This document shows positions 1 to 64,000 of a stretch of 64,000 nt of DNA, piece by piece. This DNA comes from Kutzneria buriramensis (GTDB taxonomy: Bacteria; Actinomycetota; Actinomycetes; Mycobacteriales; Pseudonocardiaceae), in assembly GCF_003387475.1 (NCBI RefSeq), contig NZ_QUNO01000002.1, forward strand, positions 62,001-126,000, written 5' to 3'. The first letter of the stretch is position 1; each line of letters opens with the position of its first letter. A program made the position numbers and the translations under genes. The notes beneath the pieces are model-generated. The model saw nothing but the letters and a program-made list of their open reading frames with translations, was not told where the DNA came from and ran no database searches.

Positions 1-7
1 GGTGTTT

Positions 8-478
8 CTAGGAAAGGAATGCGAAGGTGACGACCAGCGCCGCCAGCGCGCCGGTCGTGGTGAGGGTGCGCACGTTGTTCCAGCGCACCCAGCGCTCCTC
101 GAACGCCCGCCACGCCCGCGCCGGGTCGGCCGGATCGGACGCGTCCAGCGCGTTGTTCAGCGGGATGTTGATCACGGCCGTGATCACCAGCGCGGAGCAG
201 AACAGCACGAGGCCCAGCGCCTCGCCGACGACCCGCGGCCAGTTGCCCGCGACGGCGTCGAGGATCACCGCGACCGCCGTGAGCAGCGGGGCGCCGACGA
301 AGCTCAGCGCGAACCAGCCGTTCTGGATGTACTGGTTGACGCGCTGCATCGTCTGCACGCGTGTGGCGTCGTCGCTGTGGTGCAGCGCCGGCATCACCGC
401 GCAGCTGAAGGCGTAGAAGAGACCCGCACCGAGACCGGTCGCGATCGTCGCCAGCACGAGTACGATTTGTCCGACCAT
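8..478 (-). CDS. DUF1772 (anthrone oxygenase-like) membrane protein
   Basis: A small integral membrane protein of the DUF1772 family. Some relatives are annotated as anthrone oxygenases, but the reaction here is unknown. The 156-residue product has four hydrophobic segments (about residues 5-28, 55-76, 86-106 and 135-155), a NIPLNN motif after the third and an RWVRWNNVRT motif before the fourth, both typical of the family. The internal ATG was chosen; an in-frame TTG four codons upstream would add MTPA. It is the last of four co-directional minus-strand genes, 31 bases after the nucleotidyltransferase. Confidence 0.85.
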   Translation of the reverse strand: MVGQIVLVLATIATGLGAGLFYAFSCAVMPALHHSDDATRVQTMQRVNQYIQNGWFALSFVGAPLLTAVAVILDAVAGNWPRVVGEALGLVLFCSALVITAVINIPLNNALDASDPADPARAWRAFEERWVRWNNVRTLTTTGALAALVVTFAFLS

Positions 479-509
479 GGCCGGAGTCAAGACCCGCCGG
501 CGCGATCCG

Positions 510-1238
510 TCAACGGCAACTTTCGATCGCCGCCCCCAGGTAGGCCTTCACGGCTCGTTCCCGCTGCCGATCCGGGGTCGCGGACTCGTCGAGCGGGGTC
601 GTCCGGTGCCGCAACGCCTCCTCGATGATCGCCCGGTGCTCGGGGAAAGCGGTCAGCGCGTGCCGCCCGGCCCCGGACTTGGACGTGATGTCGCCCGTGA
701 CCATCGAGTAGTGCAGGCGGCTGATACCCAGCACGACCCACGCGACGTCGGCGTCGTAGACCACGCCGTACGGGCCGTCCAGGAACTGCCGCCAGTAGCT
801 GTTCGCGTTGCCGCGTACCCATTCCCGCAGCTCCTCGGGATCGGTGTGCACGCCGATCTCCGCCGGCCGCGGCCCGCGGAGGGTGACGCCGTGGTTCGCC
901 AGCGTCGTCCACTCCACGGGCGAGCGCCCCTCCTTGTTCAGTTGCAGCCGGCCCGCGAGCATGTTGTGGCCGTCGGGCAGTTTCGCCGGGCTGGTGCGGA
1001 GATCCTCGAACGTCACGTACAGGCCGTCGAGCCTGTCCAGGCCGTCGTGCACCTCGCACAGCAGCTCCGGGTCGGGATCGTCGGCCACCGCGACGAAGTC
1101 CACGTCCGAGACCTCGTCGTGGAAGTCGTCCAGCGCAAGGGACCCGACCAGGTAGAGGCCTTGCAGCAGGCCGGGCGCCCGGCGGTCCATGCGGTCCGTG
1201 TAGCGGTCGACGAGGTCCTGTGCTCGCGGCGGCAACAT
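510..1238 (-). CDS. Nucleotidyltransferase, AadA/DUF4111-like
   Basis: A 242-residue nucleotidyltransferase-fold protein resembling aminoglycoside adenylyltransferases. The N-terminal pol-beta-like core shows Gly32-Ser33 followed by the metal-binding pair Asp45-x-Asp47 (SDVDF). The C-terminal helical part contains a VVLGISRLHYSM...TGDITSK stretch, matching the DUF4111 helper domain that in AadA enzymes supports antibiotic binding. The ATG was chosen because the domain begins within 30 residues. The gene sits 20 bases after the esterase gene in the same direction. AadA enzymes modify streptomycin and spectinomycin; the substrate here cannot be told from sequence. Confidence 0.82.
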   Translation of the reverse strand: MLPPRAQDLVDRYTDRMDRRAPGLLQGLYLVGSLALDDFHDEVSDVDFVAVADDPDPELLCEVHDGLDRLDGLYVTFEDLRTSPAKLPDGHNMLAGRLQLNKEGRSPVEWTTLANHGVTLRGPRPAEIGVHTDPEELREWVRGNANSYWRQFLDGPYGVVYDADVAWVVLGISRLHYSMVTGDITSKSGAGRHALTAFPEHRAIIEEALRHRTTPLDESATPDRQRERAVKAYLGAAIESCR

Positions 1239-1258
1239 GATCACGACAATGCCACAGG

Positions 1259-2389
1259 TCAGGCCGAGGTCGCCGCCGCGTGCAGCGCGCGGACCAGTCC
1301 CTGGTTCTCCGGGCCCGGGCCGCCCGGGAAGCCGAAGCGTCGCCGGACGTAGCCGTACGCGATGCCGTTGCGGGGATCGGCGAACGCCTCGGTGCCGGTC
1401 GCCCCGCCGTGGCCGAACGAGCCCTGGCCGAGCACCGGATAGGCGCGGTTCACGGCGCTGAAGCCGAGCCCGAACGCCGCTTCCTGCCGCGTGACGAGGT
1501 CGATGCCGGCGGAGTGGATCTGGCCGACGGCGCCGACGGTGTCCGGCTTGAGCAGCCGGCCGTCGATGGTCGCGGCGTAGAACGCGGCCAGGCCGCGGGC
1601 CGAGCCGACGCCGCCGACCGACGTCGGGCTCAGCTCCCGCACCACCCGGTGGTTGGGCAGTTCCTGGAGGTCGGTGGCCTCGGGATGGTTGCGGTTGAAG
1701 GCGATTCCGGTGAGGCTGTTCGGCCCGGTGGCGTTGGCGGCCAGCTGCGCCGCCTGCTCCGGGGTTGGCCGCATCGGCTGCGTGGCCAGCCACCGCGGTT
1801 CCAGCTCCGCGGGCAACCCGAGGTAGAAGTCGATGCCCAGCGGCCCGCGCACCCGCTCCTCGTGGATCTCCTGGATGCTTCGGCCGGTCACCCGCCGCAC
1901 GACCTCGCCGGTGAGCGCCCCGATGACCAGCGCGTGGTAGCCGAAGGCCGTGCCGGGCCGCCAGTAGGGTCGCTGGCCGGCCAGGCGCTGCGCGATGATC
2001 CGGTCGTCGGCGAGCTCCTCCACGCGGAACCCGTCGTCCGCGCCGACCAGGCCGGCGCGATGGGCGATCAGGTCCCGCAGCGTGAGCTCACCCTTTCCCT
2101 CGGCCGCGAACTCGGGCCAGTAGTCCGCGACCTTGCGGTCCAGATCGAGCACGCCGTCCTGGACGAGGAGCGCCACCACCAGATGCGCGGCGCCCTTGGT
2201 GGCGGAGTAGAGGGCGAACAGCGAGTCGGCGGTGACGTCCGGGCCGGTCCACAGGTCCACGACGCGTTCGCCATGGACGTGGGCGACCAGTTGGGCCGAG
2301 TAGTCCGCGCCCTCCGCGGCGGCGATCGCCGCGAACTCGTCGCGCACAGCCTCGTAACCAGGCGCGACAGCGCCCTGTGGTGTGGTCAA
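1259..2389 (-). CDS. Beta-lactamase-fold serine hydrolase/esterase
   Basis: A 376-residue class C beta-lactamase-fold hydrolase, most likely a cytoplasmic esterase because no signal peptide is visible. The catalytic Ser62-x-x-Lys65 tetrad (SATK) is intact. The second motif is Tyr151-His-Ala instead of the penicillin-binding YxN. A GHGGATG segment near residue 330 replaces the KTG triad, as in family VIII esterases. Translation appears to start at TTG, preceded by a GAGGGGGA Shine-Dalgarno; no better start lies nearby. It is 55 bases downstream of the P450 gene. Confidence 0.88.
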   Translation of the reverse strand: MTTPQGAVAPGYEAVRDEFAAIAAAEGADYSAQLVAHVHGERVVDLWTGPDVTADSLFALYSATKGAAHLVVALLVQDGVLDLDRKVADYWPEFAAEGKGELTLRDLIAHRAGLVGADDGFRVEELADDRIIAQRLAGQRPYWRPGTAFGYHALVIGALTGEVVRRVTGRSIQEIHEERVRGPLGIDFYLGLPAELEPRWLATQPMRPTPEQAAQLAANATGPNSLTGIAFNRNHPEATDLQELPNHRVVRELSPTSVGGVGSARGLAAFYAATIDGRLLKPDTVGAVGQIHSAGIDLVTRQEAAFGLGFSAVNRAYPVLGQGSFGHGGATGTEAFADPRNGIAYGYVRRRFGFPGGPGPENQGLVRALHAAATSA

Positions 2390-2444
2390 GGTTCCCCCTC
2401 GGTCGCAGAGTTCTCGTTCACCTGCAAGTTCTCGGGCCGGCCGG

Positions 2445-3596
2445 CTATTCCGCGTCGGGCGTGACTTCGTCGGTCCGCACCGGCAGGGTGGCCAGCCGCC
2501 AGGTGCCGGGGTCGGGGGCGCGCTGCGGCTCGCCGGCCAGTCGCAGGTCGGGGAAGCGTCGCAGCAGCTCGGTGAGGGCGACGTCCAACTCCACGCGGGC
2601 GAACGCGGCCCCGAGGCAGAAGTGGGCGCCGTGCGCGAAAGCGAGGTGGCTCAAGGAACCCGGGGCGCGGGTGAGGTCGAGGCGGTCGGGGTCGGGGAAG
2701 GCGGCGGGGTCGCGGTTCGCGGACAGCATGGAGACGGCGACCCGTTCCCCCTCGGGGATGGTGACGCCGCCGATCTCCACGTCCTCGGTGGTGAAGCGCG
2801 GCACCGTCAGCAGTTGCGGGGTGCACCAGCGCAGCAGTTCCTCGACCGCCCGGGGCATCAGCGCCGGATCGTCGCGCAGCAGCTTGAGCTGGTCGGGGTG
2901 GAGCAGCAGGGCCTCGACGGCGTTGGCGATCAGGTTGCCGGGGGTCTGGCCGGCGAGCAGGAGGTGCCAGACGAGCATGACGAGCTCGTCGTCGGAGGCC
3001 TCGGTCTGCACGAGCTCGGTCAGCACGTCGTCGCCGGGTTCGGTGCGGTGGCGGGCGACCGCGTCCCGCGCGCCGGCGACGATGTCGGGGATGGCCTCCT
3101 GGAAGGCCTGCCCCTGACCGGCGGACACGGCGACGCCGACGCGCCGCCACAGCGGGCGGTCGGCCTCGGGGATGCCGACCAGTTCGCAGACGACCTCTAC
3201 GGGCAGCGGCTGGGCGAAGTCCCGCAGCAGATCCGTTTCGGCCGGCAGGCTCTGCAGCCGGGCTCGCACGATCCGTTCGACCCGCGGACGGAACTCGGCG
3301 GCGCGGCGGGCGGTGAACGCGGGGGCGACGAGCCGGCGCAGGCGGGAGTGCTCCGGGCCGTCGATCTCGCCGAGGTTGGGGGTATCGGGCAGGCCCGACG
3401 GCCGCAGGTAGCTGGCGCGGCTGAGCCGGAAGCGGGCGTCGGTCAGCACGGTACGGGCGTGCTCGTGCCGGGTGACGATCCATAACGTGCCGAGGCCGGG
3501 CACCGGCATCTGGGCCACCGGCGAGTCGGCGCGGGCGGCCGCGTAGGTCGAGACCGGATCGAGCAGCACAGCGAGGTCGGACGGGTCGAGCCGCAT
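2445..3596 (-). CDS. Cytochrome P450
   Basis: A soluble bacterial class I cytochrome P450 of 383 residues, expected to hydroxylate a small organic substrate using ferredoxin-delivered electrons. Seen motifs: ExxR in the K helix (Glu253-Leu-Leu-Arg256), the heme loop FAHGAHFCLG with Cys327, and the I-helix stretch LLLAGQTPGN at 212-221. The acid/threonine pair expected there is Gln217-Thr218, so the usual Glu or Asp is missing. Translation starts at ATG with GGAGCG upstream. It is divergent from the TetR gene, which probably represses it. No ferredoxin gene is adjacent. Confidence 0.93.
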   Translation of the reverse strand: MRLDPSDLAVLLDPVSTYAAARADSPVAQMPVPGLGTLWIVTRHEHARTVLTDARFRLSRASYLRPSGLPDTPNLGEIDGPEHSRLRRLVAPAFTARRAAEFRPRVERIVRARLQSLPAETDLLRDFAQPLPVEVVCELVGIPEADRPLWRRVGVAVSAGQGQAFQEAIPDIVAGARDAVARHRTEPGDDVLTELVQTEASDDELVMLVWHLLLAGQTPGNLIANAVEALLLHPDQLKLLRDDPALMPRAVEELLRWCTPQLLTVPRFTTEDVEIGGVTIPEGERVAVSMLSANRDPAAFPDPDRLDLTRAPGSLSHLAFAHGAHFCLGAAFARVELDVALTELLRRFPDLRLAGEPQRAPDPGTWRLATLPVRTDEVTPDAE

Positions 3597-3607
3597 GGTC
3601 GCTCCAT

Positions 3608-3641
3608 TCAGATGATGAGATCATATGTTTCTACCATCTGA
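3608..3641. promoter_or_regulatory. Candidate TetR operator between P450 and regulator
   Basis: An inverted repeat with arms TCAGATG (3608-3614) and CATCTGA (3635-3641) is separated by a 20-base AT-rich spacer. It sits between the divergent P450 and TetR genes, where autoregulation and P450 control would be exerted. The operator role is inferred from position and symmetry. Confidence 0.5.
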
Positions 3642-3689
3642 GTGGTGACGGTATCTTCGCGGCGGCGTCGGCGCAACGAGGGAGGGACA

Positions 3690-4733
3690 GTGGCTCGGCT
3701 GACCAGAGCGGAGGCGCAGGAGCGCAACCGGGCCCGGGTGCTGGCGGCGGCGCGGGCGGAGTTCGCCGAGCGCGGCTTCCGCGAGACCAAGATCGACGTC
3801 ATCGCCGAGCGGGCCGAGCTGACCCGGGGCGCGGTGTACTCCAACTTCCCGGGCAAGCGCGCGCTGTACTTCGCCGTGCTGGCCGAGGACGCCGAGAACG
3901 CGACGCCGGCGCCGAACCCGGACGTCGGCCTGACGCCCCGCGAGGCGCTCGGCGCGTTCGCGCGGGCCTGGGTCGCGCGGCTGCCGCTGGCCACCGACCG
4001 GGAGGCCGCGCGGCTGGGCCTGGACCTGATGCCCGAGGTGATGGCGTCCGAGCAGACCAGCCGCCCGTTCGCGCAGCTCACCCGCTTCATCGCCAGCCTG
4101 TTCGGGCTGGCCCTGGAGCGGCTGGACCCGGTCGCGGGCCGGAAGGTCCGGGTTGCCGAGTCCGCGCTGACGCTCCTGCACGGCGCGAGCCAGCTCGCCG
4201 CCGCCGCGCCCGGCTTCATGGAGCCGTTCAACGTCGTGACGGCCTGCGAGGCCTTCGCCGACCTGGATCTTCGCGACACCTTCCCGCCGGTGCCGCCGAT
4301 CGTCGCCCCGCTCCGGGCCGTCGACGAGCCCTGGAACCCGCCCGACGCGATCGACCTCCTGGACCGCGAGCCGGTCCGGACCGGCAGGGGCGTGGTGGCG
4401 ATCCTCGGCCTGCACCGGCTGTCCGCCGCCGAGGAGATGCTTCGCGCCGCCTCGCCGAGCGACGAGGTGACGATCGCGTTCGTCACCGCCGAGCCGGCCG
4501 AGCTGTCCGCGCTGGCCCGGCTGGTGATCGCCGAGTTCCGCGCCTGCCTGCATCAGGCGTTCCCGCATTCGGCCTGGCCGCGCGTGCAGATCGTCGCCGA
4601 CGACGCCGGCGCGTTCGCCGCCGCGGCCGGCGTCGCGTCCGTTGTGGACGGCACCGAGGTGGCGATTCGCGTGCGGGACGGGCGGATCATCCGACGGGCG
4701 GAGGGTTTCGGTGCCGGTCACGCCGTCTGTTGA
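3690..4733 (+). CDS. TetR-family regulator with extra C-terminal domain
   Basis: A TetR/AcrR DNA-binding repressor of 347 residues, well above the usual 190-230. Residues about 4-50 form the TetR helix-turn-helix (LAAARAEFAERGF...LTRGAVYSNFPGKRALY). Residues 55-200 look like an ordinary ligand-binding domain. The last ~120 residues, from RGVVAILGLHRL onward, are an additional alpha/beta stretch that faintly resembles a redoxin-like fold (ADDAGAFAAAAGVASV...VRDGRIIRR), without a CxxC. GTG was chosen because GGAGGG lies four bases upstream. It overlaps the RDD gene by 23 bases and is divergent from the P450. Confidence 0.88.
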   Translation: MARLTRAEAQERNRARVLAAARAEFAERGFRETKIDVIAERAELTRGAVYSNFPGKRALYFAVLAEDAENATPAPNPDVGLTPREALGAFARAWVARLPLATDREAARLGLDLMPEVMASEQTSRPFAQLTRFIASLFGLALERLDPVAGRKVRVAESALTLLHGASQLAAAAPGFMEPFNVVTACEAFADLDLRDTFPPVPPIVAPLRAVDEPWNPPDAIDLLDREPVRTGRGVVAILGLHRLSAAEEMLRAASPSDEVTIAFVTAEPAELSALARLVIAEFRACLHQAFPHSAWPRVQIVADDAGAFAAAAGVASVVDGTEVAIRVRDGRIIRRAEGFGAGHAVC

Positions 4734-5163
4734 CGAGACCCGGGTGGTAGGGCGGCGCTGCGTGCAGTGGCTGCTCGACCGGCTGATCGTCGGAGTGCCG
4801 GCGTTCCTGCTGTTGGTGGGACTGGTGCTCGCCGTGCTCGACGACCGGTCGCTGTGGTTCCTGCCGCCGATCGTCTTCCTCGTCGCGCTGCTGATCGGCG
4901 GCCTGGCCGTCGACGTGTGGGTGCCCTACCGCACCGGCGGCCGCACGCCCGCCATGCGGCTGCTGGGGCTGCGGATCGTCACCGAGTGGGGCAGCGTCCC
5001 GTCGCTGGGCACCTACGCCTTGCGGTGGCTCCTGCAGGTCGTCGACGGCTTCGCCTTCGGCCTGACCGGCCTGATCGTCATGGTGGTCAGCTCGCGGCAC
5101 CAGCGCGTCGGCGACCTGGTCGCGCGGACGCTGGTCGTGCGGATCAGCGCCGACGCCGCGTGA
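4711..5163 (+). CDS. RDD-family membrane protein
   Basis: A 150-residue RDD-domain membrane protein of unknown biochemical role. Signature elements are RRCVQWLLDRL at the N-terminus, GGRTPAMRLLGLRIV in the middle and RHQRVGDLVARTLVV at the end, around three hydrophobic segments. The GTG start is preceded by GGAGGG and lies inside the 3' end of the TetR gene, implying translational coupling. The 3' end overlaps the convergent small membrane protein gene by 20 bases. Confidence 0.87.
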   Translation: MPVTPSVDETRVVGRRCVQWLLDRLIVGVPAFLLLVGLVLAVLDDRSLWFLPPIVFLVALLIGGLAVDVWVPYRTGGRTPAMRLLGLRIVTEWGSVPSLGTYALRWLLQVVDGFAFGLTGLIVMVVSSRHQRVGDLVARTLVVRISADAA

Positions 5164-5335
5164 CCAGACCGACGATGCCCTGCACGAGCAGGCCGAAGCC
5201 GGCGATGAACAGGAGGCCCTGCCACACGAGCTGGTCCGTGGCCTCGTGGGCAGCGACGTAGATGTGGACCGCGGCCACCATCACCACCAAAGCAGTTCCG
5301 ATACGCAGCAACGAGGTGCCAAGCTCCTTGGTCAT
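5144..5335 (-). CDS. Small two-TM membrane protein (hypothetical)
   Basis: A 63-residue hydrophobic protein with two predicted transmembrane helices (about residues 8-28 and 38-57) and a basic tail TRRRR. The family is not recognised. Support comes from a plausible ATG start, coherent membrane topology and its fit between neighbours. It converges on and overlaps the last 20 bases of the RDD gene. It is alone in its transcription unit. Confidence 0.6.
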   Translation of the reverse strand: MTKELGTSLLRIGTALVVMVAAVHIYVAAHEATDQLVWQGLLFIAGFGLLVQGIVGLVTRRRR

Positions 5336-5413
5336 GGCACCGATCTTCGGCCCGCGCCGCGCCCGCCACCTCGATCCGGCGACCGGTCCCGACTCAGACT
5401 TTCGGACGATCTG

Positions 5414-5902
5414 ATGCGGCTGCGGGATGAACGGGTGCTGGCCGAGCTGTGCGCGCTGCTGCCGCCCGCGCAGGTGGAGATGGTCTGGGACTACGCCGGT
5501 CACGCCGAGGTCGAGCTGGCCTTCGAGACCGCCGTCGATTACCTGTCCGGGGCGCACCTGCCGATCGATGCGGGCCTGCGTGCGCGCGTGCGCGACGCGT
5601 GTTCCTACAGCGAGCGCGTGCGGGATGCCTTGCGCTTCTGCCCGGATTCCTCGCAGCCCCTGTGGCGCATCGTCGAGGACACGTGGGACGGCCTGGAGAT
5701 CGAGGAGCGGCTGCCCGACCGGACCGACGCCGCCTGGCTGGCCTGCAACCGTTGCCCCGAGGTGCTGTTCCGTTTCGACTCCGTCGCGGCTTCGATGGGC
5801 AAGGTTCCTTACCGCTGCGGAGTTCTCGCTGAGAACGGCGAGATCACCGAGTTCACCGACGCCGTCGACGCCTTGGATCACCTGGAGAGGTGCTGGTCGT
5901 GA
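5414..5902 (+). CDS. Hypothetical protein, MafI immunity-like N-terminus
   Basis: A 162-residue soluble protein that I cannot assign firmly. Its first ~75 residues (helical, with GHAEVELAFETAVDYL) resemble the helical MafI-type immunity fold. The rest contains a Cys/Arg-rich CNRCPEVLFRF...PYRCG segment that could bind metal. The stop codon overlaps the next start as GTGA, so it is translationally coupled to the DUF1152 protein and probably works with it. No polymorphic toxin is adjacent, so an immunity role is only a possibility. Confidence 0.7.
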   Translation: MRLRDERVLAELCALLPPAQVEMVWDYAGHAEVELAFETAVDYLSGAHLPIDAGLRARVRDACSYSERVRDALRFCPDSSQPLWRIVEDTWDGLEIEERLPDRTDAAWLACNRCPEVLFRFDSVAASMGKVPYRCGVLAENGEITEFTDAVDALDHLERCWS

Positions 5903-6855
5903 GTTCCCTTGCCGTGCCGCCGCTCTTCGCCCGGCTCGCCGATTCGAGGCGGATCCTGCTCGCCGGCGCCGGTGGCGGTTTCGACGTGTACGCCGGCCTG
6001 CCGCTGGCGACCGCGTTGCGCGCCATGGGAAAGGAGGTGCACCTCGCCAACCTGTCGTTCAGCAACCTGGACGGCCTGGACATCGACGACTGGCTCGAGC
6101 CGGCACTGGCCCTCGTCACCCCCGACAGCCGTGGTGGCGAGGGCTACTTCCCCGAGCGCACCCTGTCCCGTTGGCTTGCCGCGCAAGGGCTCCCGTCCGC
6201 CGTGCACGCCTTCCCGCGCACCGGCGTCCAGCCCCTCCGCGTCGCCTACACGGCGCTCGTCAAACGTTACGACCTCGACGCCATCGTGCTGGTCGACGGC
6301 GGCACCGACATCTTCATGCGCGGCGACGAGGCCGGGCTCGGCACGCCGGAGGAGGACATGGCCAGCCTCGCCGCCGTCGCCGGCCTGTCCGACGTCGACC
6401 GGCTCGTCGTCAGCCTCGGCTTCGGCATCGACGCCTTCCATGGCGTCAGCCACGTCGACGTGCTGGAGAATCTCGCTGCCCTGCAACGAGAAGGCGGCTA
6501 TCTCGGCGCCCTGTCCATCCCACCCGACTCACCCGAGGCCCTCGCCTATCTCGACGCCGTAGCCCACGCCCAGGCCGCCACGCCGTTGCGCCCGAGTATC
6601 GTCAACGGCCAGATCGCCGCCGCCGTCCGCGGCGAGTTCGGCGACATCCATGTCACCACCCGCACCTCCGGCAGCGAGCTGTTCGTCAACCCGCTCATGG
6701 CCGTCTACTTCACCGTCGACCTGCTTCTCCTGGCCCGCACCGTGAAGTACCTGGACCGCCTCGAACACACCACGACAATCCACGACATCGCCTACGCCAT
6801 CGAGGAATACCGCGACAACGTGTCCCGCCGCCCGCGCCGCAGCCTGCCGCACTAG
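5899..6855 (+). CDS. DUF1152 domain-containing protein
   Basis: A 318-residue DUF1152 protein. The family has a Rossmann-like, nucleotide-binding appearance (RILLAGAGGGFDVYAGLPLA near the N-terminus; VLVDGGTDIFMRGDE in the middle) but no established activity. GTG was chosen because it gives the GTGA overlap with the upstream stop and places GAGAGG nine bases before it; a GTG three codons earlier is possible. Its TAG stop shares the tetranucleotide CTAG with the convergent GNAT gene. Confidence 0.85.
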   Translation: MSSLAVPPLFARLADSRRILLAGAGGGFDVYAGLPLATALRAMGKEVHLANLSFSNLDGLDIDDWLEPALALVTPDSRGGEGYFPERTLSRWLAAQGLPSAVHAFPRTGVQPLRVAYTALVKRYDLDAIVLVDGGTDIFMRGDEAGLGTPEEDMASLAAVAGLSDVDRLVVSLGFGIDAFHGVSHVDVLENLAALQREGGYLGALSIPPDSPEALAYLDAVAHAQAATPLRPSIVNGQIAAAVRGEFGDIHVTTRTSGSELFVNPLMAVYFTVDLLLLARTVKYLDRLEHTTTIHDIAYAIEEYRDNVSRRPRRSLPH

Positions 6856-7343
6856 AGTTCCTTCTGATACGCCAGCATCGTGAACCCCTGGGCCGGTTCG
6901 AAGTCCAGTTCGGGAGCGCGGACGAAGCCCGCCTCTTCATAGAGCCGTTGTGCGGCAAGCATGATCGGCTGCGTCGACAGCAGCACGCGCCTCGCCCCCA
7001 GCTCCGCGGCCCGTTCCACCACCGCCCGCACCAGCATCCGCCCGACCCCTCGCCCCTGGGCGTCCGGCGCGACGGCGAACGCCCGGATCTCGGCGTCCGC
7101 CGGCCCCGCCGCCAGCTCGCTGTCCTCGTGCCACCGCTCCAGCAGCGCCGTCCCGAGGATCTTGTCCCCGTCCACCGCGACCAGCACCTCACCGTGTTCC
7201 CCGAGCCGCCGCAGCCGATCCGCGTACCACGGCACCCGGTCCAACAGGTGCTGCGAGGTGTACGCGGCCACCCGCAGCTCGCCCACCTCGGCCAGTTCCT
7301 CGGCGCGTGCCGCTCGCACGATCATGAGCCCATTCAACCCCAT
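6852..7343 (-). CDS. GNAT-family N-acetyltransferase
   Basis: A 163-residue GNAT acetyltransferase using acetyl-CoA. The acetyl-CoA-binding motif A is visible as RAFAVAPDAQGRGVGRMLV (the Q/RxxGxG/A pattern), followed by LGARRVLLSTQPIMLAAQRLYEEAGF, typical of motif B. The acceptor substrate is unknown. An in-frame ATG six codons later (MIVRAARAEE) is an equally likely start. The gene is monocistronic and shares a CTAG stop overlap with the DUF1152 gene. Confidence 0.88.
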   Translation of the reverse strand: MGLNGLMIVRAARAEELAEVGELRVAAYTSQHLLDRVPWYADRLRRLGEHGEVLVAVDGDKILGTALLERWHEDSELAAGPADAEIRAFAVAPDAQGRGVGRMLVRAVVERAAELGARRVLLSTQPIMLAAQRLYEEAGFVRAPELDFEPAQGFTMLAYQKEL

Positions 7344-7382
7344 GTCCGACCATCACCCCCTGAAGTCGTGGATCATCGCGGT

Positions 7383-7946
7383 ATGTCCTGGGATGAGCAG
7401 GCCGCGACTTTCGACGACGAGCCGGATCACGGTCTCCGTGACCCCTCGGTGAGAGCCGCCTGGACGGCACTGCTGTTGCCGAAACTGGCATCGCCCGCCC
7501 GCCGGCTCAGGATCGCGGATCTGGGGTGCGGCACGGGTAGCATCTCCGCCCTCTTCGCCGAAGCCGGCCACGAGGTGCACGGCGTCGACCTCTCCCCGCA
7601 AATGCTGGAGATCGCCCGTGCCAAAGCCACCACCGCCGACTTCCGGCTCGGCGACGCCGCGGACCCGCCCCTCGACGCCGCCGCCTACGACGTGGTCTTC
7701 GCCCGTCACGTGTTGTGGACGCTGCCACCGAACGCACTGTCCACATGGATCAAGCTGCTGCGACCCGCCGGCCTCCTGCTCCTGGTCGAGGGCCGCTGGT
7801 CCACCGGCGCCGGACTCACCGCCGACGAGTGCAAGACGGCAGTCCTCGGACACCGCCGGCAAGCGACGATCCACCCCCTCACCGATCCGGCCCTCTGGGG
7901 CGGCCCGATCGACGACGAGCGATACCTCCTGGTCAGCGAGGCGTAA
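7383..7946 (+). CDS. Class I SAM-dependent methyltransferase
   Basis: A 187-residue small-molecule methyltransferase. The SAM-binding motif I is clear (RIADLGCGTGSISALF), followed by the acidic loop VHGVDLSP and motif II-like AYDVVFARHVLWTLP. The substrate is not predictable. At under 190 residues the C-terminal substrate-binding part is short. It starts 39 bases from the divergent GNAT gene, with a GATCAT hexamer six bases before ATG, and precedes the PanE-like gene by 39 bases. Confidence 0.87.
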   Translation: MSWDEQAATFDDEPDHGLRDPSVRAAWTALLLPKLASPARRLRIADLGCGTGSISALFAEAGHEVHGVDLSPQMLEIARAKATTADFRLGDAADPPLDAAAYDVVFARHVLWTLPPNALSTWIKLLRPAGLLLLVEGRWSTGAGLTADECKTAVLGHRRQATIHPLTDPALWGGPIDDERYLLVSEA

Positions 7947-7971
7947 GATACAAACTGGAGACAGGTCTTAC
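7943..7971. promoter_or_regulatory. Inverted repeat before PanE-like gene
   Basis: Arms GTAAGA and TCTTAC, 17 bases apart, begin inside the stop region of the methyltransferase gene and end 14 bases before the reductase start. This could be an operator or weak attenuating hairpin. Supported only by symmetry and position. Confidence 0.35.
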
Positions 7972-7985
7972 GAGAGGGGCGTGGC

Positions 7986-8906
7986 GTGCGGATCCTGGTG
8001 ATCGGGGCGGGGGCTACCGGCGGGCTGTTCGGGGCGAGGCTGGCGGCGGCCGGCCGGGACGTGACGTTCCTGGTGCGGCCGCGCCGGGCGGAGATCCTCC
8101 GTGAGCGGGGCCTGCGCGTGCACGGCGGCGGCCAGGACACGACGATCCACCCGAAGATCCTGGTCACGGGCGAGATCACCGAGACGTACGACGCGATCCT
8201 GGTGTCGGTGAAGGCCACCGGCCTGGACCGGGCGATCGAGGACCTCGCGCCGGCCGTCGGACCCGACACGTTGATCATGCCGTTCCTCAACGGCATGCGG
8301 CACCTGGACGCGCTGGACAAGCGCTTCGGGGCGGATCGGGTGCTCGGCGGCGTGGTCAAGGTGCAGACGACCGTGGACGAGAACGGCGACATCCTGCGCG
8401 TCGGCGACTTCGAGGACATGGCCTACGGCGCGCGCACCGGCACGTCCCCGCGACGCCTGGCGGAGCTGCACAGCACGCTCGGCAACGCCGGCTTCCCGGC
8501 GGTGCTCTCCGATCACATCGACGCGGACATGTGGGCGAAGTGGGTGTTCATCGCCTCCGCGGGCGCCGAGACCTGCCTGCTGCGCGGCACGGTCGGCGAG
8601 GTCGTCGCGGCAGGCGGCGCGCGCTTCGCCGCCGACCTGGTCGACGAGTGCGCGGCGGTCGCGGCGGCGTCCGGCTACCCGGTGTCGGACCAGGCGCGCG
8701 CCGGCCTCAAGGCGATGGCGACGGCCCCGGGTTCGCCGGCGGCGACCTCGATGTACCGCGATCTGACCAGCGGTTATCCGACGGAGGCCGACCACCTGCT
8801 CGGCGACATGGTGGACCGCGCCCGCCAGCTCGACGTGCCGACGCCGCTGCTGGAGCTGGCGACGGTCGCGATGCGCGTGTACGAGAACAGGCTCGCCCAG
8901 AAATGA
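7986..8906 (+). CDS. 2-dehydropantoate 2-reductase family protein (PanE/ApbA-like)
   Basis: A 306-residue NADPH-dependent ketoacid reductase of the PanE/ApbA family. The N-terminal Rossmann motif is GAGATGGLFGARL. A catalytic-type lysine occurs in VSVKATGLDRAI, and the C-terminal helical domain contains DMWAKWVFIASAGAETCL. PanE makes pantoate for coenzyme A, but actinomycetes often carry several paralogues acting on other ketoacids, so no symbol is given. Its stop overlaps the next start as ATGA, coupling it to the CGNR regulator. Confidence 0.88.
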   Translation: MRILVIGAGATGGLFGARLAAAGRDVTFLVRPRRAEILRERGLRVHGGGQDTTIHPKILVTGEITETYDAILVSVKATGLDRAIEDLAPAVGPDTLIMPFLNGMRHLDALDKRFGADRVLGGVVKVQTTVDENGDILRVGDFEDMAYGARTGTSPRRLAELHSTLGNAGFPAVLSDHIDADMWAKWVFIASAGAETCLLRGTVGEVVAAGGARFAADLVDECAAVAAASGYPVSDQARAGLKAMATAPGSPAATSMYRDLTSGYPTEADHLLGDMVDRARQLDVPTPLLELATVAMRVYENRLAQK

Positions 8907-9421
8907 CCGCAACCGCTCGGTACGGCCTCGATGCGGCCCCGCCGGAGCTGCGGCTCACGCAGGAGCTGCTGAACACGGCCCCGACGAGCAAGAGCGCGGA
9001 TCTGCTCGCCGACCTGGACACGGCGCGGGGTTGGCTGGCGGAGATCCTGCCGTCCCCGCCGGACCTCACCGCGAAAGGACTCGCCGACCTGCGGGAACTC
9101 CGCGACACCCTGCAACGCCTGGTCCGCGGCGAGCCGGCGGCGTTCACCGGTGCCATAAAGATCACCATCGACGGCGAGGAGGCGAAAGCCACGCCGACCG
9201 CCAACGGCACTGCCTGGCTGCGGGCGGCAACCGCCGCCGAATGCCTGGTGGCTCGGGCGACCGGCACCTGGCCGCGGCTCAAGCTGTGCCGGAACCCGCG
9301 CTGCCCGGTCGCCTTCTACGACCGCTCCCGCAACGCCAGCCGGGTCTGGCACGACGTCGCCACCTGCGGAAACGCCGCCAACGTGCGGGCATTCCGGTCC
9401 CGGCATCAGACTTTCGGCTGA
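8903..9421 (+). CDS. CGNR zinc-finger transcriptional regulator
   Basis: A 172-residue ABATE/CGNR-type regulator. The N-terminal helical domain (residues 1-120) is thought to bind a ligand. The C-terminal CGNR zinc finger shows Cys-x4-Cys (CRNPRC), an FYDRSRNASRVWHD segment and CGNAANVRAFRSR. It probably regulates the reductase gene to which it is translationally coupled. Start ATG overlaps the upstream stop. Confidence 0.88.
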   Translation: MTATARYGLDAAPPELRLTQELLNTAPTSKSADLLADLDTARGWLAEILPSPPDLTAKGLADLRELRDTLQRLVRGEPAAFTGAIKITIDGEEAKATPTANGTAWLRAATAAECLVARATGTWPRLKLCRNPRCPVAFYDRSRNASRVWHDVATCGNAANVRAFRSRHQTFG

Positions 9422-9457
9422 GGCGGCCCGCCGCGGCCGCGGGCAGGATCTTGACCC

Positions 9458-10570
9458 ATGAGTCACCGCCGGGGCCCGCTGGTGGCCGAGTGCGTGGTGC
9501 TCGGCCTGTCGCTGGCCGTGGACATCGGCTGGGCGGCGCGGGCCGGCATGCCGACGGGCCTGTTCGGCTCGGTCGCGTACGAACTGGCGTTCGGTCAGTC
9601 GACGGCGGTCGCCGCGTTGGCCCTGCTGCGCCGCCGATTCCCGAATCACGTGCTCCTGCTTGGCGTGGTCGTCGCGGCACTTTCCCTTGCCGCCACCGGG
9701 ATTTTCCTCACCACCCAGCTGCCGGTCGAGCTGGACGTCACGCAGCTGCTGGCGATGGCCCTGCTCGTCGGCTCGGCCAGCCGACGCCTGAAGCCGGTCC
9801 CCGCCGGCGTTGTCGTGCTCGCCGGCGCGGTGGCGATGATCGCGCAGGCGTTGCTCCGTTACGGCCTGGGTGCCCTCCCCGCGGTGCCGATCACGTTGCT
9901 GTGGGGCGGATCCCTCGCGATCGGGCTCGTACAACGAGACGCGGACACCAGGCGCCGCAACGCCTTGGCCGAGGTGCGCTCCGGCGAGCGGCTGCTGCTC
10001 GCCCGGGAGCTGCACGACCTGGTGGCGCACCACGTCACCGGCGTGGTCGTGCTGGCCCAGGCCGGCCGGCGGGTCGCGCCGGAACGCGACGAGGTGTTCG
10101 GCGAGATCGAGAACGCCGGGGCGGAGGCGCTGGCGGCGATGCGCCGGCTGGTCGGCATGCTCCGCACCGACGGCGAGGTCGCCACCATCCCGAGCGGCCT
10201 GCTCGAGGCGGTGCGACAAGCGACGCCGTCACAGGCGAAACTGACCGTCCAAGATGGACTGGACAGCTACGCCGTCACGCCGGAGGCCGCCACCACCGTG
10301 CACCGAGTGATCATGGAATCGGTGACCAACGCGCGGCGGCATGCCCCGCACGCCAAGCACATCGACGTGGAGGTCCGCACCGACGGGGACTGGCTGCTGG
10401 TCGAGGTGGTCAACGACGGCGTGCGGTCCACGCCGTCCGACGACCGCGGCTACGGCCTGGTCGGCATGACCGAGCGCGTCTCGGCGCTGGGCGGTACGGT
10501 GCAGGCCGGCGCGGTGCCGGGCCAGCGTTGGCGGGTGGCCGCGCGGCTGCCACTGGGGAGGACAGTGTGA
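9458..10570 (+). CDS. Two-component sensor histidine kinase, NarL type
   Basis: A 370-residue membrane sensor kinase. About five hydrophobic segments occupy residues 8-165 with no sizeable extracellular domain, suggesting sensing in or near the membrane. The HisKA_3 box is LARELHDLVAHHVTG with phospho-accepting His186. The HATPase region has ESVTNARRHAP (N box) and DRGYGLVGMTERV (G box). Its stop overlaps the response-regulator start. The signal is unknown; the architecture matches the many stress- and antibiotic-responsive LiaS/DesK-like kinases of actinomycetes. Confidence 0.92.
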   Translation: MSHRRGPLVAECVVLGLSLAVDIGWAARAGMPTGLFGSVAYELAFGQSTAVAALALLRRRFPNHVLLLGVVVAALSLAATGIFLTTQLPVELDVTQLLAMALLVGSASRRLKPVPAGVVVLAGAVAMIAQALLRYGLGALPAVPITLLWGGSLAIGLVQRDADTRRRNALAEVRSGERLLLARELHDLVAHHVTGVVVLAQAGRRVAPERDEVFGEIENAGAEALAAMRRLVGMLRTDGEVATIPSGLLEAVRQATPSQAKLTVQDGLDSYAVTPEAATTVHRVIMESVTNARRHAPHAKHIDVEVRTDGDWLLVEVVNDGVRSTPSDDRGYGLVGMTERVSALGGTVQAGAVPGQRWRVAARLPLGRTV

Positions 10571-11211
10571 CCCTGCGGGTCCTGGTGGCCGACGATCAGG
10601 CCATGGTGCGGACCGGTTTCCGGCTGATCCTGAACGGGGAGCCGGACATCGAGGTCGTCGGCGAGGCGGCGGACGGCCGCGAGGCGGTGTCGCTGGCCCG
10701 CCGGCTCCGGCCGGACGTGACGTTGATGGACATCCGGATGCCGCTGGTCGACGGCCTCCAGGCGACGCGCCTGCTCGCGGGGCCGGATGTCCCCGACCCG
10801 CTGCGGGTCGTCGTCGTGACGACATTCGACCTGGACGAGAACGTGCACGCCGCGCTGCGCGCCGGCGCGTGCGGCTTCCTGCTCAAGGACGCCGGCCCGG
10901 GCCTGCTGATCGAGGCCGTGCACGCCGCCGCGCACGGCGAGGCGCTGGTGTCGCCGTCGATCACCGCCCGCCTGCTGGCCCACTTCGCCGAACCCCGCGC
11001 GGACCGCCAGCCGCTGGATCCGTTGACCGACCGCGAGTTCGACGTGGTCAAGCTGGTGGCGCGCGGCCGCACCAACGCCGAGATCGCCGCCGAGCTGGTG
11101 ATCTCGCTGTCCACGGTGAAGACTCACCTCGGGGCCGTGCAACGGAAGCTGGCCGCCCGCAACCGGACAGAGGTGGCCATCTGGGCGTGGGAGACCGGTT
11201 CGGTGCGCTGA
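10567..11211 (+). CDS. LuxR/NarL-family response regulator
   Basis: A 214-residue response regulator partnered with the preceding kinase. The receiver domain carries Asp9-Asp10, phosphorylation site Asp55 (TLMDIRMP) and Lys near 105 (FLLKDAG). The LuxR-type helix-turn-helix spans about 148-207 (LTDREFDVVKLVARGRTNAEIA). GTG start overlaps the kinase stop by four bases (GTGA). Its target genes are not evident; the adjacent MBL and membrane-protein genes are candidates. Confidence 0.93.
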   Translation: MTLRVLVADDQAMVRTGFRLILNGEPDIEVVGEAADGREAVSLARRLRPDVTLMDIRMPLVDGLQATRLLAGPDVPDPLRVVVVTTFDLDENVHAALRAGACGFLLKDAGPGLLIEAVHAAAHGEALVSPSITARLLAHFAEPRADRQPLDPLTDREFDVVKLVARGRTNAEIAAELVISLSTVKTHLGAVQRKLAARNRTEVAIWAWETGSVR

Positions 11212-11265
11212 GGGACAGTCATCTGACAGATCCGGTGCCGGGGCCCGGTGGGCGATGATCGGCGC

Positions 11266-12048
11266 ATGTCAGAGATCGTCCGGGTGCTGGAGCGGGCGTG
11301 GCCGACCCGGCCGCCCACCGCGATGTTCGCCGACCTGCCGCAGCGGTTCTGGGACGACCGCCCGCACCTGTGGGACGCGTCCGGCGGCCGGCTGGTCAAC
11401 AGCTCGCTGACCTGGGTGATCCGCGACCGCGGCCGCACGATCCTGGTCGACACGGGCATCGGCAACGACAAGGACCGCCCCGACACGCCGGCGTTCGACG
11501 GGTTGCAGACCGACTTCCTGGTCGCGCTGGCGGCGGCCGGCGTCCGCCCGGACGATGTGAACCTCGTGGTGAACACCCACCTGCACGCCGACCACGTCGG
11601 CTGGAACACGCGGCTGGTGGACGAGCGGTGGGTGCCGACCTTTCCCAACGCCCACTACCTGATCCCGGCCCTGGACTACGAGCACTTCCACGACGATCCG
11701 GCGATCGCCGACAGCGTGCGGCCGGTGGTGGAGGCCGGGCAGGCGGTGCTGTGGCGGGACGAGCACGTGCTCGCCGGCGGCATCGTGATCGAGGCCGCAC
11801 CCGGTCACACGCCGGGATCGAGCGTGCTGAAACTCCGTGACGAGGCGGTGTTCGTCGGCGACCTGTTGCAGAGCCCGGCGCAGATCCTGGAACCGGACGC
11901 CGACAGCACGGTCTGCCTGGACGGCGCGAGGGCCCGCCGGTCGCGGCGGCGGATCCTGGACTGGGCGGCCGATCGGTGCGCCCGTGTGCTGCCGACACAC
12001 TTCGACGGCGGCGTGGTGGCCCGGGACGGCGCCAAGTTCGCGTGCTAG
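11266..12048 (+). CDS. MBL-fold metallo-hydrolase
   Basis: A 260-residue metallo-beta-lactamase-fold hydrolase. The binuclear metal motif HLHADH is at residues 105-110; a further His is in EAAPGHTPGS, Asp in AVFVGDLL and the final His in CARVLPTHFD. The pattern resembles quorum-quenching lactonase-like MBL proteins, but the substrate is unassigned. ATG was preferred over an in-frame GTG six codons upstream. A strong hairpin follows immediately, so it likely ends a transcription unit. Confidence 0.9.
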   Translation: MSEIVRVLERAWPTRPPTAMFADLPQRFWDDRPHLWDASGGRLVNSSLTWVIRDRGRTILVDTGIGNDKDRPDTPAFDGLQTDFLVALAAAGVRPDDVNLVVNTHLHADHVGWNTRLVDERWVPTFPNAHYLIPALDYEHFHDDPAIADSVRPVVEAGQAVLWRDEHVLAGGIVIEAAPGHTPGSSVLKLRDEAVFVGDLLQSPAQILEPDADSTVCLDGARARRSRRRILDWAADRCARVLPTHFDGGVVARDGAKFAC

Positions 12049-12051
12049 ACC

Positions 12052-12079
12052 CCAGGGTTGAGACGGCTCTCAACCCTGG
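12052..12079 (+). terminator. Hairpin terminator after MBL hydrolase
   Basis: A perfect 12-bp inverted repeat (CCAGGGTTGAGA / TCTCAACCCTGG) with a CGGC loop starts three bases after the stop codon. No U-tract follows, as is common for actinobacterial intrinsic terminators. Confidence 0.65.
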
Positions 12080-12153
12080 TTCCATCCCCGCGCCGACGCC
12101 CCGGGCACCCCGTGGGCGCGACCCTGGGTCCACACGGATTCGGGGAGGAAGAG

Positions 12154-12780
12154 ATGACCACGCAGACGGTCCAGCTGCGGAGGTTCGTGCCGAGCATCGC
12201 GTTCAACGCGGTGGTGCCGCTGGTCGTGTACACGCTGACGCGGCCGTACTTCGCGGACGACGTGACGCCGCTGATCATCGCCGGCGCCATCCCGCTGCTG
12301 ATCACCCTCGGCGGCTTCGCCATCCGGCGCAAGGTCGACGTCGTCGGGGTGATCTCGCTGGTGGGCTTCGTGGTCGCGGTCGCGGCACAGCTGCTGACCG
12401 GCGGCGACGGACTGATCGTGAAGGTGCAGGGTGTGCTCGTCACCGGCCCGATCGGCGTCATCTTCCTGCTGTCGGCGCTGGTCGGACGGCCACTCGTCGG
12501 CGTGATCATGCACTACATGGGCCGGCGCAACCCGGCGATGCGCCAGCCGACCAAGGCCCGGGCCATGATCCTCACGCTGATCCTGGGCACGATGTTCACG
12601 CTGCACACGGTGGTGGCCGTGGTGCTGGCGCTGACGCTGCCGACCGAGGTGTTTCTCGCCGTGTCGAACCCGGTCGGGTGGGGCATCATCGCCGCCGGCT
12701 TCCTGGTGATCTTCCTCGTGCGCCGGCGCTGGGCCGCCGAGAGGGAGTCGACCCAGACGGGATCAGCTCAGCAGGCGTAG
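12154..12780 (+). CDS. VC0807-like integral membrane protein
   Basis: A 208-residue polytopic membrane protein with six hydrophobic segments, resembling the VC0807/septation-protein-A-like family of unknown function. The pattern PLVVYTLTRPYFADDVTPLIIAG near the N-terminus and a charged tail RRRWAAERES are visible. The ATG is well supported by GGGGAGGAAGAG directly upstream. It overlaps the convergent DUF2000 gene by 18 bases. Confidence 0.82.
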   Translation: MTTQTVQLRRFVPSIAFNAVVPLVVYTLTRPYFADDVTPLIIAGAIPLLITLGGFAIRRKVDVVGVISLVGFVVAVAAQLLTGGDGLIVKVQGVLVTGPIGVIFLLSALVGRPLVGVIMHYMGRRNPAMRQPTKARAMILTLILGTMFTLHTVVAVVLALTLPTEVFLAVSNPVGWGIIAAGFLVIFLVRRRWAAERESTQTGSAQQA

Positions 12781-13218
12781 CCCGCCGACCAGCTTGTCGA
12801 CCAGATTCCTCGGCCCCACCAGGCTGATCGCGTAGTAGCTCAGCTCCGCCGACTTCGCCACCGTGTCCAGGTAATCCTGGTACACCCGGCTGGTTTGAGC
12901 GGGTTCGGGCATGTCGACGACGTACAGCCCGACCTTGCCGATCGCCTTGGCCCGTATGGAAGTCAGCTTCGTGCGGTCCGCCGCCAGCACCGAGCAGCCG
13001 GTCCACGGCAGGCCCGGGTGGAAGTCGCCGACGGCGTCCGCGGCCCCGGGGCCGAGCAGGGTGGGGATGGCGTTGCCGACGGCGGCGGCCAGGCAGCCGA
13101 CGGCGTTGGCGATCAGGCCGGGGTTGAGGTCGCGGTCCACGACCATCACCCACTTCAGCCGGGCGTCCCGGGTGGACCGGTCGATGCGGATCTCGTCGGG
13201 GGCGAACGCGGGCAGCAT
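12763..13218 (-). CDS. DUF2000 family protein
   Basis: A 151-residue DUF2000 protein, a small cytoplasmic family of unknown activity. Characteristic parts are KWVMVVDRDLNPGLIANAVGCLAAA near the N-terminus and LSYYAISLVGPRNLVDKLVGGLRLL at the end. ATG is preceded by GAGGAG. It is divergent from an Lrp/AsnC regulator, an arrangement commonly seen for this family and suggesting a link to amino-acid metabolism. It overlaps the convergent membrane-protein gene. Confidence 0.85.
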   Translation of the reverse strand: MLPAFAPDEIRIDRSTRDARLKWVMVVDRDLNPGLIANAVGCLAAAVGNAIPTLLGPGAADAVGDFHPGLPWTGCSVLAADRTKLTSIRAKAIGKVGLYVVDMPEPAQTSRVYQDYLDTVAKSAELSYYAISLVGPRNLVDKLVGGLRLLS

Positions 13219-13288
13219 CCCAGGGGCTCCTCATGGTGTGCGGTGATTGCACGAGATGCTAGGCGGAGTCACCAGCACTTACCATGAC

Positions 13289-13307
13289 TGCCGAACAAAG
13301 TTCGACA
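13289..13307. promoter_or_regulatory. Candidate Lrp/AsnC operator
   Basis: A 19-bp interrupted palindrome, TGCCGAAC-AAA-GTTCGACA, with one mismatch between arms, lies 17 bases before the Lrp start and in the shared promoter region of the divergent DUF2000 gene. Placement suits autoregulation. Confidence 0.5.
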
Positions 13308-13324
13308 GACGGGCGGAAATCGGG

Positions 13325-13780
13325 ATGTTGGACGAACTTGATGAGGCGATCCTGCTGGCCCTCCAGCACGATGCGCGGCAGACCAACCGGGAGTTGGCCG
13401 CGGCCGTAGGGGTGTCGCCGTCCACGTCGCTGGAGCGGCTCCGCGGCCTGCGTCAGCGCGGCGTGATCAAGGGTTACCTGGTGGACGTGGACCTGCCGTC
13501 GATCGGCCGTGGTGTGCAGGCGCTGATCGCGGTGCGGATCCGGCCGCCGTCGCGGCGGCACATCGAGGCGTTCCGGCAGTGGGTGTCCCGCCTGCCGGAA
13601 ACGGTCGGGGTGTTCGTAGTCTCCGGTAGCGAGGACTTCCTGATCCACGTCGCGGTGCCGGACAACAACAGCCTGTACAGCTTTGTCATCGACCGGCTCA
13701 CCGGGCGGCCCGAGGTCGCGGACGTGCGGACAAGCGTGGTGTACGAACACATCCGCAACCCGCGGATCGAGCCCGCCTAG
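13325..13780 (+). CDS. Lrp/AsnC family transcriptional regulator
   Basis: A 151-residue Lrp/AsnC-type regulator. The N-terminal winged helix starts at once (MLDELDEAILLALQHDARQTNRELAAAVGVSPSTSLERLRGL). The RAM effector-binding domain occupies residues 65-145 (ETVGVFVVSGSEDFLIHVAVPD). It probably controls the divergent DUF2000 gene and itself through the palindrome between them. Its stop shares CTAG with the convergent dioxygenase. Confidence 0.92.
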   Translation: MLDELDEAILLALQHDARQTNRELAAAVGVSPSTSLERLRGLRQRGVIKGYLVDVDLPSIGRGVQALIAVRIRPPSRRHIEAFRQWVSRLPETVGVFVVSGSEDFLIHVAVPDNNSLYSFVIDRLTGRPEVADVRTSVVYEHIRNPRIEPA

Positions 13781-14700
13781 CCGACCGAGTGCGAGCCGGT
13801 CATCAGCGCGCCGAGGTCCTCCGGCTTGAGGAACGACGGCGGGGGCGGCGGGCCCCAGTTGAACAGGCCCTTCGCGCCCTCCAGCACCTCCGGCCGCCAC
13901 ACCGCGTCCTCGACGATGCAGTCCATGTCGGAGTAGTACTCCGAGAAGTTGCCGGCCGGATCCTTGAGGTACCAGAAGAAGTTCGAGCCGGCGTGGTGCC
14001 GGCCGAGGCCCCAGACGTGCCGCTCGGGATGGCCCTCCAGCATCGTCGCGGCGCCGCGGCCGACCTCGTCGATGTCGTCCACCTGCCACGAGCTGTGGTG
14101 CATGTACGCGACGGGCGCCCGCAGCACCAGCACGTTGTGGTGGTCGGTGGAGCAGCGCAGGAACGCGCCCTCGCCGCTGATCTCGTCGCTGAGCTTGAAG
14201 CCGAGGCCCTCGCCGAAGAACCGCTGAGTGGTGGGGTAGTCGGTGGAGCCGATCACCACGTGGCCGAGCCGGCGGGGGCGCACCCGGTTCTCCCGCAGCA
14301 CGCCGGCCGCGCGCTGGTTGGCGCGGACGGTGTGGCCGGGGCCGTTCTGCGGCGGCAGCGAGGTCGGCTCCTGTTCGAGGCGTGGCGCGATGCGGACCAC
14401 GGCGCGCACGCCGGTCGCCGGTTCCACCGCGGTGACGCTGTCCGGCGTGGTCCGCGTGACGATGTCCATCGTGGACAGTCGGGACGAGATCGCGCCCAGG
14501 TCGTCCCCGTGGTCGGCCCGCACCACGACTTCCAGCAGCCGTCGCGTCGGCGACTCGACCACCCGCAGCTGGCGGCCGCCGTCCACACTGGACAGCCAGC
14601 CGTCCTCGCCGGCGGTGAGGCCGAATTCCTCGTAGTAGTCGACGGTAGCGGCGACGTCCGGCACGCCGATGGTGAAGGACGCCAGCCCGTGCAGTGCCAT
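13777..14700 (-). CDS. Extradiol ring-cleavage dioxygenase (VOC family)
   Basis: A 307-residue type I extradiol dioxygenase with two vicinal-oxygen-chelate repeats, expected to cleave a catechol-type ring meta to the hydroxyls using Fe(II). The C-terminal repeat holds the probable iron ligands His147 (LGHVVIG), His201 or His202 (YMHHSSW) and Glu254 (NFSEYYSD). ATG is preceded by GGAGGTG and overlaps the upstream stop (TGATG), so it is coupled to the FAH-family gene. The two would catalyse successive steps of aromatic catabolism. Confidence 0.9.
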   Translation of the reverse strand: MALHGLASFTIGVPDVAATVDYYEEFGLTAGEDGWLSSVDGGRQLRVVESPTRRLLEVVVRADHGDDLGAISSRLSTMDIVTRTTPDSVTAVEPATGVRAVVRIAPRLEQEPTSLPPQNGPGHTVRANQRAAGVLRENRVRPRRLGHVVIGSTDYPTTQRFFGEGLGFKLSDEISGEGAFLRCSTDHHNVLVLRAPVAYMHHSSWQVDDIDEVGRGAATMLEGHPERHVWGLGRHHAGSNFFWYLKDPAGNFSEYYSDMDCIVEDAVWRPEVLEGAKGLFNWGPPPPPSFLKPEDLGALMTGSHSVG

Positions 14701-15544
14701 CACGCACCTCCGGTGAACGTGTGCCGCATGGTGCCGATGCCGTCGATGTACGTGACGAGCTCCTGGCCCGGCTTGAGGTAGCGCTGCGGGGTGCGGCCCA
14801 TGCCGACGCCCGACGGGGTGCCGGTGAAGATGATGTCGCCGGGCAGCAGCGGGGTGATCGCCGACAGCCGGGACACCAGCTCCGGCACCGAGACACCATG
14901 TCGCTGGTGCGGCCCTTCTGGAGCTGCTCGCCGTCGACCAGGCAGCCCAGCTCGACGTCGTCGCGGTCGGGCAGCTCGTCCGGGGTCACGACGACCGGGC
15001 CGAGCGGGCCGAAGCCGGGGTGGGACTTGGCCAGGCTGAACTGTGGCGCGGGGCCGGAGCGCTGGAGGATGCGCTCGGACAGGTCCTGGCCGACGGTGAG
15101 GCCGGCGACGTGGTCCCAGCCGTCGGCGACGGACACGTGGTCGGCGCGGTTGCCGATCACCGCGACCAGCTCGACCTCCCAGTCCACGTCGCCGGGCGGC
15201 AGCGCGATCTCGCCTGTCGGGCCGGTCAGGCAGGTGACGAACTTGGTGAACACCGTCGGCTCGTCGGGCACCGAGAATTTCGACTCCTTGGCGTGCTCGG
15301 CGTAGTTGAGGCCGATGGCGAAGATCTGACGCGGGCGGGGAACCGGATTGCCGAAGTCGGAGGCTGACACGGGGGCCGCCTTCGTGGCGTCCAGCGCCGC
15401 TGCGAACGCCTTCACCTCGTCCCATCGCTCGTAGGCGAGCTGGATGTCGGGCGAGAATCGCCCGTCGCTGGCGTCCGCCAGGTCCACGGCGCGGTCGGGC
15501 GCGGTCACGACGGCCGCGCGCCCCGCGATGTCGGCCAGCCTCAT
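14700..15544 (-). pseudogene. Fumarylacetoacetate hydrolase family protein, single-base frameshift
   Basis: A FAH-superfamily hydrolase (hydratase/isomerase/decarboxylase steps after meta ring cleavage), interrupted by one frameshift. Frame one encodes residues 1 to about 217: FGNPVPRPRQIFAIGLNYAEHAKES, then the metal-binding DWEVELVAVIG, up to KGRTSDMV. Frame two continues with SVPELVSRLSAITPLLPGDIIFTGTPSGVGMGRTP to the stop. One missing base at about 14891-14893 accounts for it: restoring a T in GTGTCTCGG gives the family-typical DMVFSVPEL. Either a young pseudogene or a sequencing error. All else, including coupling to the dioxygenase, looks functional. Confidence 0.85.
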
Positions 15545-15578
15545 GGTGTGCCTCCCTCGGGTCGTCACCCGATTCAAA

Positions 15579-15594
15579 CAACTTTCGAAAGTTG
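15579..15594. promoter_or_regulatory. Perfect 16-bp palindrome, GntR operator candidate
   Basis: CAACTTTCGAAAGTTG is a perfect palindrome between the divergent FAH/dioxygenase operon and the GntR gene. FCD-type GntR repressors bind short palindromes of this kind. It lies 35 bases upstream of the FAH-gene ATG and just upstream of the GntR promoter. Confidence 0.65.
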
Positions 15595-15614
15595 GGTCAA
15601 CGTTCGCACTGGGT

Positions 15615-15620
15615 TAGGGT
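15615..15620 (+). promoter_or_regulatory. -10 box, leaderless type (GntR gene)
   Basis: TAGGGT lies six bases before the ATG with no Shine-Dalgarno in between, which implies a leaderless transcript. Confidence 0.5.
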
Positions 15621-15626
15621 CTGCGC

Positions 15627-16301
15627 ATGGCTACAAGTGGCGCCGGCGTCACCCGGACGGACGGCGTGCACGCCCGGCTTCGTGAGGACATCCTCGGCGG
15701 CGTGCTGTCGCCGGGGCAGCGGTTGAAGTTCCCCGAGCTGTGCCGCCGCTACGACACCAGCGTCGGCGCTGCCCGCGAGGCGCTCACCCGGCTCGCGTCC
15801 GCGGGCCTCGTGCGCAGCCAGGCGCACCAGGGATATGTGGTGACGCCGCTGTCCGTGGACGACCTCGCCGAGCTGACCGTGGCCCGCGTCCAGATCGAAT
15901 GCCTGGTGCTGCGCATGTCCGTGAGCGACGGCGACGTGCGCTGGGAGGCCAACGCCATCGCCGCGCACCACCTGCTGGAGCGGGCCCCGTACCTGGACCC
16001 CGACAACCCCGCCCGGTCCACTGCCGACTGGGCCGCCGCGCACGCCGCGTTCCATGAGGCGCTGTTGGCCGGGTGCGCCAACCGCCGGCTGCGGGAGGTC
16101 GCCATCGGGCTGCGCGACGAGGCCGAGCTCTACCGGCAGTGGTCCATCACGCCGGCAAAGGCGAAGGGTCGGGACGTCGCCGCCGAACACCGTGCCATCC
16201 TCGAGGCCTCGATCGCCCGCGATGTGGACGTGGCCGTGCGACTGCTCGGCGAGCACATCTCCACGACGTCCAAGCTGCTGATCGACTCCGCCGTGGAGTG
16301 A
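15627..16301 (+). CDS. GntR-family regulator, FadR/FCD subfamily
   Basis: A 224-residue GntR repressor. The winged helix-turn-helix covers residues 10-75 (VHARLREDILGGVLSPGQRLKFPELCRRYDTS...REALTRLASAGLV). The FCD ligand-binding domain fills residues 85-220, with the metal-binding histidines plausibly in AAHAAFHEALLAG and GEHISTTSKLL. It is divergent from the dioxygenase/FAH operon, with a perfect palindrome between, so it is the likely aromatic-acid-responsive repressor of that operon. Confidence 0.92.
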   Translation: MATSGAGVTRTDGVHARLREDILGGVLSPGQRLKFPELCRRYDTSVGAAREALTRLASAGLVRSQAHQGYVVTPLSVDDLAELTVARVQIECLVLRMSVSDGDVRWEANAIAAHHLLERAPYLDPDNPARSTADWAAAHAAFHEALLAGCANRRLREVAIGLRDEAELYRQWSITPAKAKGRDVAAEHRAILEASIARDVDVAVRLLGEHISTTSKLLIDSAVE

Positions 16302-16748
16302 GCGTGAAGGATGGTCACGCTACCCATCGCGCGCCACAAGTCGGCGCGGTTCACTCGTAAGGGCGGCAAACTATGTGTCCACGCCCACAGCGAGTGGTTG
16401 GGTAAAGCCTTTCTTGGAACTTCGTATTACCGCATGACGGAACATCCGAACCCGTCTGCTTTGGCAAACCCGCTGGTCGACACCACTACTGGGGAAGTGT
16501 TCACCGACTGCGGCCGGGTTACATTATTACATAACATGGGTTGTATGCAATTCCGGTCATCGGACCGCTTTCGTCATGCGCATCAATTCGGGCACCGAAC
16601 ACAAGGCCGATCGGGCAGGCGGACTTGACCGGTTAGGCGGGGGCATGCGCATTATTGGCCCGAATGCGGCACGGGCCGCGATGGGGGGCTTGGTCGTGAG
16701 CGTATTCGATCCGCCGTTCCGTCTCGGCGGGCCACGCTCGGCGCCGGT
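16302..16748. other. Intergenic region, locally AT-rich
   Basis: 447 bases without a convincing gene. The stretch 16400-16560 is markedly less GC-rich than the rest of the window (for example TTACATTATTACATAAC) and probably holds the monooxygenase promoter, or is a remnant of foreign DNA. A 105-codon open frame here has non-actinobacterial codon use and no recognisable domain. Confidence 0.5.
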
Positions 16749-18359
16749 GTGAACGAGTTGTCCGGGACGCGGAGGCGGTGGGACGAAGTGGACGAGACCG
16801 AGGTGCTGATCGCCGGGGCCGATCCGGTCGGCCTCGCGCTGGCACTGGACCTGGAGCGCCGCGGCGTCAGCTGCCTGGTGCTGGACAGCGGCGACGGCCG
16901 GGTGCGGACGCCCGAGGTCGGCGTGATCGGCCCGCGGTCGATGGAGCTGTTCCGCCGCTGGGGCGTGGCCGACAAGATCCGCAGCGCCGAGTTCCCCGGC
17001 TCGCGCCCGACCGACATCGCCTGGGTCACGCAGGTCGGCGGGCACGAGATCCACCGCTTCGAGCGGCTCACCCACGACACCCACACGCCGGAGCCGGAGC
17101 AGATGTGCCCGGCGGACTGGCTGCTGCCGGTCCTGATCACGGCCGTCGGCACGCACCCGGGCGGCGCGGTGCTGTTCCGCCACCGGCTGGACGGCTTCGC
17201 CCAGGACGACGCCGGCGTCACGGCGCGGGTCATGGACATGCGCAACGGCCGCGGCGTCACCATCCGCGCGAGCTACCTGGTCTCGACGAACGGACCGTGC
17301 TCGATGGTCCGCAGCGCCTGCGGCATCCAGGCGACGTCCCGGTTCGAGCCACAACTGCTGCGCACCATCGTGTTCCGCGCGCCGAAGCTGTCCGAGGGAC
17401 TGGCCGCACGCGGCCACCGACCGGCGCTGACGTACTTCCTGCTCCGGGCTGACGGTCGGCGCTACCCGTTGCAGGCCATGGACGGCGACGGCACGTACAA
17501 GCTGACCGTGGGCAGCGAGGCCGGCGCGACCGATGCCGCCGCCCTGGTCCGGGACGCGATCGCCTTCGACACGCCGACCCAGATCGTGCGCGACGACGCC
17601 ACCCAGCTGCCGCACATGGTCGCCGACCGCTACCGGTCCGGGCGCGTGTTCCTGGTGGGCGACGCCGCGCACACGCTGTCGCCGCCGGGTGGTTTCGGTT
17701 GCGACATCGGCATTGCCGACGCCGCCGACCTGGCGTGGAAGCTCGCCGCCGAGCGGGCCGGCTGGGCCGGCGCGGAGCTGCTCGACAGCTATGACGCCGA
17801 GCGCCGGCCGGTCGCGCTGGAGGGCCTGGAGGCGGTGGGCATCGCCATGCGGTCCCGGGCCGACGACGACCTGTCGCCGCGGCTGCGGGACGACACGTGC
17901 GAGGGCGTGCTGGCCCGCACCGAACTGGGCATGCAGCTGGCCGACAGCGTCGCGAACTGGGACGTCGACGCGCCGGAGGTCCACTTCGGACACGGCTACC
18001 GGTCGTCGCTGGTCGTCGGCGACGAGGTGAAGATGACCGCGCCGTGGCGGCCCAGCAGCGATCCCGGGTTCCGGGCCGCCCACGGGTGGCTGCGGCCCGG
18101 AGTGTCCACTCTGGACGTCTTCGGCGACGGCTTCGTGTTGCTGTGCTTCGAGTCGAGCGAGCGGATCGTGGAGGTCGAGCGGGCTTTCCGGCGGCGCGGT
18201 GTGCCGCTGGAGGTGGTGCTGTGCCCCGACGACCGGGTCTCGGAGCTGTACCGCTGTCCGTACGTGCTGGTGCGCCCGGACGACCACGTCGCCTGGCGCG
18301 GGCAGGAACTGCCGGCGGATCCGTTGCTGCTGGCGGACATGGTGCGCGGCGCCTGCTGA
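16749..18359 (+). CDS. FAD-dependent aromatic monooxygenase
   Basis: A 536-residue class A flavoprotein monooxygenase of the type that hydroxylates phenols or polyketide aromatics with NADPH. The FAD-binding N-terminus reads VLIAGADPVGLALALDLERRG, in which the second glycine of GxGxxG is Asp. The GD motif region is GRVFLVGDAAHTLSPPGGFGCDIGIADAADLAWKL, with Cys-Asp where Met-Asn is usual. A thioredoxin-like C-terminal domain follows. The start is uncertain: GTG at the given position or 13 codons later. Monocistronic, ending at a strong hairpin. Confidence 0.88.
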   Translation: MNELSGTRRRWDEVDETEVLIAGADPVGLALALDLERRGVSCLVLDSGDGRVRTPEVGVIGPRSMELFRRWGVADKIRSAEFPGSRPTDIAWVTQVGGHEIHRFERLTHDTHTPEPEQMCPADWLLPVLITAVGTHPGGAVLFRHRLDGFAQDDAGVTARVMDMRNGRGVTIRASYLVSTNGPCSMVRSACGIQATSRFEPQLLRTIVFRAPKLSEGLAARGHRPALTYFLLRADGRRYPLQAMDGDGTYKLTVGSEAGATDAAALVRDAIAFDTPTQIVRDDATQLPHMVADRYRSGRVFLVGDAAHTLSPPGGFGCDIGIADAADLAWKLAAERAGWAGAELLDSYDAERRPVALEGLEAVGIAMRSRADDDLSPRLRDDTCEGVLARTELGMQLADSVANWDVDAPEVHFGHGYRSSLVVGDEVKMTAPWRPSSDPGFRAAHGWLRPGVSTLDVFGDGFVLLCFESSERIVEVERAFRRRGVPLEVVLCPDDRVSELYRCPYVLVRPDDHVAWRGQELPADPLLLADMVRGAC

Positions 18360-18370
18360 TCGTTCAGGGG

Positions 18371-18400
18371 GCCGGGTCGCCGCCGCCACGGCGACCCGGC
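18371..18400 (+). terminator. Hairpin terminator after FAD monooxygenase
   Basis: Perfect 12-bp arms (GCCGGGTCGCCG / CGGCGACCCGGC) flank a six-base loop, 11 bases after the stop codon. Confidence 0.65.
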
Positions 18401-18553
18401 CGGTCTGTGGAGTTGTCACGGCCGGTGCTCGGCGCGGGCCCCACTGCCCGGGGCCGGGTCGACCGTGCGTGCGCAGGTTCGTGCCGGTCGGGCCGCCGGT
18501 CCCCGCGAGCCAGGGAGCGGGATCGGGCGGCCGACCCGGGTGGAGGGGCAGGG

Positions 18554-18573
18554 CTCCGGAACCGGTTCCGGAG
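18554..18573. promoter_or_regulatory. Perfect 20-bp palindrome upstream of GH3
   Basis: A perfect palindrome centred on AACC|GGTT with CTCCGG/CCGGAG flanks. A central CG-type dyad is typical of LacI-family operators. It lies 164 bases upstream of the GH3 start and could bind the LacI protein encoded downstream. Confidence 0.5.
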
Positions 18574-18647
18574 GTGTGTCACGAGTTAACAGCGCCGTCA
18601 CCTCGCCGTCAAGGGCGACACCGTTGACAACCGCCGTAGCCTGATGG

Positions 18648-18661
18648 TGAGAGCGTTCCCA
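18648..18661. promoter_or_regulatory. CebR-like LacI operator before GH3
   Basis: TGAGAGCGTTCCCA matches the known actinobacterial CebR-type operator TGGGAGCGCTCCCA at 12 of 14 positions (recalled consensus). It sits downstream of a TTGACA -35-like hexamer, where a repressor would block initiation. Confidence 0.5.
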
Positions 18662-18737
18662 CGGCCGGGCCCACCTCCCGGCCGGCCAACCGCGAGCCGC
18701 CGGTCCCTGCCCCCCGCGCGAAGGGTTCGCCGCTCCC

Positions 18738-21704
18738 ATGAGACTCGCCCGCTGGCCCGCGTGGCTGTTCGCCCCGCTCGCGGCCGTGATCGTCATCGCC
18801 CTGCTGACCGTGCCCGGCGTCGGCCACGCCGCGCCCGCCCTGCTCTCCCAGGGACGCCCCGCCACCGCCTCGTCCACGCAGAACGCCACCTTCCCGGCCT
18901 CGGCCGCCGTCGACGGCGACCCCGGCACCCGCTGGTCCAGCGCGGCCACCGACCCGCAGTGGCTGGCAGTCGACCTCGGCGGCACGCACTCGGTCACCCA
19001 GATCGTGCTGAACTGGGAAACCGCGTACGCGCAGGCGTTCCAGATCCAGATCTCCGGCGACAACAACACCTGGACCAACCTCACGCCGGTGACGGCCGGC
19101 ATCGTGGGCACCCAGACGCTGTCGGTGTCCGGCAGCGGCCGCTACGTGCGGATGATGGGCACCCAGCGCGCCACGCAGTGGGGCTACTCGCTGTGGGAGT
19201 TCCAGGTCTACGGCGACGACGCCGGCGGCAGCACGTGCAACACCACCGTGAACTCGGCGCTGAACCAGCCGGCGACGGCACTGTCCACACAGGACGCCGG
19301 TGCGTTCCCGGCCTCCGCCGCCGTGGACGGCAATTCCGGCACCCGGTGGTCCAGTCAGGCGTCCGACCCGCAGTGGCTCCAGGTCGACCTGGGCAGCGTG
19401 CGCCAGGTGTGCGGCGTCGAACTCGACTGGGAAGCCGCCTATGCGGCGCAGTTCCAGGTGCAGATCTCCACTGACGGCAATAGTTGGAGCAACCTCACCC
19501 AGCCGATGGCCGGCATCGCCGGCAACCAGACGCTGACCGTGTCCGGATCCGGCCGGTACGTGCGGATGTACGGCACGCAGCGGGCCACCCAGTGGGGATA
19601 TTCCCTGTGGGAGTTCATCATCCACACCGTCGGCGCCCCGCCGACGACCACCACCACGCCGCCGCCGGGCAACTGCCCGTGGGTGAAGTCCACCGCGCCC
19701 ATCGCGGACCGGGTGAACCAGCTGATGGCCGCCATGACCAACGCGCAGAAGGTCGTCGTGCTGCACGGCAACGGCGCCACCGGCCCGTACATCGGCAACA
19801 CCGACCCGATCCCGGCGCTGTGCGTGCCGGCGATGGGACTCCAGGACGGGCCGGCCGGCGTCGGTGACAGCCTCGACGGCGTGACCGAACTGCCCGACCC
19901 GACCGCGCTCGCGGCGACCTGGGACGTCAACGCCGCCAAGAACTACGGCACGGTGATGGGGCAGGAGTTCGCCGGCAAGGGCGCGAACATCGTGCTCGGG
20001 CCGACGATCAACATCGTGCGGGATCCGCGCTGGGGCCGGGACTTCGAGACCTACAGCGAGGATCCGTACCAGGCCGGGCAGACGGCCGTCGGCACCGTGC
20101 AGGGCATCCAGGGGCAGGGCGTGATGGCGCAGGTCAAGCACGCCGCCGCGTACAACGTCGAGGGCGGGGCGTCCCGGGGCACGCCGTCCGACAACGTGAT
20201 CATCGACGACCGGACGCTGCACGAGATCTACCTGCCGGCGTTCCAGACCGCGGTGACGCAGGGGCAGGCGGCGTCGGTGATGTGCGCGTACAACGAGATC
20301 AACGGCACGCCCGCGTGCCAGGACTCGGGCGTGATGAACACGGCGCTCAAGCAGGCCACCGGCTGGGACGGATTCGTCGGCTCCGACTGGGGTTCGGCCA
20401 CCGGCGGCGCCCCGCAGCTGGCCAACGGCGGGCTGGACATGGAGATGCCCGGCGGCGCGTTCTTCGGGCAGGCGCTGCTCGACGCCGTCAACCAGGGCAA
20501 GGTGAGTCAGTCCACCGTGGACGACATGACCCGGCGGGTGCTGACCCAGATGTTCAGGTTCGGGCTGTTCGACCACGGGGCGACCGGCAGCACCGGCGCG
20601 GTTGTCACCAGCGCCGCGCACACCCAGGTGGCGCAGGACGTCGCCGCGCAAGGATCGGTGCTGCTGAAGAACAACGGGACGCTGCCGTTGAACGCGTCGT
20701 CGCTGAAGTCCATCGCGCTGCTCGGCGGGGACGCCATCGACCCGCAGAACATCGGCGGCGGCAGCGCCAAGGTCAACCCGTCGCCGGCCGCGGTGAACCC
20801 GATCAACGGCATCACCAAGCGGGCGGGGACCGGCGTGAGCGTGCAGTGGGTCGCCGGCGCGGGTGAGCACGTGCAGACGCCGGACATCCCGTCGGCGGTC
20901 GCGCTGGCCCAGAAGTCCGACGTGGCGGTGGTTTTCGCCTCGTACGGGGAGAGCGAGACCGACGACCTGTCGTCGATCGACCTCCAGTTCTCGCAGAACG
21001 ACCTGATCAGCGCGGTCGCGGCGGCCAACCCGCGGACCATCGTCGTGCTGAACACCGGTTCCGCGGTGACCATGCCGTGGATCAACAGCGTCGCCGGGGT
21101 CGTCGAGGGCTGGTACCCGGGGCAGGAGAACGGCGACGCCATCGCCTCGCTGCTGTTCGGCGACGTCAACCCGTCCGGCAAGCTGCCGGTGACGTTCCCC
21201 AAGAGCCTCGGCGACGTGCCGGCGTCGACGGTGCAGCAGTTCCCCGGCGCCAACGACCGCATCGAGTACTCGGAGGGCATGAACGTCGGCTACCGCTGGT
21301 ACGACTCGCACAACGTGACGCCGCTGTTCCCGTTCGGGTTCGGCCTGTCGTACACCACCTTCGGCTTCTCGAACCTGTCGATCACCGCGCAGGCCAACGG
21401 TTCCGCGACCGTGCGGGCCACCGTCACCAACACCGGCTCCCGCACCGGCGCCGAGGTGCCGCAGCTCTACGTCGGACAGCCCGCCGCCAACGGCGAGCCG
21501 CCGCACCAGCTGAAGGGATACCAGAAGATCACCTTGACGCCGGGGCAGTCCCAGACCGTCACCTTCACCCTGACACCCCGGGATCTCGCCCACTGGTCCG
21601 GCACCGCGTGGACCACCAACACCGGCTCGTACGGCGTCTTCGTCGGCGACTCCTCCCGCAACCTCCCGCTGACCGGCGCCATCTCGGTGACCACCGGCAG
21701 CTGA
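18738..21704 (+). CDS. Secreted GH3 beta-glycosidase with two discoidin domains
   Basis: A 988-residue exported family 3 glycoside hydrolase that would release sugars from beta-glucosides or beta-xylosides outside the cell. Order: signal peptide (1-31), two F5/8-type-C/discoidin carbohydrate-binding repeats (about 36-160 and 175-296), a Thr/Pro linker, the GH3 N-terminal barrel, the alpha/beta sandwich and a fibronectin-III-like C-terminus. The catalytic nucleophile is Asp550 in GFVGSDWGS; NIVRDPRWGRDFETYSEDP and VKHAAAYN are conserved substrate-pocket motifs. LacI-type sites upstream and xylA/xylB downstream suggest xyloside use. Confidence 0.93.
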   Translation: MRLARWPAWLFAPLAAVIVIALLTVPGVGHAAPALLSQGRPATASSTQNATFPASAAVDGDPGTRWSSAATDPQWLAVDLGGTHSVTQIVLNWETAYAQAFQIQISGDNNTWTNLTPVTAGIVGTQTLSVSGSGRYVRMMGTQRATQWGYSLWEFQVYGDDAGGSTCNTTVNSALNQPATALSTQDAGAFPASAAVDGNSGTRWSSQASDPQWLQVDLGSVRQVCGVELDWEAAYAAQFQVQISTDGNSWSNLTQPMAGIAGNQTLTVSGSGRYVRMYGTQRATQWGYSLWEFIIHTVGAPPTTTTTPPPGNCPWVKSTAPIADRVNQLMAAMTNAQKVVVLHGNGATGPYIGNTDPIPALCVPAMGLQDGPAGVGDSLDGVTELPDPTALAATWDVNAAKNYGTVMGQEFAGKGANIVLGPTINIVRDPRWGRDFETYSEDPYQAGQTAVGTVQGIQGQGVMAQVKHAAAYNVEGGASRGTPSDNVIIDDRTLHEIYLPAFQTAVTQGQAASVMCAYNEINGTPACQDSGVMNTALKQATGWDGFVGSDWGSATGGAPQLANGGLDMEMPGGAFFGQALLDAVNQGKVSQSTVDDMTRRVLTQMFRFGLFDHGATGSTGAVVTSAAHTQVAQDVAAQGSVLLKNNGTLPLNASSLKSIALLGGDAIDPQNIGGGSAKVNPSPAAVNPINGITKRAGTGVSVQWVAGAGEHVQTPDIPSAVALAQKSDVAVVFASYGESETDDLSSIDLQFSQNDLISAVAAANPRTIVVLNTGSAVTMPWINSVAGVVEGWYPGQENGDAIASLLFGDVNPSGKLPVTFPKSLGDVPASTVQQFPGANDRIEYSEGMNVGYRWYDSHNVTPLFPFGFGLSYTTFGFSNLSITAQANGSATVRATVTNTGSRTGAEVPQLYVGQPAANGEPPHQLKGYQKITLTPGQSQTVTFTLTPRDLAHWSGTAWTTNTGSYGVFVGDSSRNLPLTGAISVTTGS

Positions 21705-21709
21705 TCCCC

Positions 21710-21749
21710 GGAGCGGGGCTCGACACCCCCTGCCGCCGAGCCCCGCTCC
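21710..21749 (+). terminator. Hairpin terminator after GH3
   Basis: A 13-bp inverted repeat (GGAGCGGGGCTCG / CGAGCCCCGCTCC) with a 14-base loop lies six bases after the stop codon. Confidence 0.7.
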
Positions 21750-21754
21750 AACCC

Positions 21755-21917
21755 CCGCGAGTCGCGCTCACAAACACAGCGAATGTGGGTTTCAGGCAGA
21801 AACGAGCCTCGGGTCTCGGCTCTGCACGAGAGTGGATTTCGGTGTGACGCTGGGCGGGACTCGCGGGGTCCGCCTCAGACCTGCATTCGGTCTGGTGCTG
21901 GGCGCGACTCGCGGCGG
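21755..21917. repeat. Mosaic of short direct and inverted repeats
   Basis: Between the convergent GH3 and LacI genes. A 28-base unit at 21841-21868 recurs at 21889-21916 with five mismatches (core GCTGGGCGNGACTCGCGG). The 13-mer CCGCGAGTCGCGC at 21755-21767 is the exact reverse complement of 21902-21914. No coding potential is seen. It looks like a degenerate intergenic repeat element. Confidence 0.55.
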
Positions 21918-21918
21918 T

Positions 21919-22893
21919 TCAGGCGGAGTCGCGGACTACGAGGGAGGTGGGGACGACGTGGGGGTCGGCGGGGAGGGGGATGCCCTCCAGGAGGTTGGCC
22001 AGCAGGAGGGAGGCGGCGGCCTCGCCCATCTCACGGGACGGTTGGCGCACGGTGGTCAGCGCCGGCACGGAGTGCGCCGCCAGGGCGATGTCGTCGAAAC
22101 CGATCACCGCCACGTCCTCCGGCACGGCGACGCCGGCCTCGCGCAGGCCGTCCAGCGCCCCGACCGCCATCATGTCGTTCTGGGCGAAGACCCCGTCGAA
22201 CTCGACGCCGCTGCGGAGCACCTCCTGGATCGCGGCCAGCCCGCCCTCCGGCGTGAAGTCGCCCTCCACGAGCACCTTCTCCGCCATGACGTCGCGGAAA
22301 CCCTGCACCCGCTCGACGGTGCAGCCGAACTCGGCCGGACCGGTGATCATCACGATCCGCTCCCGGCCGGTCGACCGTAGGTGCTGGGCGGCCGACGCCG
22401 CGCCGGCGCGGTTGCTGGTCGCCACCGACGGGAAGCCGGGGTGGTGCCCGCGGTCGTCGATCATCACGACCGGCAGGCCGGACTCGTGCAGGGACTGGAT
22501 GTAGCTGAGGGTGTCCGGCGGTTCGACGAGCAGCAGCCCGTCGAACGCCTTGGCCGACACGTGCCGGGCGAACTGGGTCATGGAGTCGGCGCCGCGGTTG
22601 ACGGTGTTCAGCAGCAGCCCGTAGCCCTTGGCCTCCAGCACGTCGGCGACGCCCTGGAGCACGTCGCCCATCCACGGCCAGGTCAGGCCCGGCACCAGCA
22701 TGCCGACGGTGTTGGTGCGCCCCTTGGCCAGCCCGACCGCGCCGGCGCTGGGGATGTAGCCGGTCGCGGCGATCACCTCGCGGACCCGGATCGCGGTCGC
22801 CGCGTCGACATCCGACTTGTTGTTCAGCACCCGCGACACGGTCGTCTTGCTCACCCGTGCCCGCCGGGCGACCTCGGCGATCGTGACCCGCAT
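21919..22893 (-). CDS. LacI-family transcriptional repressor
   Basis: A 324-residue LacI-type repressor. The N-terminal helix-turn-helix and hinge are textbook (MRVTIAEVARRARVSKTTVSRVLNNKSDVDAAT). The periplasmic-binding-protein-like core has GRERIVMITGPAEF and VAVIGFDDIALAAHSVPALTTVRQP. It lies between the GH3 gene (convergent) and xylA (divergent), so it is the probable sugar-responsive repressor of the locus. The start is leaderless: TACCGT seven bases before ATG. Confidence 0.93.
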   Translation of the reverse strand: MRVTIAEVARRARVSKTTVSRVLNNKSDVDAATAIRVREVIAATGYIPSAGAVGLAKGRTNTVGMLVPGLTWPWMGDVLQGVADVLEAKGYGLLLNTVNRGADSMTQFARHVSAKAFDGLLLVEPPDTLSYIQSLHESGLPVVMIDDRGHHPGFPSVATSNRAGAASAAQHLRSTGRERIVMITGPAEFGCTVERVQGFRDVMAEKVLVEGDFTPEGGLAAIQEVLRSGVEFDGVFAQNDMMAVGALDGLREAGVAVPEDVAVIGFDDIALAAHSVPALTTVRQPSREMGEAAASLLLANLLEGIPLPADPHVVPTSLVVRDSA

Positions 22894-22900
22894 GGCTGCC

Positions 22901-22906
22901 ACGGTA
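22901..22906 (-). promoter_or_regulatory. -10 box, leaderless type (lacI-like gene)
   Basis: TACCGT on the minus strand, seven bases before the ATG, with no Shine-Dalgarno. Confidence 0.5.
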
Positions 22907-22917
22907 CCCGTTCCCCA

Positions 22918-22945
22918 CACGCGGGCACGCGCGCGTGCCCGCGTG
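22918..22945. promoter_or_regulatory. 28-bp perfect palindrome between lacI-like gene and xylA
   Basis: Both halves read CACGCGGGCACGCG on opposite strands, giving an uninterrupted 28-bp dyad that begins 25 bases upstream of the repressor start. It could be a regulator binding site or a hairpin insulating the divergent promoters. Confidence 0.55.
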
Positions 22946-22990
22946 CCGTCGTGATCAGGTCCGTCGAGGTCGACAGCCGGCCGAGCAGCC

Positions 22991-23017
22991 CTTAGTATGG
23001 CCACTGAACTAACTAAG
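22991..23017. promoter_or_regulatory. CTTAGT/ACTAAG inverted repeat before xylA
   Basis: Arms CTTAGT (22991-22996) and ACTAAG (23012-23017) flank 15 bases; the right arm merges with the AAGGAGG ribosome site of xylA (23015-23021). Repeated TTAGT/ACTAA half-sites are reminiscent of xylose operators. Confidence 0.45.
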
Positions 23018-23028
23018 GAGGCGTCGTC

Positions 23029-24189
23029 GTGACCGTGCATCCCACTCCGGCGGACAGGTTCAGCTTCGGGCTGTGGACGGTGGGCTGGCCGGCCAACGAC
23101 CCGTTCGGCGAGCCCACCCGGCCTGAGTTGGACCCGGTCGAGAGCGTGCACCGGCTGGCCGAGCTCGGCGCGTGGGGCGTCTCCTTCCACGACGACGACC
23201 TGATCCCGTTCGGCTCGGACGACACGGTGCGCGAGGAGCGGATCGCCCGTTTCCGCAAGGCCCTGGACGAGACGGGCCTGGTGGTGCCGATGGCGACCAC
23301 GAACCTGTTCAAGCACCCCGTGTTCAAGGACGGCGGCTTCACGAGCAACGACCGTGGGGTGCGGAGGTTCGCGCTGCGCAAGGTGCTGCGCAATGTCGAC
23401 CTCGCGGCCGAGTTGGGCGCCACCACCTACGTCCTGTGGGGCGGCCGCGAGGGCTCCGAGACCGACGCCGCCAAGGACGTGCGCGCCGCGCTGGACCGCT
23501 ACCGCGAGGCGATGAACACCCTCACCCAGTACGTGATCGATCAGGGCTACAACCTGAAGTTCGCCATCGAGCCGAAGCCGAACGAGCCCCGCGGCGACAT
23601 CCTGCTGCCGACGATCGGTCACGCGCTTGGCTTCATCTCCACACTGGAGCACGAGCACCTGGTCGGCCTCAATCCCGAGGTGGGCCACGAGCAGATGGCC
23701 GGCCTGAACTTCGTGCACGGCATCTCGCAGGCCCTGTGGCAGGACAAGCTGTTCCACATCGACCTCAACGGTCAGAAGGGTCCGCGCTACGATCAGGACC
23801 TGATCTTCGGCCACGGCGACCTGCTCTCCGCGTTCTTCCTCGTGGACCTGCTGGAGCAGGCCGGCTACGACGGCCCCCGGCACTTCGACTACAAGCCGCT
23901 GCGGACCGAGGACGTCGACGGCGTGTGGGCCAGCGCGGCCGCGAACATGCGGACCTACCTGCTGCTCAAGGAACGCGCGGCCGCCTTCCGGGCCGATCCG
24001 GACGTGCAGGAGGCGCTGCGCAACGCCAAGGTCACCGAGCTGGCCGAGCCGACGCTGGCCCCCGGCGAGACCTACCGCGAGCTGCTGGCCGCCGACGCCG
24101 ACTTCGACCCGGACGCCGTCGGCACCCGCGGCTACGGCTTCGTCGAACTCGAGCAGCTCGCCGTCGAGCACGCGCTGGGGGCGCGCTGA
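23029..24189 (+). CDS. xylA: Xylose isomerase
   Basis: Interconverts D-xylose and D-xylulose in the cytoplasm, the first step of xylose use. The 386-residue length fits the short actinobacterial class. Seen: catalytic His54 and Asp57 in VSFHDDD, the metal-binding Glu in [14 protein letters not shown], and the metal site [23 protein letters not shown] start with a perfect AAGGAGG. The xylulokinase gene begins one base after the stop, so the two are co-transcribed. Confidence 0.97.
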
Positions 24190-24190
24190 C

Positions 24191-25573
24191 ATGGCGCTCG
24201 TCGCCGGGATCGACTCGTCCACCCAGTCCTGCAAGGTCGTCGTGCGGGACGCCGACAGCGGCGCGCTGGTCCGCGAGGGCCGCGCGGTACATCCGGTCGG
24301 CACCGAGGTCGACCCCGCGGCGTGGCAGCAGGCGCTGGACCGGGCCGTCGCGGACGCCGGCGGTCTCGACGACGTCGCCGCGCTGGCCGTCGGCGCCCAG
24401 CAACACGGCATGGTGTGCCTCGACGATGATGGCGATGTCGTCCGGCCGGCATTGCTGTGGAACGACACCAGGTCGGCGGCCGCCGCGGCCGACCTGGTGT
24501 CGGAGCTCGGCGGCCCCGGGGCGTGGGTGGACGCGGTCGGCAGCGTGCCGGTCGCGTCGTTCACGATCACCAAGTTGCGCTGGCTCGCCGAGCACGAGCC
24601 GGCCAACGCGGCCCGCACCGCGGCCGTCTGCCTGCCGCACGACTGGTTGACGCGGCGGCTGACCGACGGCGAGCTCTGCACGGACCGCAGCGACGCCAGC
24701 GGAACCGGCTACTGGTCGCCGTCGACCGGCGAGTACCGGGAGGATCTGCTCGCCACGGCCCTCGGTCAGGGGGCCAAGCTGCCGCGCGTGCTTGGCCCGG
24801 CCGAGGCCGCCGGACGCACCCGGTCCGGCGCGCTGGTCGCCGCCGGGGCCGGTGACAACGCCGCCGCGGCGCTGGGCGTGCAGGCGGAACCCGGCGACGT
24901 GGTGGTCTCGATCGGCACCTCCGGCACGGCGTTCGCGTCGAGCGTCAAGCCGGCCGGCAGCGAGGTCGTGAACGGATTCGCCGACGCACAAGGCAGGTTC
25001 CTGCCGCTGGTGTGCACGCTCAACGCCGCCCGCGTCCTGGACGCCACGGCGCGGATGCTGCGGGTCGGCGTCGACGAGCTCTCCGAGCTTGCGCTGGCCG
25101 CCCCGGCCGGCGCCGACGGCCTGGTGCTCGTGCCGTACCTGGACGGCGAGCGCACTCCCAACCGTCCGGACGCCTCGGGCACGCTGCACGGGCTCCGGCT
25201 CGACACCGCCACCCCGGCGCATCTGGCCCGCGCCGCGGTCGAGGGGCTGCTGTGCAGCCTCGCCGACGCCGTGGACGCCCTGGTGGAGCTGGGGATCCCG
25301 GCCTCGCGGGTGCTGATCGTCGGCGGCGGCGCCAGATCCGAGGCGGTCCGTCGGATCGCGCCCACGGTTTTCGGTTGCCCCGTAGTGGTTCCCGAGCCGA
25401 GCGAATTCGTCGCCGACGGCGCCGCCAGGCAGGCTGCATGGGCGTTGCGCGGGGAAACCGACCCTCCACAGTGGAGTGCGCTCACTTCCCGCTGCTACCA
25501 GGCGGATCCGGTGCCGTCGGTGCGTGAGCGGTACGCGCACGCCCGCGAACTGGTCCTCGACCGTCCACAATGA
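24191..25573 (+). CDS. xylB: Xylulokinase
   Basis: Phosphorylates D-xylulose to xylulose 5-phosphate with ATP, feeding the pentose phosphate pathway. The 460-residue FGGY kinase shows [23 protein letters not shown] (N-terminal phosphate-binding motif), [29 protein letters not shown] and the C-terminal ATP-binding [17 protein letters not shown]. Slightly shorter than the usual ~480 residues, with all signature regions present. Directly downstream of xylA, one base apart. Confidence 0.96.
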
Positions 25574-25626
25574 ACTGCTTGACGCCCTCGTCTCGAACGG
25601 CCTAGCCTCTGCGGCACTGGCGAGGT

Positions 25627-25664
25627 CCTTGCCGCCACAAGGCCTTCTTGTCAACGCTGACAAG
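25627..25664 (+). promoter_or_regulatory. Tandem inverted repeats overlapping the RBS of the GH71/99-like gene
   Basis: Two adjacent dyads: CCTTG/CAAGG (25627-25631, 25638-25642), then CTTGTCA-ACGC-TGACAAG (25647-25664). The second overlaps AAGGAG (25662-25667), the ribosome site of the next gene. It may be a LacI-type operator (CG-centred) or an RNA hairpin controlling translation. Confidence 0.5.
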
Positions 25665-25674
25665 GAGTTCGGAC

Positions 25675-26907
25675 ATGGGATTGTCCCGACGGAGCTTTCT
25701 CGCCGCGGCGGCCGCCGCCGCCGCGACCCCGGCGGTCTCACGCACCGCGTCCGCGAGCCCGCTGGCCAGCCCGGCCGGCGATGTCGTGGGCAAGATAACC
25801 GTGGGCTACCAGGGCTGGTTCGCGTGCGTCGGCGACGGCGCGCCGATCAACAGTTGGTGGCACTGGAGCCAGAACGCGGGCCAGCCGCCGTCGCCGTCCA
25901 ACAACGTCATCAAGGCGTGGCCGGACATGCGGGAGTTCAGCCACGGCTACCGCACCGCCTACAACAACCTGAACAACGGTCAGCCCGCCAACCTGTTCTC
26001 CTCGTACGACCAGCAGACCGTGGACACCCACTTCGCGTGGATGCACCAGTACGGCTGCGACACCGCCGCCCTGCAACGGTTCAACCCCAACAGCCCCGAG
26101 GGGCCCACGCGGGACGCCATGGCGGCCAAGGTGCGGTCCGCGGCGGAGAGCCACGGCGTGAAGTTCTACATCATGTACGACGTCACCGGTTGGACGAGCA
26201 TGCAGTCGGAGATCAAGGCCGACTGGACCAACAAGATGAAGGCGCACACCGCCTCGTCGGCCTACGCCAAGCAGAACGGCAAACCGGTCGTCTGTATCTG
26301 GGGTTTCGGCTTCAGCGACGGCAACCACCCGTGGGACGCCGGCACCTGCATGGACGTGATCAACTGGTTCAAGGGGCAGGGCTGCTACGTGATCGGCGGC
26401 GTGCCAAGGGAATGGCGCGTCGGCGGCGCCGGCACGCGGACCGGCTTCGCCGACACCTACCACGCCTTCAACATGATCTCGCCGTGGATGGTCGGCGCCA
26501 TCGGCAATGCCGCCGGCTCCGACGACGTCTACACCACCATCAACGTCGGCGACCAGGCCGACTGCAACAGCCACGGCATCGACTACCAGCCGTGCGTGCT
26601 GCCCGGCGACGTCTCCGCGCGGCAGCGGGCGCACGGCGACTTCATGTGGCGGCAGTTCTACAACATGGTCCGGGTCGGCGCGCAGGGCATCTACATCTCG
26701 ATGTTCGACGAGTTCGGCGAGGGCAACCAGATCGCCAAGACCGCCCCCGACGGCTCCTGGGTGCCGGCCGGCTCCGGCCTGTGGGCGCTCGACGAGGACG
26801 GCACCGCCTGCTCCTCGGACTACTACCTGCGGCTCACCGCGGACGGCGGCCGCATGCTCAAACGCCAGCTCGCGTTGACGGCGACCCGGCCCACCAGCCC
26901 CACATGA
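25675..26907 (+). CDS. Tat-exported glycoside hydrolase, GH71/99-like (xylosidase/arabinosidase-type)
   Basis: A 410-residue exported hydrolase. Twin-arginine signal LSRRSFLAAAAAAAA (Arg5-Arg6) with cleavage near residue 30. The mature part starts VGKITVGYQGWFACVGDGAPINSWWHW and continues with FYIMYDVTGW and GIYISMFDEFGEGNQIAK, typical of the GH71/99-like group often annotated as xylosidase/arabinosidase. Acidic residues in MYDVT and MFDEFGEGNQ are candidate catalytic groups. ATG is preceded by AAGGAG inside a hairpin. Its position after xylA/xylB supports a role on plant polysaccharides. Confidence 0.88.
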   Translation: MGLSRRSFLAAAAAAAATPAVSRTASASPLASPAGDVVGKITVGYQGWFACVGDGAPINSWWHWSQNAGQPPSPSNNVIKAWPDMREFSHGYRTAYNNLNNGQPANLFSSYDQQTVDTHFAWMHQYGCDTAALQRFNPNSPEGPTRDAMAAKVRSAAESHGVKFYIMYDVTGWTSMQSEIKADWTNKMKAHTASSAYAKQNGKPVVCIWGFGFSDGNHPWDAGTCMDVINWFKGQGCYVIGGVPREWRVGGAGTRTGFADTYHAFNMISPWMVGAIGNAAGSDDVYTTINVGDQADCNSHGIDYQPCVLPGDVSARQRAHGDFMWRQFYNMVRVGAQGIYISMFDEFGEGNQIAKTAPDGSWVPAGSGLWALDEDGTACSSDYYLRLTADGGRMLKRQLALTATRPTSPT

Positions 26908-26908
26908 C

Positions 26909-28258
26909 TCACCGGTCCAGCGCGGCGCAGATGCGGTCGACGTCGGCCGAGGTCGTGCGCCAGTTGCTGAAGGCGGCCCGGATCGCCGGCACGCCGCGGT
27001 AGACCGTCGGCGTCAGGAAGGCCTCGCCGGTGCGGGCCAGTTCGTCGAGAACCGCGCCCACCCGCGACGGATCGTCGGCCAGGGTGAAACACACGACGTT
27101 CAACCGCACTGGTGCCAGCAGTTTCCAGCGCGGGCTGCTTTCCAGCCGGGCGCCCATTTCCTGTGCGCAGGCGATATTGCGCTCGACGATTTCGCGATAG
27201 CCGTCGCGACCGTACGCGGCGAGCGCGAACCAGGCCGGCAGCGCGCGCAGGCGGCGCGAGGTCTCCGGCGTCAGATGCATGAAATCGGGCACGGCGCCGG
27301 GAGCGCCGAGATAGGGGGAGACGTTCTCGAACACGCGGACCTGGAGGTCCTGGCGGCGGGTGAACTGCACGGCCGAGTCGTACGGCACGTTCAGCCACTT
27401 GTGCAGGTCCACGCACACCGAATCGGCTTCCGACCAGCCGTCGAGCAGGCTCGCGAACGTCGGCGTCGCGGCGGCGAATCCGCCGAACGCGGCGTCGACG
27501 TGCAGCCAGAACTGGTGGCGGGATTTCAGCGCGGCGATGGCCCTGATGTCGTCGAAATCGACCGTGTTCACGGTCCCGGCGTTGGCCACGACGATCGCCG
27601 GCCCGGCGGCGAGTTCCCGTTCCAGCGCCTCGACGTCGACCGCCTCGCGGTCGGGCAGGGTCGGCACGGAAACGAGCCGGTCGCGGCCGATTCCCAGCAC
27701 CGAAAGCGACTTGCCGGTGCTGGAATGGGCGGTGCCGGACAGCACCCGAACCGGCTCGGACAGCCCCTCGGCCGATACGGAGACGCCGCGCAGCGAGCCG
27801 AGCCATTCGCGGCCGATGGCCAGCCCGACCAGGTTCGACATGGTCGCGCCGGTGACGAACGCGCCGGGCATGTCCAGTCCGAACAGCGCCCCCAGCCATG
27901 AGACAGCCTCACGTTCCAGCGCGGCCGCGGACGACCCGACCGCGCCGTGAGCGTTCTGGTCGAGGGCGGCGGTGAGCCAGTCGCCGGCCAGCGCCGCCGG
28001 AGTGGTGCCACCGGTGACAAAGCCCAGGTAGCGGGGTCCCGCGCTGCCGGAGAAGCCGGGCTCCCAGCGGTCGGCGAAGGCCGCCATGGCCGCGCGCAGT
28101 CCGTCGCCGGACTCGGGCAGGGGCGCGTGCCCGGCAGCACCGTCGACGACCGCCGCCGGACGGTGGTCCAGACCGGCGAGGATCCGCGCCGCGTACGCCT
28201 GCGTCTCCGCCAGCAGCGCCGGCAACTCGGCGAGGTCCTCAGCCAGTTTCGCGAACAT
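26909..28258 (-). CDS. PLP-dependent decarboxylase (group II, aromatic amino acid type)
   Basis: A 449-residue pyridoxal-phosphate enzyme of the group II decarboxylase family. The cofactor-binding His/Asp pair is in FWLHVDAAFGGF and the Schiff-base lysine in VCVDLHKWLNVPYDS. GAFVTGATMSNLVGLAIGREW is the family's phosphate-binding region. The substrate could be an aromatic or related L-amino acid. Start ATG has a leaderless-type TAACCT seven bases upstream, overlapping the divergent promoter. The stop is one base from the convergent glycosidase stop. Confidence 0.9.
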   Translation of the reverse strand: MFAKLAEDLAELPALLAETQAYAARILAGLDHRPAAVVDGAAGHAPLPESGDGLRAAMAAFADRWEPGFSGSAGPRYLGFVTGGTTPAALAGDWLTAALDQNAHGAVGSSAAALEREAVSWLGALFGLDMPGAFVTGATMSNLVGLAIGREWLGSLRGVSVSAEGLSEPVRVLSGTAHSSTGKSLSVLGIGRDRLVSVPTLPDREAVDVEALERELAAGPAIVVANAGTVNTVDFDDIRAIAALKSRHQFWLHVDAAFGGFAAATPTFASLLDGWSEADSVCVDLHKWLNVPYDSAVQFTRRQDLQVRVFENVSPYLGAPGAVPDFMHLTPETSRRLRALPAWFALAAYGRDGYREIVERNIACAQEMGARLESSPRWKLLAPVRLNVVCFTLADDPSRVGAVLDELARTGEAFLTPTVYRGVPAIRAAFSNWRTTSADVDRICAALDR

Positions 28259-28265
28259 GGCCCCA

Positions 28266-28275
28266 AGGTTAGGGT
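28266..28275. promoter_or_regulatory. Overlapping divergent -10 boxes
   Basis: Minus-strand TAACCT (28266-28271), seven bases from the decarboxylase ATG, and plus-strand TAGGGT (28270-28275), ten bases from the next ATG, share two bases inside a 27-base intergenic gap. The two promoters could hardly be occupied together. Confidence 0.5.
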
Positions 28276-28285
28276 GGGGCTCATC

Positions 28286-28747
28286 ATGTGGGTGCGAACC
28301 GTCGTCGCGGCTGCCGGGATCGCGGTCCTGGTGGTCATCGGCGTGGTGATCGGACGCGTCACCTCCACCCCGCAGCCGGCGCCGCAGCCGACGGGACTGT
28401 TGCAGGCGGACAACGACACCGACGACGGCCCGCCGGCGCCGGGCACCCGGGAGGTCACCGGCGTGAACCGGGCGACCGGCGCGGAGCTGCACCTCGTCAT
28501 CACGCCGGCGAACGGCTGGCTGGGCATCGAGGTCGTGTCGGCGACGGTGTCGAACGGCAAGCGCTGCCGGCTGTTCGCGTACGACCGGACGGGACACTCC
28601 TACGAGTTCGGCGGATGGGTGCAGAGCGCGCAGCCGGCCTTCCCGATCTACGGGGCGGTGATGGTCGCCCCGGCGGACCTGACGTCCATCTCCGTCGTGG
28701 ACGACGCCGGGCACCAGGTGGTGACCGCGCAGGTCCCGCCGCCCTAG
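28286..28747 (+). CDS. Membrane-anchored or secreted hypothetical protein
   Basis: A 153-residue protein with an N-terminal hydrophobic segment (residues 5-25, VVAAAGIAVLVVIGVVIG) followed by a Pro-rich spacer and a ~100-residue outward-facing beta-rich domain (REVTGVNRATGAELHLVITPANGW). The family is not recognised. The segment could be an uncleaved signal anchor. The gene is 19 bases upstream of the amidohydrolase and probably co-transcribed with it. Confidence 0.72.
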   Translation: MWVRTVVAAAGIAVLVVIGVVIGRVTSTPQPAPQPTGLLQADNDTDDGPPAPGTREVTGVNRATGAELHLVITPANGWLGIEVVSATVSNGKRCRLFAYDRTGHSYEFGGWVQSAQPAFPIYGAVMVAPADLTSISVVDDAGHQVVTAQVPPP

Positions 28748-28766
28748 CAACGACATCGGAGGTGGC

Positions 28767-29810
28767 ATGCGCACGGCCCTCAGCAACGTCCGGGTGTTCG
28801 ACGGCCAAGGGCTCACCGAGCCCCGCACCGTCGTCATCGACGGCCCGACAATCGGCGACGACGCGACGGGCGCGACGGAGCTCGACGGCGGCGGCGCGAC
28901 GCTGCTGCCGGGCCTGATCGACGCCCACCTGCACCTCGCCGGCCCGGAAACCCTCGACGAGCTGGCCAAATGGGGCGTCACGACCGGTCTGGACATGGGC
29001 TTCTGGCCGCCCGAGCTGATCAAGTCCATGCGCGGCAGCACCGGCACCGCCGACTTCCGCACCGCCGGCCTGCCGGCGATCGGCCCCGACGGCATGCACG
29101 CCAAGGTGTTGCAGCTGCCGGCCGAGGCGATCGTGCAGACCCCGGACGAGGCGCGGAGGCTGGTCGGGCAGCGGGTCGCCGAGGGCGTCGACTACATCAA
29201 GGGCGTCGCCGAGGCGGACGGCGACGGCGGCCCGAGCCGCGAGAACATCCAGGCGCTGGTCGATGCCGCCCACGAGCACGGCCTCAAGACCGTCCTGCAC
29301 GCCGCGACGCTGGGCGCGTACGAGTTGGCGGTCGGCACCGGCACGGATTTCGTCACGCACATCCCGAGGGACGGCGTCATCCAGCCGGAGGTGATCGCCG
29401 CGATGCGGGCGGCCGGCCAGATCGACGTGCCGACGGTGTCCATCTTCGAGTCGATGATCGGGCTTCAGGACCACCTGCTGGCCACCGTCGCCGCCCTGCA
29501 CGACGCCGGCATCGAGGTCCTCGCCGGCACCGACGCGCACAACGTCCCCGGCGTGCCGGCCGAGGTCCGGCACGGCGAGAGCCTGCACCACGAGTTGGAG
29601 CTGCTGGTCCGCGCCGGCCTGACGCCGGTGGAGGCGCTGCGGGCGGCGACGGTGCGGCCGGCCGAGGCGTTCGGGCTGGCGGATCGCGGCGTCGTCGAGC
29701 CGGGCCGGCGCGCCGACCTCCTGCTGGTCGACGGCGATCCCACCACGGACATCACCGTCACCCGCAAGATCAAGGCCGTCTGGTGCGCAGGGGAGCGGGT
29801 CAGGGGCTAG
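28767..29810 (+). CDS. Amidohydrolase-family protein
   Basis: A 347-residue metal-dependent amidohydrolase. The barrel-entry metal motif is LIDAHLHLAG (HxH). Further ligands are probably Lys in VDYIKGVAEADGDGG, His in GLKTVLHAAT and in FVTHIPRDG, and Asp in VLAGTDAHNVPG. PAEAFGLADRGVVEPGRRADLLLVDGDP is the usual C-terminal beta-sandwich return. The substrate is unknown; the pattern is like imidazolonepropionase/prolidase-type relatives. ATG is preceded by GGAGG. It overlaps the convergent anti-sigma-like gene by 11 bases. Confidence 0.9.
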   Translation: MRTALSNVRVFDGQGLTEPRTVVIDGPTIGDDATGATELDGGGATLLPGLIDAHLHLAGPETLDELAKWGVTTGLDMGFWPPELIKSMRGSTGTADFRTAGLPAIGPDGMHAKVLQLPAEAIVQTPDEARRLVGQRVAEGVDYIKGVAEADGDGGPSRENIQALVDAAHEHGLKTVLHAATLGAYELAVGTGTDFVTHIPRDGVIQPEVIAAMRAAGQIDVPTVSIFESMIGLQDHLLATVAALHDAGIEVLAGTDAHNVPGVPAEVRHGESLHHELELLVRAGLTPVEALRAATVRPAEAFGLADRGVVEPGRRADLLLVDGDPTTDITVTRKIKAVWCAGERVRG

Positions 29811-30111
29811 ACGTCGTCTCCGCTGTTGTCCAGGTCGTGGTGGTGACGTCGACGGTGGTGGTCGTGACGGGCGTGGCCGAAGGAAGGTGCGGCGGCGACG
29901 CCGGCGGCACCGGCTTGGCCGTCACCAGCAGCAGCGACACGGTCACGCCGGCGATGACCACCGCCACGCCGGCCACCGCGCTGCCCCAGCGGATCAGCCG
30001 GATCCGGCGGCCGCGGCGCACGATGGCGTCGGAGGTGAGGCCGAGCGGCGGCCCGGGCTGCTCACCGGCCTTGGCCAGCAGCGCCCGCACCCGCTCGTCG
30101 TCGGGATCCAC
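29800..30111 (-). CDS. Small membrane protein, putative sigma-factor partner
   Basis: A 103-residue protein with a short cytoplasmic N-terminus, one transmembrane helix (about residues 43-64, SAVAGVAVVIAGVTVSLLLVT) and a Pro/Thr-rich outer tail. It starts three bases after the SigE-type sigma factor gene, the position normally held by an anti-sigma factor. The ZAS His/Cys motif is absent, so anti-sigma function is inference from gene order only. Confidence 0.75.
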   Translation of the reverse strand: MDPDDERVRALLAKAGEQPGPPLGLTSDAIVRRGRRIRLIRWGSAVAGVAVVIAGVTVSLLLVTAKPVPPASPPHLPSATPVTTTTVDVTTTTWTTAETTSSP

Positions 30112-30114
30112 GGC

Positions 30115-30618
30115 TCACCTCCCGTCCGGTTCGAGCACGTCGAAATGCGGCCCGAGGCGCCGCCGCAGCGCCGCCACGCCCCGCGCGGCCTGGCTCTTCA
30201 CGGTGCCGACGGAGCAACCCAGGGCCTCGGCGGTCTCCTCCACCGACAGATCGTTCCAGTAGCGCAGCACCAGCACGGCGCGCTGCCGCGGCGGCACCGA
30301 CGCCAGCGCCGCCTGCACCAGCAGCCGCTGCTCGGCGTCGCCGAACTCGGCCGGCAGCTCCGGCGGCTCGTGGGTGAGGTGCTCGCGCTTGCGCCACAAC
30401 CGCCGGTTCTCCGCGAGGAACGTCCGCACCACCACCTTGCGCGCGTACGCGTCGAGGCCGACCTCCCGCAGCCGGGGCCAGGCCAGATAGAGCTTGGTCA
30501 TCGCGACCTGGGTGATGTCCTCGGCCCGGTGCCAGTCGCCGCACAGCAGGTACGCCGTCGCGCGCAGGGCGTTCGCCCGCGCCGCGAAGTACTCGCTGAA
30601 GTCGTCGTTCCTGGACAC
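30115..30618 (-). CDS. ECF sigma factor, SigE family (SigM-like)
   Basis: A 167-residue extracytoplasmic-function sigma factor of the actinobacterial SigE/SigM-like family. Region 2 shows FSEYFAARANALRATAYLLCGDWHRAEDITQVAMTKLYLAWPR; region 4 has LASVPPRQRAVLVLRYWNDLSVEETAEALGCSVGTVKSQAARG. GTG was chosen (VSRNDDFSEYF) since the domain begins at once; a longer start is open. Directly followed by the single-helix membrane protein, which may restrain it. It starts 11 bases from the divergent glycosyltransferase. Confidence 0.92.
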   Translation of the reverse strand: MSRNDDFSEYFAARANALRATAYLLCGDWHRAEDITQVAMTKLYLAWPRLREVGLDAYARKVVVRTFLAENRRLWRKREHLTHEPPELPAEFGDAEQRLLVQAALASVPPRQRAVLVLRYWNDLSVEETAEALGCSVGTVKSQAARGVAALRRRLGPHFDVLEPDGR

Positions 30619-30629
30619 CGGAACCGAGT

Positions 30630-31874
30630 ATGCCACCGAAAAACCGCGTGCAACCCGCCGGGCGGCTCGCGGCATACCTATCCCCGAACGGGGCGCCGAC
30701 CGGCGGCGTCCGCCTGCCCATCGGACGACAATTGACCACCGAACTTCTCGACGCCGCCCCGACGACCCCGCCGGTCGAGCGGCTGACCAGGCATGTCCTC
30801 GCGCCCGCGGGCGTCTACCTCGCAGTGCGCGTGGTGGGCCTGGCGATCCTGGGCGTGCTGGCCGCCGTGCACGACAAGTCGCTGGTGGACGTGCTCAAGG
30901 CCTGGGACGGTGACTGGTACCTCTCGATCGCCCGTGACGGTTACGCCACCAGCGACTTCGGCATGGTGGACGCGGCCGGACACTTCACGCCGAACACCAC
31001 GCTGGCGTTCTTTCCCGGCTACCCGCTGGTGATCGCCATGCTGGGCCGGCTCACGAACACCGCGTTACCGCTGGTCGGTGTGGCCGCGAGCCTGATCGCC
31101 GGGCTGTTCGCGGCGTACGGGATCGTGCGGCTGCCCAAGGACCGGAGGGTGGGGTTGATCACCGTCGCGCTGTTCGCGGCGACGCCGATGGCGGTCACGT
31201 TGTCCATGGTGTACTCGGAGGCCCTGTTCAGCGCGCTCGCCGCGTGGGCGCTGGTCGGCGTGATGGAGCGCCGCTGGTGGCTGGCGGCTTCGTGTTGCGC
31301 GGCGGCGGGTCTGGTGCGGCCCAGCGCCGGCGTGCTGATCATCATCGTGGTGGTCGCGGTGATCATCTACGGCCAGTCGGCGAAGGCGTGGCTGGCGGCG
31401 GCCGTCTGTCCACTCGGGCTGGTCGCGTTCCTCGCCTGGGTCGCCGACCGCACCGGCAGCCTCACCGGCTGGTTCGAGGTGCAGAAGGCCGGCTGGGGCA
31501 CGGCCTTCGACTTCGGCGCGAACACGCTGGACTTCTTCAGGTACGTGCTGACCGGCGACGCCTCCGTGATGGAGACGACGAACGTGCTGGTCATCCTCGG
31601 TGCGCTCGTGCTGTGCGTGCTCGGGGTGCTGCGCAAGCAGCCGTGGCCGCTCATCGCGTACGGGATCGGGCTGGTGGTGATGACCGCCGGCTCCAGCGGC
31701 GTGACCTATTCGAAGATGCGGCTTCTCGTGCCGGCCTTCACGCTGCTGATCCCGGTCGCCGTCGGTCTGGCCAAGCGCCGCAACACCACCGTGCTGACCG
31801 TGCTCGGAGCATGTGCGCTGGTCAGCGGCTGGATCGGGGCCTACGCGCTGACCGGGTGGCACTACGCCATCTGA
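30630..31874 (+). CDS. PIG-V-like membrane glycosyltransferase
   Basis: A polytopic protein of up to 414 residues resembling bacterial PIG-V/GT-C mannosyltransferases, which use polyprenyl-phosphate sugars at the outer membrane face. Visible: AWDGDWYLSIARDGY (the acidic/aromatic first-loop motif), FFPGYPLVIAML and about ten hydrophobic segments. The acceptor is unknown. The N-terminus is uncertain: the first ATG lies only 11 bases from the divergent sigma-factor start, and residues 1-40 look non-family, so a later TTG or GTG near 30690-30731 is possible. Confidence 0.8.
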   Translation: MPPKNRVQPAGRLAAYLSPNGAPTGGVRLPIGRQLTTELLDAAPTTPPVERLTRHVLAPAGVYLAVRVVGLAILGVLAAVHDKSLVDVLKAWDGDWYLSIARDGYATSDFGMVDAAGHFTPNTTLAFFPGYPLVIAMLGRLTNTALPLVGVAASLIAGLFAAYGIVRLPKDRRVGLITVALFAATPMAVTLSMVYSEALFSALAAWALVGVMERRWWLAASCCAAAGLVRPSAGVLIIIVVVAVIIYGQSAKAWLAAAVCPLGLVAFLAWVADRTGSLTGWFEVQKAGWGTAFDFGANTLDFFRYVLTGDASVMETTNVLVILGALVLCVLGVLRKQPWPLIAYGIGLVVMTAGSSGVTYSKMRLLVPAFTLLIPVAVGLAKRRNTTVLTVLGACALVSGWIGAYALTGWHYAI

Positions 31875-31998
31875 CCTGCCCGATTGGCAAAACGGGCAAC
31901 TTCTGGTGCTCGCCGTGAACCGGCGCCGCCGGTCGTCCGTGTTTCCCGCGCACGGCTTCCGGAACGGCCGGACCGGCGACTATCCACAAGGGACCGAC

Positions 31999-33432
31999 AT
32001 GTCCGGCTGGATCCCCAAGCTCGCGGCGCTGGCCGCCATCGCGGCGCTGACCTCCGGGTGCGCCCAGGTCGTCGCCGGCACGGGCGCGGTCGAGCGCTCC
32101 GATCCAGGCCAGGTCGCGGGCCTGGCCGTCACGACCGGCGACAGCGGCCCGCGGCCCGGCGCCACCGACGCCGGCCTGCCGGTCGTCGGCACCGACGGCA
32201 GCGCCGTCGACAAGATCGCCGAGAACGCCGTCGCGGACGTGCAGTCGTTCTGGCAGAAGGAACTTCCCGCCGACTTCGGCAAGGACTTCGCGCCGGTCAA
32301 GCAGCTCGTCTCGTACGACTCGAACGGGCCCGCGCGCAAGGTCTGCAACTCGAGCACCGCCGGCCTGGTGAACGCGTTCTACTGTGCCGCCGACGACGAC
32401 ATCGCCTGGGACCGCGGCCAACTTCTGCCGCAGCTCGACGATTCCTTCGGTCCCATGGCGATCGTCGCCGTGCTGGCCCACGAACTCGGCCACGCCGTGC
32501 AGTTCCGGCTCGGCAGCGTCACCCAGGCCACGCCGACGATCGTCAAGGAACAGCAGGCGGACTGCTTCGCCGGCACGTTCATCCGGTCCGTGGCCGAGGG
32601 ATCCTCGCCGCACTTCCAGGTTTCCACCGGCCCCGGCCTGAACCAGATCATGGCCACGCTGTTCTTCGTGCGGGACTCGGCGGGCAGCAGCGCGCAGGCC
32701 AGCAGCGCGCACGGTGACGCCTTCGACCGGGTGACCGCGTTCCAGCTCGGCTTCGCCGACGGCGCCAAGCGCTGCGCGCAGATCGACGCGCACGAGGTGC
32801 AGGGGCGGATCACCGAGCAGCAGTTCAGCCCGGACGACGTGGATCGCGGGCTGGGCAAGGGAAATCTCCGCGTCACCGACCAGAGCGCGTTGCGGGACCT
32901 GCAGACCACGCTGCGGTCGGCGTTCGACCAGACCGGCGCGCAGCCGCCGACCATCGTCGCCGGCCAGCGGGCATGCCCGGACGCCAAACCGACGTCGCCG
33001 GCCGCCTATTGCCCCAGCACCAACCAGATCACCCTCGACACCACCAACCTGGCGCGGATCGGCACGCCGCCGCAGCAGGGCACCAAGGGAGGCATCGGTG
33101 ACTTCGCCGCTTTCGCCGAGATCGCGTCGCGGTTCGCACTCGCCGTCGAACACGCGACCGGCCACGCCGTCGACCGTGCGTCGACCGGCCAGCTCACGGC
33201 GTGCCTGACCGGCATGTGGGCCGGCACGATCACGCCCGCCCACCAGGGCGCTCTGCAGCTCTCGCCCGGTGACCTCGACGAGGCCGTGGCCGAGATGCTC
33301 AACGGCAGCAGCCTGATCGCCGCGGACGTGAACGGCGCGGCGGTGCCGTCGGGCTTCACGCGGGTGGAGGCCTTCCGCGACGGGTTCACCTCGACCGGGC
33401 CGGCGATCTGCGTCAGCAAGTACGGCGCCTGA
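31999..33432 (+). CDS. Neutral zinc metallopeptidase lipoprotein
   Basis: A 477-residue lipoprotein metallopeptidase of the neutral zinc (YpfJ-like) family. Signal peptide with lipobox AALTSGC (Cys near residue 21). The zinc site is His161-Glu-Leu-Gly-His165 in VLAHELGHAVQF, with the probable third ligand Glu in KEQQADCFAGTF. It carries two further ~130-residue segments after the catalytic core, so it is longer than typical YpfJ (~290). ATG is preceded by AAGGGA. It stands alone, followed by an inverted repeat. Confidence 0.88.
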   Translation: MSGWIPKLAALAAIAALTSGCAQVVAGTGAVERSDPGQVAGLAVTTGDSGPRPGATDAGLPVVGTDGSAVDKIAENAVADVQSFWQKELPADFGKDFAPVKQLVSYDSNGPARKVCNSSTAGLVNAFYCAADDDIAWDRGQLLPQLDDSFGPMAIVAVLAHELGHAVQFRLGSVTQATPTIVKEQQADCFAGTFIRSVAEGSSPHFQVSTGPGLNQIMATLFFVRDSAGSSAQASSAHGDAFDRVTAFQLGFADGAKRCAQIDAHEVQGRITEQQFSPDDVDRGLGKGNLRVTDQSALRDLQTTLRSAFDQTGAQPPTIVAGQRACPDAKPTSPAAYCPSTNQITLDTTNLARIGTPPQQGTKGGIGDFAAFAEIASRFALAVEHATGHAVDRASTGQLTACLTGMWAGTITPAHQGALQLSPGDLDEAVAEMLNGSSLIAADVNGAAVPSGFTRVEAFRDGFTSTGPAICVSKYGA

Positions 33433-33478
33433 TACCCGTAGGGCATCACAGGAGTGGGAAAGGGTCTTGGACTTCGGG

Positions 33479-33507
33479 GCCTGACCAGGGCGAAGCTCGG
33501 GTCAGGC
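33479..33507. promoter_or_regulatory. Inverted repeat upstream of epimerase gene
   Basis: Arms GCCTGACC and GGTCAGGC with a 13-base spacer, 16 bases before the epimerase ATG. It may be an operator or a weak terminator for the upstream metallopeptidase. Confidence 0.4.
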
Positions 33508-33523
33508 AACGAAGGGATCCGAG

Positions 33524-34369
33524 ATGAAGGTCTTTCTCACCGGCGGCTCCGGCTATGTGGGCCGGCCGACCATCCAGGCGCTGACGCGGCACGGCCACCA
33601 GGTCGCCGCGCTGGCCCGCACCGACGAGTCGGCGGCGTTGGTCGAGGCCGCCGGCGCGATCGCCGTCCGGGGCGAGCTGACGAACACGGATGTGCTGCGG
33701 GAACAGGCAACCCTGGCCGACGCGGTGATCCACCTCGGCATGGCCGGCGTGAACACCGCCGAGGTCGACCTCGCGGCGGCGCGGGCGATGCAGGACGGTC
33801 TGGCCGACCGCGGGCCGTACATCCACACCGGCGGCACCTGGGTGTTCGGGGACACCGACGGCGTCGCCGACGAGACCCATCCGATGGCGCCGCCGGCGCT
33901 GACCTCGTGGCGGCTGGACAACGAGCGCCAGGTGCTCGACCACGGCGGCCGGCCGGTGATCGTCATGCCGGGACTGGTGTACGGCAACCACGGCGGCCTG
34001 ATCGAGGCGTTCTACGTGGAGCCGGCCCGCAAGGACGGCGAGCTCTTGCAGATCGGCGACGGCAGCACGCACTGGGCGCTGGTGCACGTCGAGGACCTCG
34101 CCGAGCTGTACGTGCGGGCGCTGGATGCCAAGCCGCGCAGCGTCTACGTCGGCGTGGACGACCAGAACCCGACGACCGGCGACGTCAGCCGGGTGCTGGC
34201 GAAGTCCCTCGACGTGCCGGTGCGGGAGGTCACCGAGGCCGAGGCGGCCGAGCGGATGGGGCCGATCGCCGAGGCGTTCGCCCTCGACCAGCGGCTGACC
34301 GCCGCGAAGGCGCGCCGCGAGCTGGGGTGGCTGCCGAAGCACACCGATGCCCTTGCTGAGCTGGGCTGA
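33524..34369 (+). CDS. NAD-dependent epimerase/dehydratase-like protein
   Basis: A 281-residue atypical SDR. The Rossmann motif TGGSGYVGRPTIQALTRHGHQV starts at residue 6. The active-site region carries HTGGTWVFGDTDG rather than a clear YxxxK, so it may be a reductase-like NmrA/epimerase relative rather than a sugar epimerase. VHVEDLAELYVRALDA is typical of the family's C-terminal half. ATG is preceded by GAAGGGA. The substrate is unknown. Confidence 0.85.
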   Translation: MKVFLTGGSGYVGRPTIQALTRHGHQVAALARTDESAALVEAAGAIAVRGELTNTDVLREQATLADAVIHLGMAGVNTAEVDLAAARAMQDGLADRGPYIHTGGTWVFGDTDGVADETHPMAPPALTSWRLDNERQVLDHGGRPVIVMPGLVYGNHGGLIEAFYVEPARKDGELLQIGDGSTHWALVHVEDLAELYVRALDAKPRSVYVGVDDQNPTTGDVSRVLAKSLDVPVREVTEAEAAERMGPIAEAFALDQRLTAAKARRELGWLPKHTDALAELG

Positions 34370-34568
34370 TCGGCCCTTTCGAGCGCCATTTGCGAATGCC
34401 TCAACGTGTGCTCGACCAATCGGAGTATGACCGCTGCGGCCTTGCGTCCGCATTCGCCGGTGGCTAGGCTCGAAATCGAACGGGCTTGGTCGGGGGGGCT
34501 TGCCCATGTTTCACGTACTTGAATCCCGCGCTCCCCGGCCGGTTCGCGTCAACCGGAGGGGGAATCGC

Positions 34569-35318
34569 GTGAAAATATTGTCAGGCCGATATTTTCTGGC
34601 GTTGAGGCCGGTACGGGTCCGCATTGCCGCCGCCGCCGTGCTGGCGATGGCCGGACTGCTCGCCGCGCCGGTGGCCCACGCCGCCCCGGCGACCTCGTGC
34701 AACTCGCCGCACTGCTATTCGATCGGCACGCTCGACCGCACGGACTTCACCGGCATCTACGGCCACTGGCACAGCAACAACATGTATCTCGGCGGATCCG
34801 AATACGAGAACGGCGGCCACATCAACTCCGAGATGTGGCTGGTCACCGCCGAGGGCGGCGCCTCGTGGGTGGAGGAGGGGCTGCGCAACGGGATCGACCC
34901 GGGCGACCCCTGCGGCTGCCAGGCCTACGAGGTGTTCTGGGCCGACCAGGCGCCCGGCGGCACTTTCTCCAGGCATTTCATCGACAACGACACTCCCGAC
35001 GGGTACGACAACGCGTACGAGATTCAGCGTGGGGCCGCCCCCAATCAATGGGATGTCTACTACGACGGCAACCAGGTCGGTGTCAGCGCGGTGACGGGGA
35101 GCTGGACCGGATACGAACAGCAGATCGGCGGCGAGGTGGCGGCCAACGACCTCGGCGCCGCCCACGCGGACTGGTTCCAGATGACCGCCGATTTCCGGGA
35201 CGGCGCCGGGAAATGGTACGTCTCCCGGGGCGGGGCCTCGATCCCGAGTCAGGTCGTCGATTCGGGATTTACCGGTTACTGGGTGGACAGCGACTGGGTA
35301 TGGTGGGTGGGGCACTGA
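34569..35318 (+). CDS. Secreted Trp-rich protein of unknown function
   Basis: A 249-residue exported protein. Signal peptide of about 39 residues ending AHAAPA. The mature domain is rich in Trp, Tyr, Asp and Gly with paired cysteines (SCNSPHC, PCGCQ), suggesting a disulfide-stabilised beta-sandwich. I do not recognise the family. GTG was chosen because GGAGGGGG lies seven bases upstream; an upstream in-frame ATG would bury the signal. It precedes another secreted protein by 31 bases. Confidence 0.75.
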   Translation: MKILSGRYFLALRPVRVRIAAAAVLAMAGLLAAPVAHAAPATSCNSPHCYSIGTLDRTDFTGIYGHWHSNNMYLGGSEYENGGHINSEMWLVTAEGGASWVEEGLRNGIDPGDPCGCQAYEVFWADQAPGGTFSRHFIDNDTPDGYDNAYEIQRGAAPNQWDVYYDGNQVGVSAVTGSWTGYEQQIGGEVAANDLGAAHADWFQMTADFRDGAGKWYVSRGGASIPSQVVDSGFTGYWVDSDWVWWVGH

Positions 35319-35349
35319 TGAGCCGGTCCGCGAGCAAAGGGGGAAACTC

Positions 35350-35892
35350 GTGAACAAGCGATCCAAGCGGATCGGAATCGTGGCCGGCCTCGCCGTGGCC
35401 GCGCTGGGCGTCGGCGGCACCGCGGGCGCGATGATCGCCGGCGGGCCGACCACGCCGATGCCGCCGGCCGGCCCGATGGCGGACAAGCAGCTGGCCGCCT
35501 GCCTCGACGCGCATCGGGCGAGCTGCCCGGACCCCAATCTCCCGCAGCACAGGGGGGTCAAGCCGCAGGCGGCTCAGCCCGCGCAGATGACGCGGGATCA
35601 AGCGGTGGCGGCGGCCCTGGGCAAGGCCGATCCGAAGGCCAAGGCCACGTCGGCGATCACGTCGTCGAACCTTGAGCCGCTGTCGAGCTACGAGAAGGCC
35701 ACCTACAACGGCGCGCACGTCAACGCGGCGCTCGCGCCGTCGACGCAGGTGTGGGTCGTCACCGTGAACGCGGCGCCGAATCCCGCCGAGATCGACACAC
35801 CGCCGGGGCAGAAGCCCAAGGTGTACACGCACTACACGGTGGTCATCGACGCGTCGACGCACCACTGGGTGGAAGAGGACTACCAGCAGTAG
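35350..35892 (+). CDS. Secreted hypothetical protein
   Basis: A 180-residue protein with an N-terminal signal or anchor (KRSKRIGIVAGLAVAALGVGGTAGAMIAG) followed by a Pro/Ala-rich stretch and a ~90-residue domain (TRDQAVAAALG...VWVVTVNAAP...YTVVIDASTHHWVEED) whose shape recalls PepSY-type inhibitor folds. The function is not assignable. GTG is preceded by AAGGGGG. Probably co-transcribed with the upstream secreted protein and ended by a strong hairpin. Confidence 0.72.
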   Translation: MNKRSKRIGIVAGLAVAALGVGGTAGAMIAGGPTTPMPPAGPMADKQLAACLDAHRASCPDPNLPQHRGVKPQAAQPAQMTRDQAVAAALGKADPKAKATSAITSSNLEPLSSYEKATYNGAHVNAALAPSTQVWVVTVNAAPNPAEIDTPPGQKPKVYTHYTVVIDASTHHWVEEDYQQ

Positions 35893-35894
35893 CC

Positions 35895-35931
35895 GTCGGG
35901 CGCCCGACACGGCCCGTGTCGGGCGCCCGAC
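35895..35931 (+). terminator. 17-bp stem hairpin after secreted-protein pair
   Basis: Perfect 17-bp arms (35895-35911 and 35915-35931) with a GCC loop. Each arm is itself a palindrome (GTCGGGCGCCCGAC). It begins three bases after the stop and ends three bases before the -10 box of the LysR gene, so it may also act as a regulatory site. Confidence 0.7.
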
Positions 35932-35934
35932 TTG

Positions 35935-35940
35935 TAAGGT
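35935..35940 (+). promoter_or_regulatory. -10 box, leaderless type (LysR gene)
   Basis: TAAGGT, seven bases before GTG, with no Shine-Dalgarno. The -35 region would fall inside the preceding hairpin. Confidence 0.5.
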
Positions 35941-35947
35941 GAATGCC

Positions 35948-36820
35948 GTGACGGACCTGGGCAGGCCGGCGCTCAACCTGGAACGCGTCCGGAAATTCGT
36001 CGCCGTCGCCGAGGAGTTGCACTTCGGCCGGGCGGCGGAGCGGCTGCACATCGCCCAACCCGTGCTGTCCCGGCAGATCCGCGCGCTGGAACAGGAGCTC
36101 AAGGTCCAGCTCTTCGTGCGCGACCGCCGCCGCACCGAGTTGACCGCGGCCGGCGAGCAGCTTTTGGCCGATGCCCGGCCGCTGCTGGCCGGGGCCGACG
36201 CCCTGCGGCTACGGGTCGGTCGCGCCGCCCGCGGGCAGCACTCGTTCACCGTCGGCTTCATGCCGGGCCTGATCGTGACGGCCGCCGTGCGGGCGCTGTC
36301 CGAGCGGCATCCCGACCTGGCGGTCAACGTCGTGCGCACGAGCTGGGACGACCAGATCGAGGTCGTGCACGACGGCCGCGTCGACGTCTCGTACATCCGG
36401 CTGCCGGTGGACCAGTCGGGACTGACCGTGCGGCCATTGCTGAGCGAGCCTCGCGTCGCCGTGCTGCCGGTCGAACACCGCCTGGCCGGCAAGGAAAGCA
36501 TCGCCATCGCCGACCTCGCCGACGAGCACCTGCTCCAGCATCCCGACGCCGTGCCGGAGTGGCGGGACATCGCCACCGAGCTGCGCGACGGCACCCGGTC
36601 CCCGGTCGGGCCGTTCCACGCCGTCGAGGAGAAGCTGGAGAACGTGGCCACCGGGCGGGGGATCAGCATCCTGCCGCTGTCGACCGCCACCTTCTACACC
36701 CGGCCGGACATCGCGCACGTGCCGGTCCGGGACATTCCGCCGTGCCAGGTCTGCCTCGCCTGGGGCGCCGGCCGCCGCAGCCCGCTGATCCGCGAATTCG
36801 CCGCCCTCGCCGAACTCTGA
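35948..36820 (+). CDS. LysR-family transcriptional regulator
   Basis: A 290-residue LysR-type regulator. The winged helix-turn-helix is LERVRKFVAVAEELHFGRAAERLHIAQPVLSRQIRALEQEL, in the BenM/CatR-like subgroup style. The effector domain follows from residue 90 (FTVGFMPGLIVTAAV). GTG was chosen over an upstream GTG because of the -10 spacing. Its target is unclear; it is co-directional with nothing downstream and ends at a bidirectional terminator. Confidence 0.92.
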   Translation: MTDLGRPALNLERVRKFVAVAEELHFGRAAERLHIAQPVLSRQIRALEQELKVQLFVRDRRRTELTAAGEQLLADARPLLAGADALRLRVGRAARGQHSFTVGFMPGLIVTAAVRALSERHPDLAVNVVRTSWDDQIEVVHDGRVDVSYIRLPVDQSGLTVRPLLSEPRVAVLPVEHRLAGKESIAIADLADEHLLQHPDAVPEWRDIATELRDGTRSPVGPFHAVEEKLENVATGRGISILPLSTATFYTRPDIAHVPVRDIPPCQVCLAWGAGRRSPLIREFAALAEL

Positions 36821-36825
36821 CTTGT

Positions 36826-36878
36826 GCAGGGAAGGACGCCTTACCCTCGTTGACCGCGGGTAAGGCGTCCTTCCCTGC
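36826..36878. terminator. Bidirectional 21-bp stem terminator
   Basis: Perfect 21-bp arms (36826-36846 and 36858-36878; core GGAAGGACGCCTTACCC) with an 11-base loop lie between the convergent LysR and SagB genes, so both can terminate here. I recall similar GGAAGGAC-type stems between genes in other Pseudonocardiaceae. Confidence 0.8.
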
Positions 36879-36884
36879 ATGAGC

Positions 36885-37913
36885 TCAGGTGCCGATCACC
36901 GCGCAGCCGATGGCCAGCTCCGTCGCCGGGTCGCAGCCGATCAGCTCCTCCACCAGCTCGTCCCGGATCGCGGCGGTGAACGTGGTCCGCAGCCCCAGCG
37001 CGGTGGCCAGCAGCGACAGGTTCTGGTTCATGTGGCCGGCGTCGAGTTGCAGCACCCTATAGGTCCGCGGCGAGTCGTGCTTCCACATGTTCCGCCCGAA
37101 CACGCTGGTGTAGAACACGACCAGCCCCGCGCCGGTGACCCACTGCTGGTCGCCGCAGGCCGCGACCAGCTCGGCGTCGCCGACGAGCCCCCCGAGCAGG
37201 GCGAGCTCGTGCGTGCGGCTGTCGTAGTGGTAGATCCCGGGCGGCAGGCCCGCCACGTCCCGCACGACCGGGTACAGCTCGGTGGGATGCCGGCCGCCGC
37301 CCGACGGCGCGGTCTTGAACACTGTGCCGCTGCGCTCCTCCACCCGGACCGTGCCGGCGCTGACCTGGAGCAGCGCGCCGAGCGAGGTCAGTGGCACCGG
37401 GCCGGCGCCGAAGGCCCGGTGGCTGCGGCGCAGGTAGAGCACGTCCAGCAGATCCCGGTGCTGCCACTGGGCTTCCTCCGCCGTCGGCAGCGCGACCCGT
37501 TTGGTGTCACGGAATGTGCTGGCCGGTTCCGGCGGCTCGTGCAGCGCCAGCCGGTCGGCGAAGTCGCGGGCCTGCTCGTCCGAGCTGAGGAAGCGCGTGA
37601 CGCGGGTGGTCCGCGTCGAGTAGTGGTACGCCCGCGCGACCGGCCCCCACCGGCCCCACGCGTGCAGCACCGCCTGCTCCTGGGCGTCGCGCTGCGAGCC
37701 CTCGGCGATCAGGACGTCGTTGGCCAGCAACACGTCCACCCGGTGCCGCAGCCGCTCCGGCACCGAGTCGCGGTCCCGCCAGCGGATGAACCAGCGCAGC
37801 ACCTCGTCGCTGTCGGTGCCCAGCACGTACTGCCGCTGGTCCAGGTAGTCGTCCCAGACGACCTGGCCATCGACGGCGAACACCCCGCCGCAGGCGGAGA
37901 TCCGCAACCGCAT
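36885..37913 (-). CDS. SagB-type (nitroreductase-fold) peptide dehydrogenase
   Basis: A 342-residue FMN-dependent dehydrogenase of the SagB/ThcOx family, which in RiPP pathways oxidises residues of a ribosomal peptide. Residues 1-135 form the family-specific N-terminal part. The nitroreductase fold follows from DVLYLRRSHRAFG, with SGGGRHPTELYPVV (flavin-binding) and LDAGHMNQNLSLLATALGL. The ATG overlaps the stop of a 34-codon gene (TGATG), so the two are translationally coupled. No YcaO cyclodehydratase is near, so azole formation is unlikely. Confidence 0.9.
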   Translation of the reverse strand: MRLRISACGGVFAVDGQVVWDDYLDQRQYVLGTDSDEVLRWFIRWRDRDSVPERLRHRVDVLLANDVLIAEGSQRDAQEQAVLHAWGRWGPVARAYHYSTRTTRVTRFLSSDEQARDFADRLALHEPPEPASTFRDTKRVALPTAEEAQWQHRDLLDVLYLRRSHRAFGAGPVPLTSLGALLQVSAGTVRVEERSGTVFKTAPSGGGRHPTELYPVVRDVAGLPPGIYHYDSRTHELALLGGLVGDAELVAACGDQQWVTGAGLVVFYTSVFGRNMWKHDSPRTYRVLQLDAGHMNQNLSLLATALGLRTTFTAAIRDELVEELIGCDPATELAIGCAVIGT

Positions 37914-38017
37914 CAGGCCGCGTCGAACTCGACGGGCGCGCCCCACGGATCGACCGGATCGTCGTAGCATCCGGCCACCGGGCGCAAGACGGCGGCGGTG
38001 TCCACAAACTCGTCCAT
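37913..38017 (-). CDS. 34-residue peptide, candidate RiPP precursor
   Basis: A 34-codon gene whose product starts MDEFVDTAAV and ends with a GAPVEFDAA tail; the centre has AGCYDDPVDPWG with the only Cys (17), Tyr (18) and Trp (25). It is acidic (seven Asp/Glu) with one Arg and no Lys. Support: the stop overlaps the SagB start (TGATG), and a TAACCT -10 lies seven bases before its ATG, which suits a leaderless transcript. Size and coupling to a SagB oxidase suggest a precursor peptide; that function is inference. Confidence 0.7.
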   Translation of the reverse strand: MDEFVDTAAVLRPVAGCYDDPVDPWGAPVEFDAA

Positions 38018-38024
38018 GTTCGTC

Positions 38025-38030
38025 AGGTTA
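38025..38030 (-). promoter_or_regulatory. -10 box, leaderless type (34-codon gene)
   Basis: TAACCT on the minus strand, seven bases before ATG; no Shine-Dalgarno is present. The same hexamer serves the HxlR and decarboxylase genes. Confidence 0.5.
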
Positions 38031-38100
38031 TCGTCGTACAAAGGGATCCGGCCGGGTCCTGCCGTCCGGACCACGATCAACTGCCCGTTCGACCGGAGGC

Positions 38101-39225
38101 TCAGCCGCTGAGGGAGGGGACGGTGCGGGGCGAGGTGGCGTGGGTCTGGTACCAGACCTGGAAGTCGCGGAGGGCGTCCGGGTGCAGCGACCAGGCGCCG
38201 AGGGCGGGGGAGGGGACGGCGGCCAGCAGGCGGGTGCGGTCGAACGCCTTGGCGCCGGTCAGGTACGACCGGAAGAAGTCGATCTTGCGGTCGAACTCCC
38301 GGTCGGCAGGGGCGAAGCCGGCGTCGGAGTAGGTGTAGTGCGGTCGCGGCAGGCCGACGACGTCGAACATGAGGTCCAGGCCGTCGCCGACGCGGATGCC
38401 GGTCGGATGGGTCAGGTGGAACACGCCGACGTGCCCGGACCGGCTCAGCGACACCGCGTCGGCGGCGACGAGGTCGACGGGCGCCAGGTCGACGGGCGTC
38501 GCCCGGTCGGCCCGCAGCCGCAGCGGCCGGGTGCGCAGCGCGGGGTCGCCGAGCATGGACACCATCCGCTCCAACTGCACCAACTGCCGCTGCACGCCGT
38601 ACATGCCGGAGTGCCCGCCGACCACGGCATGCGTGACGCTGTGCCCGATGACGATGCCGGGCCGCAGGATCCGCGTCCGCAACCCCTCGGCGGCCAGCAC
38701 CAGCCACTCGGCGGCGATCTTGCTTTCCTCGTAGCGGTTGTTGTGCAGGGGATCCGTCCCCGCCTGCTCACGGATCGTCCCATTGCGACGGCCGGCGACG
38801 TAGGCGGTGCTGAAGTGGTTGAACGACCGGCAACCCAGCGCGGTCGCCAGGTCGACGGCGTGCCGCGTGCCGAGCACATTGGTGCGCTGCAAACCTTCCC
38901 GGTGCCGCTCCTCGTAGCGCAGATCGGCCGCGCAGTGCCAGAACTCGGCGGCGCCGGTGGGAAAGTCGGCCGGATCGACGCCGCAACGGGGCAGATCGAC
39001 GTCCGCGGCGACCGCGAGGCACCGATTCCGTATGTCGAAGTCGAGCGCGTCGCCGTGGCCGTAGGCCCGCGCGGCGGCGCCGAGCGCGGCCACGAGGCGG
39101 GTCGAGGCGTCGGTCCGGCCCGGCCGGACCAGGCAGGTCACGGGCGCGTCGGAGCGGCGCAGCAGCTCCAGCACGAGCGCGGACCCGACGAGGCCGGTCG
39201 CTCCGGTGACGACGTGCACGAACAT
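38101..39225 (-). CDS. SDR oxidoreductase, thioester reductase-like (NAD_binding_4)
   Basis: A 374-residue extended SDR of the kind found at the end of carboxylic-acid reductases and NRPS terminal reductases, here stand-alone without a carrier domain. The Rossmann motif is TGATGLVGSALVLELL (residues 7-22), the catalytic Ser is in FNHFSTAYVAG, and YEESK provides the Tyr and Lys. It may reduce a thioester or acyl group to an aldehyde or alcohol. It lies 83 bases upstream of the peptide gene on the same strand. Start uncertain: ATG, or GTG two codons later with AGAGG better spaced. Confidence 0.85.
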   Translation of the reverse strand: MFVHVVTGATGLVGSALVLELLRRSDAPVTCLVRPGRTDASTRLVAALGAAARAYGHGDALDFDIRNRCLAVAADVDLPRCGVDPADFPTGAAEFWHCAADLRYEERHREGLQRTNVLGTRHAVDLATALGCRSFNHFSTAYVAGRRNGTIREQAGTDPLHNNRYEESKIAAEWLVLAAEGLRTRILRPGIVIGHSVTHAVVGGHSGMYGVQRQLVQLERMVSMLGDPALRTRPLRLRADRATPVDLAPVDLVAADAVSLSRSGHVGVFHLTHPTGIRVGDGLDLMFDVVGLPRPHYTYSDAGFAPADREFDRKIDFFRSYLTGAKAFDRTRLLAAVPSPALGAWSLHPDALRDFQVWYQTHATSPRTVPSLSG

Positions 39226-39377
39226 CCTCTTCCCACGGCGGCGGGCAGGCGCCTTCGATGCTAGCCATCCGACCTGGTCGGTTCAGCGGACGTTCGTGCC
39301 GAGTTGGCCAAGCAAACGGGCCAGTTCCCCAATAACGCCAGGGGGATCGTGCGCCACGCCACAGCCGGGCCGGGGCG

Positions 39378-39383
39378 TAGGCT
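39378..39383 (+). promoter_or_regulatory. -10 box, leaderless type (mhuD)
   Basis: TAGGCT, six bases before ATG, no Shine-Dalgarno. Confidence 0.5.
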
Positions 39384-39389
39384 GGCTCC

Positions 39390-39695
39390 ATGGCAGTCGT
39401 GAAGATCAACGCGCTCGAGGTGCCCGAGGCCGCCGGCGAGGAGCTCGAGAAGCGGTTCGCCGCCGGTGCCGCCCGGATGGCCGGGGTGCCCGGTTTCCTC
39501 GGCTTCGAGCTGCTGCGCCCGGTGGCCGGCGAGAGCCGCTACTTCGTCTACAGCCGCTGGGAGTCCGACGAGGCGTTCCAGGCGTGGCAGACGCAGCCGC
39601 GCGGCGACCACGGCGGCGGCCGCCCGCCCGTCTCCACCAGCTCCGGCGTGCTGGAGTTCGAGGTGGCGCTCAGCGTGGGACCGGAACAGGCCTGA
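39390..39695 (+). CDS. mhuD: Heme-degrading monooxygenase, MhuD-like
   Basis: A 101-residue ABM-fold enzyme closely resembling mycobacterial MhuD, which opens heme to release iron (mycobilin products in mycobacteria). Diagnostic residues are present: Asn7 in VVKINALEV, Trp66 in EAFQAWQ and a heme-ligand-type His74 in GDHGGG, next to MhuD His75. FLGFELLRP and SRYFVYSRWESDEAFQAW match the family closely. It probably works as a cytoplasmic dimer. The 3' end overlaps the convergent monooxygenase gene by 26 bases. Confidence 0.9.
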   Translation: MAVVKINALEVPEAAGEELEKRFAAGAARMAGVPGFLGFELLRPVAGESRYFVYSRWESDEAFQAWQTQPRGDHGGGRPPVSTSSGVLEFEVALSVGPEQA

Positions 39696-41409
39696 CGATC
39701 GACTCGTACGCCCGCGTCAGCGCGGCCGCCGGGTCGTCCGGCAGCCGCGCGGCGCGCCAGGCGACGTAGCCGTCCGGACGCACCAGCAGGGCACCTTCCT
39801 CCTCGATCTCCCTTGCCCGCAGCCAATCCCCGTACGCGTCGCGCAGCCCGGCCACCCCGATCCTGACCACCTCGACCGGCAGCGCGGCGGCGGCCCGCAC
39901 CCACGGTTCGCCGGAGATCCCCGTCAGCAGCGTGAACCGACCCTTGCCGACCAGGTCCAGTGTGGACAGTCGGTGGCCGTCCGCGCCGACCAGCCACACG
40001 TGCGGCAGCCGCGCCCCGGGCCGGGTCGTCGGCCGATGGTAGAGCTCCTTGTCGGCGAGGAACACCTCCGCCGGCGAGCCGTCCGGGATCACCGCCGCGG
40101 ACACGTAGCGCTGGTTCATCTCCACGCCGTGCGCGTTGAACTCGTAGTTCTTCAGCTCGATCGCCTCGGTCATCCGCGCCCGCCGCGCCGCCCCGTCCGC
40201 GTCCGGCGCGTCCAGCGCCTTCATGCCCAGCGTGATCGCCTCCTCGTCGCCGCCGCCGGCGATGCCCAGCGTCTCGAAGATCGGCAGGAACTGGTCGCGG
40301 CTCAGGTTGGCCCGGTCCACGATCTGCCGGCCGACGGGCACGCGCTCGGCGCTGTAGCTGTCCAGCAGCGCCGGATCGGCCTCGCCGCGCAGCACCATCG
40401 CCAGCTTCCAGGCCAGGTTGTACGAGTCCTGAACAGACGTGTTGGAGCCCAGCCCGTTCGACGGCGGGTGCCGGTGCACGGCGTCGCCGGCGCAGAAGAC
40501 CCGCCCGGCCGAGTACTCGGTGGCGTAGCTGTGGTTGACCGTCCACAGTGACGTCGACCTGACGTCCACCGCGAGCTCCGGGTCGCCCACCAGGTCCCGC
40601 ACGATCGCGGCGGCGGTGGCGTCGTCGATCTCCGGCGGCGCCTGCTCGATGTCGTATCCCCAGGTGATCAGCCACTGGTGCCACGGCCGGACGCACCGCA
40701 CGAGCCCCATGCCGATGCCGCCGAGCTGCGCACCCGGGCGCATCACCCAGTACAGGATGCTCGGCCGGTGCGCCACGTACCGGCTCAGGTCGGCGTCGAC
40801 GACGATGTTCATGCTGCCCGCCTTGCCGGTGCGGCCGGCGACCGGCAGTCCGACCTGCTCCGCGACGAGGCTGCGGCCGCCGTCGGCGCCGATCAGGTAG
40901 CGGGCCCGGATCCGGTACGTCTCGCCGCGCTGCCGGTCCAGCACGGTGGCCGTCACGCCGTCCGCATCCTGTTCCAGGGACAGGAATTCGGTGTCGAAGC
41001 GGATCTTCGCGCCGCGCTCGGCCGCCCGCCCGATCAGGATCGGCTCCAGGTAGTTCTGCGGTAGGTCGATCATGCCGCACGGGCTGGCGGCGGCGTATTC
41101 GGTCGCGGACGCGTCGCCGGTGCCCCACGTCCGGATGCGGCCGATCTCCTCGCCGGCCAGCGACGTGCACAGCACCGTGTCGCCCATCAGGTGCTGCGGC
41201 GTGCCCTGCGCCTCGGCCTCGGCCTGCACGCCGAGGTCCCGCAGCACCTCCATGGTGCGCTGGTTGGTGATGTGGGCGCGCGGCGTGTTCGCCACCCAGC
41301 CGTACTTGGTCACGAGGGTCGTCCGCACGCCGTAGGTGGCCAGCAGCAGCGCGGCCGAGCCGCCGGCGGGGCCGCTGCCGACGACCAGGACGTCTGTGTC
41401 GTGGGTCAT
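39670..41409 (-). CDS. FAD-dependent aromatic hydroxylase (TfdB/PheA type)
   Basis: A 579-residue class A flavoprotein monooxygenase of the phenol hydroxylase type. FAD-binding TDVLVVGSGPAGGSAALLLATYG, the NAD(P)H/FAD DG-like motif RYLIGADGGRSLVAEQ and the GD motif RVFCAGDAVHRHPPSNGLGSNTSVQDSYNLAWKL are all intact. A thioredoxin-like C-terminal domain spans about 430-579 (VWLVGADGHRLSTLDLVGKGRFTLL). It lies 19 bases downstream of the AraC regulator on the same strand, so likely in its operon. The substrate is unknown; hydroxylated aromatics are expected. Confidence 0.92.
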   Translation of the reverse strand: MTHDTDVLVVGSGPAGGSAALLLATYGVRTTLVTKYGWVANTPRAHITNQRTMEVLRDLGVQAEAEAQGTPQHLMGDTVLCTSLAGEEIGRIRTWGTGDASATEYAAASPCGMIDLPQNYLEPILIGRAAERGAKIRFDTEFLSLEQDADGVTATVLDRQRGETYRIRARYLIGADGGRSLVAEQVGLPVAGRTGKAGSMNIVVDADLSRYVAHRPSILYWVMRPGAQLGGIGMGLVRCVRPWHQWLITWGYDIEQAPPEIDDATAAAIVRDLVGDPELAVDVRSTSLWTVNHSYATEYSAGRVFCAGDAVHRHPPSNGLGSNTSVQDSYNLAWKLAMVLRGEADPALLDSYSAERVPVGRQIVDRANLSRDQFLPIFETLGIAGGGDEEAITLGMKALDAPDADGAARRARMTEAIELKNYEFNAHGVEMNQRYVSAAVIPDGSPAEVFLADKELYHRPTTRPGARLPHVWLVGADGHRLSTLDLVGKGRFTLLTGISGEPWVRAAAALPVEVVRIGVAGLRDAYGDWLRAREIEEEGALLVRPDGYVAWRAARLPDDPAAALTRAYESIVRPVPVPR

Positions 41410-41428
41410 GCGCCGAGTATCGGCCGCC

Positions 41429-42304
41429 TCACAACGCCTTCTCCTGCACGGAATGCGCGCGTCGCTGCACGTTCGAGGCATTCAGCCGGACGGCGCCCGG
41501 AGTCGTGCCCAACCGCGACCGCATCACCCGGGTGAGGTGCTCCTGATGACTGAATCCACATCGGACGGCGATGTCCGCGATCGGCACTGTGCTGGTGCGC
41601 AACAGCCGTTGGGCATGGCGCAGTCGCAGGCCGACCAGATAGCGGTGGGGCGTCTCGCCGGTGCTCGCCTTGAACTGGCGTACGAACTGGCTCACGCTCA
41701 GCGCCGCCGCGCCGGCGAGATCGGTCAGTGGCAACGGTTCCGACAGCCGGTTCTCGATCAGGTCCCGCACCGCGGCCAGCTGCCGGGAGGTCAACCCCGC
41801 GGCCGATGGCGGCTGCCGCCGGCGTGCCAGGTGGCTGGCGAGCAGGGCGGTCAGGTGGTCGACGTACGTGCGAGCCGACGGCTCCCACTCGCGCACGGCC
41901 CCGTCCAGCGCGAGCATCAGCTGCTCCACCAGCGGATCCACCGCGCCGACTTCCTCGGCCAACCGGACACCTTCCTCGCCGAACGCGCTGTCGGCGAGGT
42001 AAGCGTGCACGGTGTTGAGTGAACCGCCCAGTTCAACCGTCAGAGCACGCCCGGCCGGGTGCACGAACAGGCCTCCCACCGGCACCGTATGCGGCCGATC
42101 GCTGCCCCGGCACACCTTCACCGGCCCGTCCAGGTGCAGGATCACCAGGCTGGTCGGCGCCGCGTCGAACGAGGCCCGGTACGCGCGCTCCTGCTGCGTG
42201 GAGACGAAGATCTGGTCCCAGCCCAGGCCCGCGCTGGACCGCCTCGGCCGCACCCACGGCTGGTTCAGGATGCCGTTGGTGTCACGAAGGCCGATTTCGC
42301 GCAC
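41429..42304 (-). CDS. AraC-family transcriptional regulator
   Basis: A 291-residue AraC-type activator. An N-terminal cupin-like effector domain (residues 30-160) is followed by a double helix-turn-helix (about 185-280): LPLTDLAGAAALSVSQFVRQFKASTGETPHRYL and VPIADIAVRCGFSHQEHLTRVMRSRLGTTPGAVR. It probably activates the co-directional hydroxylase gene. GTG start with TACACT seven bases upstream, leaderless type. Confidence 0.92.
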   Translation of the reverse strand: MREIGLRDTNGILNQPWVRPRRSSAGLGWDQIFVSTQQERAYRASFDAAPTSLVILHLDGPVKVCRGSDRPHTVPVGGLFVHPAGRALTVELGGSLNTVHAYLADSAFGEEGVRLAEEVGAVDPLVEQLMLALDGAVREWEPSARTYVDHLTALLASHLARRRQPPSAAGLTSRQLAAVRDLIENRLSEPLPLTDLAGAAALSVSQFVRQFKASTGETPHRYLVGLRLRHAQRLLRTSTVPIADIAVRCGFSHQEHLTRVMRSRLGTTPGAVRLNASNVQRRAHSVQEKAL

Positions 42305-42311
42305 GTCGCCG

Positions 42312-42317
42312 AGTGTA
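42312..42317 (-). promoter_or_regulatory. -10 box, leaderless type (AraC gene)
   Basis: TACACT on the minus strand, seven bases before GTG; no Shine-Dalgarno. Confidence 0.5.
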
Positions 42318-42325
42318 CGACCAGA

Positions 42326-42343
42326 TAGTTGAACTCACAACTA
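42326..42343. promoter_or_regulatory. TAGTTG/CAACTA inverted repeat upstream of AraC gene
   Basis: Six-base arms with a six-base spacer sit about 10 bases upstream of the AraC -10 box and 74 bases before the divergent MBL gene. Candidate regulator site. Confidence 0.45.
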
Positions 42344-42416
42344 GTGGCTGGAATCGATCGGTGGTCAGCCGACAGGCCACTCACGGCGGCTGGATCCGAT
42401 CGCCCACGATCGGGCC

Positions 42417-43172
42417 ATGAGAACAACGGTGCAATTCGTCGGCGGCCCGACCGCGCTGCTCGACCTGGGCGGCGTCCGGCTGCTCACCGACCCGACCTTC
42501 GACCCGCCCGGCGACCACCCGATCGGCAACCGGGTCCTGGTCAAGCACATCGGGCCGGCGGTCATGCCAGAGGACGTCGGGCGGGTCGACGCCGTCCTGC
42601 TGTCGCACGACCAACACCCGGACAACCTGGACGACCTCGGCCGGGAGTTCGTCGGCCGGGCGCCGCTGGTACTCGGCACCGCGGGCTCGGCCGAGCGGCT
42701 CGGCGGCACCGCGCGTGAACTGCCGCTGTGGCAGAGCGTCACCGTGGGCGACGTGCGAATCACCGGCGTGCCGGCGCGGCACGGGCCGATGGGCAGCGAG
42801 CACCTGACCGGCGAGGTGCGCGGGTTCGTGCTGTCCGCCCCGGACGGGCCGCGGGTCTACGTCAGCGGGGACAACGCGTCGCTGGGCATCGTCCAGGAGA
42901 TCGCCGACAACCTCGGCCCGATCGACATCGCGGTGCTGTTCGGCGGCCGCGGCCGCAGCACGCTGATGGACGCGTATCTGACGCTCGGGGCCGACCAGAT
43001 GGCCCGCGCGGCGGAGATTCTCGACGCGTCGATCGTGGTGCCGATCCACGTCGACGGCTGGGGGCACTTCACCGAGACGCGGGACGACGTCCCGGCGGCG
43101 TTCGCCAAGCACGGGCTGGCCGACCGGCTGGTGATGCCCGCGCCCGGCGAGGTGGTGATACTGACGGAATGA
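42417..43172 (+). CDS. MBL-fold metal-dependent hydrolase
   Basis: A 251-residue MBL-fold protein. The metal motif is the variant SHDQHPDNLD (His64, His67, Asp69) instead of HxHxDH. Later ligands are probably His121 in GVPARHGPMG, Asp in VYVSGDNAS and His in VPIHVDGWGHF. Activity is unassigned; relatives include L-ascorbate-6-phosphate lactonase-like proteins. Its stop overlaps the GlxA start (ATGA), the first link of a three-gene coupled operon. Confidence 0.87.
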   Translation: MRTTVQFVGGPTALLDLGGVRLLTDPTFDPPGDHPIGNRVLVKHIGPAVMPEDVGRVDAVLLSHDQHPDNLDDLGREFVGRAPLVLGTAGSAERLGGTARELPLWQSVTVGDVRITGVPARHGPMGSEHLTGEVRGFVLSAPDGPRVYVSGDNASLGIVQEIADNLGPIDIAVLFGGRGRSTLMDAYLTLGADQMARAAEILDASIVVPIHVDGWGHFTETRDDVPAAFAKHGLADRLVMPAPGEVVILTE

Positions 43173-44212
43173 GCCGGGACAAGGCCACCGTCGCGGTGCT
43201 GATGTTCGACCGGGCCCCGATGTTCGAGACGTCGGTGCCGATCAGCGTGTTCGGCGTCGACCGCACGTCCACCGGCGCGCCGGCGTTCACGCTGCTGCCG
43301 GTCGCCGGCGAGCCCGGGCCGCTGACCACCACCGGCGGCGTCCAGGTCGTGCCGCCGCACGGGCTGGACGCGTTGGACCGGGCCGGGATCGTGGTCGCGC
43401 CGTCGTGGCGGAACACGGCCGAGCGGCCGCCGGAGCCGGCGCTGCGAGCGCTCCGGGCCGCGCACGAGGACGGCGCGCTGGTCGTCGGGCAGTGCATGGG
43501 GGCCTTCGTGCTCGCCGCCGCCGGGCTGCTGGACGGGCGGAGGGCCGCCACGCACTGGTTCCACGCGCCGGCGCTGGCGGCGAACTACCCGCTTGTGACG
43601 GTGGATCCCGGTGTGCTGTACGAGGACGACGGCGACGTGATCACCAGCGCCGGCACCGCGGCCGGCATCGACGCGTGTCTGCATGTCGTACGGCGGCTCT
43701 GGGGCGCGTCGGCGGCGACCGCCATCGCCCGCCGGATGATCGTCGCGCCCCAGCGCAGCGGCGGCCAGGCGCAGTACATCGACCACCCGATCCTGGAGCT
43801 GCCCGACGGCGACCGGCTCGGCGCGGCGATGGTGTTCGCGCTGGAGCACCTGGACGAGCCGCTGGAGGTGGACACGCTGGCCGCCCACGCGCACCTGAGC
43901 CGGCGGACGTTCGATCGCCAGTTCCGGGCCGTCGTCGGCATCTCGCCGCTGCAATGGCTCCTGCACCAGCGGATCCTGCACGCGCAGCGGATGTTGGAGC
44001 AGACCGATCTGCCGGTCGACGTCATCGCCCGGCGGGTCGGCTTCACCGCCGGCGTGTCGCTGCGGCCGTCGTTCCGGCGCATCGTCGGCGTCAGCCCGCA
44101 GGACTATCGGAACACGTTCCAGCCAAAGGAGATCGTCGATGACAGTCGGCGTGGTCGGGGTCGGGCGAATGGGCACGCCGCTGATCGGCCGGCTGGTCGC
44201 GGCCGGCCATGA
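43169..44212 (+). CDS. GlxA-family (DJ-1/PfpI plus AraC) regulator
   Basis: A 347-residue regulator with an N-terminal DJ-1/PfpI-like domain (residues 6-190; nucleophile-elbow Cys109 in VVGQCMGAF) and a C-terminal AraC double helix-turn-helix (about 225-325; LEVDTLAAHAHLSRRTFDRQFRAVVG, LPVDVIARRVGF). Such proteins sense small molecules and activate neighbours, here likely the flanking hydrolase and reductase. The C-terminal ~24 residues overlap the next gene by 74 bases. Confidence 0.9.
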   Translation: MSRDKATVAVLMFDRAPMFETSVPISVFGVDRTSTGAPAFTLLPVAGEPGPLTTTGGVQVVPPHGLDALDRAGIVVAPSWRNTAERPPEPALRALRAAHEDGALVVGQCMGAFVLAAAGLLDGRRAATHWFHAPALAANYPLVTVDPGVLYEDDGDVITSAGTAAGIDACLHVVRRLWGASAATAIARRMIVAPQRSGGQAQYIDHPILELPDGDRLGAAMVFALEHLDEPLEVDTLAAHAHLSRRTFDRQFRAVVGISPLQWLLHQRILHAQRMLEQTDLPVDVIARRVGFTAGVSLRPSFRRIVGVSPQDYRNTFQPKEIVDDSRRGRGRANGHAADRPAGRGRP

Positions 44213-44984
44213 CGTGATGGCGACGGACATCGTCGCCGCACGGCGTTCGGCCGCAGAGGCCGCCGGTGCCCGCTGGGCGTCGTCCGTCGCCGGCTGCGAC
44301 GTCGTGTTCACGGTGTTGCCCGGCAACGCCGAGCTGGCAGCGTATTCCCCTATGGACTGTCGCCTGTGGATAGACCTCACGAGCGGTTCGCCGGAAACGG
44401 CTCGGCGTGGCGCGAATTACCTCGATGCGCCGATGGGTGGCGGCGTGCCGGCGATGGAGAGTGGCGAGATCACCCTGTACGTAGGCGGGTCCGCCGAGGC
44501 GTTGGCCGATGCCACGCCCCTGCTGCGGTCGTTCGCGTCGACCATCCATCACGTCGGCGATCACGGCGCCGGTTACCTGGCCAAGCTGTTGATCAACCTC
44601 CAGTGGTTCGGGCACGCCGTGCTGGCGACGGAGGCGTTGCTGCTGGCCAAGCGGCACGGCCTGGCCCCGGACCGGATGCGGGACGTCCTGCTCGGCAGCG
44701 CCGGCGACAGCGCGTTCGTCGAGCGCCATCTGCCGGCGCTGCTGGCCGGGGACTACCTGCGGGACTTCGGCCTGGACCGGTGTGTCGAGGAGTTGGAATC
44801 GGTCGTGCGCAGCGCCGACCTGGCGGGGACGCCCCAGCCGCTGACCTCGGCCGTCGCCTCGTTGCACCGGGCGGCGCTGGAGCGGTTCGGCCCCGTTGAC
44901 GGCGAGCTGCTGGCCCCGGCGCTCCTGGAGGAGCTCGCCGGTTTCCGGCTGTCAGGCGACGGTCAGGCCGCCGTCGACCGGTAG
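44139..44984 (+). CDS. NAD(P)-dependent beta-hydroxyacid dehydrogenase-like reductase
   Basis: A 281-residue member of the 3-hydroxyisobutyrate dehydrogenase family (also includes imine reductases). The Rossmann motif is GVVGVGRMGTPLIGRLVAAGHDV. The substrate loop is DAPMGGGVPAMESGEITLYVGG, and the catalytic Lys region GAGYLAKLLINL. The loop between (DLTSGSPETARR) is shorter than usual. ATG has AAAGGAG eight bases upstream, inside the GlxA gene. The 3' end overlaps the convergent SDR by 33 bases. Confidence 0.88.
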   Translation: MTVGVVGVGRMGTPLIGRLVAAGHDVMATDIVAARRSAAEAAGARWASSVAGCDVVFTVLPGNAELAAYSPMDCRLWIDLTSGSPETARRGANYLDAPMGGGVPAMESGEITLYVGGSAEALADATPLLRSFASTIHHVGDHGAGYLAKLLINLQWFGHAVLATEALLLAKRHGLAPDRMRDVLLGSAGDSAFVERHLPALLAGDYLRDFGLDRCVEELESVVRSADLAGTPQPLTSAVASLHRAALERFGPVDGELLAPALLEELAGFRLSGDGQAAVDR

Positions 44985-45638
44985 CACGGTGCCCGTCACG
45001 TAGGACGCGCCGATCAGGTACGCGACCGCGTCCGCGACCTCCTCGGCGCGGCCGGCGCGCGGGATCGGCATGCCGTCGGCCATCGCCGCGAACTGCTGTT
45101 GCCGCTGGTCGGCGGGGAGGAAAGACCACCAGTCGGTGTCGATCGCACCCGGGGCCACTGCGTTCACCCGCACCGGGGCGAGCTCCGTGGCCAGCGGCGA
45201 CACGATCCGCTCGATCGCGCCGTTGACCGCCGCGAGCGTGCTCAGGCCCGGGGCCGCGGCGCGGGCGCTGGCCGCCGACAGCATCGTCACCGACTCCGCG
45301 ACCAATGCGGACTTGATGGCGTACAGGTACGCGAAGAGCTTGCCTTCGAACGCCGCCCGCAGGTCCTCCGACGACACGGACCGGATCGGGCCGAGGCCGA
45401 CCGCGCCCGGGCTGAAGCTGAGCACCAGGTGCTCGAACTCGCCGACCCGCTCGAAGAACGCCGCGACCTCGGCCTCCGACGTGCCGTCCACCTGCTCGGC
45501 GGCCGCCACCCGGTCCTTCACCGCCGCCAGCCGCTCCGGGTCGCGGCCGGTGACGGTCACCTCGGCCCCGTCCGCGGTCAGCCGCTCGGCCACCGCGAGC
45601 CCGATGCCGTTGGTCCCGCCCAACACCACAACGCGCAT
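44952..45638 (-). CDS. SDR-family oxidoreductase
   Basis: A 228-residue classical short-chain dehydrogenase. The NAD(P)-binding motif VVVLGGTNGIGLAVAERL is a GxxxGxG variant. The active site is unusual: Ser may be the one in TMLSAASARAAA, but the YxxxK Tyr is not evident (GLSTLAAVNGAIE instead), as in some divergent SDRs. VNAVAPGAIDTDWW and the Val-Asp-Gly C-terminus are typical. ATG is favoured over a GTG three codons upstream because GAGGGGG is eight bases before it. Confidence 0.87.
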   Translation of the reverse strand: MRVVVLGGTNGIGLAVAERLTADGAEVTVTGRDPERLAAVKDRVAAAEQVDGTSEAEVAAFFERVGEFEHLVLSFSPGAVGLGPIRSVSSEDLRAAFEGKLFAYLYAIKSALVAESVTMLSAASARAAAPGLSTLAAVNGAIERIVSPLATELAPVRVNAVAPGAIDTDWWSFLPADQRQQQFAAMADGMPIPRAGRAEEVADAVAYLIGASYVTGTVLPVDGGLTVA

Positions 45639-45667
45639 GTCGCGCACCCCCTCAATTCGATACGAAC

Positions 45668-45690
45668 CGTCTCGATACTAAAGCGAGACG
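45668..45690. promoter_or_regulatory. Candidate TetR operator between SDR and TetR
   Basis: Arms CGTCTCG (45668-45674) and CGAGACG (45684-45690), nine bases apart, lie between the divergent SDR and TetR genes just upstream of the TetR -10 box. The spacing suits a TetR dimer. Confidence 0.6.
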
Positions 45691-45700
45691 CGGCGTCTTG

Positions 45701-45706
45701 TAAACT
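45701..45706 (+). promoter_or_regulatory. -10 box, leaderless type (TetR gene)
   Basis: TAAACT, seven bases before GTG; no Shine-Dalgarno. Confidence 0.5.
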
Positions 45707-45713
45707 GGTCGGC

Positions 45714-46286
45714 GTGACTGGGGACCGGCGGCCGGGCAGGCCGCGCAGCGAGGCGACCCGGCGGGCGATCCTGGCCGCCGCGATCGACGAGCTGACCGAG
45801 CGGGGCTACGCGCAGCTGTCGGTGGAGGGCATCGCCGCGCGGGCCGGGGCCGGCAAGCAGACGATCTACCGGTGGTGGCCGTCCAAGGCCGATGTGGTGC
45901 TGGACGCCATGCTCGACGAGGCCGCCAGCCTGATCGCCGTGCCGGACGAGGGTTCGCTGGCCGCCGATCTCGCCGGTTTTCTCGTGGACACGTTCCGGCA
46001 GCGCGGCCAGCGTCCCGTGCTGGTCGGCCTGATGGCCGAGGCGCTGCTCGATCCGGTGTTCGCCGTCCAGTTCCGGGATCGCTTCCTGTTCGGGCGGCGC
46101 GACGCGCTGCGGACCGTGCTCGCGCGGGCCGCCGACCGTGGCGAGATCGCCGCCGACGTCGATCCGGAGATGCTGCTGGACATCGTGTTCGGCGTGCTGT
46201 GGTACCGGCTGCTGCTCGACCACGCGCCGCTCGACGAGGAGGCCGGTCGGCAGCTGGCCACCCTGGTCGTCCGCGCCGCGCGGTGA
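45714..46286 (+). CDS. TetR/AcrR-family regulator
   Basis: A 190-residue TetR repressor. The helix-turn-helix covers residues 13-60 (ILAAAIDELTERGYAQLSVEGIAARAGAGKQTIYRWWPSKADVV), in the TetR_C_11-like group. It likely represses the divergent SDR and itself through the palindrome between them. Its stop overlaps the start of the kinase gene (GTGA), so the two are translationally coupled. Confidence 0.92.
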   Translation: MTGDRRPGRPRSEATRRAILAAAIDELTERGYAQLSVEGIAARAGAGKQTIYRWWPSKADVVLDAMLDEAASLIAVPDEGSLAADLAGFLVDTFRQRGQRPVLVGLMAEALLDPVFAVQFRDRFLFGRRDALRTVLARAADRGEIAADVDPEMLLDIVFGVLWYRLLLDHAPLDEEAGRQLATLVVRAAR

Positions 46287-46819
46287 AGCCGCACGAGGTC
46301 GTCACGCACGGGCATTCCGGCGCGCGGGTGCTGCGTTTCCTTGACGGCTCCGGCTATCTCAAGTCCGCCGTGGACGGCGCCGCCGCCGATCTCGTCGACG
46401 ACGAGCGGGAACGCCTGCTGTGGCTGCGATCCCGTGACGTCGCCGTGCCCGCGGTGATCGACGCCGGCCGGGGTTGGCTGCACACCGCCGCCGTGCCCGG
46501 GCGTCCGGCCTCCGACCCGTGGCCGCCGTCCTCTTTGGACCGAGTCGCCACGATCATGGGGGAGACCCTGCGGCGCCTGCATTCCCTCGACCCCGCCGGC
46601 TGCCCGTTCGGCGCCGGACCCGTTGTCGGGCACGGCGACTACTGCCTGCCCAACGTCATCATCGCGGACGGCTCGGTGCACCTGATCGACGTCGGCCGGG
46701 CCGGGCTGCTCGATCCGCGTTCCGACATCGAGGACTGCCTGGAGAGCATCCGCGGGCCGTTCAACCCCCAGTTCGCCGAGCCGCACGCCCAGCGCTTCCT
46801 CGCCGCTTACCACGGCTAA
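46283..46819 (+). CDS. APH(3')-like phosphotransferase, internally shortened
   Basis: A 178-residue relative of aminoglycoside 3'-phosphotransferases (normally about 260-270). Matching parts: the N-lobe (SGARVLRFLDGSGYLKS, ATP-binding Lys33 region), LRRLHSLDPAGCPFG, the catalytic loop VVGHGDYCLPNVI and the metal site IDVGRAGLLDPRSDIED. About 45 residues of helical insertion expected between CPFG and VVGHGD are absent, with the frame preserved. It may be a compact functional kinase or a deletion derivative. Coupled to the TetR gene by a GTGA overlap. Confidence 0.82.
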   Translation: MKPHEVVTHGHSGARVLRFLDGSGYLKSAVDGAAADLVDDERERLLWLRSRDVAVPAVIDAGRGWLHTAAVPGRPASDPWPPSSLDRVATIMGETLRRLHSLDPAGCPFGAGPVVGHGDYCLPNVIIADGSVHLIDVGRAGLLDPRSDIEDCLESIRGPFNPQFAEPHAQRFLAAYHG

Positions 46820-46838
46820 TCCGGTTGCGCGACGCTGT

Positions 46839-46844
46839 TACGGT
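46839..46844 (+). promoter_or_regulatory. -10 box, leaderless type (GNAT gene)
   Basis: TACGGT, six bases before ATG; no Shine-Dalgarno. Confidence 0.5.
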
Positions 46845-46850
46845 CGGTTC

Positions 46851-47384
46851 ATGCTGACCGGGAAGCTTGTCCGCCTGCGGGCGCTGGAGCCGTCCGACGC
46901 CGAGGCGCTGCACCGCTGGAACTCCGATCCCGGCGCGATCCAGTGGATGATCAACGAGTATCCCGAGTCGCTGGCCCAGCTGACCAAGCGGCTCGGCGAG
47001 GACCGGCCGCGCAACACGTACGACAAGCTCATCCTGTGCATCGAGACCCTCACCGATCGCACTCCCATCGGGGCGATCGCCCTCACCGACGCCGAGCCCG
47101 AGAACGGCCGCGCCGAGCTCGACGTGTACATCGGCGAGGCCGAGTACCGCAACGGCGGCTACGGCACGGACGCTATTCGGGTCATCTGCCGCTACGGCTT
47201 CGACCAGATGCGCCTGCACGGCATCTCGCTGTGGGTCGTCCCCGAGAACGAGGCCGCCCGACACGTGTACAAGAAGCTCGGCTTCGTCGAGGAGGGCCGC
47301 GAGCGCGAGCGTTTCCGCCGGGACGGCAAGTGGTACGACCTCATCGTGATGAGCCTGCTCGAGGGTGAACTCGTCGACGACTGA
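46851..47384 (+). CDS. GNAT-family N-acetyltransferase (RimJ/RimL-like)
   Basis: A 177-residue GNAT enzyme of the RimL/SpeG-like group. LTGKLVRLRALEPSDAEALHRWNSDP starts the fold. The acetyl-CoA-binding motif is AEYRNGGYGTDAIRVICRYGF, and NEAARHVYKKLGFVEEGRERERFRRDGKWYDLIVMSLL is the usual C-terminus. It probably acetylates a protein N-terminus or small amine. Thirty-one bases after the kinase gene but with its own leaderless-type promoter. Confidence 0.9.
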   Translation: MLTGKLVRLRALEPSDAEALHRWNSDPGAIQWMINEYPESLAQLTKRLGEDRPRNTYDKLILCIETLTDRTPIGAIALTDAEPENGRAELDVYIGEAEYRNGGYGTDAIRVICRYGFDQMRLHGISLWVVPENEAARHVYKKLGFVEEGRERERFRRDGKWYDLIVMSLLEGELVDD

Positions 47385-47517
47385 GCTATTCCCGGGATCC
47401 TGTCCCTGCCGGTGGTACCTACACCGAACGTACGCAAAGCGGAGGTCTGGGTAACCCCCCACTCCCGGCGCATCTTGTCGTTGAGAAACCGACGAGAACC
47501 GCTCCTGGAGCGCCCCG

Positions 47518-48675
47518 ATGACTGTCACAGCTGCAACCACCCGCCTACCGCGCGCCGCCGTCTTCGCCCTTTTCCTCTCCGGCTTCATCGGCATTCTCAC
47601 CGAGTGCCTGCCCGCCGGCCTCCTCCCGGAAATCAGCCACACCCTGGCCACCGACGTCGCCCTCACCGGCCAGATCGTCACGATCTATGCCCTGGCCACC
47701 GCCGTAGCCGCGATTCCGCTTTCCCGCCTGACAGCGCGGTGGAACCGCAAGACCGTCGTGTTGCTGGCGCTCGCCGTCGTCGCTGTCACGAACGCGCTCA
47801 CCGCGCTGTCCGCCGACTACTGGCTGACGATGGCCATCCGCCTGGTCGCGGGCATGGGCACCGCGATGATCTGGCCCACCATCGGCGGTTACGCCGCGGC
47901 GATCTCTCCCCGACACATGCAGGGCCGCGCGATCACCCTCGCCCTGGCCGGCACCCCCATCTCGCTCGCGATCGGCGTCCCCGTGGGCGTCTGGCTCAGC
48001 CGATTCGGCGGCTGGCAGGTGGCCTTCTCCGTCTCCATGGTTCTGGCCGTCGTCAACATCGTCTGGGCAGCGGCAACCCTGCCCGACGTGCCCGGCCACG
48101 AACCGCACGAGCGGTTCACCATTCCCAAGGTCCTCGCCATCCCCGGCCTGCGCACGATTCTCCTCGCGCTCATCGCGTACACGGTGGCGCACAACATCCT
48201 CTACACGTACGTCACCGATTTCCTCAAGTACGCCAACATGTCCAGCCAGACCGGCTGGGTGCTGTTCGCCTTCGGCGTGACGTCGATCCTCAGTGTCCTC
48301 GTCGTCGGCACGCACATCGACCGCCACCTGCGCCGCCTCACCGTCGGCAGCACCGTGCTGTTCGGCCTCAGCGTGCTGCTCCTCGCCCTGCTCGCCGGCC
48401 TGCCGGTGCTGGTCTACATCGCCGTCGCCGCCTGGGGTTTCGCCTTCGGCAGCTCCCCGAGCCTGTTCATCGCCGGCGTCATCAAGGCCGCCGGCGAGGC
48501 GGCCCACGTCGCCCAGTCGATCACCATCACGGCGATCTCCGGCTCCATCGCGCTCGGCGGCCTCGTCGGCGCCCTGTTGATCGACGACCTGGGCACCGCG
48601 TCGATCACCTGGGCATCGCTGGCGCTGGTGGTCGTCGCCGCAGTGGCCGTGATCAGCGCCCGCGAGGACGCCTAG
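47518..48675 (+). CDS. MFS transporter, DHA1-type efflux permease
   Basis: A 385-residue major facilitator protein with 12 hydrophobic segments, of the drug/sugar-efflux AraJ/YdhP-like branch. It starts TVTAATTRLPRAAVFALFLSGFIGILTECLPAGLLPEI. The loop 2-3 motif A region is SRLTARWNRKTVV, and motif C-like GTPISLAIGVPVGVWL lies in segment 5. It is proton-driven and its substrate is unknown. ATG has CTGGAG upstream. Its stop shares CTAG with the convergent gene. Confidence 0.9.
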   Translation: MTVTAATTRLPRAAVFALFLSGFIGILTECLPAGLLPEISHTLATDVALTGQIVTIYALATAVAAIPLSRLTARWNRKTVVLLALAVVAVTNALTALSADYWLTMAIRLVAGMGTAMIWPTIGGYAAAISPRHMQGRAITLALAGTPISLAIGVPVGVWLSRFGGWQVAFSVSMVLAVVNIVWAAATLPDVPGHEPHERFTIPKVLAIPGLRTILLALIAYTVAHNILYTYVTDFLKYANMSSQTGWVLFAFGVTSILSVLVVGTHIDRHLRRLTVGSTVLFGLSVLLLALLAGLPVLVYIAVAAWGFAFGSSPSLFIAGVIKAAGEAAHVAQSITITAISGSIALGGLVGALLIDDLGTASITWASLALVVVAAVAVISAREDA

Positions 48676-49361
48676 TCGAAGATCGGATTGCGCCGCCAGC
48701 CGGAACCGGCGAACAACGGCGGAGTGTCCCGTAGCTCCCAGCGGGTGGGAGACCAGGTGGCGTCCCACTGTTGGGACGGCAGAGCCAGCATCTCGCGGAC
48801 GGCGGCGGCCAGCTCCGACGGGCTCCGGTCCTGCCAGGGGACTTCCATCACCACCTGGTAAACCCCATTGGTCAGGGTGAAATCGAATATGCCTGCCTTC
48901 GTCCGCTCGACGATGTTTTCGAACTCCAGCCCGAGCGGCTCGAGGTAGGGGTGGCTGTCGATCCGGACCTGCCGGGCGGCCCGCAGCGCGGGCGTCTCCC
49001 ACGAGTCGTCGGCGGCGACGCGGGCGATCTCGGCGTCGTAGTCGGCGGAGGGGAAGGAAACCCGGCGGTCCATGAGCTTGGCGCGGGCCCAGTCCCAGTG
49101 CACGACATCGCCGTCACGGGTGATGGTGACGTCGGTGTCGCAGCAGTCGGCGTCACCGCAGGCGGGGCAGCGCGCGATGTGCACGGTGTGCGGCTCGGGG
49201 GTCGCGGCCAGCCGGTTGACCGGCAGCAGCATCTCGTGCGGCTTCATTCCGCGCACCTTGGCGGCGGCGATCAGGTCCACGTCGTTCACGTGGAGCAGCA
49301 GTTGAAACCACGGGCCTTCGGGCCAGGGCGCGACGGACAGGCTCAGCGTGTCGAGGGTCAT
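48672..49361 (-). CDS. Hypothetical protein with Cys-rich metal-site-like motif
   Basis: A 229-residue soluble protein. The middle shows CPACGDADCCDTDVTI (CxxC followed by CC), which could bind zinc, then an HWDWARAKL segment. I recall related actinobacterial hypotheticals but no function. The ATG overlaps the stop of the upstream 128-residue protein gene (ATGA), so both belong to the HxlR-led operon. Confidence 0.75.
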   Translation of the reverse strand: MTLDTLSLSVAPWPEGPWFQLLLHVNDVDLIAAAKVRGMKPHEMLLPVNRLAATPEPHTVHIARCPACGDADCCDTDVTITRDGDVVHWDWARAKLMDRRVSFPSADYDAEIARVAADDSWETPALRAARQVRIDSHPYLEPLGLEFENIVERTKAGIFDFTLTNGVYQVVMEVPWQDRSPSELAAAVREMLALPSQQWDATWSPTRWELRDTPPLFAGSGWRRNPIFD

Positions 49362-49744
49362 GGCCGCCCCGACTGGGCGATGATCGCCGGGAAGACCCGT
49401 CCGAACGAGGCGAGGCTCTTGAACGGCTCGCCGGTCAGGACGCGGTGGGCGATGGTGAACGGCTGGGCGGTGCAGCCCTGTACCAGCACGACGGGCGCGG
49501 TGGTGTCGGGGTGGGAGCCCCACTCGCCGCCGTAGGCTCCGATGAGGACCTCGCCGGTGTAGGCGCCGACGAGCTTCCACCACAGCTCCAGCCGGTCCTC
49601 GGCCAGCTGCTCCGCCGAAAGCGAAGCGCACACCTCGTCGAGGACCTCGAGGCTGTCGAGGGTCCAGTCCAGCCGGCGGTCGAACTGGTCGGCGACGAGC
49701 GTGACGCACTGCTCGGCGATGTGGCGCAGGTCCAAGGATCGCAT
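49358..49744 (-). CDS. Hypothetical 128-residue protein
   Basis: A soluble protein of unknown family. Helical N-terminal half (DLRHIAEQCVTLVADQFDRRLDWTLDSLEVLDEVC) and a C-terminal part with GAYTGEVLIGAYGGEWG. The layout resembles small DUF3806-type proteins. It starts four bases after the HxlR stop and overlaps the next gene, so it is translationally linked on both sides. Confidence 0.75.
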   Translation of the reverse strand: MRSLDLRHIAEQCVTLVADQFDRRLDWTLDSLEVLDEVCASLSAEQLAEDRLELWWKLVGAYTGEVLIGAYGGEWGSHPDTTAPVVLVQGCTAQPFTIAHRVLTGEPFKSLASFGRVFPAIIAQSGRP

Positions 49745-49748
49745 CCCG

Positions 49749-50069
49749 TCAGTGAGAACGGGCGGCCCAGGCGCAGATCGCGGCCAGGGGCGCCTCGAGG
49801 GTCTTGCCGAGCTCGGTCAGGGCGTACTCGACGTGCTGCGGCGGCGTGGACTTGAGCACCCGCCGCTCGACCAGGCCGTCGGACTCCATGTCGCGCAGGG
49901 TCTCGGTGAGGACCTTGGCGCTGATGCCCTCGACCCGCCGCCGCAGCTCGGAATGCCGCTGGGGCCCGGCCATCAGCGCGTAGACCAGCAGGACCCGCCA
50001 CTTGGAGGCGAGCCGTTCCAACGCCTGGCGGGTGCTGCAGCTCTCGGACAGCACCTCGGGCACGAACAT
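49749..50069 (-). CDS. HxlR-family transcriptional regulator
   Basis: A 106-residue winged-helix HxlR regulator: CSTRQALERLASKWRVLLVYALMAGPQRHSELRRRVEGISAKVLTETLRDMESDGLVERR. It carries a Cys10 near the N-terminus where redox- or quinone-sensing members have their reactive cysteine. It heads a three-gene operon and is divergent, 63 bases away, from the alpha/beta hydrolase it probably controls. ATG with TAACCT six bases upstream, leaderless type. Confidence 0.92.
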   Translation of the reverse strand: MFVPEVLSESCSTRQALERLASKWRVLLVYALMAGPQRHSELRRRVEGISAKVLTETLRDMESDGLVERRVLKSTPPQHVEYALTELGKTLEAPLAAICAWAARSH

Positions 50070-50075
50070 GGCCGA

Positions 50076-50081
50076 AGGTTA
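50076..50081 (-). promoter_or_regulatory. -10 box, leaderless type (HxlR gene)
   Basis: TAACCT on the minus strand, six bases before ATG; no Shine-Dalgarno. Confidence 0.5.
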
Positions 50082-50099
50082 CCCCGGAGTGCGTTCTGG

Positions 50100-50114
50100 C
50101 CGAACCGGATTCGG
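50100..50114. promoter_or_regulatory. Candidate HxlR operator
   Basis: CCGAA-CCGGA-TTCGG, an interrupted palindrome with five-base arms, lies between the divergent -10 boxes of the HxlR and alpha/beta hydrolase genes. Confidence 0.45.
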
Positions 50115-50119
50115 CGACC

Positions 50120-50125
50120 TAGAGT
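50120..50125 (+). promoter_or_regulatory. -10 box, leaderless type (alpha/beta hydrolase)
   Basis: TAGAGT, seven bases before ATG; no Shine-Dalgarno. Confidence 0.5.
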
Positions 50126-50132
50126 CCGCGGC

Positions 50133-50969
50133 ATGGAACGCGTGACCTTCGACGCCGACGGCCTGAAGCTGGTCGGAAACCTCTCCGTGGCAACGGATGC
50201 GCCGGCGGTGGTGCTGACGGGCCCGTTCACGGGCGTCAAGGAGCAGGTGGTCGGCACGTACGCGCGGCTGCTGCACGAGCGGGGCGTCACGACGCTGGCG
50301 TTCGACCACCGGGGCTTCGGCGAGAGCGAGGGCCGGCGGGCGCACGAGGACAGCCAGGGCAAGCTGGCGGATCTGCGGGCGGCGGTGGGCCTGCTGGCCC
50401 GGCACACCGACCGCGTCGGCGTGGTGGGGGTGTGTCTGGGCGGCGGCTACGCGGTGAAGGCCGGGGCGACGGATCCGCGGCTGAAGGCGATCGTGGGCAT
50501 CGCCGGCGCGTACAACAGCCCGACCCGGTTCATTGCCGGCGATCCGGCGGGCTACCGAAGCGCCCTCGAGTCGTTCATCGACCGCTACGACGAGGAACTG
50601 CCGGCGGTGGCCCCGAATCAGGGCAACGCGGCGATGGCCGGCGACGAGCCGTACGCCTACTACGGCACCGATCGGGCCAGGGCTGAGCACTGGGAGAACC
50701 GGGTCACGTACGGGTCGCTGCACTCGCTGATGACCTTCGACGCGCTGGGCGCCGCCCCGCTGCTGGCCCACACCCCGCTGCTGATCGTGCACGGGAAGGT
50801 CGACGCCTACTGCTCGCCGGAACTGGCCGCGGCGGTGCACGCGGATGCCACCGGCCCCAACGAGATCCGCTGGTTGGACGCCGGCCAGCACATCGACCTC
50901 TACGACGTGGAGCCGCACGTGACGCAGGCGGCCGACGCCGCGGCCGAGTTCCTGCACCGGCACCTCTAG
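50133..50969 (+). CDS. Alpha/beta hydrolase with cysteine at the nucleophile elbow
   Basis: A 278-residue alpha/beta-hydrolase. The nucleophile elbow reads GVVGVCLGGGYA, putting Cys101 where Ser is usual, as in dienelactone hydrolases. The acid is probably Asp in LIVHGKVDAYCSPE and the base His in DAGQHIDLYD. TLAFDHRGFGESEGR is a typical oxyanion-side segment. It is divergent from the HxlR regulator. The CTAG stop overlap joins it to the convergent LysR gene. Confidence 0.88.
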   Translation: MERVTFDADGLKLVGNLSVATDAPAVVLTGPFTGVKEQVVGTYARLLHERGVTTLAFDHRGFGESEGRRAHEDSQGKLADLRAAVGLLARHTDRVGVVGVCLGGGYAVKAGATDPRLKAIVGIAGAYNSPTRFIAGDPAGYRSALESFIDRYDEELPAVAPNQGNAAMAGDEPYAYYGTDRARAEHWENRVTYGSLHSLMTFDALGAAPLLAHTPLLIVHGKVDAYCSPELAAAVHADATGPNEIRWLDAGQHIDLYDVEPHVTQAADAAAEFLHRHL

Positions 50970-51835
50970 TCCACAGTGGACAAAGCGCCGAACACCGCCC
51001 GGATTCGTGGCAGGTGCTCGCGGCCGCGCCGCGTTCCTATGTGGACGGAGTTGACCACCGGCTGCGGCGGCTCGTGCAGCACCGCCAGCCGTCCGGCGGC
51101 GATGTGCTCCTCGACCAGGTAGTGCGGCACGACGGTCAGCCCCGCGCCGGCGATCACCGCGGCCACCACGGCCCGGAAGTCGTTGACGATCAGCGCCGGC
51201 GTGGGCGGCCGCACCGCCCAGCACTCCCGGAAGTACCGGCGCGCCATCGGCATGTCCTCGGTGTAGCCGACGAACCGCCGCTCCCGCCCCGGCGCGTACG
51301 GCTCCTCGCCGGCCGGCCCGACCAGCAGGAACCGCTCCTCCAGCAGCGGCACCAGGTACATCCGCCGGGTCGGCACGCCCTCGATCTTGGTCAGCAGCGC
51401 CACGTCGATCTCGTCGCGCAGCACGGCGTTCACGAGATCGGGGGACAGTCCGACCCGGCACCGCACGGTCAGCCCCTCGGCCAGCAGCGGCGGCATCCGG
51501 GGCACGACGAACCGTTCCAGCAGGTCGACGGGCGCGCCGACGAACACCGGCCCGGCCCCGGACAGGGTGGCCGACCGCAGGCCGTCCAGCGCCCCTTCGA
51601 GGGCGTCGATGTGCTCGGCGACCTCGGCGGCCAGGCTGTGACCGGCCTCGGTCGGCGCTATGCCCCGGCCGGCCCGCCGGAACAGCGGCCGGCCGACCGA
51701 CTCCTCGATGGCCTTGAGGTGGCGCGACACGGCCGGCTGGGACAGCCCCAGCGCCTCGGCCGCCCGGGCCACCCCGCCGGTCCGGTACACGCTCAGGAAC
51801 GAGCGCAGGGCGACCAGTTCGGGACGGCTCGACAC
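50966..51835 (-). CDS. LysR-family transcriptional regulator
   Basis: A 289-residue LysR regulator with helix-turn-helix LVALRSFLSVYRTGGVARAAEALGLSQPAVSRHLKAIEE and a substrate-binding-like effector domain (residues 90-285). GTG start; the -10 hexamer TAAGCT seven bases upstream contains the stop codon of folE. The target is not evident; it is 10 bases downstream of folE and may be co-transcribed or read from its own promoter. Confidence 0.92.
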   Translation of the reverse strand: MSSRPELVALRSFLSVYRTGGVARAAEALGLSQPAVSRHLKAIEESVGRPLFRRAGRGIAPTEAGHSLAAEVAEHIDALEGALDGLRSATLSGAGPVFVGAPVDLLERFVVPRMPPLLAEGLTVRCRVGLSPDLVNAVLRDEIDVALLTKIEGVPTRRMYLVPLLEERFLLVGPAGEEPYAPGRERRFVGYTEDMPMARRYFRECWAVRPPTPALIVNDFRAVVAAVIAGAGLTVVPHYLVEEHIAAGRLAVLHEPPQPVVNSVHIGTRRGREHLPRIRAVFGALSTVD

Positions 51836-51842
51836 CCTGGGT

Positions 51843-51848
51843 AGCTTA
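51843..51848 (-). promoter_or_regulatory. -10 box overlapping the folE stop codon
   Basis: TAAGCT on the minus strand, seven bases before the LysR GTG. Its first three bases are the folE TAA stop. Confidence 0.5.
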
Positions 51849-52433
51849 TTTCACTCCGGCCAGCGCGAAGAACTCCTGCCGCGACCGCGCGTCGGACCGC
51901 AGCGTGCCGAGCAGCGTCGAGGTGACGGTGTCGGAGCCGACGGCCCGCACCCCGCGCAGCGTCATGCAGGTGTGCTCGGCCTCGATGACCACGCCGACGC
52001 CCTTGGGCTCCAGCTGCTCGCACAGCCAGTCGGCGACCTGCTTGGTCAGCCGCTCCTGGACCTGCGGCCGGCTGGCGAAGTGCTCGACGACGCGGGCCAG
52101 TTTGGACAGTCCCAGGATGCGGCCGGCGGGCAGGTAGCCGACGTGCGCGACGCCGACGAACGGCAGCAGGTGGTGCTCGCAGACCGACCGCACCGGGATG
52201 CCGCGGGCCAGCACCAGCTCGTCGTAGCCTTCGTCGTTCGGGAACGTCGTCAGGTCGAACGGGCGCGGCGTGAACAGCTCGGCGTAGGCCCGCGCCATCC
52301 GCCCCGGCGTGGCGCGCAGGCTCTCGCTGTCGGTGTCCACCCCGAGCGCCCGCAGCAGGTCCCCGGCGGCGCGCTCGGCGGCGTCGAGGTCGATGCCGGC
52401 CGCGGGCTCGTGGACCACCCGTAACGCGTGCAT
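51846..52433 (-). CDS. folE: GTP cyclohydrolase I
   Basis: Converts GTP to dihydroneopterin triphosphate, the entry to folate and tetrahydrobiopterin. The 195-residue protein has the zinc ligands Cys85, His88 (SVCEHHLLPF) and Cys156 (EAEHTCMTLRGV), and the substrate motif GLSKLARVVEHFASRPQVQERL. ATG preceded by a perfect AAGGAGG. No folP, folB or folK is adjacent, so this may be a second, specialised copy. It is divergent from an Fe-S-type regulator, which likely controls it. Confidence 0.95.
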   Translation of the reverse strand: MHALRVVHEPAAGIDLDAAERAAGDLLRALGVDTDSESLRATPGRMARAYAELFTPRPFDLTTFPNDEGYDELVLARGIPVRSVCEHHLLPFVGVAHVGYLPAGRILGLSKLARVVEHFASRPQVQERLTKQVADWLCEQLEPKGVGVVIEAEHTCMTLRGVRAVGSDTVTSTLLGTLRSDARSRQEFFALAGVK

Positions 52434-52453
52434 GCCGCCTCCTTGGTTCAGTT

Positions 52454-52523
52454 TCGCCAATAGATGTTGGTCATATCGGCGTTGCAGGTCAAGAAGTGTG
52501 GTTGCGGACACGCTAATAGGCGA
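52454..52523. promoter_or_regulatory. Paired TCGCC half-sites between folE and SufR-like gene
   Basis: TCGCCAATAG (52454-52463) and its near inverse CTAATAGGCGA (52513-52523) bracket the divergent promoters; the right copy abuts the -10 box of the regulator. Candidate binding sites of the SufR-like protein. Confidence 0.45.
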
Positions 52524-52529
52524 TATTCT
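52524..52529 (+). promoter_or_regulatory. -10 box, leaderless type (SufR-like gene)
   Basis: TATTCT, seven bases before GTG, with TTGCGG (52502-52507) as a possible -35 at 16-base spacing. Confidence 0.55.
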
Positions 52530-52536
52530 GGGACCG

Positions 52537-53217
52537 GTGAGCACCGATCGGGCGATCAGCGCCGTCGCGTCCCTCGACGACGACCTGCGCCGCGGCATGT
52601 TCGACTTCATCCGGGCCGCCCGGCACCCGGTGACGAGGGACGAGGCGGCGGCCGCGGTCGGCATCTCCCGCAAGCTCGCCGCCTTCCACCTGGACAAACT
52701 CGTCCACGCCGGCCTGCTGCGGGCCCACTACGAGGGCGTCGGCCGGGTCGGCCGGGCGCCCAAGGTGTACGAGCCGACCGACGTGGACGTGCGGGTCAGC
52801 ATCCCGGCCCGGCAGTACGACCTGCTGGCCGACATCCTGGTGGACGCGGTGCTGGCCGACGACGCCCGCGGGTCGGCGGAGACGATCGCGGCCGAGCGCG
52901 GCCGGGCGATCGGGTCGGCCGAGCGTGAGGAGGAGCGGCCGGGGCGGCTGGGCGTCGAGCGGGCGCTGACCATGACCTGCCGCGTGCTGGCCAAGCACGG
53001 TTTCGAGCCGCAGCGCGACACCCCGACGACCGTCCAGCTGCGGGACTGCCCGTTCCACCCGATCGCCACCCGGGCCCGCGGCCTGGTGTGCGGCATCAAC
53101 CGGGCGTACCTGGCCGGCGTGCTGGACGGGTTGGAGGCGCGGAGCGTGGAGGCGGTGCTGGCGCCGGGATCCGGCGGCTGCTGCGTGCTGCTGCGACCCC
53201 GGCAGGAACAGGGCTGA
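52537..53217 (+). CDS. SufR-like winged-helix regulator with Fe-S-type cysteines
   Basis: A 226-residue DNA-binding protein. The winged helix lies at 12-70 (DDDLRRGMFDFIRAARHPVTRDEAAAAVGISRKLAAFHLDKLVHAGLL). The C-terminal half has cysteines at 171 (RDCPFHPIA), 185 (LVCGINRAY) and 215/216 (SGGCCVLL), the spacing pattern seen in SufR-type [Fe-S] repressors. It may sense iron-sulfur status or oxidants. Divergent from folE. GTG start, leaderless type. Confidence 0.85.
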   Translation: MSTDRAISAVASLDDDLRRGMFDFIRAARHPVTRDEAAAAVGISRKLAAFHLDKLVHAGLLRAHYEGVGRVGRAPKVYEPTDVDVRVSIPARQYDLLADILVDAVLADDARGSAETIAAERGRAIGSAEREEERPGRLGVERALTMTCRVLAKHGFEPQRDTPTTVQLRDCPFHPIATRARGLVCGINRAYLAGVLDGLEARSVEAVLAPGSGGCCVLLRPRQEQG

Positions 53218-53293
53218 CCTTTCCTCCCATTCCAACGTATATCGCACAGGGGGTCTTGCCGCAAGACCCCTCTGCGCCCGCACAATCGCCGCC

Positions 53294-54475
53294 ATGCGTG
53301 TGGTGCTTTCGACCATTGGATCGCGCGGTGACGTTCAGCCGGTAGTGGCGCTCGCCCTTCGGCTGCGGGAAATGGGGCACGAGGCGCGGTTGTGCGCGCC
53401 ACCGGATTTCCGGGGATGGATCGAGGGGCTGGGAATCGAGTTCGTGCCGCTGGGCCCGGAGGTCCGTCCGGAGGTCCGGCCGGACTCCGAGACGCGCCGG
53501 CTGGCCGCCTCCCCGGAAGGAGTGAAACAGCTGGTCGAGGGCACGGTGGCGACGCAGTTCGAGACGCTGCTGCCGGCCGCCGATGGCTGCGATGTCGTCC
53601 TGGCGTGGTCGGTGTTGCAGGTCGCGGCGCCGTCCGTGGCGGAAAAGCTCGGTATTCGCCACGTCTACGCGACATTCAGCCCGAATCAACTCCCTTCCGG
53701 GCAGCTCGCGCCGGCGCCGATGCCCGGCTGGCAACAGCCGGCCGATGTCGACAATCGCACGTTGTGGGCGATGGAATCGCGCCGGTGGAACGACATCTGG
53801 CGGCCGGCCGTCAATTCCCGGCGGGAATCCATCGGGCTGCCGCCGATCGACGACGTGCTGACGCACGTGAACTCGCCGAGGCCGTGGCTGGCGGCAGATC
53901 CCGTGCTCGGGCCGTGGCCGGATGGCTCGGACGTGGTGCAGACCGGCGCGTGGTTGATGCGGGACACCCGGCCGCTGCCGGCCGACCTGGCTCGGTTCCT
54001 CGACGCCGGCGAGCCGCCGGTGTTCTTCGGCTTCGGCAGCACCGGCGCGGCGCCGGCCGACATCGGCCGGACGATGCTGGCGGCGGCGCGGGAGCACGGC
54101 CGGCGGGCGATGATCTCCCGTGGCTGGGCCGATCTGGAGCTGCCGGACGCCGACGACGCGCTCGTGATCGACGAGGCCAACTTCCAGGCGCTGTTCCCGC
54201 GGGTCGCCGCGGTGGTGCACCACGGCGGTTCCGGCACCACCACGGTCACCGCGATCTCCGGCACGCCGCACGTGATCGTGCCGCACCGCTACGACCAGTT
54301 CTACTGGGCCGCCCGCGTCGAGGCGCTGGGCATCGGCGTCCGGGCGGCGGTCGAGTCGCTGGCGTCGGGGCTGGACGGCGCGCTGCGGCCCGAGGTGGCG
54401 GCGGCCGCGAAGTCGGTCGCCGCCGAGCTGGTGCCCGACGGCGTCGAGATCGCGGCCGACCTGCTCGTGAACTAG
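53294..54475 (+). CDS. GT1-family glycosyltransferase (GtfE/MGT type)
   Basis: A 393-residue GT-B glycosyltransferase like those decorating glycopeptides and macrolides. MRVVLSTIGSRGDVQPVVALALRLREMGHEARLC is the N-terminal acceptor-side Rossmann start. The nucleotide-sugar site shows FFGFGSTGAAP, FQALFPRVAAVVHHGGSGTTT (HHGGxGT) and VPHRYDQFYWAARVE. The acceptor is unknown and no other antibiotic-pathway gene adjoins. Its stop shares CTAG with the convergent synthetase remnant. Confidence 0.93.
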   Translation: MRVVLSTIGSRGDVQPVVALALRLREMGHEARLCAPPDFRGWIEGLGIEFVPLGPEVRPEVRPDSETRRLAASPEGVKQLVEGTVATQFETLLPAADGCDVVLAWSVLQVAAPSVAEKLGIRHVYATFSPNQLPSGQLAPAPMPGWQQPADVDNRTLWAMESRRWNDIWRPAVNSRRESIGLPPIDDVLTHVNSPRPWLAADPVLGPWPDGSDVVQTGAWLMRDTRPLPADLARFLDAGEPPVFFGFGSTGAAPADIGRTMLAAAREHGRRAMISRGWADLELPDADDALVIDEANFQALFPRVAAVVHHGGSGTTTVTAISGTPHVIVPHRYDQFYWAARVEALGIGVRAAVESLASGLDGALRPEVAAAAKSVAAELVPDGVEIAADLLVN

Positions 54476-54912
54476 GAGCCGCCCGTCCCGGGCAACTCCT
54501 CGACGAACTCCACCGAGCGCGGCGCCTTGTAGCCGGCGAGGTGCTGCGCGACGTGTTCCCGCAGCTCCTCGCCGGTCGCCGCTTCGCCCTGCGCCAGCAC
54601 GACAACGGCGTGCACGCGCTCGCCCCACTGCTCGTCCGGCACGCCGACCACCACGCACGACGCCACCGCCGGGTGCCTCCCCAGCGCGTTCTCCACCTCG
54701 GCCGAGTACACGTTCTCGCCGCCGCAGACGATCATGTCCTTGATCCGGTCGACGACGTGCACCCGGCCCTCGTCGTCCAGGTAGCCGCCGTCGCCGGTGT
54801 GCAGCCAGCGGCCGAACAGCGCGTCGTCGTCGCGGACCACGATCTCGCCGACCGCGCCGCGCGGCAGCTCCCGGTCCTGCTCGTCCACGATCAGCACCTC
54901 GGTGAGCGCCAT
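54472..54912 (-). pseudogene. Acyl-CoA synthetase C-terminal remnant
   Basis: A 146-residue piece matching only the last third of an AMP-binding acyl-CoA synthetase: EVLIVDEQDRELPRGAVGEIVVRDD, GRWLHTGDGGYLDDEGRVHVVDRIKDMIVCGGENVYSAEVENALGRHPAV (motifs A7/A8), then GYKAPRSVEFVEELPGTGGS and stop. The ~350-residue N-terminal adenylation core is missing, and so is the final catalytic Lys motif (SGKxxKRxLR). An ATG with GGGAGGCGGG upstream would still allow translation. Likely a deletion remnant, possibly a stand-alone domain. Confidence 0.8.
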
Positions 54913-55015
54913 GGTCCCGCCTCCCTCCCGCATCACCGTTCACTTTATAGATGCTTTGGCATGTGCTCGGCCACATTATCCGCGATTCAGGTCGACTCGT
55001 GATTCACTGACGACC

Positions 55016-56116
55016 ATGGTGCCCCGCCCCCGCGACCGCCGCCAGCAGCTGATCAGGGCCGCCGCCCAGCTGTTCTGGCGGCACGGCTTCCACCGGGTCG
55101 GCATGACAGACATCGCGGCCGAGGTGGGCATCGGCGCGAGCGCGCTGTACCGGCACTTCCGGGGCAAGGAGGACCTGCTCGCGGCCGTCGTCGACGAGAG
55201 CTTGGACTGGCTGGAGGCGGCGATGGCGCAGGCTCCGCCGGACGCCGCCGGCACCATTGCGACCGTCGCCGAGGTCGTGCTGGCGCGGCGCGAGTTCGGG
55301 GTGTTGTGGGACCGGGAGGGCGGGCGGCTGCCCGTGGCGCAGCGCCGGGCCGTGCGGCGGCGGCTGCGTCGCGCTGTCGAGCGGGTCGCCGAGTCGATCG
55401 AGGACAACGGCCTGATGCGCGCCCGCGCCATCACCGCCGTGCTGGCCAGCGTCTCTTACCACCTGGGCAAGGTCGACGCCGCCCAGCTGTGCCGGATCAG
55501 CGATGCGCTGCTGACCGTCGAACTTCCCGCCGTGCCAACGGAATCGGCCGTCGTCGGCAAGGATCCGCAGGAACCGGCCTCGCGTCGCGAGGCACTGCTG
55601 GCCGCCGCCACGCGGCTGTTCGCCGAGCACGGCTACCCGTCCGTGAGCCTCGCCGACATCGGCACCGCCGCCGGCATCGCGGCGCCCAGCGTCTACAGCC
55701 ACTTCGCCAGCAAGTCCGACCTGCTCAACGACGCCCTGACCCGGTACATCGAGTCGATCTGGCTTTCCCTGCACCATATTCTGCGCACCGCCGACGGGCC
55801 GGCCGACGCGTTGGGACGGGCCGTCGACAGCTACTTGTCCTTCGCCACAGCCAATCCCGACCTCGTGCGGCTGCTGCTGTCCGAGGCGGTGAACCTGCCG
55901 GTCGAGCAGCAGGAGGCGATTTCCCGCACGTGGCGGGAGTTCGAGGCCGAGCTGGTGGCGCTGCTGCGGCGGGCCCGCCCCGAGCTCGCCGCCGATCCCG
56001 CGCCGGCGTTCGTGCTCGGCGCGATCGGCATCGTCAACGGCATGACGCTCGTGCCGTCCCTGCGCGGGCAGGCCGAGATCGGCGTCTTCGCCCACGCCGT
56101 GCTGTGGTCCGCGTGA
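55016..56116 (+). CDS. Tandem two-domain TetR/AcrR regulator
   Basis: A 366-residue fusion of two complete TetR-like modules. The first helix-turn-helix is at 8-54 (RRQQLIRAAAQLFWRHGFHRVGMTDIAAEVGIGASALYRHFRGKEDLL); the second at about 190-236 (RREALLAAATRLFAEHGYPSVSLADIGTAAGIAAPSVYSHFASKSDLL). Such two-headed TetRs usually sit next to acyl-CoA genes; here the divergent neighbour is the synthetase remnant, so its original target may have been lost. ATG start has no clear Shine-Dalgarno. Confidence 0.9.
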   Translation: MVPRPRDRRQQLIRAAAQLFWRHGFHRVGMTDIAAEVGIGASALYRHFRGKEDLLAAVVDESLDWLEAAMAQAPPDAAGTIATVAEVVLARREFGVLWDREGGRLPVAQRRAVRRRLRRAVERVAESIEDNGLMRARAITAVLASVSYHLGKVDAAQLCRISDALLTVELPAVPTESAVVGKDPQEPASRREALLAAATRLFAEHGYPSVSLADIGTAAGIAAPSVYSHFASKSDLLNDALTRYIESIWLSLHHILRTADGPADALGRAVDSYLSFATANPDLVRLLLSEAVNLPVEQQEAISRTWREFEAELVALLRRARPELAADPAPAFVLGAIGIVNGMTLVPSLRGQAEIGVFAHAVLWSA

Positions 56117-56119
56117 CGG

Positions 56120-57526
56120 CTACTCGTCGAGCACGTACTCCAGCTGTCCCCAGTCACCGGCCTCGCCCGAGGCGCCCGGCACGACTGCGAAGGAACCGGG
56201 CCGGGCATGGCGGATCGCCGTCGGCCACACGCGAACGACGGTGTCCGGCACGTCCAACCGCGCCCAGGTGTGGTCGAACCGCAGGTCGCCGTCGGCCCTC
56301 GTGGTGGCGAAGCGGGCCGAGCCGGCGAACCGCACGTGGCCGAACCGGGTGTCGCCGCGGAACTGCGCCTCGCTGAACTCGACGTAGTCGCCGAAGCGGA
56401 CGTCGACGAAGTCGGCGAGGGTGGCGAACACGGCATTGTCGAACCGGACCTCGGCGGCGAACTCGACCGCCGTGAACCGCGCGGCGCCGGCGAACTCGGC
56501 GTTGTGGAAGAACGTGTGCCCGGCGAACCGGGTGTGGTCGAACGCGACGTCACCGAGGAACCTGGTGGACCCGAACCGCACCTCCCCGTCGAACGTGGTG
56601 GCCTGGAACGATGCGTCGGCCGCGAAGTGCGACCGGCTGAACCGTGTCCACTCGGCGAACCGCGCGTTGGCGAAGTCGGCCCCGTCCTCGAATCGCGCCT
56701 CCGCGAACGACGCCGGGCCCAGGAAATCCGTGTGGTCCCAGGAGACCCGGTCGGCGAACGTCGCCGACTTGAACGAGGCCTGCTGAATCGTGGCCGTGTC
56801 GAAGCGGGTGCGGCCGAACAGCCGGGCTTCGTCGCAGGTCAGGCTGCGGATGACGCAGTCGGTGAGGTCCAGGTCGAACAGCGCCGCCCGGGTGAAGTCG
56901 AGATCCAGGTCGTCCCAACGGGCCTCGGCGGTGCGCTTCGCGTGCGTGACCAGAATGCGTTGGGCGGTCAGCCGAACCTGGTGCTCCTCGGCGACGACCG
57001 GGTCGACGGCGAAGGCGTCGAACGGCATCCGCAGGTAGGCGCAGAGCACGTTCACCACGGTCTGGCGCTGGTCGGGGGTGGCCTGCGCGAGCCGCTCCAG
57101 CGCGTACATGCCGGCCAGGCGGACCGGCGCCTTGTCCGAGCCGAGCTGTTCGGCGGCCTTCGTGTACAGGTCGGTGACCCGACGCTCGAGGGCGTCCGCC
57201 TCCGACGCGGCGGCCATCCGCTCCCGCAACGCGTAGTCGCGGTCGACCTTCTCGTGGTCGAGATCCTTCTGCCGCAACGCGATCTCGCTCGTCCGCTGCC
57301 GGCGCGCCGCCAGCCACAGGGCGCCCGCGCCGCCGGTGCCGACCACGATCGTGCCCGCCGTCTTGATCGCGTCGAGCCGGTTGCTCGACTCCACGGTGCC
57401 GTCGCCGTAGGCGATCAGCAGCCAGATGCCCACCCCGACGCCGATCACCACCAGCGCGGCAGCCGACAGCGCGATGGTCCGTGTCGACAGCACGCGATAG
57501 GCCGGCCGCTGGTCAGACGAGTCCAC
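56120..57526 (-). CDS. Membrane-anchored pentapeptide-repeat protein
   Basis: A 468-residue protein with two transmembrane helices (about 17-38 and 57-74), a charged coiled segment (78-125), then about 250 residues of pentapeptide repeats read as F-x-x-A-x (FDTATIQQASFKSATFADRV, FANARFAEWTRFSRSHFAADASF, and so on), which fold as a right-handed beta-helix. Similar actinobacterial proteins have a cytoplasmic repeat domain of unknown function. GTG start with a -10-like CAGAAT six bases upstream. It ends four bases from the convergent TetR stop. Confidence 0.9.
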   Translation of the reverse strand: MDSSDQRPAYRVLSTRTIALSAAALVVIGVGVGIWLLIAYGDGTVESSNRLDAIKTAGTIVVGTGGAGALWLAARRQRTSEIALRQKDLDHEKVDRDYALRERMAAASEADALERRVTDLYTKAAEQLGSDKAPVRLAGMYALERLAQATPDQRQTVVNVLCAYLRMPFDAFAVDPVVAEEHQVRLTAQRILVTHAKRTAEARWDDLDLDFTRAALFDLDLTDCVIRSLTCDEARLFGRTRFDTATIQQASFKSATFADRVSWDHTDFLGPASFAEARFEDGADFANARFAEWTRFSRSHFAADASFQATTFDGEVRFGSTRFLGDVAFDHTRFAGHTFFHNAEFAGAARFTAVEFAAEVRFDNAVFATLADFVDVRFGDYVEFSEAQFRGDTRFGHVRFAGSARFATTRADGDLRFDHTWARLDVPDTVVRVWPTAIRHARPGSFAVVPGASGEAGDWGQLEYVLDE

Positions 57527-57544
57527 GCGGTCATTCTGGCAGGG

Positions 57545-58678
57545 TCAGAGCGGCAGCACCTCGACTTCGGCTCCGGTCCACTGTGGAGGGACGACCGCGA
57601 GCACGTCGGCCATGGCCGCGCCCCAGAGGTTGCCGGCGCGGTCACGGCCGACCGGGACGATGGCGTCGTCGGTGCGAACCGCCGGCACCAGGCGGGTTTC
57701 CCGTTCCCGCGCGGCGATGCTCGCCCTGAGGCGGCCGGTCAGCGGGGGCTTGGGGGAGCGGCCGGCGAGGCGGTGCAGCAACGGCGCGAGCAGGGTGTGG
57801 CCGGCGGCGAGGGCCGCGAAGGGGTTGCCGGGCAGACCGACCACGCGTCGGCCGTCGGGCAGGGCCGCCAGGAGTTGCGGGTGGCCGGGCCGGCAGGCGA
57901 CGCCGTCGACCAGGACGTCCGCCTTCAGCGCGCCGAGCACCGGCCGCAGGTGGTCGGCCGGGCCGACGGAGGTGGAGCCGCAGACCGCGATCACGTCCAC
58001 GTCGTCGCAGGCCAACGCCTCGGACAGGGATCCCGCGCGGTCGGCGACGAACTGCGTGTCGGACAGTTCGCCGCCGGCGTCCGCGATCAGCCCCGGCAGC
58101 AGCGGTCCGATGGCGTCGCGGACCTGGCCGTGCGTGGGGAGTCCGGCTGTCAGCAGTTCGTCACCGCTGACGATCACCCGGACCTTGGGGCGGCGGTGCA
58201 CGGACAGCACGTCGTACCCGACGCTCGCGGCGAGGCCAAGTGCCGCCGGCGTGACCACGGCGCCGGCTTGCAGGACCCGCCGGCCGCGGGGGATGTCCTC
58301 TCCTCGGCGGCGGATGTGGGGCTTCCCGGGGTTGCCGTTGAGGGTCGTTTCATCCACCGAGGACTGTTCGATCGGCAGAACCGCCTCCGCGCCAACCGGA
58401 ATCGGTGCGCCGGTGGCGATCTCGTACGCCTCGCCCGGCTCGATCGTCACCGCTGCGCACGGCCCGGCCAGCCGCCGGCCGACGATCGTCCACGGTCCCG
58501 GGCCGCGAACCGCGTACCCGTCCATCGCCGCCGTGTCGCACAGCGGCAGCGGCACCAGTGCCGGCAGGTGTCCGGCGAGTGCGAGCCCCAGTGCGTCGCG
58601 CAGCGGGACCGTGATCGTCTCCAGCGGCTCCGCCGCGGTTCTCGCGGCCTGCCTGGCTTCCACCCAGCCCGTGGTCAT
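57545..58678 (-). CDS. moeA: Molybdopterin molybdenumtransferase MoeA
   Basis: Inserts molybdate into adenylated molybdopterin, the last common step of molybdenum cofactor synthesis. The 377-residue protein shows DTAAMDGYAVRG, GEAYEIATGAPIPVGAEAVLPIE, RRRGEDIPRG, VIVSGDELL and VVGLPGNPFAALA. The usual SGGTSxGxxD loop is CGSTSVGPADH. It is shorter than the ~400 typical. ATG with TAAGTT seven bases upstream, leaderless type. Clustered with fdhD on the other side of a divergent promoter. Confidence 0.93.
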   Translation of the reverse strand: MTTGWVEARQAARTAAEPLETITVPLRDALGLALAGHLPALVPLPLCDTAAMDGYAVRGPGPWTIVGRRLAGPCAAVTIEPGEAYEIATGAPIPVGAEAVLPIEQSSVDETTLNGNPGKPHIRRRGEDIPRGRRVLQAGAVVTPAALGLAASVGYDVLSVHRRPKVRVIVSGDELLTAGLPTHGQVRDAIGPLLPGLIADAGGELSDTQFVADRAGSLSEALACDDVDVIAVCGSTSVGPADHLRPVLGALKADVLVDGVACRPGHPQLLAALPDGRRVVGLPGNPFAALAAGHTLLAPLLHRLAGRSPKPPLTGRLRASIAARERETRLVPAVRTDDAIVPVGRDRAGNLWGAAMADVLAVVPPQWTGAEVEVLPL

Positions 58679-58685
58679 GCTATAC

Positions 58686-58691
58686 AACTTA
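58686..58691 (-). promoter_or_regulatory. -10 box, leaderless type (moeA)
   Basis: TAAGTT on the minus strand, seven bases before ATG. A CATAC-T-GTATG dyad (58695-58705) lies just upstream and may bind a regulator. Confidence 0.5.
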
Positions 58692-58767
58692 TCACATACT
58701 GTATGCAATCTGGGTCGAGATGGGCGGGTGACGAGCCCGGCAGCCCCAGGATCGAGACCGGTGGGCG

Positions 58768-59991
58768 GTGAAACCGATGGCAACCGAGGTAACGGACTTC
58801 TACGGCCGGCGGTACCGGGTCGGCGAGAGCGACCGGGAGCTGCTCGGCCACTCGAGGAACTGGGTGCTGGCGGCGGCGTGCGTGGCGATGATGGTCGCCG
58901 GCGCCGGCCAGTACGGGTTCGGCCTGATCGTGGGCGGTAACTACTGGCTGCTGGCGATCTGGGTGGCGACGCAGGCCGTCGCGGTGTTCCCGCTGGCCCT
59001 GCTGAGGGAGCGTCGGCACGTGCGGCCGACACCGGCGATGATCGTCGGGGCGGTGCTGTGCGCGGTGGGCGACCTGTTCGCGGGCACCTGGTCGGCGGTG
59101 CTGGGCGGCATCGGCGCGGCCATCGTGTACGGCACGTGCTTCGCGACGGTCGCGAAGTGGTTCCCGGAGCGTCGCACGTACCTGGGCCTGGTGAGCGGGG
59201 CGTTCGCGGCGGGGGCGGTGCTGTTCTGGGCGCCGTTGCCGATCATCGCGATCCCGGTGATCGCGGTCTGCGGCATCGTCCTGCGGGAACCGCCGAGGGA
59301 CTGGTGGCCGCAGCGTCCGGATCCGCGCACGTGGGCGCTGGACAAGAACGTGAACCTGAGCCTGCGGCACAGCCGGCCAGCGATCCGCCGATACTCGCCG
59401 GGCGAGCTCCTGCGCTGCCCGACCTCGGCCGCGATGTGCGCACTGGTGGCGTGCGCGGCGGCGGCGTGGCTTTTCGACGTCGCGTATACGGCCGCATTCG
59501 TCGCATCGAGCGGGTGGGGATACGCCTTCGCGGCGATAACCGTCTGCCTGTTGACCCTGGCCAGTGGCGTGGCGAGGTGGGCGACGGGTTGGGCCGGGGA
59601 GCGGTTCGGCGTCGCCAGGGTGATCCGCGCGGCGCTGGCGCTGGGTGCCCTCGGCCAGCTCACGATGATCGTCGCCGGCCAACACCAGGCGGGCGTCCTC
59701 CTGGCGTTCGCGGCGCTGCTGGTCGGGACCACCGCCGGCTGCTGCTACGCCCTGCTCCCGGCCCTGGTCGAGGCCCACTTCGGCGACCAGGCGGGGCTGC
59801 TGAACTTCGGCTTGGTCTACAGCGCCAAGGCGGTCGGCGGCCTCGTCGGCATCGGGGCAGCCGCCACCATCGTCGGCACGTACGGCTACGCGGCCGGTTT
59901 CCTGCTCGCGGCCGGCCTCGGCGTGGTGGCGGCGATCGCCGGCGGCATGCTGCGCCAACCCGGCGTGCCGCGGCTGCTGGTGCCGGCCTGA
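58768..59991 (+). CDS. MFS transporter, OFA (oxalate/formate antiporter) type
   Basis: A 407-residue major facilitator protein with 12 hydrophobic segments, resembling the oxalate:formate antiporter-like branch ([16 protein letters not shown]-type first segment region, [53 protein letters not shown]). It lies between moeA and fdhD, so formate or another carboxylate is a reasonable substrate; this is inference. GTG is given; an ATG three codons later is equally likely. Its stop overlaps fdhD (TGATG). Confidence 0.85.
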
Positions 59992-60815
59992 TGGGCCGCG
60001 TCACGAGCCGGCGGCGCGTGCTCCGCGTGGTGGACGGCCGGGTCACCGCCCGGCCGGACACCCTCGCCGCCGAGGAGCCGCTGGAGGTCCGGGTCGCCGG
60101 CCAGCCGCTGTCGGTCACGATGCGCACACCCGGCCACGATTTCGACCTGGCGGCGGGTTTTCTGGTCTCCGAGGGCGTGGTCGGCCGCGCCGGCGAGGTC
60201 AGCGCGATCCGGTACTGCGCCGGGGCCACCGCCGACGGCGGCAACAGCTACAACGTGCTGGACGTGAGCCTCGCGCCCGGAGTGCCGCCGCCGGATCCGT
60301 CGGTGGAGCGCAACTTCTACACGACGTCGTCGTGCGGGCTGTGCGGCAAGGCCAGCCTGGACGCCGTGCGGTCGACCAGTCGCTGGTCGGTCGAGGAGGA
60401 CGACCTGCGCGTCGACATCGGCGCCCTCACCACGATGCCGGACACACTGCGCGCCGCCCAGCTGGTGTTCGATAGAACGGGTGGTCTACACGCCGCCGGA
60501 CTGTTCGCCCGCGACGGCCGGCTGCTGTGCCTGCGCGAGGACGTCGGCCGGCACAACGCCGTGGACAAGGTGATCGGCTGGGCGCTGCGCGACGACCGGC
60601 TGCCGCTGAGCGGAACCGTGCTGATGGTCAGCGGCCGAGCATCCTTCGAGTTGGTGCAGAAGGCCGTGATGGCCGGGATTCCCGTGCTGGCTGCCGTCTC
60701 CGCGCCGTCCTCGCTCGCGGCCGAGCTGGCCGCCGAGACGGGGCTGACGCTGATCGGCTTCCTGCGCGGCTCGTCGATGAACGTCTACACCGGAGGCCGG
60801 CGGCTCGGCCTGTGA
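59991..60815 (+). CDS. fdhD: Formate dehydrogenase accessory sulfurtransferase FdhD
   Basis: Transfers sulfur from a cysteine desulfurase to the molybdenum cofactor of formate dehydrogenase. The 274-residue protein carries the active-site loop [10 protein letters not shown] (Cys115 and Cys118) and the conserved [16 protein letters not shown] and [36 protein letters not shown] overlaps the transporter stop (TGATG). No formate dehydrogenase gene is in the window, so its client is elsewhere. Confidence 0.95.
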
Positions 60816-60816
60816 T

Positions 60817-60822
60817 TACGCT
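60817..60822 (+). promoter_or_regulatory. -10 box, leaderless type (LysR gene after fdhD)
   Basis: TACGCT, six bases before ATG and one base after the fdhD stop codon. Confidence 0.5.
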
Positions 60823-60828
60823 GGTCCG

Positions 60829-61689
60829 ATGTTCAAGCCGGCACAGCTGGAGAGCTTCCTGGCCGTCGCGCGGACGCTGAGCTTCACCCAGGCCGCCGAC
60901 CAGCTCGGCATGCGCCAGTCGACGATCAGCCAGCACGTGCGGCAGCTGGAGGCGTTGGTCGGCAAGCAGATGTTCCTGCGCGACACGCACACCGTGGAGC
61001 TGACGCCGGAGGGCGAGGCCATGGTCGGCTTCGCCCGCACGATCGTCGACACCGGCCGCGAGGCGGTCAGCTTCTTCGCCGGGCCGCAACTCCAGGGGCG
61101 GCTGCGGTTCGGCGCGTCCGAGGACTTCGTGTCGACGCAGCTCGCGGACGTGCTGCGTGACTTCCGGCGGCGGCATCCCGGCGTGGAGCTGGAGCTGACC
61201 GTGGGGCTCAGCGGCGAGCTGCACCGCAGACTGGAGGCCCGCCAACTCGATCTGGTGTTCGGCAAACGCCAGCTCGGGGCCGCGCACGGGCAGCTGGTGT
61301 GGCGGGACCGGCTGGTCTGGGTCGGCACCGAGCACACCCGCGTCGACGCCGCCGCGCCCGTGCCGCTGATCCTCTACCCCGAACCGAGCGTCAGCCGCGC
61401 GCAGGCGCTGGAGACGTTGCAGTGGCACGGGCGGCAATTTCGCGTCGCCTGCACGAGCACCAGCCTCAGCGGGCTGCGCGCAGCCGTGCTCGCAGGGCTC
61501 GGCGTCACCGCCCACACACGCAGCCTGATCCCGCACGACCTGGCCGAACTCGGCCCCCAGCACGGACTTCCGGCCCTCGGCGAGGTCGAGTTCGTGCTGT
61601 CGCCGCCGCCCCGCGTACGCACCGAGACCGCGAGGGCATTGGGCGCGGCGATCGTCGCCGACGCCAACCGGCTCCGGCATTCGCGGTAG
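60829..61689 (+). CDS. LysR-family transcriptional regulator
   Basis: A 286-residue LysR regulator: LESFLAVARTLSFTQAADQLGMRQSTISQHVRQLEALVGKQMF forms the helix-turn-helix, followed by a PBP2-type effector domain (LQGRLRFGASEDFVSTQLADVLRDFRRRHPGVELEL). It lies 13 bases after fdhD but has its own leaderless-type promoter. A role in controlling the transporter/fdhD operon is possible from position. Confidence 0.92.
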   Translation: MFKPAQLESFLAVARTLSFTQAADQLGMRQSTISQHVRQLEALVGKQMFLRDTHTVELTPEGEAMVGFARTIVDTGREAVSFFAGPQLQGRLRFGASEDFVSTQLADVLRDFRRRHPGVELELTVGLSGELHRRLEARQLDLVFGKRQLGAAHGQLVWRDRLVWVGTEHTRVDAAAPVPLILYPEPSVSRAQALETLQWHGRQFRVACTSTSLSGLRAAVLAGLGVTAHTRSLIPHDLAELGPQHGLPALGEVEFVLSPPPRVRTETARALGAAIVADANRLRHSR

Positions 61690-61730
61690 AATGCGCGTTC
61701 CGGCGAGCAGCTGAGGGGAGTGCCCTCCAC

Positions 61731-62270
61731 ATGGGGAGACGGTTCGCCACGGTCGACCATGTCCTGGGGGAACTGCGGCGGCGTGACTTCCTGCATCCGG
61801 ACGTCCGCGTTGTCTGCCAATGGCTCTCGCGTGACCGCGGCCGCCCGCTGCACCTCGTCCCGCTGCCGCTGCGGACCTCGATCAGCGGCGCCTGGCTGGG
61901 CATGCCGGACGCCGACTACATCGTCTACCAGTCGGTCGGATCCAGTCCGCTGCACCAGATCCACGTGATCTGGCACGAGATCGGGCACATGCTGCTGCCC
62001 GGGCACGCCCGCACCTGCGACGTCGACCCAGCCACCCGGGACGTGCTGATGAAGGTGCTCAACGCGCTGGTGCCGAACCTGAGTCCGGCGCTGCTCAAGC
62101 GGATTCTCGGCCGCGGCGGCTTCACCGACGGCCAGGAGGTGGAGGCCGAGGTGTTCGCCGGCGAGGCCGTGCGCGTGCTGGGCGAGCTCGACCGGCCGTC
62201 CGGGCATCGCGACCTGACCGAGGCCGAGGCGCAGATCGTGGACGCGCTGGCCCGAGAACTGCGCGTCTGA
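61731..62270 (+). CDS. ImmA/IrrE-like metallopeptidase-fold protein
   Basis: A 179-residue protein with a zinc-peptidase helix His82-Glu-Ile-Gly-His86 (HVIWHEIGHMLLPGH), in the ImmA/IrrE-like style. ImmA-type proteases cleave repressors in stress responses, but actinomycetes carry many orphan versions paired with a MAB_1171c-type membrane protein, as here. GAGGGGAG lies about ten bases before the ATG. One base separates it from the next gene, so the two are certainly co-transcribed. Confidence 0.85.
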   Translation: MGRRFATVDHVLGELRRRDFLHPDVRVVCQWLSRDRGRPLHLVPLPLRTSISGAWLGMPDADYIVYQSVGSSPLHQIHVIWHEIGHMLLPGHARTCDVDPATRDVLMKVLNALVPNLSPALLKRILGRGGFTDGQEVEAEVFAGEAVRVLGELDRPSGHRDLTEAEAQIVDALARELRV

Positions 62271-62271
62271 C

Positions 62272-63363
62272 GTGCTGACCACCGTGCTGATGGTCACCGT
62301 CGTGGTGGCCGCCGCGGCGATGATGACCCGGCTGCGCATGCTCGTGCTGGTCACGGTGGACCGCCGGCCCGGGCACGTGCTGGCGCTGGGCTTCGCCTGC
62401 TGGTGCATGGCGGTGCCGCTGGAGATCGACTCCATCGCGATGGCCGTGGACCGATGGGCCGGCTGGGCGCTGTCCTGGCCGCTGCTGCACGTGATCGCCT
62501 GCGCCGGTGGCTTCTTCACGCAGACGTTCTTCTGGCAGACAACCTCTGACCGGACGGATCCTGTGCGGCGGACCCGGATCGCGTGGCTGGTGCGGCGATC
62601 CGCGCTGCTGGGCGTGTCGACGCTGGCCACCGGGCTGATCCTGTTCTCGACCCGGCCCCGTGACGTGGACTTCGCCAGCGGTGCCGCCGGCCGGCTGGTC
62701 ACGCCCGGCCCGGTGCATCCGGTGGCGGCGCTGACCTACGTGCTCATCGTGAGCTATTTCGCTTACACCATCGCGAGTTTCACCTCCGTGTCGTGGCGCA
62801 TGGCGGCCAAGGCCGATCTGCCGTGGCTGCGGCGGGGCCTGCGCGTGCACACCGTCGGGTGCGTGTTCGGGCTCGTCTTCTGCGCGCACGTGATCGGGTA
62901 CCAGATCGCCGAGGCCGTGGGGATCGTGCCGCCGTGGCCGGAGTTGGACGTCGACGGCGCCCTGGTCGCGTCGAGCCTGCTGCCCGCGTTCGCCGGCGTC
63001 ACCGCGCCGGCGTGGGGACCTCGCGTCGAGGGGCTGCTCCGCGCCGCTCGGCACTACCGGCACCGTCGCCGGCTCTATCCGTTGTGGCTTCGGCTGAGCA
63101 GCGGCGTCGCGACCATCGACCCGCCCCGAACCGTGTGGCACGACCGGCTGCGGCTGCGCCCGCGGCGGCAGCACGCGCTCGTCTACCGGCGGGTGATCGA
63201 GCTGTGGGACGGGCTGCTCGCCCTGCACCCCACCATGTCCGGCGCGACCGGGCTCGACGGTCCCGATCTCGCCGGCGACATCCACTGGTGGCTGGAGATC
63301 GCCCGGGCGGCGAGGTCCCGTCCACTCGATGAAGTGTTGATTGCATACCAAGGACAATCGTGA
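62272..63363 (+). CDS. MAB_1171c-type (DUF6545-like) membrane protein
   Basis: A 363-residue membrane protein. About seven hydrophobic segments fill residues 1-235, followed by a ~125-residue cytoplasmic tail (LLRAARHYRHRRRLYPLWLRLSSGVATIDPP... RVIELWDGLLAL) typical of the MAB_1171c family of unknown function, which regularly accompanies ImmA-like peptidases. GTG start one base after the peptidase stop; its own stop overlaps the synthase start (GTGA). Confidence 0.85.
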   Translation: MLTTVLMVTVVVAAAAMMTRLRMLVLVTVDRRPGHVLALGFACWCMAVPLEIDSIAMAVDRWAGWALSWPLLHVIACAGGFFTQTFFWQTTSDRTDPVRRTRIAWLVRRSALLGVSTLATGLILFSTRPRDVDFASGAAGRLVTPGPVHPVAALTYVLIVSYFAYTIASFTSVSWRMAAKADLPWLRRGLRVHTVGCVFGLVFCAHVIGYQIAEAVGIVPPWPELDVDGALVASSLLPAFAGVTAPAWGPRVEGLLRAARHYRHRRRLYPLWLRLSSGVATIDPPRTVWHDRLRLRPRRQHALVYRRVIELWDGLLALHPTMSGATGLDGPDLAGDIHWWLEIARAARSRPLDEVLIAYQGQS

Positions 63364-64000
63364 CTGATGAGCTCGATGCCGCCGGCATCCGTGACCCGCG
63401 CCTCCGGCAGTGTTACCTGCGGTGCAAGCAGTTGCTGGCCGAGCACGACAAGTCGTTCTACCTGGCGGCGCTGCTGCTGCCGCCGGCTCGTCGGCCGTAC
63501 GCGCAGGCGATCTACGGCTTCTGCCGGTACGCCGACGAGATGGTCGACGGCGCCGACACCGCCGGCTTCTCCCCGTGGCGGGAGGGGATTCTCGCCGACC
63601 TGAAAGCCGGCGACACCGACGACGAGATCGGCCGGGCGCTGCTGCACACCATGCGGACCTGGGACATTCCCGTGCACCTGGTCGAGGAGTTCCTGGACGC
63701 GATGGCGTCCGACCTGACCGTCACCTCGTACGAGACCTACGCCGACCTCGAGGCCTACATGCACGGTTCCGCGGGCACGCTCGGCCTACAGCTGGCGCCC
63801 GTGCTCGGCGCGCGCACCGACGAGGCGGCCGAGGCGATGCGGCAGATGGGAATCGCCTTCCAGCTCACCAACATCCTGCGCGATGTCGGCGACGACCTCC
63901 GGCGCGGGCGGGTGTACCTGCCGGCCGAGGAGCTGCGCCGATTCGGCGTGACGGAGATACGGCAGGGGCCCGAGTTCCGCGAGCTGATCAAATCCGAGAT
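63360..64000 (+). CDS. Squalene/phytoene synthase family protein (partial, runs off window)
   Basis: The first 213 residues of a head-to-head prenyl synthase that would condense two prenyl diphosphates (squalene, dehydrosqualene or phytoene). Visible: KSFYLAALLLPPARRPYAQAIYGFCRYADEMVD with the first Asp-rich motif Asp59-x3-Asp63, and the second motif FQLTNILRDVGDDLRRGRVYLP near residue 175. The GTG overlaps the preceding stop (GTGA). The start matches CrtB-like synthases; product cannot be told. The 3' end lies beyond the window. Confidence 0.9.
   Translation, partial: MTDELDAAGIRDPRLRQCYLRCKQLLAEHDKSFYLAALLLPPARRPYAQAIYGFCRYADEMVDGADTAGFSPWREGILADLKAGDTDDEIGRALLHTMRTWDIPVHLVEEFLDAMASDLTVTSYETYADLEAYMHGSAGTLGLQLAPVLGARTDEAAEAMRQMGIAFQLTNILRDVGDDLRRGRVYLPAEELRRFGVTEIRQGPEFRELIKSE

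Follow-up and report, generated by a model that had tools for sequence, protein, structure and literature searches.

A short acidic peptide gene overlapping a SagB-type flavin dehydrogenase gene: a putative minimal RiPP-type pair with no adjacent YcaO

SagB enzymes are known to oxidise azolines after a YcaO has acted, and Lys-Tyr is a motif of such azoline dehydrogenases. A SagB occurs in an NRPS siderophore cluster (PMC7413640) and a SagB-like enzyme together with a YcaO (PMC10783134). According to a 2025 preprint (PMC12636437), nitroreductases that have no YcaO association or are fused to an MNIO are seldom met in RiPP clusters and have no characterised function. The same preprint describes the nitroreductase domain of PflD, which makes Z-dehydroPhe in a peptide, and suggests that other such nitroreductases could form further dehydroamino acids. 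Apart from this PflD fusion, the literature searched, mostly outside subscription journals and partly as excerpts, yielded no peptide paired with a SagB without a YcaO or an ATP-grasp.

The locus studied here lies in a 64-kb window, i.e., the whole stretch of DNA that was analyzed. We suggest, with a probability of roughly 0.6, that a minimal RiPP-type pair exists here or did so until recently, composed of a short acidic precursor and a SagB-type FMN oxidase that acts on it, with no adjacent YcaO. The putative precursor gene has 34 codons (37913..38017, minus strand) and encodes MDEFVDTAAVLRPVAGCYDDPVDPWGAPVEFDAA, with a single Cys17, Tyr18 and Trp25; its TGA overlaps the ATG of the SagB gene (36885..37913, minus strand) as TGATG. 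These features had been described in an earlier sequence-only reading of the DNA and are borne out, as is the -10-like hexamer TAACCT (38025..38030, minus strand) placed 7 nt 5' of the peptide ATG. The hexamer is conserved in five genomes, and the block CGACGATAACCTGACG is identical in all five SagB-bearing genomes of the window genus, with varying bases upstream of it; the peptide start would thus have a leaderless-type arrangement. An NCBIfam scan of the precursor peptides, including four A-type and one Microbispora peptide, gave no meaningful match. In a chance survey of the window, 19 of 53 coding-like ORFs had an ATG ORF of 25-50 codons ending near a start (any of the first six starts of the ORF, with the peptide-SagB case included in the counts). 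The stop and start overlapped in three cases, and the small ORF was acidic (net -4 or lower) in two. Since small upstream ORFs are this common by chance, the 34-codon ORF alone proves little and the case rests on comparison.

In 42 of 45 named relatives of the window SagB, the gene is preceded by one for a short, usually acidic peptide: 25 directly upstream, three in Microbispora and 14 in the 17 ATP-grasp loci. These 45 loci (L072-L117 less L115, a distant partial match) were drawn from 54, and of the distant loci L118-L125, L121 and L122 were inspected. The peptides were picked by eye within clades and by pattern for the ATP-grasp loci, taking the ATG that aligns within each type. The sequence-only reading had named a lack of conservation beside homologous SagB genes as grounds for giving up its proposal, which therefore stands on this point. 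Every SagB clade comes with a peptide family of its own; the ten labels on the SagB tree require 9 changes, the minimum. The tree has 57 rows, after near-duplicates (14 rows) and many distant loci were excluded; support for the ATP-grasp group is weak (54/16), and the program flags long branches where the Nonomuraea group meets the window group. At the residue level, four A-type (Kibdelosporangium/Umezawaea) peptides match the window peptide in ungapped alignments of 34 positions, with scores of 31, 21, 33 and 17 against shuffle means near -26.5; these were reached by 3, 50, 5 and 120 of 100,000 shuffles. Nine peptides were compared in all, and against those of the B, C and Microbispora types the window peptide showed no excess over shuffles. 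The peptide families are thus joined mainly by position and SagB kinship. The summed pN/pS of the peptides is 0.34 for A, 0.26 for D, 0.51 for Nonomuraea and 0.65 for C, and single A-type pairs with L023 have a dN/dS of 0.36-0.90.

What recurs among the peptides is a Tyr in acidic surroundings. The Microbispora-type loci have one, two or three tandem core units per precursor, a RiPP hallmark, and the aligned units keep Tyr in 11/11 and Pro in 10/11. In two of six C-type peptides the Tyr is replaced by His or Asn. A reaction near the acidic C-terminus, as proposed earlier, finds no support. The conservation of a short, presumed precursor gene beside a putative modifying enzyme is one feature expected of a RiPP locus, and we consider it likely that the peptide is a genuine SagB substrate within the family.

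The window SagB (342 aa) is assigned to the SagB/ThcOx family by TIGR03605 antibiot_sagB (122.7 bits; cut-off 78.4) and by its flavin PSGG loop, FKTAPSGGGRHPTE at 199-212. It also scores above the cut-off of PF00881, in agreement with the flavin dehydrogenase type assigned earlier, and a profile search matches it to CyaGox (5lq4) and McbC (6gos). Its top NCBIfam model, TIGR04511 for a putative peptide maturation dehydrogenase, gives 162.6 bits, short of the cut-off of 240 bits. The N-terminal part of about 90 aa is possibly RRE-like. Against PqqD, hhalign gives a probability of only 12.5% (E 0.0023, 66 co-linear columns), with a score of 21.1 that exceeds 150/150 shuffled decoys; the nitroreductase part, as the negative control, scores 18.3 over 15 columns. 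The profile for this comparison was built from 30 loci, of which one was dropped for stop codons and 23 rows of more than 50 residues were kept. There was no PqqD/RRE match in Pfam for ten SagB N-terminal parts and no convincing match to this part in the PDB.

The alternative that survives best is that the locus is decaying: an ancestral pathway would be on its way out across the genus, and the window copy would make no product now. We regard this as a serious possibility, though a distinctly less probable one than the main reading. The enzyme reads WKH at 277-279. All 31 others in the alignment follow the invariant Trp with [KR]-Y, so that beside the conserved Lys/Arg His279 takes the place of a Tyr found in every other sequence; activity of the enzyme in the window organism is therefore uncertain. 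The dN/dS of SagB is 0.28-0.58 (ten pairs), against 0.08-0.32 for the adjoining SDR. In addition, four congeners, which form one clade beside the window in the SagB tree (96/89), have lost both the peptide core and the SagB segment with PSGGGRHP, and three of the four have lost the WK as well. An ABC pair is present at the locus in these four congeners and is gone from the window, which retains a relic of an ABC gene's 3' end (GRTGS-stop; 38077..38094, minus strand), starting within 10 nt of the SDR stop. Its 17-mer also ends the second ABC gene in the four congeners, and on this sequence identity the relic marks the loss of the pair in the window lineage. Thus, the absence of an adjacent transporter, claimed in the sequence-only reading, holds among the Pfam-scanned proteins, yet it appears to be a lineage loss. 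Against decay, the peptide and SagB frames of the window are intact, including the flavin loop, and the dN/dS of SagB stays below 1, with the neighbouring gene c9 nearly as loose (0.25-0.45). Another export route is also possible, as a related ABC pair lies on another contig of the window genome (57% identity for one member). We give the pathway somewhat less than an even chance of still being active in the window organism.

The same congeners inform the minimal-pair reading. Because the core and the flavin loop are missing in the same genomes, the peptide and SagB appear to be tied together. From the part of the peptide that is missing, we infer a leader of about residues 1-15 and a core of about residues 16-34 (GCYDDPVDPWGAPVEFDAA). 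This predicted split fits both the core-less congener remnants and the repeated cores of the Microbispora-type loci.

The congeners without a core still keep the peptide start region and TGATG, and a short ORF of this kind could serve as a mere translated leader that sets SagB translation by coupling, without being a substrate. This is rather improbable given the residue-level similarity to the A-type peptides and the tandem cores of the Microbispora-type loci. Moreover, in the A, B, C, D and Nonomuraea types the peptide stops 34-66 nt 5' of the aligned first residue of SagB, with no overlap.

Canonical azole chemistry in trans is about equally improbable. Here, a YcaO from another locus would form a thiazoline at Cys17 for SagB to oxidise. 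In its favour, YcaO genes occur together with SagB-like matches at two other loci of the genome (L170, L171), a lone Cys is present in the peptide, and a YcaO stands beside the pair in 3/3 named Nonomuraea loci. However, the aligned A-type peptides have no Cys, and no YcaO was found in the other SagB loci searched or anywhere in the 64-kb window. A YcaO profile, which could miss a very divergent YcaO, was run over 88 sources (the window, the SagB loci and the two other loci of the genome; ten of them short, with flanks of about 1.5 kb) and matched only at the Nonomuraea pairs and at those two other loci. It recovered L170, L171, L082 and L091, which were used in building it, and L098 and L149, which were not; tblastn found L082 and L091 weakly and missed L098. 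The earlier observation of no adjacent YcaO is thus correct for the window and for most relatives. The companion proposal of an unusual class is supported in that the peptide is a conserved partner of SagB and the set resembles such a RiPP-type class; one group of relatives, Nonomuraea, does have a YcaO. We consider the action of SagB on the peptide to be probably YcaO-independent, and the interpretation of the sequence-only reading as a whole to be partly supported.

The neighbouring genes add little to the pair itself. The SDR (38101..39225, minus strand; 374 aa; YEESK) is intact in five genomes of the genus. It had been called a thioester reductase type; it is NAD_binding_4/thioester-reductase-like by PF07993, whose cut-off it exceeds, and falls short of the TIGR01746 thioester reductase (95.6 bits; cut-off 213.35). 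By sequence, its closest counterpart among solved chains is MxaA (4u7w, E 9.5e-16). Among 25 clustered neighbourhoods, its cluster (c8) is confined to five genomes of the window genus. The SDR may be part of a syntenic block. As it stands beside SagB in this genus only, we rejected it as a component of the class outside the genus, contrary to the earlier proposal. Oxidation of another kind, such as a crosslink related to Cys17-Tyr18 or an oxidative change at the C-terminus, with the SDR reducing the product, is the least probable alternative: Cys17 adjoins Tyr18 and the SDR lies near the pair in 5/5 SagB-bearing genomes of the genus, but the A-type peptides lack Cys, a search of 46 named SagB loci at E 1e-12 gave no match to the SDR, and within the genus its presence and absence follow those of an FAD monooxygenase (5/7 genomes).

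The hairpin after SagB (36825..36879) had been read as a 21-bp terminator closing the unit. Its arms are 25 nt long and 96% complementary, and the genome contains its half-site in 65 forward and 64 reverse copies (reversed control 0/0). It is therefore one copy of a dispersed element, and we rejected it as specific evidence for a terminator of the unit. In a Pfam scan of 16 proteins of the region (14 neighbours), no protein was a transporter, a YcaO or an ATP-grasp. On the strand opposite to the pair lies a zinc-peptidase-like gene (PF04228; 31906-33432). A DUF885 peptidase, a candidate for the missing protease, is found near SagB in the A and B types and in 16/17 Saccharothrix-type loci; all 7 genomes of the window genus have 3-5 matches each.

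In the mechanism that we propose for the minimal pair, the N-terminal domain of SagB would hold the first ~15 residues of the peptide, though its resemblance to PqqD/RRE is weak by profile, and the nitroreductase domain would take two electrons from the core. Within CYDDP, Tyr18 would be the likeliest site, with its Calpha-Cbeta bond oxidised to leave a dehydrotyrosine at -2 Da; oxidation at Tyr, with Tyr18 as the favoured candidate, is a tentative assignment. The gene overlap would couple the translation of substrate and enzyme. Export would once have been through the ABC pair still found in the congeners, and perhaps through an MFS protein in several other genera. We can imagine a new actinomycete RiPP class, in which a stand-alone leader-binding SagB would, without YcaO, alpha,beta-dehydrogenate a Tyr of cores that are short and acidic and number one to three per precursor. 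TPR proteins recur beside SagB, as SARP regulators with TPR in the A to D types and, in Microbispora, as a free TPR protein encoded between the precursor and SagB genes, and the product may for this reason be a peptide signal sensed by the TPR protein; this wider idea is speculative and rather unlikely as a whole. Dehydrogenation of Tyr or of a different aromatic residue, if it takes place, would add a simple way for a single enzyme to make dehydroamino acids in ribosomal peptides. The gathered loci comprise several compact substrate-enzyme pairs, repeated cores and natural loss variants, which make stand-alone SagB action directly testable.

Compared with known systems, the LAPs/TOMMs (McbC, SagB, CyaGox) share with this family a SagB/ThcOx-type FMN dehydrogenase and, in the Nonomuraea relatives, a YcaO. 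The other types differ in having no YcaO nearby, and the window locus does not show the marks of the azole-type class: it has no YcaO and its peptide, with one Cys, one Thr and no Ser, has a core that is not rich in Cys/Ser/Thr. The TIGR04511 dehydrogenases are near by model rank, yet the window SagB scores under their cut-off. Graspetide branch 6 (PMC8939145) resembles this locus in placing a predicted precursor beside a SagB-like enzyme, and the Saccharothrix-type loci share ATP-grasp and SagB with it. ATP-grasp matches are confined to these Saccharothrix-type relatives; the A, B, C, D and Microbispora loci and the 16 scanned window proteins have none and so differ from graspetides. PflD of the pfl RiPP cluster (PMC12636437) also combines a nitroreductase-family flavin domain with a ribosomal peptide and no YcaO. 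It removes 2 Da from an aromatic residue before Asp (Phe-Asp), and the window peptide has Tyr-Asp, where the analogous reaction is predicted. PflD differs as an MNIO fusion with a partner HEXXH enzyme in Pseudomonas, whereas the SagB here is stand-alone and has its own N-terminal domain. Set beside these systems, the peptide-oxidase pairs of the related bacteria suggest a little-studied class of enzyme-modified peptides.

Much of the minimal locus proposed by the sequence-only reading was confirmed. On the minus strand, the stop of the 34-codon peptide ORF (37913-38017) overlaps the start of a SagB-type gene as TGATG. This gene (36885-37913, minus strand, 342 codons) scores above the cut-offs of TIGR03605 and of the Pfam nitroreductase model. 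The preceding SDR gene, 5' of the peptide ORF (38101-39225, minus strand, 374 codons), is above the cut-off of PF07993 and below that of the thioester-reductase model. As a control count, ORFs of 25-50 codons lie upstream of 19 of the 53 coding-like ORFs in the window, and acidic ones are rarer (2/53, the peptide itself counted). Because short upstream ORFs are this common, the peptide ORF needed comparative testing.

Of 297 genomes sampled in the family, 73 contain SagB relatives (E <=1e-25), as do 11 of 394 from the class (E 1e-30) and 30 of 250 from the family of genome G427 (E 1e-50), the weaker matches being distant paralogues. The finds include loci of Kibdelosporangium, Amycolatopsis and Saccharothrix, all Pseudonocardiaceae, as is the window's genome. 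A peptide gene was found for 42 of the 45 relevant named SagB loci. In 25 loci, of peptide types A, B, C, D and Nonomuraea, it lies directly upstream of SagB; in three Microbispora loci it precedes a TPR gene, and 14 of the 17 Saccharothrix-type loci have it ahead of an ATP-grasp gene. Examples are MIEDVDLAIAFEPYSQEYDKPIDEIFGFVTRSEG (type A, from Kibdelosporangium/Umezawaea), MNTSAIDTVVTELSEEYQAAEVLNAWAERPADDD (type C) and MHDEDDDEFLYELEAEYKAQSTWGGFEPPPHGGPPFRSRR (type D). Counted from the ATG common to each type, peptides of types A, B and C have 34 residues, as the window peptide does. No single result speaks more strongly for the window peptide than the A-type match: the best-scoring A-type peptide aligns without gaps (11/34 identities, covering Tyr18, Asp19, Pro21 and Asp23) and is equalled or exceeded by 5 of 100,000 shuffles. 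For the other three A-type peptides, 3, 50 and 120 of 100,000 shuffles score as high, and five B, C and Microbispora peptides score no better than shuffles. In the SagB tree the types are kept apart, the ten type labels requiring 9 changes, the fewest possible; the ATP-grasp group has a support of only 54/16. This separation would be expected of co-inheritance, and the tree also shows each peptide family staying with its own enzyme. In the same tree L074, whose record bears the title Rhodococcus rhodnii NRRL B-16535, falls inside Kibdelosporangium/Umezawaea, and the record name is probably wrong. Distant SagB genes at L140, L141 and L142 are preceded by short basic peptides, e.g. MRKLTLKPTVVVRADRGAAVPFFYREK, possibly another SagB-peptide family.

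The idea of an unusual class is partly supported, and extended, by the comparison with relatives, but two of its parts are not supported. The SDR was not upheld as a member. The hairpin 3' of SagB (36825-36879), read as the unit's own terminator, represents an element that is dispersed through the genome (12 Mb, 65 contigs): its half-site GGAAGGACGCCTTACC has 65 forward and 64 reverse copies there, and the reversed control has 0/0. Many of the listed half-site copies are paired 29 bases apart.

Tyr in an acidic setting recurs across all types, except that His or Asn replaces it in two of six C-type peptides. YxxP recurs without being universal and is absent from the B, D, Nonomuraea and Saccharothrix types. 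The unit VFExHEDxYxxPxxAL..NHNE occurs once (34 aa), twice or three times in Microbispora-type precursors; VFE, Asp, Tyr and NHNE are present in all 11 different aligned units, and Pro in 10. Tandem-unit precursors precede TPR and SagB genes at L072:4613-4939, L080:3845-4102, L078:4542-4730, L145 and L146. In the same family (f19), another three loci carry DDYAMPESC, DEYSAPQTC and DEYDAPQSC.

A close SagB is present in five of seven genomes of the genus; G005 has no SagB relative, and G006 only distant ones (best E 5e-18). Four congeners retain the TGATG junction and the beginning of the peptide, with its start and its first residues, MDEFVDT or variants of it. Their peptides lack 19 codons (more in one species), leaving 15 or about 11 residues, and their SagB lacks a 21-residue segment that holds TAPSGGGRH in the window enzyme, as well as four residues before the WKH site. 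WK itself is lost in three, and the fourth (G004) has WRH. The PSGG segment of the window SagB aligns with the matching motif of CyaGox and other solved relatives. Since the four enzymes group as a single clade next to the window sequence (support 96/89), a single shared loss event is the simplest history. Such joint loss of core and flavin loop would be expected of a core that serves as the substrate of SagB. Among the four, the remnant SagB is under looser constraint (dN/dS 0.28-0.58) than the SDR (0.08-0.21), with 0.25-0.35 for c9, a further neighbour. At these loci (L018-L021, in G003, G001, G002 and G004) the open SagB frame is accompanied by the core-less peptide of 11-15 residues and an ABC pair; the loop-less SagB is possibly a pseudoenzyme with a new role.

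Two ABC_tran-domain genes separate the SDR from the peptide in the congeners. At that place the window lacks transporter genes, as the sequence-only reading stated, yet this is not the original state. A relic of the second gene's last codons (GRTGS-stop) persists within 10 nt of the window SDR stop while congeners have the pair, so the absence is a loss in the window lineage. The window copy itself may be in late decay: its ABC pair is gone, its SagB is the sole enzyme of 32 aligned with His, not Tyr, at 279, and four relatives in the genus have lost core and flavin loop. A related ABC pair, one member 57% identical, lies elsewhere in the genome, in a locus that also has LanB-like and YcaO genes and a second SagB-like match. 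Locus L170 (G000:C14:125000-144999), an azole-type RiPP locus of the window's genome, contains an 82-residue Ser/Cys/Gly-rich precursor-like ORF followed by a LanB-like gene, two YcaO-matching frames, a SagB-like match and an ABC pair.

Other neighbours recur by type: SARP-type regulators with TPR near types A to D (not at L092); MFS transporters in types A and C, Nonomuraea locus L091 and two YxxPxxC-type loci; DUF885 in types A, B and 16 of 17 Saccharothrix-type loci; ATP-grasp and NDH2 in the Saccharothrix type; and a TPR protein in Microbispora. The Saccharothrix-type loci L094-L117 repeatedly combine the peptide with SagB, ATP-grasp, an NDH2-like FAD protein and DUF885, and may correspond to branch 6 of the graspetides in PMC8939145.

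A YcaO profile run over 88 sources hit only three named Nonomuraea loci and two other loci of the window's genome, with none beside the window pair or the other types, which bears out the earlier claim that no YcaO is adjacent. A YcaO encoded at those two loci could still act on the window peptide in trans. In the Nonomuraea loci (L082, L091 and L098, the last repeated as L149), a YcaO gene comes after peptide and SagB, with PF02624 scores of 156 and 147.8 bits in two of the loci. These pairs may be ordinary azole clusters. They may connect YcaO-dependent with YcaO-free SagB pairs in evolution.

For SagB acting on the core itself, we tentatively suggest a -2 Da dehydrogenation of Tyr18, at a probability of roughly 0.4. 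By kinship, the window SagB is an FMN oxidase. Its N-terminal 90 residues align with PqqD-type leader-binding domains over 66 co-linear columns, above 150/150 decoys and with a probability of only 12.5%. Without azolines to oxidise, a documented alternative is the chemistry of PflD, an MNIO-nitroreductase whose nitroreductase domain forms Z-dehydrophenylalanine where Phe is followed by Asp (PMC12636437). The window core has Tyr-Asp, and Tyr18 dehydrogenation is therefore the favored choice.
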